Positions 1-36,191 of a stretch of 36,191 nt of DNA are shown piece by piece. Source of the DNA: a virus. The stretch covers positions 1 through 36,191 of the IMG/VR virus record IMGVR_UViG_3300044511_000068; one strand, given 5' to 3'. The position numbers and the translations under genes are program-made. Each line of letters starts with the position of its first letter. Positions within the stretch are counted from its first letter, which is position 1. Under the pieces are notes generated by a model. The model was given only the letters and a program-made list of their open reading frames with translations. It was not told where the DNA came from and searched no databases.

Positions 1-2190
1 CTTAGAATCTAGAGCTGTTTGAGTAGCAGTTGATATAGGTTTACTTAAGTCAGAGGTATTATCTACATTACCAAGACCAACATCAGCTTTAACTAAAGTC
101 ACAACTCCAGTTTTTCCAGCAACAGAATCAACTGCACCTGAAGTTATATAGATATATGCTGAACCGCTCCATCTATATGTCTTGTTAGTATCTAAGGCTA
201 TGTAAATCTTGCCAGATTCTCCTGTTCCAGGAAACCCTGCTAGGTTAGTGAACTCAAGAACATCATCAACATAGGATGGTAATCTAGCAGAATTAATTGT
301 TCCAGATGTTATCTTAGATGCATCTAAAGAGGTAATAGTAGCATCACTATGGGTGTGACTGGTATTAGACTTAGAATCTAGTGCTGTTTGAGTAGCAGTT
401 GAGATAGGTTTGCTCAGGTCAGATGTATTATCTACATTACCAAGACCAACATCAGCTTTAGCTAAAGTTACAACCCCAGTTTTTCCGGCAACAGAAGTAA
501 CAGCATCAGCAGGTAATGATACCCATGACATTGAACCAGCTGTTGCACCAGCAGTTAGAACTTTACCAGCATTAGCTGTCCCAGTAGCTGGTACATGTAA
601 TGAACCATCTGTACTTGGATGTACATAATTATTAGCACTAGTAGCAATACCATCTAGCTTAGATTTATCTGTACTTGACATTAAGCCAGCAACAGTTGTA
701 GTAGCATCACTATGGGTGTGACTGGTATTAGACTTAGAATCTAAAGCTGTTTGAGTTGCAGTTGATATAGGCTTACTTAAGTCAGAGGTATTATCTACAC
801 TACCAAGACCAACATCAGCTTTGGCTAAAGTCACAACTCCAGTTTTTCCAGCAACAGAAGTAACAGCATCAGCAGGTAATGATACCCATGACATTGAACC
901 AGCTGTTGCACCAGCAGTTAGAACTTTACCAGCATTAGCTGTCCCAGTAGCTGGTACATGTAATGAACCATCTGTACTTGGATGTACATAATTATTAGCA
1001 CTAGTAGCAATACCATCTAGCTTAGATTTATCTGTACTTGACATTAAGCCAGCAACAGTTGTAGTAGCATCACTATGGGTGTGACTGGTATTAGACTTAG
1101 AATCTAGTGCTGTTTGAGTAGCAGTTGAGATAGGTTTGCTCAGGTCAGAGGTATTATCTACATTACCAAGTTGAACATCAGCTTTAGCTAAAGTCACAAC
1201 TCCAGTTTTTCCAGCAACAGAAGTAACAGCATCAGCAGGTAATGGTACCCATGACATTGAACCAGCTGTTCCACCAGCAGTTAGAACTTTACCAGCATTA
1301 GTTGTCCCAGTAGCTGGTACATGTAATGAACCATCTGTACTTGGATGTACATAATTATTAGCACTAGTAGCAATACCATCTAGCTTAGATTTATCTGTAC
1401 TTGACATTAAGCCAGCAACAGTTGTAGTAGCATCACTATGGGTGTGACTGGTATTAGACTTAGAATCTAAAGCTGTTTGAGTTGCAGTTGATATAGGCTT
1501 ACTTAAGTCAGAGGTATTATCTACACTACCAAGACCAACATCAGCTTTGGCTAAAGTCACAACTCCAGTTTTTCCAGCAACAGAAGTAACAGCATCAGCA
1601 GGTAATGATACCCATGACATTGAACCAGCTGTTGCACCAGCAGTTAGAACTTTACCAGCATTAGCTGTCCCAGTAGCTGGTACATGTAATGAACCATCTG
1701 TACTTGGATGTACATAATTATTAGCACTAGTAGCAATACCATCTAGCTTAGATTTATCTGTACTTGACATTAAACCAGCAGCAGATGTAGTAGCATTACT
1801 TGAGTTGTAAGGGGCGTAGCCAAGAGCGGTCGTGATCTGTCCACTTGTTATACTGGTAACAGTTGTAGCGTTACCTGTAATACTGATGCCCCAGGTGCCA
1901 CTTGCATTACCTCCCGTTAAAGTGGGAGAGTAGGAGCTGTAGTTGCCTGCATGAAGAACTTGACTACCTGCTTGTGTGATTGCTCCTGTGGCATTAAACG
2001 TCCCACCAACATCCAACCTATACGCAGGGGTCGTAATTCCAATACCAAGGTTAGTGCCATCAAACACCAACCCGTTCCCGCTTGTCGCCATCTTACTGTC
2101 ATTCAAGTAGAGCACGCCATTGACAATACCAGTGGTAAACTCTACTTTTGGGGTGATGATACCATTCTTTACTTTAAATTCATTACTCAT
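1..2190 (-). CDS. Repetitive tail fibre protein, 3' end beyond the left edge
   Basis: The reading frame opens with ATG at 2190, preceded by AGGG seven bases upstream, and stays open to base 1, giving at least 730 residues with no stop. The N-terminus (MSNEFKVKNGIITPKVEF) leads into a segment of the fibre type GTFNATGAITQAGSQVLHAGNY. After that come tandem units of 121 residues containing VTSVAGKTGVVTLAKADV, VDNTSDLSKPISTATQTAL and TSTDKSKLDGIATSANNYVHP-like stretches. VAGKTGVVTL...VDNTSDLSKP is the classic phage tail fibre repeat. The unit nearest the edge differs and carries YVDDVLEFTNLAGFPGTGES followed by KIYIALDTNKTYRWSG, another common fibre motif. It is the last visible gene of the tail operon, so it probably forms a trimeric fibre for host contact. 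The C-terminal receptor-binding part is not in the window. Confidence 0.9.
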   Translation of the reverse strand, partial: MSNEFKVKNGIITPKVEFTTGIVNGVLYLNDSKMATSGNGLVFDGTNLGIGITTPAYRLDVGGTFNATGAITQAGSQVLHAGNYSSYSPTLTGGNASGTWGISITGNATTVTSITSGQITTALGYAPYNSSNATTSAAGLMSSTDKSKLDGIATSANNYVHPSTDGSLHVPATGTANAGKVLTAGATAGSMSWVSLPADAVTSVAGKTGVVTLAKADVGLGSVDNTSDLSKPISTATQTALDSKSNTSHTHSDATTTVAGLMSSTDKSKLDGIATSANNYVHPSTDGSLHVPATGTTNAGKVLTAGGTAGSMSWVPLPADAVTSVAGKTGVVTLAKADVQLGNVDNTSDLSKPISTATQTALDSKSNTSHTHSDATTTVAGLMSSTDKSKLDGIATSANNYVHPSTDGSLHVPATGTANAGKVLTAGATAGSMSWVSLPADAVTSVAGKTGVVTLAKADVGLGSVDNTSDLSKPISTATQTALDSKSNTSHTHSDATTTVAGLMSSTDKSKLDGIATSANNYVHPSTDGSLHVPATGTANAGKVLTAGATAGSMSWVSLPADAVTSVAGKTGVVTLAKADVGLGNVDNTSDLSKPISTATQTALDSKSNTSHTHSDATITSLDASKITSGTINSARLPSYVDDVLEFTNLAGFPGTGESGKIYIALDTNKTYRWSGSAYIYITSGAVDSVAGKTGVVTLVKADVGLGNVDNTSDLSKPISTATQTALDSK
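361..1785 (-). repeat. Four tandem 363-bp (121-residue) units within the fibre gene
   Basis: The word GGTATTAGACTTAGAATCTA (plus-strand reading) starts at 361, 724, 1087 and 1450, exactly 363 bp apart. Units starting at 724 and 1450 are almost identical to each other (for example TAAAGCTGTTTGAGTTGCAG in both). Units starting at 361 and 1087 share a different variant (TAGTGCTGTTTGAGTAGCAG). The array therefore has an A-B-A-B pattern with a 726-bp higher-order period. Similarity is lost near 1785, and left of 361 a diverged unit with a different centre continues to the edge. Confidence 0.93.
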
Positions 2191-2210
2191 CTCGTTTCCC
2201 TATCTACGAG

Positions 2211-2232
2211 AGGTGTGGCGTACGCCACACCT
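2211..2232. other. Perfect 22-bp palindrome between fibre genes
   Basis: AGGTGTGGCG followed by TACGCCACACCT is a perfect inverted repeat in the 50-bp gap between two fibre genes. It would fold into a GC-rich stem in the late transcript. There is no U-run on the minus strand, so it is more likely a processing, stability or partial-termination element than a classic terminator. Confidence 0.6.
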
Positions 2233-2240
2233 TCTTTAAA

Positions 2241-3470
2241 TTAAACAGCTAGTATTGTACGCTCTATCATAATAGTTGCTGCTGTAGCCGAAGCCATTGT
2301 AACTAGAAGCCTTACATTTCCTGCACTAACATCACTGGTAATAGTGGCCAAACCTCCGTTAGTTTCTAAGACCCCATACTCTGTCATACTAGTAGTAGTA
2401 CCATTATGTATAACTAGTACCTCCGAGACCTGATAATTAGCCCCTTGAGTGATTTGAACTATATACTTAGCACTACGATAAGTAGAGAGACTAAAAGTAT
2501 CTATAGCAGTAGTACTAGTAGCAGCGACACTAGTGGATAGCCCGGAGTGATAGGCATTAGCACTGCCCAGTCCACTAACTTTTATAGCATCACTAGCACT
2601 GTCCATGCTCAGCTCAATGCCAGGGCCGCTTACAAAGGTTAAACCGTCGGAAGTTGAGTCAGGGCTTGTGCTGCCTGTAGTAGCCCAAGTATACTCAGTA
2701 TCAGTATTATCTATAGAGTACTGAGTAAAAGTGCTAGGCTTATTTAAGATGTCAGACCACTCTAGGTTAGCATCTAAAGTGCCTTTAGTGCCACTAAATA
2801 CCTCACTAGTATTAGTTGCATCAGGTATGAAAGTGAACTTACCTGTGCTATCATCAAAACCAAAGAAGCCGAGTTTAGCAGTTGCCCCATTATGCCACTT
2901 AAACTCTATACCTCTATCTTTGTTGTCGTCGCTAGTGGGAGCAGCTTCTCCTCCCAAAGTTAGAACAGGGTCACTAACTGTCTGTACAGTACTATTAATA
3001 GTAGTTGTAGTACCGTCCACCTGTAAGTTACCCTTAATAGTAAGAGTACCTGTATTATCCCCATAGGATGCAGGGTCAATAACTGCATTAGCGGGGAGTT
3101 TTAAGTTGCCCGTTAAGGTTAAATCTGCAAAAGTAGGGCTCGCATTAGTGTGTATATCTTGCGGCAAACTTAAAGTAACTGTAGCAGTCTCAGTACCACT
3201 ACCAGATACCAAAATCTGATTAGCCGTACCACTGACTGTAGCGACATAGTTGCCTGTAGTATCTACTCCAAGAGCTACACTATTTGCCACTATAGTAGCT
3301 GTAAGGGTTACATCACTGTCTCCCTTAATACTAACACTACCGCTTAAATCTCCTGCCAAATTTATGGTTCTAGCAGTGAGCCAGCTAGGTGCAGGTACTA
3401 ACAACGTACCACTGCTATTAACTACATCGACGTTCCCTACTCGTAACCCTTCTTTTATTTTAAAAGCCAT
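2241..3470 (-). CDS. Virion structural or tail fibre protein
   Basis: A 409-residue protein with a clear AGGAGG four bases before the ATG. The N-terminus (MAFKIKEGLRVGNVDVVN) is typical of phage fibre-associated proteins. The first 130 residues are rich in T, S, V and G and suggest beta structure. The middle contains TLTIKGNLQVDGTTTTINS, then LTLGG, SDDNKDRGIEFKWH and LGFFGFDDSTGKFTFIPDA. I recognise this stretch as a recurrent block in structural proteins of marine and freshwater phages. The C-terminal third (from about residue 290) is a separate beta-rich domain ending in MIERTILAV. The gene lies between two other fibre genes, so it is probably part of the adsorption apparatus. No enzymatic motif is visible, and the exact position in the particle is inferred. 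Confidence 0.8.
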   Translation of the reverse strand: MAFKIKEGLRVGNVDVVNSSGTLLVPAPSWLTARTINLAGDLSGSVSIKGDSDVTLTATIVANSVALGVDTTGNYVATVSGTANQILVSGSGTETATVTLSLPQDIHTNASPTFADLTLTGNLKLPANAVIDPASYGDNTGTLTIKGNLQVDGTTTTINSTVQTVSDPVLTLGGEAAPTSDDNKDRGIEFKWHNGATAKLGFFGFDDSTGKFTFIPDATNTSEVFSGTKGTLDANLEWSDILNKPSTFTQYSIDNTDTEYTWATTGSTSPDSTSDGLTFVSGPGIELSMDSASDAIKVSGLGSANAYHSGLSTSVAATSTTAIDTFSLSTYRSAKYIVQITQGANYQVSEVLVIHNGTTTSMTEYGVLETNGGLATITSDVSAGNVRLLVTMASATAATIMIERTILAV

Positions 3471-3478
3471 AGATCCTC

Positions 3479-4282
3479 CTAGATCATTTTTCTAAACTTA
3501 AATACGTAGTTAGCTGAAGAAGCATTACTAGTATTAGAGTAAATTTGTAGTTTCAAATTTGTGTTCTCTACCACACTAGAGCGATAAGTTCGCAAGTATA
3601 AACCCCCCTCTCCACTACCTCCCGCCCTGTGTAATACTAACTCATCTGTGGGTATCTCCAAAGAAGAGGAAGTGGAAGACGCATACCAACTCAGTACCCC
3701 CGAATAGTATTCATTATTATTAGTACCTCCGGAGCTTATATCATTTGCGTATAGCTGTACTAAGTAGGTACCTGTAGCTAAATCATTATAGGCTATACCA
3801 GTATCTTGCCAGTCGGTACTTAAAGTTAGACTTTTAGTAAATTGATACTGAGGATCAGGGTCAGCTTTCTGAGACAAGACAGTATATATATGAGTTTTGT
3901 CCACTAGATAGGTTGGCAGAGATACCCCATCTATAATACCGTAACCTGCTAAAGTATTAGGTGTAGAGTCTACTGTTAAAATACTCCAGGCAAGGTTAGG
4001 AATATCTGAGGCCACTAAAGTAGTCCCTGTGGTGACCCTGCCCGTGCTGTCTACGCCTACTTTAGTATAAGTGCCTGGAACTACTCCCGTAGTAGGCACT
4101 AAAGAAGCTAACCAGTCTGCTTGAGTGCCGATAAAACCGTTCTCTAAAGCTATTTGGTAGGCACTTGGTCCTTCGAGGCCTGGGCTTTGTATTACTACTT
4201 GGTAGGCGCTTAACTTTTGCGTACCTGGCGGACTTTGTATTACTACTTGAGTAGTCAGAGGTTGAATATATACTTTATTCAT
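3479..4282 (-). CDS. Tail fibre or appendage protein
   Basis: A 267-residue protein whose ATG overlaps the stop of the upstream gene by one base (TAATG), so translation is probably coupled. The N-terminus holds a short internal repeat (VVIQSPPGTQKLSAYQ and VVIQSPGLEGPSAYQ). It is followed by ALENGFIGTQADWLASL, a motif common in fibre proteins next to collagen-like segments. Residues around 75-95 (GTYTKVGVDSTGRVTTGTTL) are another widespread fibre motif. The C-terminal 120 residues (from DWQDTGIAYNDLATGTYLVQ) look like a compact beta-sandwich head domain. By position and composition it is a fibre or fibre-tip subunit. A receptor-binding role is plausible but cannot be shown from sequence. Confidence 0.78.
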   Translation of the reverse strand: MNKVYIQPLTTQVVIQSPPGTQKLSAYQVVIQSPGLEGPSAYQIALENGFIGTQADWLASLVPTTGVVPGTYTKVGVDSTGRVTTGTTLVASDIPNLAWSILTVDSTPNTLAGYGIIDGVSLPTYLVDKTHIYTVLSQKADPDPQYQFTKSLTLSTDWQDTGIAYNDLATGTYLVQLYANDISSGGTNNNEYYSGVLSWYASSTSSSLEIPTDELVLHRAGGSGEGGLYLRTYRSSVVENTNLKLQIYSNTSNASSANYVFKFRKMI

Positions 4283-4629
4283 TATTTAGTTACCTCCCCC
4301 TCAACTAAAAACTGCCCCTCTAATAACCTAGTAACCATACCCGTGGGGCTTGTCAGCTCTAAATCATACACATAGTTTCGAGGCTCTATATTTGTAGTAG
4401 TACTAGCCGGTAGACTAAGCTTTATTACACCTTCTGGCAATAGTTGTATACCGTTACTAGAAGTGGATAACTCTACTACTACTACTTCTGAAGTTTTATC
4501 TGTTCTTACCTGTAAAGCCGCTGTATAGCCTAGTACATTAATAGGCGCGTCACTAGAATCTTTCCATTGTAGTTGAAGGGCGAAAGTAGCTCCTTGCTCG
4601 CATATAATTTTATACTTACCCGCGCTCAT
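4282..4629 (-). CDS. Small beta-rich tail appendage protein
   Basis: About 115 residues from the ATG at 4629 (MSAGKYKIICEQGATFALQL). A GTG four codons upstream at 4641 would extend it, but it lies inside the G-run that best serves as ribosome site for 4629. The start overlaps the S74 fibre gene by 14 bp and the stop overlaps the next gene by one base. The content is mainly beta: a QGATFALQLQWKDSSDAPI strand pair, GYTAALQVRTD, and YVYDLELTSPTGMVTRLLEG. This pattern resembles the immunoglobulin-like N-terminal fold of baseplate upper proteins and small adaptors that attach fibres. The family assignment is inference from pattern; only its place among fibre genes is certain. Confidence 0.7.
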   Translation of the reverse strand: MSAGKYKIICEQGATFALQLQWKDSSDAPINVLGYTAALQVRTDKTSEVVVVELSTSSNGIQLLPEGVIKLSLPASTTTNIEPRNYVYDLELTSPTGMVTRLLEGQFLVEGEVTK

Positions 4630-6061
4630 TATGCCCCCCACTTATTTTTAAGTCTAATTCTTTTATTGCTTCTATAAGTAAAGCCACTACTTTATCATAC
4701 TTCACAGCTTTATATCCATCGTCTCTAGTAACTACTAGTTCAGGAAGTACGCTCTCTAGTTCTTGAGCTATAAGCCCAATATCTTTTTTTCGTAGAAAGT
4801 ACTCATCTTCTCCCCCATGCTTTGCTACATACTCATCTGTCCAATCAAAAGTATTACCGCTTAACTTACGAACTTTCTCCAAGGCATTAGGTATAGGCTG
4901 GATATTTGTCTTTAATCTCGAGTCGGAGCTATAATAAGCTGTAATATCTCCTCCCGCCCTTAAATCTCCGGCAACTCCTGAAGCTGCGGCTCCTACGCCT
5001 AAACTATTTACTTGATAATTATTATTAGTATTTAAAGACTCTGCACTAGTCGCGTTAGTCGCGTTAGTCGCGTTAGTCGCGTTAGTCGCGTTAGTCGCGT
5101 TAGTCGCGTTAGTCGCGTTAGTCGCGTTACCTACAGTTATATTAGCCCAGTTTGCTATATTTACTAAAGCCCTATTACTATCTATAACGGTGGTACCGTT
5201 AATTTTATACTCGACCAGGGCGTTAACTTTAATAGTGCTAATAGTTCCTGTATAAGGGTTGAAGTATAGTTGATTAGCCTCTGCCCCCGACCCTGTCGCA
5301 AGTCGCATAGTTGCCCCTGCACTATTATGCTCCGCAAATACTATATTAAACGAGGCATTCGTAGATGTAGAGGTGGTAGGAACAAAAGTAGCAACCCCAG
5401 CAGTAGTTGCTGTACTGGCGGAGGTAGCATTACCAGTTAAGTTGCCACTAAAAGTAGCTGCAGTTAAAGTACCCGTACTTGGGGTATACTTTAAGGCAGT
5501 ATTACTGTACAAAGTCTCCGGGGTAGCAGTAGTATTATTAGAGTCAACAAAAGTTAGGTAATGTTCTGCAGCTGCAGTAGTTGCAGTAGTTTGTACCTTA
5601 GAAGAGCTGGTAGAGGTGTTAGCATTACCGTCTAAGCTGCCACTAAAAGTAGTTGTAGCTAAAGTACCCGTACTTGGGGTATACTTTAAGGCAGTATTAC
5701 TGTACAAAGTCTCCGAGGTAGCGGTAGAATTGTTAGAATCAACAAAAGTTAGGTAGTGTTCTGCAGCTGCAGTAGTTGCAGTAGTTTGTGTAGCTATAGC
5801 AGTACTAGCTGTCTTAGCTTTTATATCATACTCAGCCTCTAAGTCAGCCCAGGCAACCCCGTTATACTTCTCCCATTTTTTATTTGAGGCAGACCACCTG
5901 ATAAAATTAGTTTGAGGGGTTACCGCAGTACCTGCGGCCCCTCCTAGGCTAGAGATAACCCCGGGGTCTAGCCCATAAGCCAGGTCCTTGAACCTATTAT
6001 CTAGTTCTGTTAGTACGCTAGCATAGTTTGACGTTAATGTAGGGAGGCTCCAATTTGCCAT
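4616..6061 (-). CDS. Tail fibre with C-terminal S74 self-cleaving chaperone domain
   Basis: A 481-residue fibre protein. From residue 379 (SDSRLKTNIQP) the last 103 residues match the intramolecular chaperone/peptidase S74 domain: SDSRLK at the cleavage point, then DIGLIAQELESVLPELV and a YDKVVALLIEAIKEL helix. In this family the domain helps trimerise the fibre and then cuts itself off. N-terminal residues 1-75 include a segment (KKWEKYNGVAWADLEAEYDI) that may attach to the tail. Residues about 92-200 contain two copies of a 45-residue block (AEHYLTFVDSNN...LYSNTALKYTPSTGTL). Residues about 312-339 consist of nine NAT triplets. AGAGG lies nine bases before the ATG. The gene follows J directly, as side or central fibre genes often do. 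Confidence 0.9.
   Translation of the reverse strand: MANWSLPTLTSNYASVLTELDNRFKDLAYGLDPGVISSLGGAAGTAVTPQTNFIRWSASNKKWEKYNGVAWADLEAEYDIKAKTASTAIATQTTATTAAAEHYLTFVDSNNSTATSETLYSNTALKYTPSTGTLATTTFSGSLDGNANTSTSSSKVQTTATTAAAEHYLTFVDSNNTTATPETLYSNTALKYTPSTGTLTAATFSGNLTGNATSASTATTAGVATFVPTTSTSTNASFNIVFAEHNSAGATMRLATGSGAEANQLYFNPYTGTISTIKVNALVEYKINGTTVIDSNRALVNIANWANITVGNATNATNATNATNATNATNATNATNATSAESLNTNNNYQVNSLGVGAAASGVAGDLRAGGDITAYYSSDSRLKTNIQPIPNALEKVRKLSGNTFDWTDEYVAKHGGEDEYFLRKKDIGLIAQELESVLPELVVTRDDGYKAVKYDKVVALLIEAIKELDLKISGGHNERG
5054..5125 (-). repeat. 9-bp minisatellite coding for (NAT)n
   Basis: Eight perfect head-to-tail copies of GTTAGTCGC (plus-strand reading), with partial copies on both flanks. 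It encodes an uninterrupted run of nine Asn-Ala-Thr triplets in the fibre shaft. Copies are identical at third positions, which indicates recent slippage rather than old selection. The length is a multiple of three, so gains and losses of units keep the frame. Confidence 0.95.
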
Positions 6062-6063
6062 AG

Positions 6064-9000
6064 TTAAAATCCTCTTACTGTATAGCTACATGACGCGCTA
6101 ACTCTAGTGCCCGCAGCATTAAATAATAATACCCTGAAAAACCCTGGTTTAGCCGCATCTACATAATCGTATACTGCAGTTATAGCTTGCGTGCTATTGG
6201 CGGATAAAACTATAGCATCTATATCTATAAATTCAGGAGTACTGCTGATAGTTTTATCAGAAGTTACGAATACTAAAGAACCGTTTATATCTATAGTGGG
6301 GCTGCTGATATTGCGAGTGATACTTACAGTATCTTTAGCATATAGCTCGCTGCCGGCTACTCCAGTAAGTTTTATCCCCTTACTGACAGACACACTACCA
6401 CTAGTAGTAAGGTTTAACTCTGTGTTAACTGTAAAACTGCCACTAGTAGTGCTAGCAATCTTGTACACATTATCTTTAGCTCCTCCACTAGAAAAGTCTA
6501 AAATTACTAACTCATTTATAGCTAGGCTGTGGGGGCAGGTGACTGTAATGGTAGTACCTACCTGTGAGTACGTTCCTGTGTACATACTTAAGTCAATTAT
6601 ATCATCAACAGATAGATTATGGTTGTTATTCGGCATATTAATAACTATATTATTAGCAGTTTGTGAAAAGCTAGTCGCCGTTAAAGGCACCCTAGGAGTT
6701 AAAGTACCTGTAATAGTCTTCAACTTACTATCTAGTTTTACATTAACGCTTGCTAAGTCTATTAACCCCGAGAATTTAGGATTATATACGTGTACGTTAC
6801 CCGAGCTAAAGCCCTCTACAACAGAACTGACTACGGTAAATGTGTCAGTTGCGACTGTACTAATAGTATAGGAGTTGTCACTAGAGTTTTGAGCGTTACC
6901 GTCTATAAAATCTAGAAGAACTGTATCTCCTGCTACTAACCCGTGGTGGGGGCAAGATACTGTTATAATTGGGCTCTCTGAAAGAATATTATAAGTACCT
7001 AATTTGGCACTACTACTAGATAAAGTATATTTTACAAAACGAAAATTGCTAGAATAAGCGCTTGTACTATTTAGGAACTCGGTCCAAATAGTATCATCTA
7101 CAGTTCCGTGCAACGCTCCATTAATAAAATCTAAAACGACCACCTCCCCTGTACTAAGGTTGTGAGGAGTTAGAGTGGTGATTGTGACTACATTTCCGCC
7201 CCTAGTGTACTCTCCGGACAAGTTTTTGTTTAGAATACATAAAGTGCCTGCCGCAGTGCCGGAGGTACTGGTAAGTAAAGTAAACGTATTACCACCCGTA
7301 ACCGTGATAGTATATTCTTTCCCTAAGGCTGTGTATAAATCACAGTTATACGCAGGATTCCCACTAACTATCGTTTTTGTGGGGGTAATAGTAACTTTAC
7401 TACTCGGGATTACCGTTTTATAATCTATAACTTCTTCATAAAACGCGGAAGTGGTGCCAGGTGACGCATAGATAAACTGTTGGTCGTCTAAGGCGTCTTG
7501 TATTGTACTCCAGTTATGGTTAATAAAATGATCTTGCCAAGACTCTGTAGGATTAACGGGCATAAGCCTAGTCCCGTCTGAATCAACCATTATATTGTAG
7601 GAGTCCACGAAGGTAGCCCCTACACTACTACCTAGTACAGAATCCGTATCTACACTAAATTTAGTGTCCCTATCTGCTCGTAATATATAGTCAGGGGGTT
7701 GATTTACTGTAGCACTTCTACTTGTATAACTGCTTAGATTTCGTGCCGTATCTATAGCTGCTAACTCATAGGTATAAACATTTGAAGCAGTCTCTATAAC
7801 AGTAGTAAAACCCCCCGACTTCTCTCCGAGAATACTAAAGACTTCTACACCTTCCTTTATATACTTCTTTCTTAAGTAGTAGCTAACTATAGGCAGCTGT
7901 GTGGTGCTTACTGCATTCTCATTCCAGTATAGTAATACGTTATTATCAATAACAGAAACCTCTCGGATAGTCGGAGCACTAGGTAACTCAATGGTCAAGG
8001 TAGAGTTTTTCTTTCCTGAGCAGTTACCTAGCACATCGTATGCTCTAACCCAGAAACTCCTTGTACCTCCCCAATCTACGTCTTTTAGTATAAAAGTAGT
8101 ATAAGCTTTACCAATAGAGATAGCGTTATCACCCTCATAGTAACCAACCTCGTAATAGTCTATCGGAATAGTATTAGTTAGCGCACTCCAAGAAGCTTTA
8201 TATTGTGCCCCTTCTATTATTAAGTTAAACCCTTCTACCAAGCCGGGGGGAGCTAAAGTTATCACTCCAGTTTTTAGTACCGAACTGCTAGTGTAGTTAG
8301 GGGTATTAGTATCTACTTTTTGTATTTCTACGCTTAAGTCCCCTAAAGTATTTGGGGGCAGAGTTACTATTACGCTGTTATTTAAAGTCCCGGGGCTAGC
8401 AGGTACTTCATATGTAATATTATTAAACTTTACAATATAACCGCTAGCGCCTAAAGTATTTGGTGCTTTATTATCCGTCCAAGTTATTGTCGCGGTACTA
8501 CCGGTTATTCTACCTGTAATAGTAGAAGCTACAGGAGGCTGTGGCACCTCTACGAGTAAAGCAGCACTAGTCTCCTCACCTACAGCATCAGTATACTCAA
8601 GCCTGGAGCTTACAGCTCTAACAAAGAAAGCTCGAGAGCCTAGCCAATTTACCGAGCCTGAATAGTTTGTATTAGGTGTAGTAGTGATTAAGTTATTTGT
8701 GGCTAAACTTGTGTGATATATCTCATAGTGATCTATAGGGTACCCGTTGCTAATGACGGGAGGTACCCAAGCTAGCTCGAAGGTACTATCTACTAATGCA
8801 GCTGTTAAGGCAGAAGGAGCTTGCGGTGTAGAAATAGCAACACTAAGGTTTGCAGCTGTACGACTACAGATATCACTAGTGTCTACCGCTTTAATAAATA
8901 CGTTATAATTTTTTAAGCTATCCGTATATGTAAGTTTGTTGCCTACAGTAATAAACTTATCGGCGGTATCAGTTATATCATCAAAACTGCTTGCCGTGCC

Positions 9001-11718
9001 TATCCGTACCTCGTAGTGTTTAAAATCTAGGTCGGTACAAGCATCCCACGTAAGTGTGGTACCTTCTCCAGACAGTGAGTAGGTTACTCCAGTAATATTG
9101 GCAGGAGCTACGGTTTTTCCGCGAATTAAGTAAGGAGGTAAGTTAGTAGGTGGGTATACTAATGTAGGCCCTTTTTTGCCTAAACTATTAAATGGAGTTA
9201 CGATAATACGAAATCCTGTGTTATCTTGTACTCCCAATATCTCGTGAGATAACTCCCTTGTATTAGTTGCATACGTGTTGGAGCTCGTAAGCGTATATGA
9301 AGTAGGGCTAGTAAAACTATAGTATTGCGTTGTTATAGAATATCCAGTAGTATTTAAATTGGAAGGTAGAGAGAAATTAAGTTTTGTTTTTATGGACTTC
9401 CCTGTAGCCTCTATATATATGTCATCTCTTATAACTATATTCTTACTGTAGATATACCCACTACCCTGCAGAATAGTAGTGATGTTACCGGGGTTAGTTA
9501 TAATACTGTCTCCAGATATACTAGCTACTGTATAATATGCTATTTGATTATACAGCATATCGTTAGAATCCGCTAATACCCCTGTAACTCCTATTATATC
9601 TCCCGGGCGGAATAAACTAGCATAAGAAGAGGCAATGGTTAGCACAGTACCGTTTTGGCTGAACTCCATACCGTACCCTGAGCTAGGTATGGCATTAATA
9701 GGGTTAGGTACTAAGTTGCTTACTGTATAGTTATTAGCAGGTAGGGTGACATTCTCCTCTATATAAGCATATTTATCTTTATCATAAGCTATAGCATTTA
9801 TTTCAAAAACGCCTACTGTATCTGTATCTTTTATGCTAATAACCTTATACTCTTCTGGAGTTAAATCTGCACGGTTTAGTACCCATATAGATCCGGCTGC
9901 TATGCCCTCGTCTAAAGACTCCCCTAGCGTTAAAATGTTTGTAGTGCCAGGGGGTGCTATAACCGAGTAAGATTTTACGCTTAGCCTACTAGTATCGTGT
10001 TCTACTACGGTAGGGTGATTAGTACTTGTAGAGTTTGCGGAGGTAGATAAATTATTGCAGCTAATTTTATAAGTTTTTCCTGCCTCTATAATAACATCTC
10101 TATCTAAAGTTATAGTATTTGCGGTACGGCTTAGTACCCTGCCCGCCAACTTAAACTGTTTTCCACCTGCTCTTATGTTATCTAGCACCCTTATTACCAT
10201 ACCAGGGCGTAAATAGGCCGAGTCTAACGCTGCTTTGAAAGATACTGCATTACTCTCATATGTGTCAGTATACAATAGCCATTTACCTAGTCTGTGGGCT
10301 TGCCCTCTACTGGTACAGCCCATTGCTACAGTCTCTATAGGATTATACCCATACTTAGTTATGGCTGTATCATCTAAAGTAACATACTCTATACGCTGCT
10401 TGTAGTCAAGCATAGGGTCGTTCCAAGTTATTAAAGCAGCGTTATGCTTCACTTTCCTAGACCCTCCTGCATATGTGAACTTTCCGTTCAACACGTTAGC
10501 ATTTGTAAATTGCATAATCGGGTCTTGTACGACGGCGTCTTGTATACAACTAATCAACCCAGTAGACCAAAAAACCATCCCACGGAACGCACTTGCTAAG
10601 TTTTGTAGAACCTGTACTGCATCCTCTTTAGTCTGGATATAAGCATTGAGACTAAATCGTCTCTCTAACTGTCCAGGGTTATAAGGGTCTGGCACTAATT
10701 CATCACACTTTTGCGCTATCTCATATAAGCTAGCAAGGTCTATTTGGTTGGCATCTATGTAACTACCTAAGCCGTACCTCTCGTTAGTTAATAAATCATA
10801 GAAACACCATGCAGGGTTATCAGTCCAGGCTACTTTTGTAACTGTACCATCCCACAAACCTGTGTAAGTACGAGATATAGGATCATAGTTGTGAGGTATT
10901 TTAACTTGCAGTAGCTTCATTAAATACCCTCTAGTAGGGATACTATTAAAGTACTCAGAATTAATTTTTAATCCTACTATCGCACTATTGGGGTAGAATA
11001 GCTTGATTGTAGTTATGCAAGTAAGGCTATCAAAATATACTGTATCGGTCTTTTTAGTTCCGGTTTCCTGAGGAGTAACCCTCCAAGCTTTTACTACATA
11101 ATTGTTGGAGTAGTTCGCTGCAGGTAAGTCATGTACAAAACTCCAAGTAAATTTACTAGAAGTTTTTCCTTCAATAGTTTTTGTGCCACTATCTAAAACT
11201 ACCGAGCCGTCCCCTTTTAAGATTTGATACGCGTATGAGCTTGAATAACCTACTAGGTCTCCATTACTTTTATACTCATATAACGAAGGTATACTAAAAG
11301 TTACGCGTATTCTATTAGTGGTACCTCCTTGTACAACAGCTGTTTTGTATAAAGGAGTGCCGTCAGCATTTTTTTCTAGTTTTTCGCCTACAGATAACTC
11401 AGCTTCTACAGTGGGAAAGTTGCCAATGTTAGTAGAATCTCCTACTGGATTACTTTTTAACTCATTGAGAGTAGAGCCCCTTCTATACTCGAAATCTTTC
11501 AAGGTATAGTTAGTAGTGCCGTCAGGGTTCATTAGAGGTACCCCGTCCAAGTATATAGACTTTTGAGGGTTATCATTACCATTAGCAAAGCCTTCAATAG
11601 GTCCCTCACATAAAAGGTCAAGCACTTTAGCATAGCTTCTAGACTTAAGGTTATCCGCCTCTTCTATCGGAGTGTGCCCGCCACCACCTTTACCACCACC
11701 GCTGCCGTGTATTAACAT
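6064..11718 (-). CDS. J: Tail tip / host specificity protein (lambda J-like)
   Basis: An 1,884-residue central tail-tip protein, much longer than lambda J (1,132 residues). The N-terminus is diagnostic: glycine-rich HGSGGGKGGGG, then NLKSRSYAKVLDLLCEGPIE and SIYLDGVPLMNPDG. Further J-type blocks follow, such as YGLGSYIDANQIDLASLYEI, AFRGMVFWSTGLISCIQD and LDYKQRIEYVTLDD. Residues about 865-1350 hold several fibronectin type III-like domains (HYEVRIG, DHYEIYHTS, DYYEVGYYEG). The region from about 1500 to 1760 contains repeats of the form CPH(H)GLVAGDTVLLDF, at about 1511, 1586, 1693 and 1724. The protein should close the tail tube and contact the host receptor; the C-terminal extension probably sets specificity. 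It follows I closely and precedes the fibres. Confidence 0.95.
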   Translation of the reverse strand: MLIHGSGGGKGGGGHTPIEEADNLKSRSYAKVLDLLCEGPIEGFANGNDNPQKSIYLDGVPLMNPDGTTNYTLKDFEYRRGSTLNELKSNPVGDSTNIGNFPTVEAELSVGEKLEKNADGTPLYKTAVVQGGTTNRIRVTFSIPSLYEYKSNGDLVGYSSSYAYQILKGDGSVVLDSGTKTIEGKTSSKFTWSFVHDLPAANYSNNYVVKAWRVTPQETGTKKTDTVYFDSLTCITTIKLFYPNSAIVGLKINSEYFNSIPTRGYLMKLLQVKIPHNYDPISRTYTGLWDGTVTKVAWTDNPAWCFYDLLTNERYGLGSYIDANQIDLASLYEIAQKCDELVPDPYNPGQLERRFSLNAYIQTKEDAVQVLQNLASAFRGMVFWSTGLISCIQDAVVQDPIMQFTNANVLNGKFTYAGGSRKVKHNAALITWNDPMLDYKQRIEYVTLDDTAITKYGYNPIETVAMGCTSRGQAHRLGKWLLYTDTYESNAVSFKAALDSAYLRPGMVIRVLDNIRAGGKQFKLAGRVLSRTANTITLDRDVIIEAGKTYKISCNNLSTSANSTSTNHPTVVEHDTSRLSVKSYSVIAPPGTTNILTLGESLDEGIAAGSIWVLNRADLTPEEYKVISIKDTDTVGVFEINAIAYDKDKYAYIEENVTLPANNYTVSNLVPNPINAIPSSGYGMEFSQNGTVLTIASSYASLFRPGDIIGVTGVLADSNDMLYNQIAYYTVASISGDSIITNPGNITTILQGSGYIYSKNIVIRDDIYIEATGKSIKTKLNFSLPSNLNTTGYSITTQYYSFTSPTSYTLTSSNTYATNTRELSHEILGVQDNTGFRIIVTPFNSLGKKGPTLVYPPTNLPPYLIRGKTVAPANITGVTYSLSGEGTTLTWDACTDLDFKHYEVRIGTASSFDDITDTADKFITVGNKLTYTDSLKNYNVFIKAVDTSDICSRTAANLSVAISTPQAPSALTAALVDSTFELAWVPPVISNGYPIDHYEIYHTSLATNNLITTTPNTNYSGSVNWLGSRAFFVRAVSSRLEYTDAVGEETSAALLVEVPQPPVASTITGRITGSTATITWTDNKAPNTLGASGYIVKFNNITYEVPASPGTLNNSVIVTLPPNTLGDLSVEIQKVDTNTPNYTSSSVLKTGVITLAPPGLVEGFNLIIEGAQYKASWSALTNTIPIDYYEVGYYEGDNAISIGKAYTTFILKDVDWGGTRSFWVRAYDVLGNCSGKKNSTLTIELPSAPTIREVSVIDNNVLLYWNENAVSTTQLPIVSYYLRKKYIKEGVEVFSILGEKSGGFTTVIETASNVYTYELAAIDTARNLSSYTSRSATVNQPPDYILRADRDTKFSVDTDSVLGSSVGATFVDSYNIMVDSDGTRLMPVNPTESWQDHFINHNWSTIQDALDDQQFIYASPGTTSAFYEEVIDYKTVIPSSKVTITPTKTIVSGNPAYNCDLYTALGKEYTITVTGGNTFTLLTSTSGTAAGTLCILNKNLSGEYTRGGNVVTITTLTPHNLSTGEVVVLDFINGALHGTVDDTIWTEFLNSTSAYSSNFRFVKYTLSSSSAKLGTYNILSESPIITVSCPHHGLVAGDTVLLDFIDGNAQNSSDNSYTISTVATDTFTVVSSVVEGFSSGNVHVYNPKFSGLIDLASVNVKLDSKLKTITGTLTPRVPLTATSFSQTANNIVINMPNNNHNLSVDDIIDLSMYTGTYSQVGTTITVTCPHSLAINELVILDFSSGGAKDNVYKIASTTSGSFTVNTELNLTTSGSVSVSKGIKLTGVAGSELYAKDTVSITRNISSPTIDINGSLVFVTSDKTISSTPEFIDIDAIVLSANSTQAITAVYDYVDAAKPGFFRVLLFNAAGTRVSASCSYTVRGF

Positions 11719-11726
11719 ATTATTCC

Positions 11727-12341
11727 CTATATAGTTTCATGCTCTAACCCGGCACTAATTACCCCCGAGCCTATCATTAAGGTACCATACCCTATTGGAA
11801 CAGGGTGGCCTTGCATTATAGTATTAACAGGACCATTAAAATAAGTATTAGGGGTATTCTCCGGTCTTTCTTGTACGTTAGGTTTATTGGGAGCAAATAA
11901 AAGGCTTGACACTCCTGCTAGTATTAAACCTACCCCCATTTGTACGGCAAAGTTGCCTACAACTGCCGCTTTACCGGCAGCTGCTGCGCCTCCTCCTAAT
12001 AAACTTGAGGTAAGTCCTGTGATATAAGGCGCAGCCATTATCAATGCAATACCCAGTACAACAGCAAAAATACCTCCACTCTTTCCGCCACCACCTGTTA
12101 TAGCGGGGACTATATGAAGTTCAGAGGCAGAGCCTAAAGGTTCCAGTACACTAGTGTTGTCTCTATACATGTCGCCGGTTCTCACGTGAAAACCTGGTTG
12201 GTATCCAATTATATGCTCTTTGAAACCTTTAAAGTTAGCCCCAATTACCCCCATCACTTGCTGGATAGTAGTACCACTAACTACAATTTTGTCTACAAAC
12301 TTAGTGGCTAAATCTCCATAAAGATAAACGGTTCTCATCAT
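11727..12341 (-). CDS. I: Tail assembly protein I-like
   Basis: A 204-residue protein. The N-terminal domain (MMRTVYLYGDLATKF, then FKEHIIGYQPGFHVRTGD and LHIVPAITGGGG) is the ubiquitin-like fold typical of lambda gpI. It is followed by a glycine/alanine-rich hydrophobic region (residues about 85-150, with FAVVLGIALIMAAPYITGL and VQMGVGLILAG) and a C-terminal segment with YFNGPVNTIMQGHPVPIGYG that is well conserved in this family. Its ATG overlaps the K stop by four bases (ATGA), with AGGAG six bases upstream. In lambda, gpI is needed to assemble the tail tip together with K, L and J and is not found in the mature particle. The K-I-J order supports the call. Confidence 0.93.
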   Translation of the reverse strand: MMRTVYLYGDLATKFVDKIVVSGTTIQQVMGVIGANFKGFKEHIIGYQPGFHVRTGDMYRDNTSVLEPLGSASELHIVPAITGGGGKSGGIFAVVLGIALIMAAPYITGLTSSLLGGGAAAAGKAAVVGNFAVQMGVGLILAGVSSLLFAPNKPNVQERPENTPNTYFNGPVNTIMQGHPVPIGYGTLMIGSGVISAGLEHETI

Positions 12342-13072
12342 AAAAAGCTCCTATGCCTAAATACATTAGAAGTAGCCTTTCGCCAAAAGCTACCGTATTG
12401 TTCTTTACAAGATAATCTATTGTACCCATGATGGGCAATACTATTAGTATCATAATATACTGCACTATGACTAGCGTACTCTGTATTGCCTGTATTCATT
12501 AGTAATACATCATACTTCTTCAAGTCTTTAACTTCCGTAAATCCATACTCACTTGCTTTATCGATAAACGTGTTTTTATATTTAGCCCAGTATGCGTCTG
12601 TTTCTTGGTGCCTAGGTAGTTCTATATTAAGCTCTTCTTTGTATAAGTCGCAAATAAAGTTCCAACAATCATAAATCCCGTACACATACTCTCTACCGAA
12701 CAAAGGTAAATCTTTTCGAGGAGGTTTTATAGTATGATAGCCTTTAGTCTTTATAGAGTATATTATCCAAGGTACCCCTGTTTTCACACAACTTAACTGG
12801 TCTTGGTCAGAAGGTCTTTCATCTACTGTCGTATGTGAGTGAAATACGGCTAACAGCTCGGAATCTTTTAATGCCCTTATCTGGTCTATAGGATCTATTA
12901 TAAAATCCTCTGTTGGATTAGCAGATATATTTTTACAAGGCCTAAATAGTTTTTTACCTTTAAAGTTAACGATTAATCCACAGGCTTCTTTTGGGTACTC
13001 ACTAACTGCATAAGCTACTAGTATAGTGCTTATTTCAGTGTCTAATAAATTAGTATTGTAATAGTCCTGCAC
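12338..13072 (-). CDS. K: Tail tip hydrolase K-like: JAMM plus NlpC/P60 domains
   Basis: About 244 residues from the GTG at 13072, chosen because GGAGG lies eight bases upstream; an in-frame TTG at 13087 lies on that ribosome site. The N-terminal half has a complete JAMM/MPN metal motif: Glu29 (YPKEACG), His78-Ser-His80, Ser88 and Asp91. The C-terminal half is an NlpC/P60 peptidase with Cys136 in YGIYDCWNFICDLY and His202 in YASHSAVYYD. This two-domain layout is that of lambda gpK, thought to act at the tail tip and to cut peptidoglycan cross-links during DNA entry. The gene overlaps L by 23 bp and I by 4 bp. All catalytic residues appear intact. Confidence 0.94.
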   Translation of the reverse strand: MQDYYNTNLLDTEISTILVAYAVSEYPKEACGLIVNFKGKKLFRPCKNISANPTEDFIIDPIDQIRALKDSELLAVFHSHTTVDERPSDQDQLSCVKTGVPWIIYSIKTKGYHTIKPPRKDLPLFGREYVYGIYDCWNFICDLYKEELNIELPRHQETDAYWAKYKNTFIDKASEYGFTEVKDLKKYDVLLMNTGNTEYASHSAVYYDTNSIAHHGYNRLSCKEQYGSFWRKATSNVFRHRSFL

Positions 13073-13802
13073 CTGGAAACCCTCCAAAAGGTAAAGCTTG
13101 GTCTACCCCGTTAATTGGAGGAAATCTAAGTTTACACTCATCTAATGTTTTTTTACAAGAGCCATACGCTGTACCTGTATACCCGCAGTTAGCGTCTTTA
13201 AACACCCAGAAACAGTGGTTCTGTAAAATGGTTCGTCTAGGCAGCTTAACGCTTGTTATATCCAGTGCACTTGCTAACTCATACTTTACATACTCATCAG
13301 TTTCTTCTACTTTTCGGTCAACAAAATATACCTCTTGAGGGAACTCAGCTAAAGGATCCGCAGAAACATTGCCTTCCTCGAAATTTACAGCGTCTAAGAA
13401 CTTTATCATAGTTCTATGCCTTATTACTTTAGCCCCTATAAAGTCGTTCAGGGCTAAATTAAGGATAGTTACTAGACCCCCTATATTAGCTACGGTAAAG
13501 TTGGGGGTAGGTAATTGTCCAGAGCTACTATACTCAAAACCTTCTCCTAATACAGGAAATAAAGCATACTTTTTCCCCTGCCAAGTAACTTCTTCACCTT
13601 TAAGGTTAAGGTCTGTAAAAAACCTTAGAGTGCGATAACTACTCATAGTTGTAACATCTGCGTAGTTAGAGTCCCCTAGCTCGGGGGCTACGGAAGCTAA
13701 CTCCGCATCTGTAAACTGGTCGGGAGGGAAATACACTTCAAATAAGTCAACTAGTCTACTAGGGGCGGACTTTAGAGCCTCTTGCATTAAAGATAAACTC
13801 AT
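13050..13802 (-). CDS. L: Minor tail protein L-like (four-cysteine tip protein)
   Basis: A 250-residue protein with the lambda gpL pattern. The N-terminus has LVDLFEVYF, a common start for this family, followed by the block TNFTVANIGGL-like (residues about 100-110) and LNDFIGAKVIRHRTM. Four cysteines near the C-terminus (Cys197, Cys206, Cys216, Cys223, in NHCFWVF...NCGYTG...SCKKTLDEC) match the set that holds an iron-sulfur cluster in lambda gpL. The start ATG overlaps the M stop by four bases. gpL belongs to the tip complex with K, I and J. The family call is strong from gene order and the cysteine set; cluster content here is inferred. Confidence 0.93.
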   Translation of the reverse strand: MSLSLMQEALKSAPSRLVDLFEVYFPPDQFTDAELASVAPELGDSNYADVTTMSSYRTLRFFTDLNLKGEEVTWQGKKYALFPVLGEGFEYSSSGQLPTPNFTVANIGGLVTILNLALNDFIGAKVIRHRTMIKFLDAVNFEEGNVSADPLAEFPQEVYFVDRKVEETDEYVKYELASALDITSVKLPRRTILQNHCFWVFKDANCGYTGTAYGSCKKTLDECKLRFPPINGVDQALPFGGFPGAGLLQY

Positions 13803-14167
13803 AGGTCAAACACCTTTTCAAATTCGCAGCTAATGCTAGCATCTAGATGGGAATTATGGGTAATATCCCAACTGTTGCAAATTACTTTGTACTGAATAGT
13901 AGAGCTAGGAGGAGTCCACAAAAAGTAGTCCACTCCTGCTCTTGCGGCAAAAAACCCTAATATTGTAGTGGCTGCGTTTACTGGGATACTATTCCAGTTA
14001 ATACTCCAAGTTTGGTTGAGGGTGTTTATACCAGCAGCTATTCGCTGCTGGTATCCATCGCCAAATTGAGCCTTACTGACGCGGGGGGTTATTTTACTAG
14101 AAAACCCTTTAGAAGGGTTTGGTATTGGTATACCATCATAAGTTAAGTTATTAAAATTTTCTGCCAT
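13799..14167 (-). CDS. M: Minor tail protein M-like
   Basis: A 122-residue protein of the lambda gpM family. Visible landmarks are IPNPSKGFSSKITPRVSKAQ and GDGYQQRIAAGINTLNQTW near residues 15-52, FFAARAGVDYFLWTPP in the middle, and a short C-terminal CEFEKVFDL. Family members are about 105-130 residues, so the length fits. It begins six bases after the tape-measure stop, with an AGG ribosome site overlapping that stop. gpM forms the ring that joins the distal tape-measure end and tail tube to the tip complex. Gene order H-M-L-K-I-J supports the assignment. Confidence 0.93.
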   Translation of the reverse strand: MAENFNNLTYDGIPIPNPSKGFSSKITPRVSKAQFGDGYQQRIAAGINTLNQTWSINWNSIPVNAATTILGFFAARAGVDYFLWTPPSSTIQYKVICNSWDITHNSHLDASISCEFEKVFDL

Positions 14168-14172
14168 TTTTA

Positions 14173-17100
14173 TTACCTATACAATAAACCCCCTGGCTTA
14201 CGTTGCTTAATTAACTCGGCTTGTACGGTTTGCTTAACCGCTGCACTTAACTGCTTACCAAACTCACTAGCTACATCTACATTAGACTTGGTCTCGGTAG
14301 TTCCGTCTTTTTGTACACTTACATTGACTTGAATACTGGTGTCTCCCATAGTTATTCCACCGGAGCTGCCTTTTAAAGTAACAGGTATGCTACGGTTGTC
14401 GGGTAGCGGGACAAATGCCTCGTTTTGACTACCTTCGCCAAATATAGCTAACTGAGGGCTAGTGGCTATTCCGCCTTGAGCATATGCATGAGTAGGTAGA
14501 TTATATACACCTTTAGGTCCTATAACTCCACCTTTCTCAGCAAAAGCAAGCATAACAGCTTTAGTAATAGCAGCATTCATAAATATGCCCAGCGTATTCG
14601 CGAATACGTTAGATATTATACTGTCCCCTTGAAGGGCAGTCCTAATACCCCCACTAATAGAACTTCCCAGTCCCCTAGCAATTTGCTGCTCTACCTTATC
14701 TTGCTCCTTCTGGGGGAAAACACCTGTGGAGCTAGCGGAAGCACCAATTCCCTGCAAAGGTGTAGCAGTAGCAGCCTCACTAGCTGCAGTGCTTGCTCTG
14801 TTTTCTAAAACTAGGGAGAGTCTGCTTAGGTTTTCTGTAACTCCTACAACGCTAGTATCCATCTTATCTAAGCCAGACGTTGAGTCTTGTAACATTTTAT
14901 CAAACCCGTTTTGAATAGGATCAACTTCTCTTAGGATGTTACCAGACGTTGAGTCTTGTAACATTTTGCCAAACTCTGCTTGAATAGGATCCCCTTCTAT
15001 TTGGATGATACCAGTCGGTGTTGACTGACTTGGGAGATAACCATACATACCAGGATCACCTCTGTATTTGTAATACTTATCAAGGGCTTGATTGAAGAAA
15101 GGTAGCCCTTTTTGGGGTGCGAGGGCAGGGCTTAGCTGCAGCTTTACAGACTCTGGCCAGTCTGCCTGGTTTAGTTTATTTATATAATTTAGTTCTGCTA
15201 CCCTCATGCGCTCTTCAAGTTCTATCTCCTCCCTGTAGAGACGCTCTTGATCTACTCCCATCGCCCGGTTAAACTCCCTCTCTTCTTTACTGACAGCCTC
15301 TAGATAGGCGGGGGGAAGCAGAGTAGTTTCACTTATAGGCTTAGCATTAGGATCCACATAAGGAAATAATTGGGCCGAAGGATATAGCTTATCTACCCTT
15401 AAAGGCTTAGCATTAGGATCCACATAAGGATACAGTTTGTCTGCCTTATCAGCTGCTGCTTCTGCTTTTACGACCCCTTCCCTATTAAAACTTTTCACAT
15501 AGTTGTCAAACGCAGTGGTTAAGTTAACAATAGCCTCCTTCAAGCCCCTTTGGGAGTTTATTAAAGCGTCTGCTTGCTTCTCTGCGTCTGTTTTTATTTC
15601 TATGCCAAACAGTTTATTTACTGCCCCTCTAATGCCTCCATAGAGAGCCTGTTTCAGAGTATTACTAGCCATACTAGCAACACTTTCTGCTAGAATATTA
15701 CGAATTCCAGAACCTAGAGCCCCTATAAACTCTTTCCCGGTCATATTTTTAGACTGCTTGAGTAAGTCCATAAATAAATCTACGCTTTTATCTATAGAAT
15801 CAGCTAAACCTATGGCAGCTTGCTCCATAGTACTAGGTATATTTTTTATTTTATCATCTAAAGCAGTTACAAAAATTTCCCCCGCGTACTCCATATTAGA
15901 GCGGCTAAATATTTTTGCAAAAGTATCGGTAATGCTCCCGTTATAGCTCTCAGCCTCTTTCATTTCTAGAGACCTGCGCTGCTTATAAATTAGCAACTGT
16001 TTTTCGTATATTTCATATAACGCATTGGCAGTTTTAAGTTCTACATCAAATATCTCTTGCCTTAGAGCATATATATCGTGGGGGACTTGAGTATTTTTTA
16101 ACCTATCTTTAATAGGCTGCAGCCTCTTCTCCTTGTCTATTTCGAGGGCCGCAGCTTGTTCCTTTAGCAGGGGAGAGAGGTTATTTAAGGAGGCTAAAGC
16201 TTTTTTATTCTCCCGAGGGTGGTTAGAGACTAAGTGATCTACGTATTTTAGTATAAAATCTGCTGCGGAGCTTAGAGAAGTAGTAAACTGCTCGATTGAC
16301 TCTAAAAACCTATTACGAATTAAAATATCCCTCTGGTTTTTCTCTGCCATGGTTAAGTGCTCGCTATCTCTCTGGAGCATCTTTACCTTGATCTTTGCCT
16401 GCTCTATTTCTCGGGCTACCTGATCTGAGGCAGCTTTTAAAGCGTCGATCTCTTGAGGGATCTTATTTTTCGTCTTACCTAACTCTTCTTCTATTTTTTT
16501 CTGCTTATCTGTTAAGTTTGTTAATAAGTTCTCTGCCCCTGTAATGTCTAAAGCGTGCTTTTTCTGGGCAGTGTCCTTAACTAGTTTATTAAGCTCCGTA
16601 GATAAAAGAGTTACCCCTAAAGTCGCATCTTGTATGCTTAAGTTAAAGTCTTCTATTTCTAAGCTACGTGTCCGGGCCTCGGCCTTAAGTTGGTGAGTGC
16701 GGGCTTCGCCCGCCGAGATCGCGTCAAAAGTACTGAGCCATTTCTCTATGGGAGTTGTCTTTTGAGTCTCGAGTACGGCCTTTTCACTTTTTAGCTCACT
16801 AGCTGCGGCCTTATTCATGTTTTCAGAAGATAAAGCTTTTGCAGCTAAATCAAATAGGGGCATAACCTGAGAAAACTCAAACTCTTTCCTCCTTGCTTCC
16901 CTTGGGCTGGACTCCGGCATCTTGGCCAACTCTTGTATTCGTAAAGAGACCGCATTTAAAACCTCTCGGGGAGTAGCAGAGGCATCTAACCCCAATCCTA
17001 TAGGTCCTGCCGCTTTAAGTCTGAGCTGGAATATTTCTTTGTCCGACTCAGCTGTCTTCTGCAGCATCTTTAGCTGTACATTTAAGGAGGCGAGCTGAAT

Positions 17101-20001
17101 CTCGAGTAGCCTATCTTGAAACTTCAACTGTAGTTGAACTACTTCAGGGGAAGCAGGCCCTCCAATCGAGGAAACTAAATTGCTTAATACTCTATCTGCT
17201 TTATTAACATTAGCTGTTTGGACCTTAGCTCTAGAGGCTGCGGTTCCTAATGCGTAGAGGTTTTTGGCCGCGAGCAGGGATATATCAGCTACTTTTTTAA
17301 ATACTTCAACTGTCCCACCTTGTGAGTCGAATAACTCTTTAAGTCTTATACTCTTCTCTTTAGGAGAGAGATTTAGCTTCATTATACTAGCTATCCCAGT
17401 ACTTAAGTTATTAATGAAATCTCTTTGACTATTATCTAGTTGCGAGTAAGCTTGAACTGAGCTGCTAGACAAGTTCGTTATCTGCTGCCCTAAGGCTAAG
17501 AATCGTGTCCCTGTTTCTCTAGCGGCTAGAGAAGTATCTCCCATAGTTCCTGCTAAACTAGCTACACTGGAAAAAACTTCATTCATACTCTGAAATTCTT
17601 TTTTACTAGTAGTAATCCCTTGTATAAAATCTTTTGCATTGTCGCTAAGTATTTTTTCACTGGCTCCTAACTTTGCTAAGTTTACTGCAGTTTCTATGCT
17701 TACTCCGCTTACTTTTTCTATCTCATCCATCATGGTTTGAAAAGCAGCGCGAGCTGTTGCCTGGATTGTTGAGTTGGGAGCAGATAAATCAGGTAGAACT
17801 TCCTCCTCCATTTTGCTAAAGGACTTAAACCCTTTCTTACGACTAAACTCGTTCAAGGCAGCCAATTGATTTCCGCTTAAGTTTGATAGCATTTTATCAA
17901 GGATGGTGCGTATATCATCGTCTTGTCCAAACCCAAAAGTAGACTTTATCCTCTCCCATTGTCTAGAGAGCGCGCCCTCTCCCTCCTTAGACATAGCCTC
18001 GCCATAAGATACACCTGCCTCTCTCAAGCTATCAAAAGCCTCCTTCCGTACCCTTAAAGCGTTTACATTAGCTGTAAAGAAGTCGTCAAAATTTAAAGCT
18101 TTTTTTACATTTTTCAATGCTTCCGCATATGAATCTAGGCTGTCTTTCGCATCATTTAAATACTTAGAGTTTTTAGAAAGAGCGTCATTAGTAAGGCCAA
18201 ACTTATCGGCTAAAGCCCCCAATACGGGTAACCCCACAGCAGCTATAGCCATGTAAATGTTGAGGGCGCTCAAAGCTCGGGCAAGTACTGCAGTTAGAAC
18301 ACCAGCTCTGGCTCTTAGTCTGTGGAAAGACATCCCTACCTTATCTAGTATACCGCCTGTAGCAATCATCTCGGTATTGATTAAACGCCAAGCTGCTCTG
18401 AGAGAGAAGTTCTCTGCTAATGCTATAGCATTAGCTCGCGTAGTAGCAAGCCTTAACTGGTTTGTTACGCCTTCTTTATCCTTTAGTAGTTTTATAGCCT
18501 TCTCATCATTCGCTAATACTAAAGCCGCTTGAGTGTTGACCGCTGTTATTGCTTGTCCTAGATTTGATGCAGAGGACTGTAGTTGATTAAAGCCTTCGTT
18601 TAAGTTTTTTAGGTGTTGAGTACTTTTCTCTATGGCGGCGTCTACCTGCTCGACAGTACTGAAGGTACTTCTCCCATAAGTTACCCCCACCTCTCCTCCA
18701 GCTACTCGCTCCCTGCGCTCTTGTAAGCTGCCAAGGCGGGTTTTTGTTGCTGTTATTTGCTTGGTTATTTCATTGGCTGTATGCTTTAAGGTTTTTTCGA
18801 GCTGGTCTGCAGGCAGGTCTAATAAACTGCTAAAGCTTTCTCTAACTTTCGATCCTTTAGCGAATAAACTGGCAACACTGTCAATAGTTTTCGCGGCAGC
18901 TTGCTTGGCATTGAGAGTGTCTTGTCTTAAAAGCTCTTTTCTCTCCGCTATATTTTTTTCTAGATGGTCTAGCGAAACTTTATAGGAGCGTGCTTGCGTT
19001 TCTAAAGCATCTAACTGTGCCGCCCCATAATTCTTCATTGCAGGTATAGCTTGTCGTACTAGTAAAGATACTATGGCTAATAGCCCTGCTAAGAGTGCTG
19101 TAGGGGATTGGGATAGCGCGGTAATAAATGGAGCTATTGTGGTAGTTAGGCCAGCCCCTATCGTAGTTAATACATTAATAACGCTCGAGCTTAGTTGAGA
19201 GAAAGCATTGGCAGGTAGATTCTCTAAATCTCCATACTTTTTATTAGTTTGATCAAGTACTCCGTTAACAAAAGCTTGCCGCCTTTCAAAGTCAGTTAGA
19301 GCAGTCGCAGTTTTGCCTAGGTTTTTGGCATACTCGCGGTTAACATCATTAACCTTTACCATTATACCTAATTCATCTAATAGCTCGGGCTCTATCTTTA
19401 CCGTACCCCTAAATATTCTATTTAGGCTGTCTGTCATATCGCGGCCCATAGCTAAACTAGCCCCTTTAGCCGCTTTTGTAAGCCCAGTAATCTGCTTAGC
19501 ATTAAGACCTGCTGAAGCTGCTAAGTTTACACTACTAAGCGCGTCTTTTAAAGTAACCGCCCCTTCTGTTATGGCATTAACTTGTCGAGCCATTGCATTA
19601 AGACTAGTACCTACAGTCCCTGACATTATAGTGGCTGCTCGCGTCATTAGAGCAAAATCCATTGATCGAGATAGGGCGTTAAAAGCGGTACTAACAGCAA
19701 AGATGTTAGCCGCAAATGTAGCATATAGCTGCACTAACCCGCCTAATCCTTGCGCTTGACGTGCGAAGTCCCTAGAAGCCCCACGAGCATTACCCGCCGC
19801 AGTACCTCTACCGATGCCTGTAGAAACCCCTCCGGAAGACAAAAGAGCCGCATCTGCGGCTCTCGATCCAGTTCCAGAAGAGCCGGCTTTCCTAGATCTC
19901 TCTAACTTATCTAGTTCTTTATTGGCACGCTTAGCCTGGCTTTCAGCTTCCCGCAAGCCTTTGGTGTTTACGTCAATAGTAACTGTTCTATCAGCAGTCA
20001 T
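14173..20001 (-). CDS. H: Tape measure protein (lambda H-like)
   Basis: About 1,942 residues from the ATG at 20001 (MTADRTVTIDVNTKG), chosen because AGGA lies seven bases upstream; in-frame ATGs at 20007 and 20064 have no well-placed site. It opens with a charged helix (EAESQAKRANKELDKLERSR), then hydrophobic stretches near residues 100-125, 270-320 (LLAGLLAIVSLLVRQAIP) and 570-600, suited to membrane passage. Long coiled-coil sections follow, for example around 1150-1220. The C-terminal part (AEKGGVIGPKGVYNLPTHAY, then GGI...FGEGSQNEAFVPLPDN) is the conserved end of many tape measures. Near residues 1660-1720 two short blocks are duplicated (YVDPNAKP twice, KMLQDSTSG twice). It sets tail length, here roughly 290 nm by the usual rule, and is packed by the G/GT chaperones encoded next door. 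Confidence 0.95.
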   Translation of the reverse strand: MTADRTVTIDVNTKGLREAESQAKRANKELDKLERSRKAGSSGTGSRAADAALLSSGGVSTGIGRGTAAGNARGASRDFARQAQGLGGLVQLYATFAANIFAVSTAFNALSRSMDFALMTRAATIMSGTVGTSLNAMARQVNAITEGAVTLKDALSSVNLAASAGLNAKQITGLTKAAKGASLAMGRDMTDSLNRIFRGTVKIEPELLDELGIMVKVNDVNREYAKNLGKTATALTDFERRQAFVNGVLDQTNKKYGDLENLPANAFSQLSSSVINVLTTIGAGLTTTIAPFITALSQSPTALLAGLLAIVSLLVRQAIPAMKNYGAAQLDALETQARSYKVSLDHLEKNIAERKELLRQDTLNAKQAAAKTIDSVASLFAKGSKVRESFSSLLDLPADQLEKTLKHTANEITKQITATKTRLGSLQERRERVAGGEVGVTYGRSTFSTVEQVDAAIEKSTQHLKNLNEGFNQLQSSASNLGQAITAVNTQAALVLANDEKAIKLLKDKEGVTNQLRLATTRANAIALAENFSLRAAWRLINTEMIATGGILDKVGMSFHRLRARAGVLTAVLARALSALNIYMAIAAVGLPVLGALADKFGLTNDALSKNSKYLNDAKDSLDSYAEALKNVKKALNFDDFFTANVNALRVRKEAFDSLREAGVSYGEAMSKEGEGALSRQWERIKSTFGFGQDDDIRTILDKMLSNLSGNQLAALNEFSRKKGFKSFSKMEEEVLPDLSAPNSTIQATARAAFQTMMDEIEKVSGVSIETAVNLAKLGASEKILSDNAKDFIQGITTSKKEFQSMNEVFSSVASLAGTMGDTSLAARETGTRFLALGQQITNLSSSSVQAYSQLDNSQRDFINNLSTGIASIMKLNLSPKEKSIRLKELFDSQGGTVEVFKKVADISLLAAKNLYALGTAASRAKVQTANVNKADRVLSNLVSSIGGPASPEVVQLQLKFQDRLLEIQLASLNVQLKMLQKTAESDKEIFQLRLKAAGPIGLGLDASATPREVLNAVSLRIQELAKMPESSPREARRKEFEFSQVMPLFDLAAKALSSENMNKAAASELKSEKAVLETQKTTPIEKWLSTFDAISAGEARTHQLKAEARTRSLEIEDFNLSIQDATLGVTLLSTELNKLVKDTAQKKHALDITGAENLLTNLTDKQKKIEEELGKTKNKIPQEIDALKAASDQVAREIEQAKIKVKMLQRDSEHLTMAEKNQRDILIRNRFLESIEQFTTSLSSAADFILKYVDHLVSNHPRENKKALASLNNLSPLLKEQAAALEIDKEKRLQPIKDRLKNTQVPHDIYALRQEIFDVELKTANALYEIYEKQLLIYKQRRSLEMKEAESYNGSITDTFAKIFSRSNMEYAGEIFVTALDDKIKNIPSTMEQAAIGLADSIDKSVDLFMDLLKQSKNMTGKEFIGALGSGIRNILAESVASMASNTLKQALYGGIRGAVNKLFGIEIKTDAEKQADALINSQRGLKEAIVNLTTAFDNYVKSFNREGVVKAEAAADKADKLYPYVDPNAKPLRVDKLYPSAQLFPYVDPNAKPISETTLLPPAYLEAVSKEEREFNRAMGVDQERLYREEIELEERMRVAELNYINKLNQADWPESVKLQLSPALAPQKGLPFFNQALDKYYKYRGDPGMYGYLPSQSTPTGIIQIEGDPIQAEFGKMLQDSTSGNILREVDPIQNGFDKMLQDSTSGLDKMDTSVVGVTENLSRLSLVLENRASTAASEAATATPLQGIGASASSTGVFPQKEQDKVEQQIARGLGSSISGGIRTALQGDSIISNVFANTLGIFMNAAITKAVMLAFAEKGGVIGPKGVYNLPTHAYAQGGIATSPQLAIFGEGSQNEAFVPLPDNRSIPVTLKGSSGGITMGDTSIQVNVSVQKDGTTETKSNVDVASEFGKQLSAAVKQTVQAELIKQRKPGGLLYR

Positions 20002-20011
20002 AGCCATTTCC

Positions 20012-20802
20012 TTATTTGGTACGTTTAATGTTACGTTTATTAGACTGTAGGTTGTTAATCTCAACCTTCTCGATATTGTCTATTAACGAAATTAAGTCAT
20101 ACATAAACAATCTATCTTCATGAATGTTAAAAAGATCTAACACACTACTTACTAAGTGCAAGTCTTTACCTAAGTAAGTACCAGAGAAGGAATCTATATT
20201 GCTAGGTAGTCTACTATATACTTGCCATGCTTGTATTACTTCTGTGGGGAAGTCACTAACTTCTACGGGAATCTCATCTTCGAGGGGGGTGGAGCCTAAT
20301 TGCTCACACATATCAAAGTAAGACTCCTGTGTCATGCCCGCAGCTTTATTTTGGAAATACTGCTTTAAGTCTTGCTCGATTGTGCCGAACTGTAGGCCGT
20401 AAAATTTGCTAGGTCACCTACAACTTCCGTAACAAAGCTATCAAACTCATTAGAGTTTTTCATCATAACTAAAGCATTCTCTTCACTGTACTCTAGCTCA
20501 TCCTCTAAATTCTTTATGCCACTTAAATCTACTAACATAAGCTCATTTAAATAGCTGTATTTTAAGCCTGTCCACCCTTTTACTACAGAGTTTACATAAC
20601 TTTTTAAGAAAAGTTCCTCATTTAGCTCCTCTTCTGGTTGCCGAGTCCTTTTATTAAACTTAGTAGTTACACAGCCTTTGCGTAATTTAATCAGTTCTTC
20701 CCTCGACAGAAAGGATAGTTTAACCTTAAACCCGGATCTACCTGGGAAGTCAGCTTCTACGGTTTTTGAAGGGGTTAATAAAGATTGTAATGAGATTGCC
20801 AT
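20012..20802 (-). CDS. GT: Tail assembly chaperone GT, made by -1 frameshift
   Basis: A fusion read from 20802 to 20401, then re-reading base 20401 and continuing to 20012, for 263 residues. The zero frame ends ...DLANF at the heptamer A-AAT-TTT. After slipping back one base the frame continues YGLQFGTIEQDLKQYF and reads on without a stop through the T part (FDMCEQLGSTPLEDEIPVEV ... NIKRTK). In lambda, gpG and the rarer gpGT coat the tape measure and recruit tube subunits; the frameshift sets their ratio. Location between tail tube and tape measure, the split frame and a canonical slippery site all agree. The T frame has its own ATG at 20335, but that start would lose the conserved GTIEQDLKQYF segment. 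Confidence 0.9.
20365..20802 (-). CDS. G: Tail assembly chaperone G
   Basis: A 145-residue protein, the product of normal termination. It starts MAISLQSLLTPSKTVEADFP and contains FKVKLSFLSREELIKLRKGC and a charged middle (TRQPEEELNEELFLKSYV), a pattern shared by G-type chaperones of siphoviruses. The C-terminal 11 residues after Phe134 (TAYSSAQSSKT) are specific to the unshifted product. AAGG lies about eleven bases before the ATG, a longer spacing than its neighbours use. It should bind the tape measure during tail assembly and be absent from the mature particle. Confidence 0.88.
   Translation of the reverse strand: MAISLQSLLTPSKTVEADFPGRSGFKVKLSFLSREELIKLRKGCVTTKFNKRTRQPEEELNEELFLKSYVNSVVKGWTGLKYSYLNELMLVDLSGIKNLEDELEYSEENALVMMKNSNEFDSFVTEVVGDLANFTAYSSAQSSKT
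20401..20407 (-). promoter_or_regulatory. -1 ribosomal frameshift site A-AAT-TTT
   Basis: On the minus strand the heptamer AAATTTT sits with codons AAT-TTT in the G frame and AAA-TTT in the T frame. That is the X-XXY-YYZ form with full re-pairing at the first two codon positions after slippage. It lies 33 bases before the G stop, and the T frame is open across it. No strong downstream pseudoknot was identified by eye. Confidence 0.88.
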
Positions 20803-20825
20803 TTTTTATATTTTCCTTGTTTTAT

Positions 20826-20858
20826 TAGCTTATAGGGGTTTTTAACCCCTATAAGCTA
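20826..20858 (-). terminator. 15-bp stem-loop after the tail tube gene
   Basis: TAGCTTATAGGGGTT and AACCCCTATAAGCTA form a perfect 15-bp stem with a three-base loop, starting six bases past the tail tube stop and before gene G. Neither strand has a proper U-run after it. A partial terminator or mRNA 3' end that lets the abundant tube protein be expressed more than the genes downstream is the likely role. Confidence 0.6.
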
Positions 20859-20863
20859 CACAA

Positions 20864-22222
20864 TTAAGCGTGATAATATCTAACAGTTAAATCGTTAGTT
20901 TTAGTTAACTCATAAGAGCCACTAGAGCTATCAACGATACTACCTTGAGCATTAAAGTTAATGCTAGTGGAGACGACATCTTGAATATCAATACTAGGGA
21001 TTTGCAGTGATACACCTGGCATGGTTAGGTTAACCCGAGTAGTATTAGAGCTTCCACCTATAGCGATATCTAAGTAGAACTTAGTCTCTACGGTGTTAGC
21101 TGCTGCGGCCATCATATTGTTTAGTAGAGTGCTGGACTCGTTAGCTCCGGTTTTTAAGTATGCGTTTAAGCTACCACTAATAGCTCGGGTGCCGGTATAA
21201 TAACCTATAGCGTTATTAACAGTCCCTAAGGTTTCAGGGATTACATACTCAATATTGTTGCTGTACGTAAAAGAGCCTCCGGTTATAGGAATCGTATAAG
21301 TCGTGCCGCCAGCACCACCAATATTACTACGTAAGTCAATAGTACTTAACTTATTTGTAATATAGGTATCACTAGAAATACCGGCTGCGAAGGCCGTAGC
21401 ATAAGTAGAGGTGAAGGAGCCGTTCGACACATAAGTACTAGTTCCGTAAGTATCTGTCACATCCTCAGCACTATTAGCAAAGCCTGACCACGCTATAGTA
21501 GAAATACCCGTTAGATCCATGGATACTTCAGCTTGGTTAACCGCAGCACGGTTCAGTCTATACACTGTGTTATCTACGATAAAGAATAGGTAAAACTCTT
21601 GTAGTTGGTTTACATCAGAACCGCTAGTACCTGCTAAAGCATATGCAGGGGTTTCTACCCACTGACCTTTATAAGCTTTGGCTCCGGTAGCGGTTATAGC
21701 CCCAGGAGCTACTTTAGTGTTTAAATCTACTACAATTGCTGTAGAGCTAGTAACAGTAGTTACCTTGTACATACTGTTTAATGCAGTAGGAGTTAAGCCC
21801 GTGAAGGTGACGGCATCCCCCACAGCTAAGTTGTGTGCGGCGCTAGTGGTTACAGCTAAAGTGTAGCCTTCCGTTGCACTGCCTGAGCTAGTTGCAGTAC
21901 TGACAGTTACACCAGTACTGTCAATAGCTTTAGCGCCTAACATTGCATTCCACAAATAAGATTCAGGGGCTTTAACATTAGTCGCCTTGTACGGGCGGAT
22001 ATAAGTGCTTAGGCTCCATTCAGCAGCATTTAACTTAGTGTTAAAAGCGCGCTGGCCTCTAACGGGGGAAGAACCTGCTTCACTTAATTGAATCGTTTGC
22101 TGTTCCGCGCTTTGGCTAAAACTATACCCGTCTAAGATTTGAATTTCAAAACAAGTGGCCGCCGCTGGTACAGCTGCGGTACTAAAATAGCATCTAGTAT
22201 TTCTAGAAAGATTAACGGCCAT
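20864..22222 (-). CDS. V: Major tail tube protein
   Basis: A 452-residue protein in the position of lambda V. The N-terminus (MAVNLSRNTRCYFST) is followed by FEIQILDGYSFSQSAEQQTI and QRAFNTKLNAAEWSLSTYIR, as in tail tube proteins of this class. Residues about 104-168 form an insertion (TSAAHNLAVGDAVTFTGL ... VTSSTAIVVDL) that resembles a repeat module in the J C-terminus. The C-terminal part (QIPSIDIQDVVSTSINFNAQ, ending NDLTVRYYHA) closes the beta-barrel type fold. It should polymerise into the tail tube. The AGGAGG site is six bases before ATG, but lies inside an inverted repeat. Length is well above the lambda subunit (246 residues), consistent with extra surface domains. Confidence 0.9.
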   Translation of the reverse strand: MAVNLSRNTRCYFSTAAVPAAATCFEIQILDGYSFSQSAEQQTIQLSEAGSSPVRGQRAFNTKLNAAEWSLSTYIRPYKATNVKAPESYLWNAMLGAKAIDSTGVTVSTATSSGSATEGYTLAVTTSAAHNLAVGDAVTFTGLTPTALNSMYKVTTVTSSTAIVVDLNTKVAPGAITATGAKAYKGQWVETPAYALAGTSGSDVNQLQEFYLFFIVDNTVYRLNRAAVNQAEVSMDLTGISTIAWSGFANSAEDVTDTYGTSTYVSNGSFTSTYATAFAAGISSDTYITNKLSTIDLRSNIGGAGGTTYTIPITGGSFTYSNNIEYVIPETLGTVNNAIGYYTGTRAISGSLNAYLKTGANESSTLLNNMMAAAANTVETKFYLDIAIGGSSNTTRVNLTMPGVSLQIPSIDIQDVVSTSINFNAQGSIVDSSSGSYELTKTNDLTVRYYHA

Positions 22223-22238
22223 ATAGGACCTCCTATAT
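22221..22238 (-). promoter_or_regulatory. Ribosome site of tail tube gene inside an inverted repeat
   Basis: On the minus strand ATATAGG-AGGT-CCTATAT can form a seven-bp stem with a four-base loop that encloses the AGGAGG and reaches into the start codon at 22222. This would mask the ribosome site when folded. The stem is AU-rich and may be weak. Confidence 0.5.
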
Positions 22239-22277
22239 ATCTCGTAGTATTTTTGTTAATGTTTACTAACAGCTATA

Positions 22278-22712
22278 CTACACTTGATATCTGACTGATA
22301 GATTTATTTCCCCCACCCCATATGGAGTTAATAAGCCTTCATCTGTTACAATTGATGTTATTAAAATTTCTTCTGTACTTCTACCGTCGGCTAATACTAG
22401 TCTTTCGTTTTTTGAAATTACAGTTTCAACATCCTGAATAAGCGTTTCCAATCGTTCACTTGCGTCTTCCCCGTATACATATAGCTTAATAGCAATGCTA
22501 AGAAATCCCCACTTAAACATAGCGGGGTGGTATTCTCTAGTTTCTGTTCCTGTTACTACACATAGGTAGGGAAAGTCTTGTATTTCATCCCAAAATTTTA
22601 ACTTTGTGGTTGAATTAACGCCATAAAGATTTGTGCTGTAGGGGGATGTTCCGTTCAACAACGTATTAAATTTCTCGCTAAGAGCCTTAGCTATTTGGGA
22701 TCGGGCACTCAT
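22278..22712 (-). CDS. U: Tail terminator protein (lambda U-like)
   Basis: A 144-residue protein directly before the tail tube gene, the place of lambda U. The sequence shows an alpha-beta pattern: an N-terminal helix (SQIAKALSEKFNTLLNG), LKFWDEIQDFPYLCVVTGTE, AIKLYVYGEDASERLETLIQ and the closing strand GEINLSVRYQV. This pattern of FPYLCVV..GTE, W-x-F-L-x-I-x-I-x-L-Y-V and a terminal beta strand fits tail terminators, which form a hexameric cap that ends tube growth and meets the head connector. GGAG lies seven bases before the ATG, and a strong promoter stands just upstream. Confidence 0.82.
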   Translation of the reverse strand: MSARSQIAKALSEKFNTLLNGTSPYSTNLYGVNSTTKLKFWDEIQDFPYLCVVTGTETREYHPAMFKWGFLSIAIKLYVYGEDASERLETLIQDVETVISKNERLVLADGRSTEEILITSIVTDEGLLTPYGVGEINLSVRYQV

Positions 22713-22736
22713 AGATAGTCTCCATTTTGTATACTA

Positions 22737-22765
22737 ATTATACCTTATAAGCAAGAAAAAGTCAA
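22737..22765 (-). promoter_or_regulatory. Sigma70-like promoter before the tail terminator gene
   Basis: On the minus strand TTGACT, a 17-base spacer and TATAAT, preceded by an AT-rich stretch. The -10 box is 25 bases from the gene start and the element lies in the 68-bp gap between genes. It shares TTTTTC in the spacer and AAGG before TATAAT with the promoter at 28863-28891. Confidence 0.8.
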
Positions 22766-22780
22766 CTATTTTATTTGTAG

Positions 22781-24298
22781 CTATACAATTACTGCCTTAA
22801 GTCTTGCGATGGTTAGCATTGAGGCTACCTCCCTGACTGACTTAACTATAAGAGCTCTTGGATCTCTTTGAGTCGACCCTTGCTTATACCCCGGCTCAAA
22901 TGTTTGGTAGGGATACTTCATATAGGATAGAAAAGCATTTACAGTATTACGCCTATTATCGTAAGCTAAAGCTTTTAGCTCTACACTATTAGCAAATCTA
23001 CCAGATCTATTAACTAGCCTTGGTTCTCGCATATTTGCAACTACTTTAGCGGTTAGTTGCGCACTTATTAAAGCCTGCAAATTTACTACAGATTGAAAAC
23101 GCCCCCTAGTGTCTTGTAGCCTAGTAGGGGCCTTTTTCAGGTCGGCTTTAAATTTTTTATTACTTATTGTAGGGGCTAGGCTAACTTTATTTGCTTTAGT
23201 CTTAGCCTTAATTATTTTTGTGGCTTGTACCTCTTTTAGAGGGTTACCTAGTAAGGTATCAACTACATTATTTGCGATAGACTCCTTAATAGTAGGAGAA
23301 AGTCTTAGGTCTAAAATATCTTTTATAAGTTGGTTGCGCAGCTTACTATCTATCACAGACTCTATCTTACTACCATAGAGTATCCGGTTTTCTACCGATT
23401 CTTGCAGTATAATTATATTAGCACTAATTTTTGCTAAACCAGGCCGCACTTGTTTTACTACTTCTGACTCTACTATAATATTTCCGTAAGTCGATCTAGT
23501 TTCTAACTCTTGTAGCAGATCTTTTACCATTGAGGTATAGTCGGAGCTAAGTTTTTTAACTTTTTTTATGTTTGCGTCAGGTATATCGCCCAGCCCGAGC
23601 ATAATAGATTGCTCAATAGTGTGAGTTAACTTTCCTTCGGAGATTTTTCCATCTTCTAGGACTGAAGAAATATTGGTTAATTTTAATTCTTTTAAAGCTT
23701 GCTTTTTTATATCGGGGGAGGGGCTATTTAAAACCCTAGTGTAATAAGATAGTAGTTCTGTGGTTAGTAACCTGTCTACTTTAGCAGCACCATCAGGACT
23801 CTTAAAGCATTCTAAAGCTTCCTTTACAAGGTTTAACTTTATTTGTAAAGGGGTCTTAGCTAGGGTAGATTTGCTAGCTAAATGCCCCCTATCTAAAATA
23901 ATCCCTAGGGCTGCGCTAACTTTAGTATTTAGTTCCGTAAGTAGTCGTTGGCCTGCATGCTCGAAGGAAGAAAAGAGTACTCCAATAATCTCTTTATTAT
24001 GTGTAATGGCTAAAGGGCCTCTCTTAAGCTTCGCCGTTATTTGCTCGGCAGTTGATCTATTAAATGCACTCATACTCAGTTTGGAGTAATTAGCACATAC
24101 ACTATCTACAGCTTTTCGAAGTATCGAAGTATCAATACCTAAGTGATTAAAGGTTAGTTTAAAAGTGTTCAAATCTATAGGGACATAGTGGGGGCGCTTA
24201 TTTAACTCCACCCTAGCCGCTATTTTTGCACGACTAGCAATTAACTCTAACCGCCTCCCGAACCCTCCAGCTTTTTGTGCGCTCTGTACGTTTGTCAT
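22781..24298 (-). CDS. Neck or tail-completion protein candidate, large (505 aa)
   Basis: I do not recognise most of this 505-residue protein. It is basic and mostly helical, with many K-rich helices (residues about 150-370) and few hydrophobic stretches. The C-terminal 100 residues (VANMREPRLVNRSGRFANSV, then LSYMKYPYQTFEPGYK) look like the HK97 gp10/lambda Z type of neck proteins, where a (S/T)GR(L/F)..S motif and a Y-P-Y..-F-E-P loop recur. It stands between connector and tail terminator, exactly where those 130-200 residue proteins are encoded. The extra 400 N-terminal residues are unusual. The ATG overlaps the connector stop (TAATG). A fusion of an unknown domain to a neck protein is the best guess. 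Confidence 0.6.
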   Translation of the reverse strand: MTNVQSAQKAGGFGRRLELIASRAKIAARVELNKRPHYVPIDLNTFKLTFNHLGIDTSILRKAVDSVCANYSKLSMSAFNRSTAEQITAKLKRGPLAITHNKEIIGVLFSSFEHAGQRLLTELNTKVSAALGIILDRGHLASKSTLAKTPLQIKLNLVKEALECFKSPDGAAKVDRLLTTELLSYYTRVLNSPSPDIKKQALKELKLTNISSVLEDGKISEGKLTHTIEQSIMLGLGDIPDANIKKVKKLSSDYTSMVKDLLQELETRSTYGNIIVESEVVKQVRPGLAKISANIIILQESVENRILYGSKIESVIDSKLRNQLIKDILDLRLSPTIKESIANNVVDTLLGNPLKEVQATKIIKAKTKANKVSLAPTISNKKFKADLKKAPTRLQDTRGRFQSVVNLQALISAQLTAKVVANMREPRLVNRSGRFANSVELKALAYDNRRNTVNAFLSYMKYPYQTFEPGYKQGSTQRDPRALIVKSVREVASMLTIARLKAVIV

Positions 24299-24858
24299 TA
24301 CACTACCCTAAATAAGTCTAGTACTCGTTTAATATGGGCGGGTAAATCTGAGCTGGTAATATACTCCATAGTAACATTACCCGCAGTTTTGCGAGGAGTA
24401 TCTTCTTGTTTCATGTAGTACTTGACCAGGTCTAAGGTTGCTACTTTTAGAGCATTAGGAGCCTCTTTAAAGCCTCCTTTGTATTGAACCTTAAGCGCAT
24501 TAACTCCCTGGATATATTCACCGCGAGCAATAAAAATTCGATCCCGCTCAATATCCACGGCATAGTCTGTTCCTAAAGTCATAGCTGTATAAGTTGTGCC
24601 TAGGTCTGTGGAGTAGCTAACCCCTTCTACCTCCCTGATTGGGAACTCTTTAGTATAATAATAAGTTGAGCCCCCATTACTATACTCGGTTATAGTAGTG
24701 TACCCTCCACCAGCATAAGAATCTACAAAATTTCGACTACAATAAGTCTTAATAAGGTCACTTACATAAGCTATCACACTTATTAGTTTTTGGTCTTGTT
24801 CACTACTTGCTATACCTACATAGTCTTTATACTCGTTTAAAGTAATTAAATTAGGCAT
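24298..24858 (-). CDS. Head-tail connector (gp6-like adaptor)
   Basis: A 186-residue protein. The N-terminus LITLNEYKDYVGIASSEQDQ, then LISVIAYVSDLIKTYCSRNF, matches the start of HK97 gp6/SPP1 gp15-type adaptors: a short acidic motif followed by helices that pack against the portal. The middle is a beta-rich arm (EFPIREVEGVSYSTDLG, DRIFIARGEYIQGVNALKVQ), and the end is a helix (NALKVATLDLVKYYMKQED). Family members usually run 95-200 residues. Its position two bases after the membrane coiled-coil gene and before the neck protein agrees. It should form a ring under the portal that receives the tail. Confidence 0.85.
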   Translation of the reverse strand: MPNLITLNEYKDYVGIASSEQDQKLISVIAYVSDLIKTYCSRNFVDSYAGGGYTTITEYSNGGSTYYYTKEFPIREVEGVSYSTDLGTTYTAMTLGTDYAVDIERDRIFIARGEYIQGVNALKVQYKGGFKEAPNALKVATLDLVKYYMKQEDTPRKTAGNVTMEYITSSDLPAHIKRVLDLFRVV

Positions 24859-24859
24859 T

Positions 24860-25393
24860 TCACTTCCCTTTAGACTTATTCAAGAAGTAGAGGGCTTCTT
24901 CCAGCTTTTGTAGCCTATTTTGTACTTCTTGATTACTAAGAGCTACTTCCTCATAACGGGTAGTTAAGTTCTGTATATAGCTATAACCTAGGAACTGTAC
25001 TAAGCTTAACAAAGCTGCTCCTACTATAACACCTCCGGTAACCCTGTTCAACCACTTTTTAACTTCTTCGTCTATAGCCTCTAATCTAGCCCTAAGGCTG
25101 TCTATTTTTTTGTAGATGTTAGAGTCTGCCACACTCGAAGCTTCTGCATGTTTTTCTATTTTTTTATCTAAACTTTCACGTAGGTGTTCTGGGCCCGATC
25201 TAACCTCCATCCTAAGCTCATTTAAGTCTCTTTCAAAAGCAGTTTCGCGTTCTTGCAGTACGGCTACAATTTTCACTAACTGAACAAGCTCGTCTAGTTT
25301 TTGTTCTACTCTTTCGGCATATGAATTAAATCTATCCTCTAAATGGGCTAGCTTTGAGGAGAGTACAGCTGTGTTTACGTCTTTCTCTTCCAT
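24860..25393 (-). CDS. Coiled-coil protein with one membrane segment
   Basis: A 177-residue protein of unknown role. Residues 5-112 form a long charged coiled coil (LEDRFNSYAERVEQKLDELV, RSGPEHLRESLDKKIEKHAE, YKKIDSLRARLEAIDEEVKK). Residues about 114-140 (VTGGVIVGAALLSLVQFLGY) form one good membrane helix preceded by KKWLNR, and a second short coiled coil follows. The order coiled coil, KWL(N)R, membrane helix recalls XhlA-type holin-associated proteins, though those are about 80-90 residues. It sits between the capsid and connector genes. A lysis helper, a membrane anchor for head assembly or a superinfection protein are all possible; nothing here decides. AGGAG is four bases before ATG. Confidence 0.75.
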   Translation of the reverse strand: MEEKDVNTAVLSSKLAHLEDRFNSYAERVEQKLDELVQLVKIVAVLQERETAFERDLNELRMEVRSGPEHLRESLDKKIEKHAEASSVADSNIYKKIDSLRARLEAIDEEVKKWLNRVTGGVIVGAALLSLVQFLGYSYIQNLTTRYEEVALSNQEVQNRLQKLEEALYFLNKSKGK

Positions 25394-25412
25394 AATTCTC
25401 CTTCATATAGAT

Positions 25413-25440
25413 AAATGGGGGCATTAAGCCCCCATTTTTT
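25413..25440. terminator. Hairpin after the capsid gene, U-run on the plus strand
   Basis: AAATGGGGGC, a five-base loop and GCCCCCATTT make a ten-bp GC-rich stem in the 60-bp gap after the capsid stop. On the plus strand it is followed by TTTTTT, a classic terminator for antisense transcription. On the minus strand only a broken U-run follows, so the capsid mRNA would be only partly terminated. Confidence 0.75.
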
Positions 25441-25453
25441 AACTAGTAAACAG

Positions 25454-27304
25454 TTAAGCAATCCACTTAAAGGTAGCTACACCATTACCGTCAACAGTAG
25501 CGATTTGCTGGAAGCCAACACGCTGAGAAGCGACTAGGATACGCTTTTGAGCTTCTACAGAGTAGTCGGACTCAACGCGTAAGCCTTTGTAAGCGCCAAT
25601 TAAGAAGTTATTCTGGTTAACTAAAACAGCACCTACTTTAGTAGCTGCCTTAGCTTCGAACTCGCCTGAAAGAATAACAGGGATACCAGCCACAGCACCA
25701 ACTTGACCAGTTATTAGAGTGGCATTAGTACCTACCTTATCCATGGTCTGGAAAGCAGTGTCGTCTAATAAATCGTAGTAGACTTCATTAGATACAACGA
25801 AAACTAGCTCTTGAGGATTTAGACCAAGAGTGCCTAATTTACGACGCATAGCTATTAAATTAGCGATAGTAGCTGAGTTAGCTACGGCAACACTTAAAGT
25901 CTCAGCAGCAGCGGCACAAGTAGCGATACCTTTAATAGGATCGGCACCAGCACCAGCACCACGTAAAAGAGCCTTATCCCAAGCTTTAGCGTTACGACGA
26001 ACCATAGCGTCACGAACTAAAGGCAGTAAAGGAATGATGCTATCATCTTCTTCTTCAGAGCCTAAGTACTCCTTAGTTGCTAACTTATAAGCGGTTAAGT
26101 TAACTTCTTTGAGTGCGTGATCTTGAGCAGTACCTGAAGAAGTGTCAGCTTTGTAAGCAGCTTCTAGAACCCAATTAGCGTAGCCAGCTTCAGGGTTAAC
26201 AGGAATACGCATCACCGGATTGTTCATAGTAACGGAACGAGCAAACACAGGAGCAACAACTAAAGCTCTGCGAATCTCATCCTGCATATTAGTAGAAACT
26301 TCTAGTTCCCAAGTAGCACTAGGGATATGGGCACCAAACTTAGTAACAAGATTTTGGAACGCTTTAGTCTCCTCGATCTTCTTACCTGTAGCTTTAGCTA
26401 ATAATACTGCGGTTTCTTTTTCCTTGTAAGAAATGCTATCTACAGCCTTCTTATCCTCAAAAGTCATCTTTGACTTTTGGAGGGCTTCGAGCTCAGCTTG
26501 CTTCTCTTTAACTTCAGCGCGTAAATCTTCAACGGCTTTAAGAGTAGAGGTTTCAGCAGCGTCTAAACGCTTTTGAAGGTCTTCAACTAGTCTCTCTGCA
26601 CCAGATTTCTCAACAGAGATAGTTTTAACTGCAGTTTCAGCAGCATCAGTGGCGGCTTTACTAACTGCAGCGTTAATTAGTTCTTGTAGGTCCTTAAGTT
26701 CCATATTTAATTCCTTTTCCTTGCTAGTATCTTCTAAATCAGATAGCTGCTCAACTTCTTCCCTAGTATCAGTACTAGCTTCATTTTTGACAAACGATTT
26801 CTTAAACTCTAAATAATCAGTTTCCGAATCGAATTCTTTGGCTAATGAAAATAAAGAGTCTTGATTAGCCGGAACAGAAACCACACTAACCTCTAGTAAC
26901 TCTAGTTTTTTTATTACAAAGATGTCGGTAGTAGTGTCATACTCCGCATCCTTAACAACAAAGCCCACTGAAAAAGCTTTGATAATTCCTTCGCTAATTA
27001 AACTAGCTACCTCACCAACAGCTTTACTAATTTTTGCTGTTAGTTTCAGTCCGTAAGTATCAACCTCAACACTAGTTGCAACACCTACTGGCCTGCTGTG
27101 GTCGTGAAAAGCTAAGATTATAGGATTTCTCTTATAATTTTTTAAAGCTTCTGCATCCCAAGCAGCTAGAGGGATTATGTCATTCATTCTGTCTTGTGAC
27201 GCTACATTTGCGTAACCAGAAATAGTAACACTAGTATCCTCGGAAGTATCTAAAGCCTTTTCTTCTATATTAAATTGCGTATATAAGTTAAATTTTTTAT
27301 GCAT
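25454..27304 (-). CDS. Prohead protease fused to major capsid protein (HK97-type)
   Basis: A 616-residue fusion. Residues 20-150 are an S78 prohead protease: TISGYANV at the start, catalytic His in FHDHSRPVG (His67/69), Ser112 in IKAFSVGF, and the acidic partner in LLEVSVVSVPAN. Residues about 201-285 are a coiled-coil delta (scaffold) region (KDLQELINAAVSKAATDAAE ... EKQAELEALQKSK). The rest is an HK97-fold capsid: PVFARSVTMNNPVMRIPVN, the domain around RDAMVRRNAKAWDKALLRG, GLNPQELVFVVSNEVYYDLL and YKGLRVESDYSV near the end. The protease normally cuts off the delta region after assembly. A second ATG in frame at 26704 has its own AAGGA and should give separate capsid subunits. The start overlaps the portal stop by 8 bp. 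Confidence 0.94.
   Translation of the reverse strand: MHKKFNLYTQFNIEEKALDTSEDTSVTISGYANVASQDRMNDIIPLAAWDAEALKNYKRNPIILAFHDHSRPVGVATSVEVDTYGLKLTAKISKAVGEVASLISEGIIKAFSVGFVVKDAEYDTTTDIFVIKKLELLEVSVVSVPANQDSLFSLAKEFDSETDYLEFKKSFVKNEASTDTREEVEQLSDLEDTSKEKELNMELKDLQELINAAVSKAATDAAETAVKTISVEKSGAERLVEDLQKRLDAAETSTLKAVEDLRAEVKEKQAELEALQKSKMTFEDKKAVDSISYKEKETAVLLAKATGKKIEETKAFQNLVTKFGAHIPSATWELEVSTNMQDEIRRALVVAPVFARSVTMNNPVMRIPVNPEAGYANWVLEAAYKADTSSGTAQDHALKEVNLTAYKLATKEYLGSEEEDDSIIPLLPLVRDAMVRRNAKAWDKALLRGAGAGADPIKGIATCAAAAETLSVAVANSATIANLIAMRRKLGTLGLNPQELVFVVSNEVYYDLLDDTAFQTMDKVGTNATLITGQVGAVAGIPVILSGEFEAKAATKVGAVLVNQNNFLIGAYKGLRVESDYSVEAQKRILVASQRVGFQQIATVDGNGVATFKWIA
26702..26716 (-). promoter_or_regulatory. 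Internal ribosome site and ATG for capsid-only product
   Basis: Within the fusion gene AAGGA at 26716-26712, a seven-base spacer and ATG at 26704-26702 start a frame beginning MELKDLQELI, at the first residue of the scaffold-like region (Met201 of the fusion). The product would be 416 residues, a usual size for an HK97-type capsid precursor (HK97 gp5 is 385). Confidence 0.75.
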
Positions 27305-28472
27305 TGTTCTCTGGTCTACCTCCCTGAGATGGATCTACTGCGCTGCCTGCAATATTAGCTGGTACGCGTATTTCGTCTAGTCCTTCTAGTTTTTCGTATC
27401 TTAGCTCTAAACGGGCCTCGTTAGGAGTAAGTACGCCTCCATTTACTAGACTAGTGTGATAGGTTGCAATATCCCGCAAATCCGGCTGTAGGGCTGAGAC
27501 TTTACTCGCCTCAGGCTCCAAATTATACCCGAAGTAGCGTTCAAATGCTGTAGACAAGCTTCTAACGGTTGGAAGGACGGTTTCGAGATAGAATAATCTT
27601 AAATTGGGGGTGATATTAGCATTATTTCCACCATTCACCAAAATGTCTGGTACTCCTAATGCTAATAGAATAGCTTTGTCCTTATTAGTGATTGAAGTTT
27701 CAAAGTCCAATTCTTTAAAGTTTATATCTGCTATTCTATCTATCTCTAGTCCACCATCTAGAATGGCAGGGCGCCTGCCTCCCTTAGTTGGTGAATATTC
27801 TTGTTGCCACGACGCTATTAGTCGTTGCTTAACTTTATCGCCTAAAACATTAGGTGTTTTCAATACTAAACCAGGTACCGCCCCGTTATCAAAGAACTTA
27901 TCTTGAAACTTTACCATCTTAGCTCTAGACACTAATGTAGCATTAGTAGCTTTGAGGCGTGGCATACCACGGTAAATAGAGTCAGAGGAGTTATCTCTTA
28001 TATGTATGATCTCATCTGGCTTGAATTTTGTCGAACCATTGTAAATGTACTCTTTTACAAAAGTTTTAGGGTCAGGTACTATTTCCACGCTACTAGCAGG
28101 CAGGTTATACAGATAGGCTCCATCCCAGTAGATAAAAGCATTACCTTCTAGAATTACATCCATATAAACATTACGCTTAAAACTTAAGATATCTTGATAA
28201 GGGTTGGCTTGATAATTTAGTAGATTATCAACTTTAGTTTTGCGTATGCCACTAACAACCGGAGTTAAACCGTTTAATTTTTCAGCTACTGATATGTTAA
28301 AAGAGCTAGCACCATTTACGATTAGGTCTACGCCCCGTCTTATAGATTCTACTTCACTATAAGCCTTGGTGTAGTTTGTATAACCGATATCAGTACTCTT
28401 GCTTCCTTCATCTAATTCAATCAGGGGCTGGGCGGGGTTGAGTTTGTTGACTATCCAGGCTTTGAGGCCCAT
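27297..28472 (-). CDS. Portal protein (HK97 family)
   Basis: A 391-residue portal. Landmarks are SEVESIRRGVDLIVNGASS near residue 40, LLNYQANPYQDILSFKRNVY with MDVILEGNAFIYWDGAYLYN (residues about 85-125), VKEYIYNGSTKFKPDEIIHI, GMPRLKATNATLVSRAKMVK, FFDNGAVPGLVLKTP, and ALGVPDILVNGG with the RLFYLETVLPTVRSL helix. This is the standard order in HK97-type portals, and length matches the family (about 380-430). It forms the dodecameric DNA channel at one capsid vertex. The ATG has GGGAG seven bases upstream and lies inside the 3' end of the HNH gene (56 bp overlap). Confidence 0.95.
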   Translation of the reverse strand: MGLKAWIVNKLNPAQPLIELDEGSKSTDIGYTNYTKAYSEVESIRRGVDLIVNGASSFNISVAEKLNGLTPVVSGIRKTKVDNLLNYQANPYQDILSFKRNVYMDVILEGNAFIYWDGAYLYNLPASSVEIVPDPKTFVKEYIYNGSTKFKPDEIIHIRDNSSDSIYRGMPRLKATNATLVSRAKMVKFQDKFFDNGAVPGLVLKTPNVLGDKVKQRLIASWQQEYSPTKGGRRPAILDGGLEIDRIADINFKELDFETSITNKDKAILLALGVPDILVNGGNNANITPNLRLFYLETVLPTVRSLSTAFERYFGYNLEPEASKVSALQPDLRDIATYHTSLVNGGVLTPNEARLELRYEKLEGLDEIRVPANIAGSAVDPSQGGRPENNA

Positions 28473-28845
28473 TAGCTTTCTCCCTGTATTTTTGTTTTTG
28501 TAGTTCTACCCACCGCCGCTGTTTAGGGGCTGTAGATAGGTTGGGGTGTTTTCCGTACAACTTATGCAGTTGTTCGTGATGCTTATGACATAAGTTAGCA
28601 CATTCGTGGAACATCTCTTGTTCATGTTCGAGGATAAATTGCTCGCGTACACTAAGCACGTCTTCTTCGCAGGTGAGTTCGATGCTGTTTTCTCTTACCC
28701 ACTTATTAAATAGTTCAGTTACAGAATTGTAGTGGTGAAAGTCTACGCCCTCTTCGGAAAAGCAGATTTCACATACCCCTGTTTTTTTATAAGACCTCTT
28801 AGCCTTATCTCGAACGTATTTTATTGCATCTCTTTTTAGATCCAT
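28417..28845 (-). CDS. HNH endonuclease
   Basis: A 142-residue protein. Two zinc knuckles, Cys25-x-x-Cys28 (GVCEICFSE) and Cys82/Cys86 (HECANLCHKHHEQLH), flank the HNH core His37-His38 (VDFHHYNSVTELFNKW) with His89, His90 and His94. It stands between large terminase and portal, where many phages with HK97-type packaging carry an HNH protein that assists terminase cutting (as HK97 gp74 does). It could instead be a free-standing homing nuclease, but the single-copy position and tight overlap with portal favour a packaging role. The last 20 residues (QQTQPRPAPD) are proline-rich and coded in the overlap with portal. It has its own promoter and an almost absent leader. Confidence 0.88.
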   Translation of the reverse strand: MDLKRDAIKYVRDKAKRSYKKTGVCEICFSEEGVDFHHYNSVTELFNKWVRENSIELTCEEDVLSVREQFILEHEQEMFHECANLCHKHHEQLHKLYGKHPNLSTAPKQRRWVELQKQKYREKANGPQSLDSQQTQPRPAPD

Positions 28846-28862
28846 TCTTTATTGTTACCTGT

Positions 28863-28891
28863 ATTATACCTTAGAGAGAAAAAAATTTCAA
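28863..28891 (-). promoter_or_regulatory. Sigma70-like promoter before the HNH gene
   Basis: On the minus strand TTGAAA, a 17-base spacer and TATAAT in the 54-bp gap after the large terminase. The -10 box is only 17 bases from the ATG at 28845, so the leader would be about 10 bases with no full ribosome site. It should feed HNH, portal and the capsid operon. Confidence 0.78.
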
Positions 28892-28899
28892 GTCGATTT

Positions 28900-30201
28900 T
28901 TATACAGTACCTACAGATGTGTTATAGCTATATAAGGCATAACGTAAGGCATCTGCCATGTGGCTGTATTGATCATGTTTAGGTCTCTCTTGCTTCAAAG
29001 CACTATTAGCGTCCCATCTGTACTGATCTAAACACGCTAAAACATGCCTGCATTTTACATCCACAATCAGCCTGTCATTTTCAATAATATTCTGAACATG
29101 TGCAATTCCGTCCAGAATGGACTTATTTGCACCAATTGTGGAGAGATCGTAATTTACCGCCCAATCATACCTAGTCTGTGCAGCGGCACTGTCAACAAAT
29201 ATAAACTGTATATTATATTTAGCCTCTAAAGCTTTTATTTTTTCTGCGTGTGACTTTGTAGTACGCTCATTTTCGTAGTACTCAGCTAATACATAGTACG
29301 TTTCATCATCATAAGAATAAGCTATCACACATCCAGCAGTATAATCTTTAAAGCCAATATCTAGGCCCATAATTACTTCGGAACGCAGTATGTCCATTTC
29401 GCTAAGGTTTTCAATGCATTCAGAGTTAAATTTATATATCTGCCCTAAGTAGCTGTTAAAGCTAGCCTCGTACTCTTGTTCAAACTCAGCTTTACTAATA
29501 CTTTTTCGAGCTTCATTAATATCCTCTTCACTAACTCTAGGGTTCTCTCGCCAGTCACAGTGCAACGAAATCCATTGAGGAAACTCAGGACTAGACCCTC
29601 TATCGAAGTAAGAAGAAAACCAATTATTCTTGCCTCTAGGAGTACTAATAAATATACACTTGGAGGTTGCCCTATCTAGGGTGGGCCGTAAAGCAACGCT
29701 AAAGGCATGCTCGCCTTCTGAAGTTAGAGCAGCCTCATCAAATATAATAAGGTCATAGCTCCTACCAACGCAGCTATCTACTTGGCTAATACTACCTATA
29801 CGAATTGTTGAGCCATTGGCTAGCTCTATAATGCGGTCTTTAGCGTTATCTCTCTCAACTTCAACATCAAACTTACGAAGCAGCTCGCGCTGCTTTTCAA
29901 AAGAAATTTGAGAAAGAGAGTAATTAGGGCTCATGATTAGCACATGGCAACCAGGCACTAAAGAAACTAGCTGGCCAATAATATTGGCAGCTTCGGTTTT
30001 CCCTACACGACGACTATACGCAGCTACTACAAATCTATAACGAGGGTCGTTAATTGCATTGGTCATTGCAATTTGAGGGCCGTTAGGGGTCATTCCTATT
30101 AATTCCCAGTACTTATCTACTGGTAGCTTTATAAAGCGAGAGTCTTTTTGATACTCTGTAAAACTATCGGTACTAACCTCACTTCTGCTTACTTGTAACA
30201 C
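28900..30201 (-). CDS. terL: Terminase large subunit
   Basis: A 433-residue packaging motor. The ATPase half has a Walker A of the terminase type (SRRVGKTE, residues 63-70), Walker B (LIIFDEA, 151-157) and a coupling motif (FISTPRG, 184-190). The nuclease half has the RNase H-like acidic residues Asp281 (GLDIGFKDYTA), Asp337 (FIFVDSAAA) and Asp417 (HMADALRYAL). The start is a GTG four bases after AGGAGG, which overlaps the small-subunit stop. It drives DNA into the prohead through the portal and makes the packaging cuts. All expected motifs are present; the overhang type cannot be told from this alone. Confidence 0.96.
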   Translation of the reverse strand: MLQVSRSEVSTDSFTEYQKDSRFIKLPVDKYWELIGMTPNGPQIAMTNAINDPRYRFVVAAYSRRVGKTEAANIIGQLVSLVPGCHVLIMSPNYSLSQISFEKQRELLRKFDVEVERDNAKDRIIELANGSTIRIGSISQVDSCVGRSYDLIIFDEAALTSEGEHAFSVALRPTLDRATSKCIFISTPRGKNNWFSSYFDRGSSPEFPQWISLHCDWRENPRVSEEDINEARKSISKAEFEQEYEASFNSYLGQIYKFNSECIENLSEMDILRSEVIMGLDIGFKDYTAGCVIAYSYDDETYYVLAEYYENERTTKSHAEKIKALEAKYNIQFIFVDSAAAQTRYDWAVNYDLSTIGANKSILDGIAHVQNIIENDRLIVDVKCRHVLACLDQYRWDANSALKQERPKHDQYSHMADALRYALYSYNTSVGTV

Positions 30202-30648
30202 TTAACCTCCTAGTAACTTTTCTAATAAGTTGCCGTAGTTCTGGGCACCAAAAGGTGATTCATTAATTTGTATATTAGTTTGCTGTTTTGGTGCTTCTAT
30301 CTTATTGTGCTCAGCTTGAGCTTTCAGCTCATCCATGCGCATTTTATGAGCTAAAGCTAAAAGGTCTGCGATATCTTTTGTAGAACCTACCTCAGCTTCT
30401 GCAATCTCTTCTAGTTTCTTATCTATTATTTTATCTAGAGCATCTGCAATGCGGTTTCTGTTGCGATATCCAGCTTCTAAGTACATATGGTCTATATACT
30501 TTTTAACCTCTCTGGTCGCTAAAGTTTGGGTTACCTGAATTGCGGAGGTCTCTAGTTCTAAAGCTATCTGGTCGACGGTGCGACCTTGTAAATAAAGTTG
30601 AGCAACTTCTATATGCTCAGGATTGATTGGTATTATATCGTTAGGCAT
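30202..30648 (-). CDS. terS: Terminase small subunit
   Basis: A 148-residue protein directly before the large subunit and ending at its ribosome site. The N-terminus has a helix-turn-helix (HIEVAQLYLQGRTVDQIALE, then AIQVTQTLATREVKKYIDHM). The centre is a long helix suited to oligomerisation (RIADALDKIIDKKLEEIAEA, KDIADLLALAHKMRMDELKA). The C-terminal segment (INESPFGAQNYGNLLEKLLG) probably contacts the large subunit. Size, order and neighbours match small terminases, which form a ring that recognises the packaging start. It overlaps the upstream gene by 8 bp. Confidence 0.88.
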   Translation of the reverse strand: MPNDIIPINPEHIEVAQLYLQGRTVDQIALELETSAIQVTQTLATREVKKYIDHMYLEAGYRNRNRIADALDKIIDKKLEEIAEAEVGSTKDIADLLALAHKMRMDELKAQAEHNKIEAPKQQTNIQINESPFGAQNYGNLLEKLLGG

Positions 30649-31270
30649 GATTTCGGAACTCGATTATAGTATCCCCATTACTCTTTTTAGACCAAAACAC
30701 TATCTCAACGTCGTTAGAAAGGCTTCCACGAGTTTCTGGTTCAGACTTACTATACCGGGTAATCGGGGCACCTGTTTCCAGCTCATATTTCACCCAGTCA
30801 CCATTTTCTTGAGTTTTGTAAGTTTCTAGCCGTGAGCCAGTATTTATATCTAAAGAGTATCCTCCAAAATCTGTAATTTCATACCATTCTAGAACAGTTT
30901 CATTACACTTAACAATATATTTGGAATCAGCTTGATACAACCTGTATATAATAATATCTTTTAGTAAACTATACCCTTGTATACCTGTATAAAATACGGT
31001 TTCAATATTTTTACCCGCTAGGAAGGATTTGATCTCACCTACTTCTTGTTTTACTAAAGGAGGTAACTCTAGTTCTTTTACTATATAAGGAACTCTATCC
31101 GTAATTTCAATATCTAATCGTTCCAGTGTTTGGGTGGACTTATCATAAACAGGCTCTTCATCTATTACTAGTCTTAGTCCTTCTTTTGTAGGAACCCAAT
31201 CTGCTTCAACAGTACAGACACGTTGGGCGTAAAGACGATTATTCTCGTCTACTTCTGAGTAGTATCGCAT
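30641..31270 (-). CDS. Unknown protein, 209 aa
   Basis: Not assigned to a family. The protein starts MRYYSEVDENNRLYAQRVCT after GAGG, and overlaps its upstream neighbour by 22 bp. It is mostly beta and turn, with one helical patch (LVKQEVGEIKSFLAGKN, residues about 90-107) and an aromatic-rich second half (ITDFGGYSLDINTGSRLETY, VKYELETGAPITRY, VEIVFWSKKS). There is no membrane segment or signal peptide. The opening resembles small proteins coded near phage fibre genes that describe 'current/expected value' type repeats, but I cannot confirm this. The setting between Kelch-like protein and terminase suggests a virion or assembly role. Confidence 0.75.
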   Translation of the reverse strand: MRYYSEVDENNRLYAQRVCTVEADWVPTKEGLRLVIDEEPVYDKSTQTLERLDIEITDRVPYIVKELELPPLVKQEVGEIKSFLAGKNIETVFYTGIQGYSLLKDIIIYRLYQADSKYIVKCNETVLEWYEITDFGGYSLDINTGSRLETYKTQENGDWVKYELETGAPITRYSKSEPETRGSLSNDVEIVFWSKKSNGDTIIEFRNHA

Positions 31271-31887
31271 AACAATTTTTCCTCTTTAGAAACTATACGC
31301 ATATTCATATTTTGATCAAACGCACAGCCCAAGCGCTGTGCTTCTGGTGGAATAAATCCGATCTCTTTTAATGCATTGAAAGTAATAGGATTAGACATTG
31401 CATTGCCTAGTTTAGCGGGAGACGGACGACCATTAGCTATAATTTCAGCTTGTATCTCTTTAGCAATTGTCATAGTGAACTCATATGCAGCATTTGCTTC
31501 TAGCATATCATTATCTGTATAAGGCGTTCCATCAGGGTGTGTTAACCTTGTTGGTTCAGCAATCTCATAAAGCTCCGCTAATAAGCGTTCTAATACAGCA
31601 ATCTCTTTGCGATTTAGTTCAAAAGCTTCTTTCTGATCTTCTAAGAAAGATTCTGCCTCTAATAACTCTGCTTGAATGGTTAAAATAACATGAGGCAAAG
31701 CATTATTAGTTTTGACAGATAGAAGTTCTTGAATTTTTGCTTCATGCTTAAGCTTAGACACTTCTTCTAGTACAGCAGCACGTTTTCTGCCTACTAAGAA
31801 ACCTTTTAATGTTTCAATTTTAGCCCAAGGGGTTTCACCTATTACTTGATATCTATAGTTAAATTCTGTATTTAATTTTGACGCCAT
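31249..31887 (-). CDS. Unknown helical protein, 212 aa
   Basis: A charged, mostly helical protein without assigned family. Residues 1-50 (FNYRYQVIGETPWAKIETLK, GFLVGRKRAAVLEEV) precede two coiled-coil-like helices (LEEVSKLKHEAKIQELLSV and EAFELNRKEIAVLERLLAEL). The segment HPDGTPYTDNDMLEANAAYE and the tail NGRPSPAKLGNAMSNPITFN look well ordered and constrained. I have the impression of a conserved family found with fibre and terminase genes of aquatic phages, but no function can be stated. It starts nine bases after the Kelch-like gene stop and overlaps the next gene by 22 bp, so all three are probably co-transcribed from the promoter at 33015. Confidence 0.75.
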   Translation of the reverse strand: MASKLNTEFNYRYQVIGETPWAKIETLKGFLVGRKRAAVLEEVSKLKHEAKIQELLSVKTNNALPHVILTIQAELLEAESFLEDQKEAFELNRKEIAVLERLLAELYEIAEPTRLTHPDGTPYTDNDMLEANAAYEFTMTIAKEIQAEIIANGRPSPAKLGNAMSNPITFNALKEIGFIPPEAQRLGCAFDQNMNMRIVSKEEKLLCDTTQK

Positions 31888-31896
31888 CTTTATTCC

Positions 31897-32976
31897 TTAA
31901 GTTAATGAAAATCCAGCAGCAGCTAAGCCAGACCTAGCAGTCCCTACTCCAGCAGTATCCGTAGCTACTACTCCAGTGTTAGAGACTAGATTGGTCATAT
32001 TAAATGTCACATTGTAGGCATTCATACATCCAAAACCAAAGATAGCTTTATCTTCTCCGTAACCAGCAGCAGCTAAGTTCTGTCGAGCAGTTCCTACTCC
32101 AGCTGTATCAGTAGCTACTACTCCAGTGTTAGAAACTAGATTGGACATGTTTAGACAACTGCTACTACTAATACCAAAACCAAAGATTGCTTTATCTCCA
32201 CCATAACCAGCAGCAGCTACTCCACTTCGAGCAGTTCCTACTCCAGCAGTATCAGAAGCTACTACTCCAGTGTTAGAGACTAGGTTGGACATGTTATATC
32301 GGCCATCAAAATTAACACCAAAACCAAAGATAGCTTTATCTCCTCCGTAACCAGCAGCAGCTAAGCCACCTCGAGGAGTCCCAACTCCAGCAGTATCAGA
32401 AGCTACTACTCCAGTGTTAGAGACTAGATTGGTCATATTATAGTAGGCATTCGTACTTCCATAACCAAAGATAGCTTTATCTCCGCCATAACTAGCAGCA
32501 GCTAAGCCAAACCTACCGGTTCCAACTCCAGCAGTATCAGAAGCTACTACTCCAGTGTTAGAAACTAGATTGGTTATGTTTGTGCTTTGCATGCTATAAG
32601 AAAAGCCATAACCAAAGATAGCTTTATCTCCTCCGTAACCAGCAGCAGCTAGGCCATTCCTACCAGTTCCAACTCCAGCAGTATCAGAAGCTACTACTCC
32701 AGTGTTAGAAACTAGGTTGGTCATGTTTAGCTCTAACATAGGTCCAAGATAACCAAAACCAAAAATTGCTCTTTGAGTGTTTGTAACAGAGCTAGAACCG
32801 TAGTACTTAGAAAAACTTAAAGCTCCGCTAGCAGGTATAGCTCCATATAAGCCTGCTACGTTTGCTCTAACATATGCGCCTCCTGCATAGTACTCGGATA
32901 AGGAGATGGGGGCGACGCCTCCAAACTCTGTTTGAATATTTGTTAATGATATTGCTCCGCTTGATTGTAGTGCCAT
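31897..32976 (-). CDS. Kelch-like beta-propeller surface or fibre protein
   Basis: A 359-residue protein, first gene of the leftward block. Residues 1-62 form a small domain (SGAISLTNIQTEFGGVAPIS ... LSFSKYYG) found at the start of many aquatic phage structural proteins. Six repeats of 45-50 residues follow, each of the form DKAIFGFG, 6-9 variable residues, NMTNLVSNTGVVASDTAGVG, then TxRxxLAAAGYGG. This is a Kelch-like pattern, and six blades would close a propeller. Framework residues are nearly invariant, while the loop after FGFG differs in every copy (LGPMLEL, SYSMQST, STNAYY, VNFDGRY, SSSSCL, MNAYNVTF). It is probably an exposed particle protein that binds something on the host. A strong ribosome site (GGGGG) precedes the ATG. 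Confidence 0.82.
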   Translation of the reverse strand: MALQSSGAISLTNIQTEFGGVAPISLSEYYAGGAYVRANVAGLYGAIPASGALSFSKYYGSSSVTNTQRAIFGFGYLGPMLELNMTNLVSNTGVVASDTAGVGTGRNGLAAAGYGGDKAIFGYGFSYSMQSTNITNLVSNTGVVASDTAGVGTGRFGLAAASYGGDKAIFGYGSTNAYYNMTNLVSNTGVVASDTAGVGTPRGGLAAAGYGGDKAIFGFGVNFDGRYNMSNLVSNTGVVASDTAGVGTARSGVAAAGYGGDKAIFGFGISSSSCLNMSNLVSNTGVVATDTAGVGTARQNLAAAGYGEDKAIFGFGCMNAYNVTFNMTNLVSNTGVVATDTAGVGTARSGLAAAGFSLT

Positions 32977-33014
32977 TATTCCCCCCAGAAAATCAGTGTA
33001 CTCTATTGTTTTGT

Positions 33015-33043
33015 ATTATAACATACTAGGTAGAAAAATGCAA
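33015..33043 (-). promoter_or_regulatory. Sigma70-like extended -10 promoter for the late block
   Basis: On the minus strand TTGCAT, a 17-base spacer and TATAAT, with TG one base before the -10 box and a run of A/T upstream of the -35. The leader to the Kelch-like gene is about 32 bases and holds its G-rich ribosome site. The first part of the spacer (TTTTCTACCTAG) resembles that of the rightward promoter at 34466 (TTTTCCTAG). Confidence 0.82.
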
Positions 33044-33083
33044 GTTAAAAAATTTTTATCAAAAAACAATCGACCCTAAACTG

Positions 33084-33171
33084 TAGCAGTTTATGCAATC
33101 ACCCCCTCGCTGACTTAAAGTTACACGTAAAACCAACTATCGTAGTAGCACTACGGTTACATAAACTGCTA
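33084..33171. repeat. Inverted repeat in the divergent region
   Basis: TAGCAGTTTATG at 33084-33095 is the exact inverse of CATAAACTGCTA at 33160-33171, 64 bases apart. The left arm is preceded by GACCCTAAAC, whose inverse (GTTTAGGGTC) occurs twice further right at about 33231 and 33286, so the left edge mirrors the array to its right. Confidence 0.7.
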
Positions 33172-33304
33172 TGGTTACATAAATCGCTGTTGGTTCGCTG
33201 CGGTTCGCTGCGGTTACATAAATCGCTGCGGTTTAGGGTCAGGTACGGTTACATAAATCGCTACGGTTCGCTACGGTTCGCTACGGTTTAGGGTCAGGTA
33301 CTAC
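33154..33304. repeat. Iteron-like array of GGTTACATAAATCGCT and 10-bp units
   Basis: The stretch holds three copies of GGTTACATAAATCGCT plus one variant (ATAAACTGCT), separated by 10-bp units GGTTCGCTAC or GGTTCGCTGC. Two blocks each end with CGGTTTAGGGTCAGGTAC. No open reading frame of note crosses it. Such arrays mark replication origins or multi-site regulator binding in other phages and plasmids; which applies here is not known. TAAAGTTACACGT flanks it on both sides (33115 and 33312). Confidence 0.8.
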
Positions 33305-33345
33305 AAAAATCCTAAAGTTACACGTGCGGGGATGCCCGCGCGTAA

Positions 33346-33396
33346 ATCGGACAAACTTGTCTGATTACCGCCCTATATCGGACAAGTTTGTCCGAT
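33346..33396. promoter_or_regulatory. Pair of operator-like palindromes TCGGACAA-N2-TTGTCCGA
   Basis: ATCGGACAAGTTTGTCCGAT at 33377-33396 has nine-bp perfect arms around a two-base centre. ATCGGACAAACTTGTCTGAT at 33346-33365 differs by one arm base. Their starts are 31 bp apart, close to three helical turns, so two bound dimers would face the same side. They lie about 100 bp before the rightward TATAAT at 33496 and 330 bp from the leftward promoter. A phage repressor or Cro-like protein is the natural candidate, but its gene is not in the window. Confidence 0.72.
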
Positions 33397-33403
33397 TTAC
33401 GTG

Positions 33404-33466
33404 ATAAAATAATTTTATGCTGCTATAAAAAACCGCGTATAAAATAATTTTATGCTGCTATAAAAA
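33404..33466. repeat. Two direct copies of a 28-bp AT-rich palindromic element
   Basis: ATAAAATAATTTTAT (a perfect 15-base palindrome about a central A), followed by GCTGCTATAAAAA, occurs at 33404-33431 and again at 33439-33466, 35 bp apart. It is followed at once by the rightward TATAAT box. It could be a regulator site, an easily melted element or both. Confidence 0.75.
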
Positions 33467-33470
33467 CATT

Positions 33471-33501
33471 TTTACGCACAATCCCGAAAAAAGCGTATAA
33501 T
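33471..33501 (+). promoter_or_regulatory. Rightward promoter with good -10 and weak -35
   Basis: TATAAT at 33496-33501 is a perfect -10 box. The best -35 is TTTACG at 33471 with a long 19-base spacer, so it may need activation by a protein bound to the palindromes just upstream. The first possible gene starts 37 bases past the -10. Confidence 0.6.
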
Positions 33502-33537
33502 CTCCCTACTTGTTGAGTAACTAGAAAGAATTGTTAA

Positions 33538-33621
33538 ATGTCTGCTTATATCTACGGCGCATTATTCGGCGCATTTTGTGTGTTCATTCTTCCTAACTTG
33601 CTAATATGGGTTATATCGTGA
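33538..33621 (+). CDS. Possible 27-residue membrane peptide
   Basis: ATG at 33538 opens MSAYIYGALFGAFCVFILPN followed by LLIWVIS and a TGA at 33619. The whole peptide is hydrophobic and could span the membrane once. A weak AGAAAGAA stands upstream, and it is the first frame after the promoter at 33496. Its stop overlaps the GTG that may start the next gene, which suggests coupling. It may instead be only a leader; the evidence is length-limited. Confidence 0.4.
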   Translation: MSAYIYGALFGAFCVFILPNLLIWVIS

Positions 33622-33821
33622 TTAAATGGATAGGCACAATAGCTTCTGTTATTGGGGCTTTTTTGGTAGCTAATAAAATCCCTTTTATTGGTTACTTGTT
33701 TTTTACTATTGGGTCGGCTTGCTGGATGTATATGGGGATTAAATCGAAAGATTCTTCCCTCATTGTATTAAACGGCGTTTTTCTTTTTGCGAACATTTTA
33801 GGAATTATCAATCATGTTTAA
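33606..33821 (+). CDS. Small membrane protein with three hydrophobic segments
   Basis: A protein of 67-71 residues. Segments WIGTIASVIGAFLVAN, FIGYLFFTIGSACWMYMGIK and LIVLNGVFLFANILGII could each span the membrane. The layout resembles a single PQ-loop/SemiSWEET-like unit, but the PQ motif is not obvious, so this is only a likeness. The start is uncertain: ATG at 33606 has no ribosome site, while GTG at 33618 (giving MIKWIGTI) overlaps the stop of the preceding peptide and would be coupled. The 3' end overlaps the SprT-like gene by 8 bp. A host membrane or superinfection function is possible but unproven. Confidence 0.7.
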   Translation: MGYIVIKWIGTIASVIGAFLVANKIPFIGYLFFTIGSACWMYMGIKSKDSSLIVLNGVFLFANILGIINHV

Positions 33822-34128
33822 ACCTACCGAAAAAAGCATTTATAAACTAGCTTGCGAAGTAAATCACGAGATATTCAATGATTTAATAAGCATTGAAACC
33901 TTAACCTTTAGGGTAAAAAATTCCCATAAATGGGCAATGGGATTTTATTGTGATTTTGAAATAACTGTGCATAAAAACTGGCATAAGACAAGGAAAGATT
34001 ATAAGAAAACGCTTGCGCATGAATTAACCCATTATTATCAGGATATGTTTTGGCTTGACCTAGACCACGGAAAGCAAGGATTTTTCCGGTTTTTCCAAGC
34101 TAAGATATTTGACCTTTACGGCGAATAA
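33814..34128 (+). CDS. SprT-like zinc protein
   Basis: A 104-residue protein with HELTH at 69-73 (KKTLAHELTHYYQD), the zinc and glutamate signature of metallopeptidases, and DHGKQGF at 84-90, matching the third ligand (His85) in the HGxxF element of SprT-like domains. The core from residue 25 (SIETLTFRVKN ... AMGFYCDFEITVHKNW) gives the strands before the active helix. It is shorter than bacterial SprT (about 160), so only the catalytic core remains. Eukaryotic relatives cut DNA-protein cross-links; the role of phage forms is unknown. The gene overlaps the membrane protein and is followed by a terminator. Confidence 0.82.
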   Translation: MFKPTEKSIYKLACEVNHEIFNDLISIETLTFRVKNSHKWAMGFYCDFEITVHKNWHKTRKDYKKTLAHELTHYYQDMFWLDLDHGKQGFFRFFQAKIFDLYGE

Positions 34129-34135
34129 ACCTCGA

Positions 34136-34167
34136 CAAGGCCGTGACAATATCATGGCCTTGTTTTT
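34136..34167 (+). terminator. Rho-independent terminator after the SprT-like gene
   Basis: CAAGGCC at 34136-34142 pairs with GGCCTTG at 34156-34162, with inner TGA/TCA pairing and a CAATA loop, and is followed directly by TTTTT. It is seven bases after the gene stop. The element is part of a repeat that recurs at 36129-36191. Confidence 0.85.
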
Positions 34168-34278
34168 ACCGGTAAATCGGATATTCATATCCTTTTATCT
34201 TTTTATGGTAAATCGGATATTCATATCCTTTTATCTTTTTACGGTAAATCGGATATTCATATCCTTTTATCGGCGCCG

Positions 34279-34308
34279 ATTTTACCATAACAAGCTAGGG
34301 CTTGTCAA
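34279..34308 (-). promoter_or_regulatory. Possible leftward promoter, first copy
   Basis: On the minus strand a perfect TTGACA (34308-34303), an 18-base spacer and TAAAAT (34284-34279). The -10 overlaps the palindrome ATCGGCGCCGAT, which would allow repression. It points back over the SprT-like gene toward the divergent region. Confidence 0.45.
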
Positions 34309-34369
34309 TACCTTAGGCCTAAAATCTTTTTACGGTAAATCGGATATTCATATCCTTTTATCGGCGCCG

Positions 34370-34399
34370 ATTTTACCATAACAAGCTAGGGCTTGTCAA
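34370..34399 (-). promoter_or_regulatory. Possible leftward promoter, second copy
   Basis: The tandem 91-bp duplicate of the element at 34279-34308, with the same TTGACA, 18-base spacer, TAAAAT and overlapping palindrome. Confidence 0.45.
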
Positions 34400-34411
34400 T
34401 ACCTTAGGCCT

Positions 34412-34443
34412 AAAATCTTTTTATGCGGGTATAAAAAGATTTT
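34412..34443. other. AT-rich 13-bp hairpin upstream of the 34466 promoter
   Basis: AAAATCTTTTTAT and ATAAAAAGATTTT are perfect inverses around a GCGGGT loop. The stem ends the repeat array and lies 22 bases before the -35 box of the rightward promoter. It might insulate the promoter from upstream transcription or bind a regulator. Confidence 0.6.
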
Positions 34444-34465
34444 TGAAAAAACTTTTGAAAACCTC

Positions 34466-34493
34466 TTGCACTTTTCCTAGATGTCTGTATAAT
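34466..34493 (+). promoter_or_regulatory. Rightward sigma70-like promoter
   Basis: TTGCAC at 34466-34471, a 16-base spacer and TATAAT at 34488-34493, preceded by A-rich tracts. It should drive the putative DNA-binding protein, HAD and exonuclease genes, with a leader of about 66 bases. Its spacer start (TTTTCCTAG) resembles the leftward late promoter. Confidence 0.82.
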
Positions 34494-34565
34494 TCTGTTC
34501 ATCGGATGACGGATTGATGCAACGAAACCCGATATTTATCCACTAGCATCATTGGAGTTTACATT

Positions 34566-34910
34566 ATGGCTACCGAAAAACCCGTTAATTTTACCGCTGA
34601 AATGACCTTTGCTTTGGTTGAAGCATACAAAGCGAATCCTTCGCGTGAGACTGTGGAAGTCTTCGCAAAGCAATTCAGCAAGTCTGTGCGCTCGATCGTT
34701 GCGAAGTTGTCGCGAGAAGGTGTGTATATCCGCAAGGAATATACCACAAAAAAGGGGGATAAACCCGTAGCCAAAGAAACTTTGGCAGATACTATTGGCC
34801 GTGTTTTGCAATTGACCGAGAATGATACTAGTTCGCTTGCGAAAGCGAATAAGAAGGCTTTGCAAGCTATTTTTAATGCTCTAGCTAATTCTACGCCTAT
34901 TGAAGGTTAA
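34566..34910 (+). CDS. Putative small DNA-binding protein
   Basis: A 114-residue protein with GGAG eight bases before the ATG. Residues 10-60 read as helices with a turn (AEMTFALVEAYKANPSRETV, EVFAKQFSKSVRSIVAKLSR, EGVYIRKEY). Here the third helix (KSVRSIVAKLSREG) has the look of a recognition helix of a homeodomain-like helix-turn-helix. The C-terminal part (TLADTIGRVLQL ... ANKKALQAIFNALAN) is a second helical region that might dimerise. I recognise the general type from many aquatic phages, where it is annotated only as hypothetical. It is the first gene after a strong promoter and next to palindromic arrays, so a transcriptional regulator is a fair but unproven guess. Confidence 0.75.
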   Translation: MATEKPVNFTAEMTFALVEAYKANPSRETVEVFAKQFSKSVRSIVAKLSREGVYIRKEYTTKKGDKPVAKETLADTIGRVLQLTENDTSSLAKANKKALQAIFNALANSTPIEG

Positions 34911-34917
34911 TTAGCTT

Positions 34918-34942
34918 TCGGGATAGCCTTGGGCTATCCCGA
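34918..34942 (+). terminator. Stem-loop between regulator and HAD genes
   Basis: TCGGGATAGCC and GGCTATCCCGA form an 11-bp perfect stem with a TTG loop eight bases after the gene stop. It lacks a U-run (ATTCTATAAAAGG follows), so read-through to the HAD gene is expected. A partial terminator or mRNA-stabilising element fits. Confidence 0.6.
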
Positions 34943-34962
34943 TTCTATAAAAGGTTAAAAAT

Positions 34963-35433
34963 ATGAAAATTGCGATATATGATATGGATGGCACAATTGT
35001 TTGTTCTTTGCATCGGTATCGTACCATTACCGATAATCACGGCAAAGAAAGAATTGACCTAGCCTATTGGCAAGAAAACGCACATAAAGCAATGAATGAC
35101 TCATTGCTTCCGTTAGCAAAACAATACAAAGAGGATTTAGCTAATAAGAATTGCTATACCATTATTGCTACCGCTAGGGTATTGCGAGAGCCTGACCAGC
35201 AATATATTGCTGATGTATTGGGAAAGCCTGATTATATCATATCCAGAAAAGAGGGCGATAATCAATCCGGTAGCACATTGAAGGTTAAGGGACTGCAAAG
35301 GCTATTTAACCTAAAACAATTTAAGACTGCAAAAGCGGTTTTTTATGAAGATAATATCGCTTATCTGAAAGCTGTTACGGATAGCTTCCCTAATGTTACC
35401 GGAGTTTTTGTCCCATCATTACAAGGACATTAA
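34963..35433 (+). CDS. HAD-family phosphatase
   Basis: A 156-residue protein with the full HAD set: DMDGT at residues 7-11 (nucleophile Asp7, acid/base Asp9), Thr70 in IIATAR, Lys107/Lys109 in STLKVKG, and the acidic pair Glu129-Asp130 in FYEDN. There is no large cap domain, only a short insertion between residues 20 and 60. Similar small phage HAD proteins act as polynucleotide 3'-phosphatases or nucleotidases; the partner kinase domain of T4 Pnk is absent here. It starts after AAAGG, and the exonuclease gene starts one base after its stop, which suggests joint function in nucleic-acid end processing. Substrate is unknown. Confidence 0.86.
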   Translation: MKIAIYDMDGTIVCSLHRYRTITDNHGKERIDLAYWQENAHKAMNDSLLPLAKQYKEDLANKNCYTIIATARVLREPDQQYIADVLGKPDYIISRKEGDNQSGSTLKVKGLQRLFNLKQFKTAKAVFYEDNIAYLKAVTDSFPNVTGVFVPSLQGH

Positions 35434-35434
35434 A

Positions 35435-36130
35435 ATGAAAAAACAGTTTTTTGCGATTATTGATACAGAGACAACGATTAACGATACCGTAGCAGATTGC
35501 GCTATTGTCATTTGCGATAAGCAAGGCATTATCCATAATAGAATGGCCGTATTGATTGCTGGGCATTACGGCCATTTTGAATTATTTCATGATAAGAATG
35601 CTTCCGATATATGGGGATATGCTGGATTGCTAAAGCGTAATGAAGCATATATTGATATGCTCAATAACGGCAAGCGAATGCTTGCCAGCGTAAACGCTGT
35701 TAATAAATGGATAACGCAAGCCATAGGTAAATATAACCCTAGTCTTACGGCGTATAATCTAGCATTTGATAAAAACAAATGCGCTAATACTGGAATAGAC
35801 TTATCGGGGTTTAATTCGGAGTTTTGCCTATGGCAAGCTGCTATAGGTAACCTTTGCAATTCAAAAGGCTATAGGCAATTCGTACTGGAAAATCACCTTT
35901 TCAACGCTCCTACGGAATTACACAATATGACATTTTCCACTAGCGCGGAAAGTGTAGCAGGATTTATTAACTCGCAATGGATTAGGGAACCACATACTGC
36001 GCTAGAGGATATTATTGATTTTGAATTGCCTATTCTGAAAGCTGTTGTCACAAAGCGTAAATGGCGCGACAAGATAAAGCCTTATAACTGGAAAGATTTT
36101 CAAGTAAAAGAGAATTATAAACCATTATAA
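35435..36130 (+). CDS. DEDDh 3'-5' exonuclease
   Basis: A 231-residue protein of the DnaQ-like family, from the ATG at 35435 with AAGGAC upstream; an in-frame ATG at 35393 lies inside the HAD gene without a ribosome site. Motif ExoI is Asp10-x-Glu12 (AIIDTETT), ExoII is Asp112 (YNLAFDKNKC) and ExoIII is His187 with Asp192 (PHTALEDI), the DEDDh form. The end (WKDFQVKENYKPL) is short and polar with no polymerase part. It should remove nucleotides from 3' ends, perhaps in replication or repair. It overlaps neither neighbour and is followed by the terminator-like repeats. Confidence 0.88.
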   Translation: MKKQFFAIIDTETTINDTVADCAIVICDKQGIIHNRMAVLIAGHYGHFELFHDKNASDIWGYAGLLKRNEAYIDMLNNGKRMLASVNAVNKWITQAIGKYNPSLTAYNLAFDKNKCANTGIDLSGFNSEFCLWQAAIGNLCNSKGYRQFVLENHLFNAPTELHNMTFSTSAESVAGFINSQWIREPHTALEDIIDFELPILKAVVTKRKWRDKIKPYNWKDFQVKENYKPL

Positions 36131-36191
36131 ACCTCGACAAGGCCTTGACAATATCACGGCGAATAAAACCTCGACAAGGCCTTGACAATAT
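36129..36191 (+). repeat. Two tandem terminator-like repeats reaching the right edge
   Basis: AACCTCGACAAGGCC starts at 36129-36130 and again 37 bp later; each is followed by TTGACAATAT, and CGGCGAATAAA lies between them. The same order (CGGCGAATAAA, CCTCGACAAGGCC, TGACAATATCA) occurs over the stop codon and terminator at 34119-34153. In these copies the second arm GGCCTTG is not reached before the edge, though CAAGGCCTTG is itself a palindrome. Confidence 0.82.

Follow-up and report, generated by a model that had tools for sequence, protein, structure and literature searches.

The locus and its features

The window, the whole stretch of 36,191 nucleotides analysed here, is a 36-kb linear virus record. 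Judging by its terminase genes and gene order, it is a fragment of an uncultivated T5-like phage (Demerecviridae-related): TerL is 46-47% identical to its T5-like homologues, TerS 33-45%, and the terminase proteins overall are 33-47% identical to their T5-like counterparts. A leftward structural block (terminase, portal, tail) lies beside a divergent rightward early-type block. The array under study sits between the terminator of a SprT-like gene and the promoter-like sequence of the next early gene, with the following features:

33015-33043, minus strand: promoter-like TTGCAT-N17-TATAAT of the leftward (late) block (from sequence)
33814-34128, plus strand: SprT/M76-like metallopeptidase-like gene (HELTH motif, sub-threshold Pfam matches)
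34136-34167, plus strand: rightward terminator CAAGGCC-N13-GGCCTTG-TTTTT, belonging to the SprT-like gene; P1 and P2 face it (from sequence)
34179-34192, minus strand: extra hairpin unit without promoter, 36-nt tandem copy (repeat and core search)
34215-34228, minus strand: extra hairpin unit without promoter, 36-nt tandem copy (repeat and core search)
34233-34323, no strand assigned: first 91-bp module copy, hairpin plus promoter (repeat comparison)
34251-34264, minus strand: hairpin core GGATATGAATATCC, predicted first transcribed bases of P1 (sequence, folding)
34273-34278, minus strand: P1 discriminator CGGCGC, conserved across the relatives' sites
34279-34308, minus strand: promoter P1, -35 TTGACA at 34308-34303, -10 TAAAAT at 34284-34279 (sequence scan)
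34324-34414, no strand assigned: second 91-bp module copy, identical to the first (repeat comparison)
34342-34355, minus strand: hairpin core GGATATGAATATCC, predicted first transcribed bases of P2 (sequence, folding)
34364-34369, minus strand: P2 discriminator CGGCGC, conserved across 234 sites
34370-34399, minus strand: promoter P2, -35 TTGACA at 34399-34394, N18 with extended -10 TATGG, -10 TAAAAT at 34375-34370 (sequence scan)
34466-34493, plus strand: promoter-like TTGCAC-N16-TATAAT, belonging to the next early gene and back to back with P2 (from sequence)
34566-34910, plus strand: small DNA-binding-protein-like gene, phrog_1725 ('DNA binding protein'; family match)

The original prediction of four palindromic units and a 91-bp tandem duplication was borne out. 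The two 91-bp copies are 100% identical, and a 39-nt unit occurs four times (starts at 34161, 34197, 34233 and 34324; 85-100% alike); TRF concurs on both. The array is thus built of two complete modules (hairpin unit plus promoter) and two hairpin units without a promoter, the units being 36-39 nt long. The core GGATATGAATATCC is present four times in the window, where none is expected. No match to the array-region DNA, or to the protein of the 114-aa gene, was found in the phage collection. A coding function of the minus strand (40-aa ORF, 34166-34288) was rejected, as its ATG at 34288 lies upstream of the predicted P1 start.

It had also been claimed that each duplicate carries, on the minus strand, TTGACA-N18-TAAAAT overlapping ATCGGCGCCGAT, and this proved exact. 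The promoter motif occurs exactly twice in the window, both times on the minus strand (34308-34279 and 34399-34370), against 0.01 expected from shuffles; ATCGGCGCCGAT also occurs exactly twice (34269-34280 and 34360-34371), against 0 expected, and overlaps the last two bases of each -10. Both promoters match the sigma70 -35 and -10 hexamers at 11 of 12 positions with a spacing inside the 16-18 bp range, and TATGG fits the extended -10 TRTGN, which is optional for sigma70. From this spacing, transcription is predicted to start near 34362/34361 for P2 and near 34271/34270 for P1, on the minus strand. A generic sigma70 scan of the array region gave no enrichment (14 found, 13.5 expected), so that the weight of the argument rests on the exactness of the motif and on its conservation in relatives. 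The two promoters do not belong to the T5 early class, which has an ATATT discriminator and lies on the same strand as the early gene; here the discriminator is CGGCGC and the strand is the opposite one. They are oriented leftward, antisense to the SprT-like gene at 33814-34128, as originally proposed, and the predicted RNA would enter the 3′ end of this gene. The proposal that an antisense or small RNA is made here remains the best reading of the sequence.

A promoter class conserved in related phages

L010, a relative found via its terminase gene, again has TTGACA-N18-TGGTAAAATCGGCGCC followed by the same hairpin, and a scan over all loci brought out a class. The class was then defined by the anchor TAWAAT(N)GGCGC only, over 1.9 Mb of related contigs. 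This gave 234 distinct sites, a count that includes relatives and not independent events, of which 228 had at least 5/6 of TTGACA; the -35 to -10 spacing was 17 in 137 sites and 18 in 87. Among contigs that had not been fetched by the TTGACA motif, 30 of 32 TAWAAT(N)GGCGC sites had a 6/6 TTGACA, with spacings of 17 (16 sites) and 18 (14 sites). The extended -10 TRTG, absent from every search pattern used, was recovered at positions -17 to -14 (T 155, R 194, T 159 and G 155 of 224). We conclude that there is strong sequence evidence for a class of real sigma70-type promoters.

The reading of the start-site palindrome as an operator did not hold. Only its CGGCGC half is kept across the 234 sites, and the base that follows GGCGC varies (C 99, G 88, A 31, T 6). 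Since the second half is not conserved, GGCGC is a discriminator rather than an operator.

The class belongs to T5-like phages: 110 of the 117 loci with sites encode relatives of the window's T5-like proteins, and phrog_1725 is the window family that most frequently adjoins CGGCGC promoters. A scan of viral contigs with TTGACA-N17/18-TAAAATCGGCGC returned at least 119 stretches. In bacterial and archaeal genomes totalling 257 Gb, the pattern was hit 18 times, close to the roughly 15 that we estimate for chance (about 15). A host promoter class was rejected, as the only one of these 18 hits with the class features, L238 (contig C44 of G024), carries a T5-like family gene. L238 has three class sites on one strand. 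It is a contig of a T5-like phage that was placed in a Flavobacteriaceae MAG, which is possibly a host hint, possibly a binning error. Eleven named T5-like genomes (T5 and ten others) had no TTGACA-N16-19-TAWAAT-GGCGC site, and nothing matching such an antisense phage promoter class was found in the literature searched. Rfam returned no family on the window and its relatives except tRNAs in L084, and none at the promoter sites. In L051, three promoter modules (at 7204, 7295 and 7386) are exactly 91 bp apart, the period of the window, with different sequences.

The last 61 bp of the window (36131-36191) match L084 (G001) exactly at 180-240. L084 contains two more copies of the promoter module (78 bp identical), and there, too, a copy comes after the same kind of terminator as in the window. 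The layout of gene, terminator and backward promoter therefore probably recurs after the gene ending at 36130. Because both assemblies break in the shared 61-bp repeat, L084 probably adjoins the window, either in the same genome or in that of a sibling.

Strand, placement and discriminators

In terminase-anchored contigs, all 30 distinct sites were on the late-gene strand and none on the early strand. Each record searched as a whole had all its sites on one strand, mostly clustered within a few kb, and a reversed-pattern control on these records found 0 sites. In the loci mapped in detail, the sites occupy gaps between small opposite-strand genes of the early region, upstream of the terminase. 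A gene was called on either side of 174 sites located outside ORFs; at 116 of these both neighbours were opposed to the motif, the ORF calls being heuristic. The next gene had a recognisable promoter of its own on the gene strand in 30 of 101 gaps (11 on the other strand, 4 in shuffles), and gene-strand terminators lay in front of the sites, on the side to which the motif points, in 26 of 107 gaps, against 3 in shuffled sequence.

The class is not always antisense: about 13 loci form a subgroup in which the promoter faces a co-directional ORF of 48-54 aa, and in the six of them that were read this ORF has its own early-type promoter. A small-gene reading of the co-directional neighbours extends only to one conserved 48-54-aa family and one 85-112-aa family. 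For the conserved 48-54-aa protein (L116, L129, L144, L190, L208, L209 and relatives), similarity to the phrog_1725 DNA-binding-like protein is confined to the C-terminal part of the latter. Its gene has its own early-type promoter and terminator, and the protein is possibly a truncated antagonist.

Within the same contigs, discriminators followed the strand: those of the early strand are A-rich (A-first in 40 of 47), those of the late strand T-rich (T-first in 65 of 99), and the class described here has CGGCGC. The discriminator is also the main difference between T5 early and late promoters; the mechanism by which T5-like phages change from one promoter class to another, all being read by one sigma70 polymerase, is described as unknown (PMC7472727). 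Because discriminators differ by class, and because a T5 RNAP-binding protein acts at the discriminator region (PMC7472727), the CGGCGC class would be expected to be active in a time window of its own.

A hairpin at the predicted start site

The hairpin core of the window, as GGATAYGAATATCC or GGATACAAATATCC, also follows class promoters in L010, L013, L148, L176 and L198. More generally, a perfect stem of at least 7 bp was found after the promoter in 122 of 232 sites, compared with 10 of 231 shuffled, mostly starting at about +1 to +8. Near-identical loci keep the hairpin and swap its sequence, for example CCAAATGAGAATATTTCTCATTTGG versus ATTTTTATGTGCCCATAAAAAT between flanks that are 94 and 97% identical. 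A compensated pair change was seen between L128 and L182, and one hairpin loop was inverted between near-identical loci; 22 of the 76 pairs compared include a member without a 7-bp stem. Retention of the hairpin despite exchanged or compensated sequence argues for a structure and not for a specific protein site, and the palindrome as a fixed operator was rejected on the ground that orthologous sites swap it. An intrinsic terminator was rejected as well: of 124 stems, only 15 run into a T-rich stretch when read along the motif strand, and 6 along the gene strand.

Taken by itself, the short hairpin of the window folds only weakly (-4.3 kcal/mol, z about -1.2). The predicted P1 RNA (147 nt, three hairpin units plus the terminator stem) folds at -41 kcal/mol against -21.6 for shuffles (z -6), and within it the SprT-like terminator forms a strong stem.

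Alternative explanations

The promoters could belong to small-RNA genes that make short trans-acting RNAs (35-100 nt) with a 5′ hairpin, their convergence with early genes being a matter of space only. Some sites are indeed directly followed by a motif-strand intrinsic terminator (L114, CCCCAGGGCATAAGCCCTGGGG-TTTTTAT; L010, site 2121), and some downstream stretches are conserved between relatives (L015/L018). Motif-strand terminators, however, occur in only 17 of 107 gaps (3 shuffled), so most sites have none in the gap; hairpin sequences differ even between orthologous sites, with no shared seed visible by eye, and no Rfam family was matched at the sites. We regard small-RNA genes as unlikely. 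Still less probable are promoters kept silent by a host or phage repressor such as Fur bound to the +1 palindrome. The palindromes are placed where a repressor would block the start, and a Fur-box-like palindrome, TGAGAATNATTCTCA, follows 24 of the 234 sites, but unrelated palindromes are substituted at orthologous sites, many have tetraloops instead of central dyads, and the window has no Fur-like site, though other sites of the class do have one.

Two further readings have very little in their favour. The transcripts could drive the late block by read-through, as had been suggested, since all sites point towards the terminase and late block. This is most improbable: the late block of the window has its own promoter-like TTGCAT-N17-TATAAT (33043-33015), and in the relatives mapped in detail the last site is usually separated by one or more opposite-strand early genes from the terminase genes, many of which carry TATAAT-T... 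promoters of their own. Equally slim are the odds of single-strand nick sites of the T5 type (NPu|GCGCN), all of which lie on one strand in T5. CGGCGCC, read as CG|GCGCC, fits this short, low-information consensus; the annotated T5 nicks lie on the late-gene strand with GCGC at the nick, and the one at 9748 is followed by a palindrome. Yet the five annotated T5 nicks (two being terminal-repeat copies) continue as GCGCAGGG or GCGCGGGC and have GTAA about 33 nt upstream and no promoter hexamers, a context that the window sites lack, and nicking leaves the 17/18 spacing and the extended -10 unexplained. Nick sites were rejected on this difference in context.

Two observations on these motifs were made in passing. 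Fur-box-like TGAGAATNATTCTCA, with one mismatch allowed, is strongly over-represented in T5-like loci (95 distinct palindromes in 58 loci, including L005, L007, L022, L142 and L186), and the T5 record itself (L112) contains TGATAATCATTATCA at 233 as well as TGAGAATCATTATCA at 9658 in the injection-stop region. The annotated nicks of T5 AY543070 (L112, L113, L106) have in common a GTAA some 33 nt ahead of |GCGC, with AGGG or GGGC after it, a motif longer than the annotated NPu|GCGCN.

Proposed role

Promoter grammar, orientation, location and hairpin are well supported by sequence comparison; activity, timing, extent of the RNA and effect on early genes are what we infer. We favour the view that the array represents the tandem amplification of a promoter module that is characteristic of an uncultivated lineage of T5-like phages. 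Each module is a sigma70-type promoter with a perfect -35, a 17/18-bp spacer with extended -10, TAAAAT or TATAAT and a CGGCGC discriminator, with a hairpin immediately after. It occupies the gap from one early gene's terminator to the promoter of the following gene, and points back at the former gene. Initiating at about 34362 and 34271, host RNAP would transcribe leftward across the hairpin units and on into the terminator and body of the SprT-like gene, so that an RNA with a hairpin 5′ end would meet early-gene transcription head-on. This may insulate early units through the head-on encounter, lower early-gene expression by antisense action, or do both. We give a probability of roughly 0.6 to this reading, in which a third sigma70-type class, separated from early and late promoters by its discriminator, starts hairpin-headed RNAs that converge on early-gene 3′ ends and insulate or shut off early units. 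That it constitutes, throughout a widespread T5-like lineage, a third temporal host-RNAP class, CGGCGC-marked and producing hairpin-headed antisense RNAs for genome-wide early shut-off or insulation, is a more tentative idea, to which we lean less than to its contrary.

Like the T5 early and late promoters, these would be host-RNAP sigma70 promoters of a T5-like genome, in classes that differ mainly in the discriminator (PMC7472727); unlike them, they have CGGCGC, an extended -10, a +1 hairpin and an antisense placement. The gene-strand early promoters here are often A/T-rich at the discriminator, similarly to the early ATATT of T5. Comparison can also be made with bacterial systems. Stable-RNA (stringent) promoters combine strong -35 and -10 elements with a GC-rich discriminator, e.g. 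TATAATGCGCC in rrn P1. The window class shares this combination but has a different discriminator sequence, a phage antisense context and a +1 hairpin. In convergent antisense promoters and bidirectional terminators, a promoter faces a gene end across a terminator, as in the window; here, a standard module takes this position again and again, behind many early genes and always on a single strand, throughout a phage lineage.

Three classes in one lineage, differing by discriminator and strand and with one antisense to early genes, would amount to a direct, testable switch code. The recurrent antisense module of these abundant environmental phages is invisible to gene-based annotation, and is predicted to offer a concrete lead on how they insulate or switch off early genes.

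Other repeats were noted in the window. The non-coding region 33120-33402 contains 10-bp repeats of the GGTTCGCTACGG type, 'TTTAGGGTCAGGTAC' repeats and a TAAATCGGACAAACTTGTC dyad, and the same repeat families are found in L084 at 500-1190. In or near the tail genes lie four 363-bp tandem repeats (95%; 336-1800) and nine exact 9-bp repeats (5047-5129).
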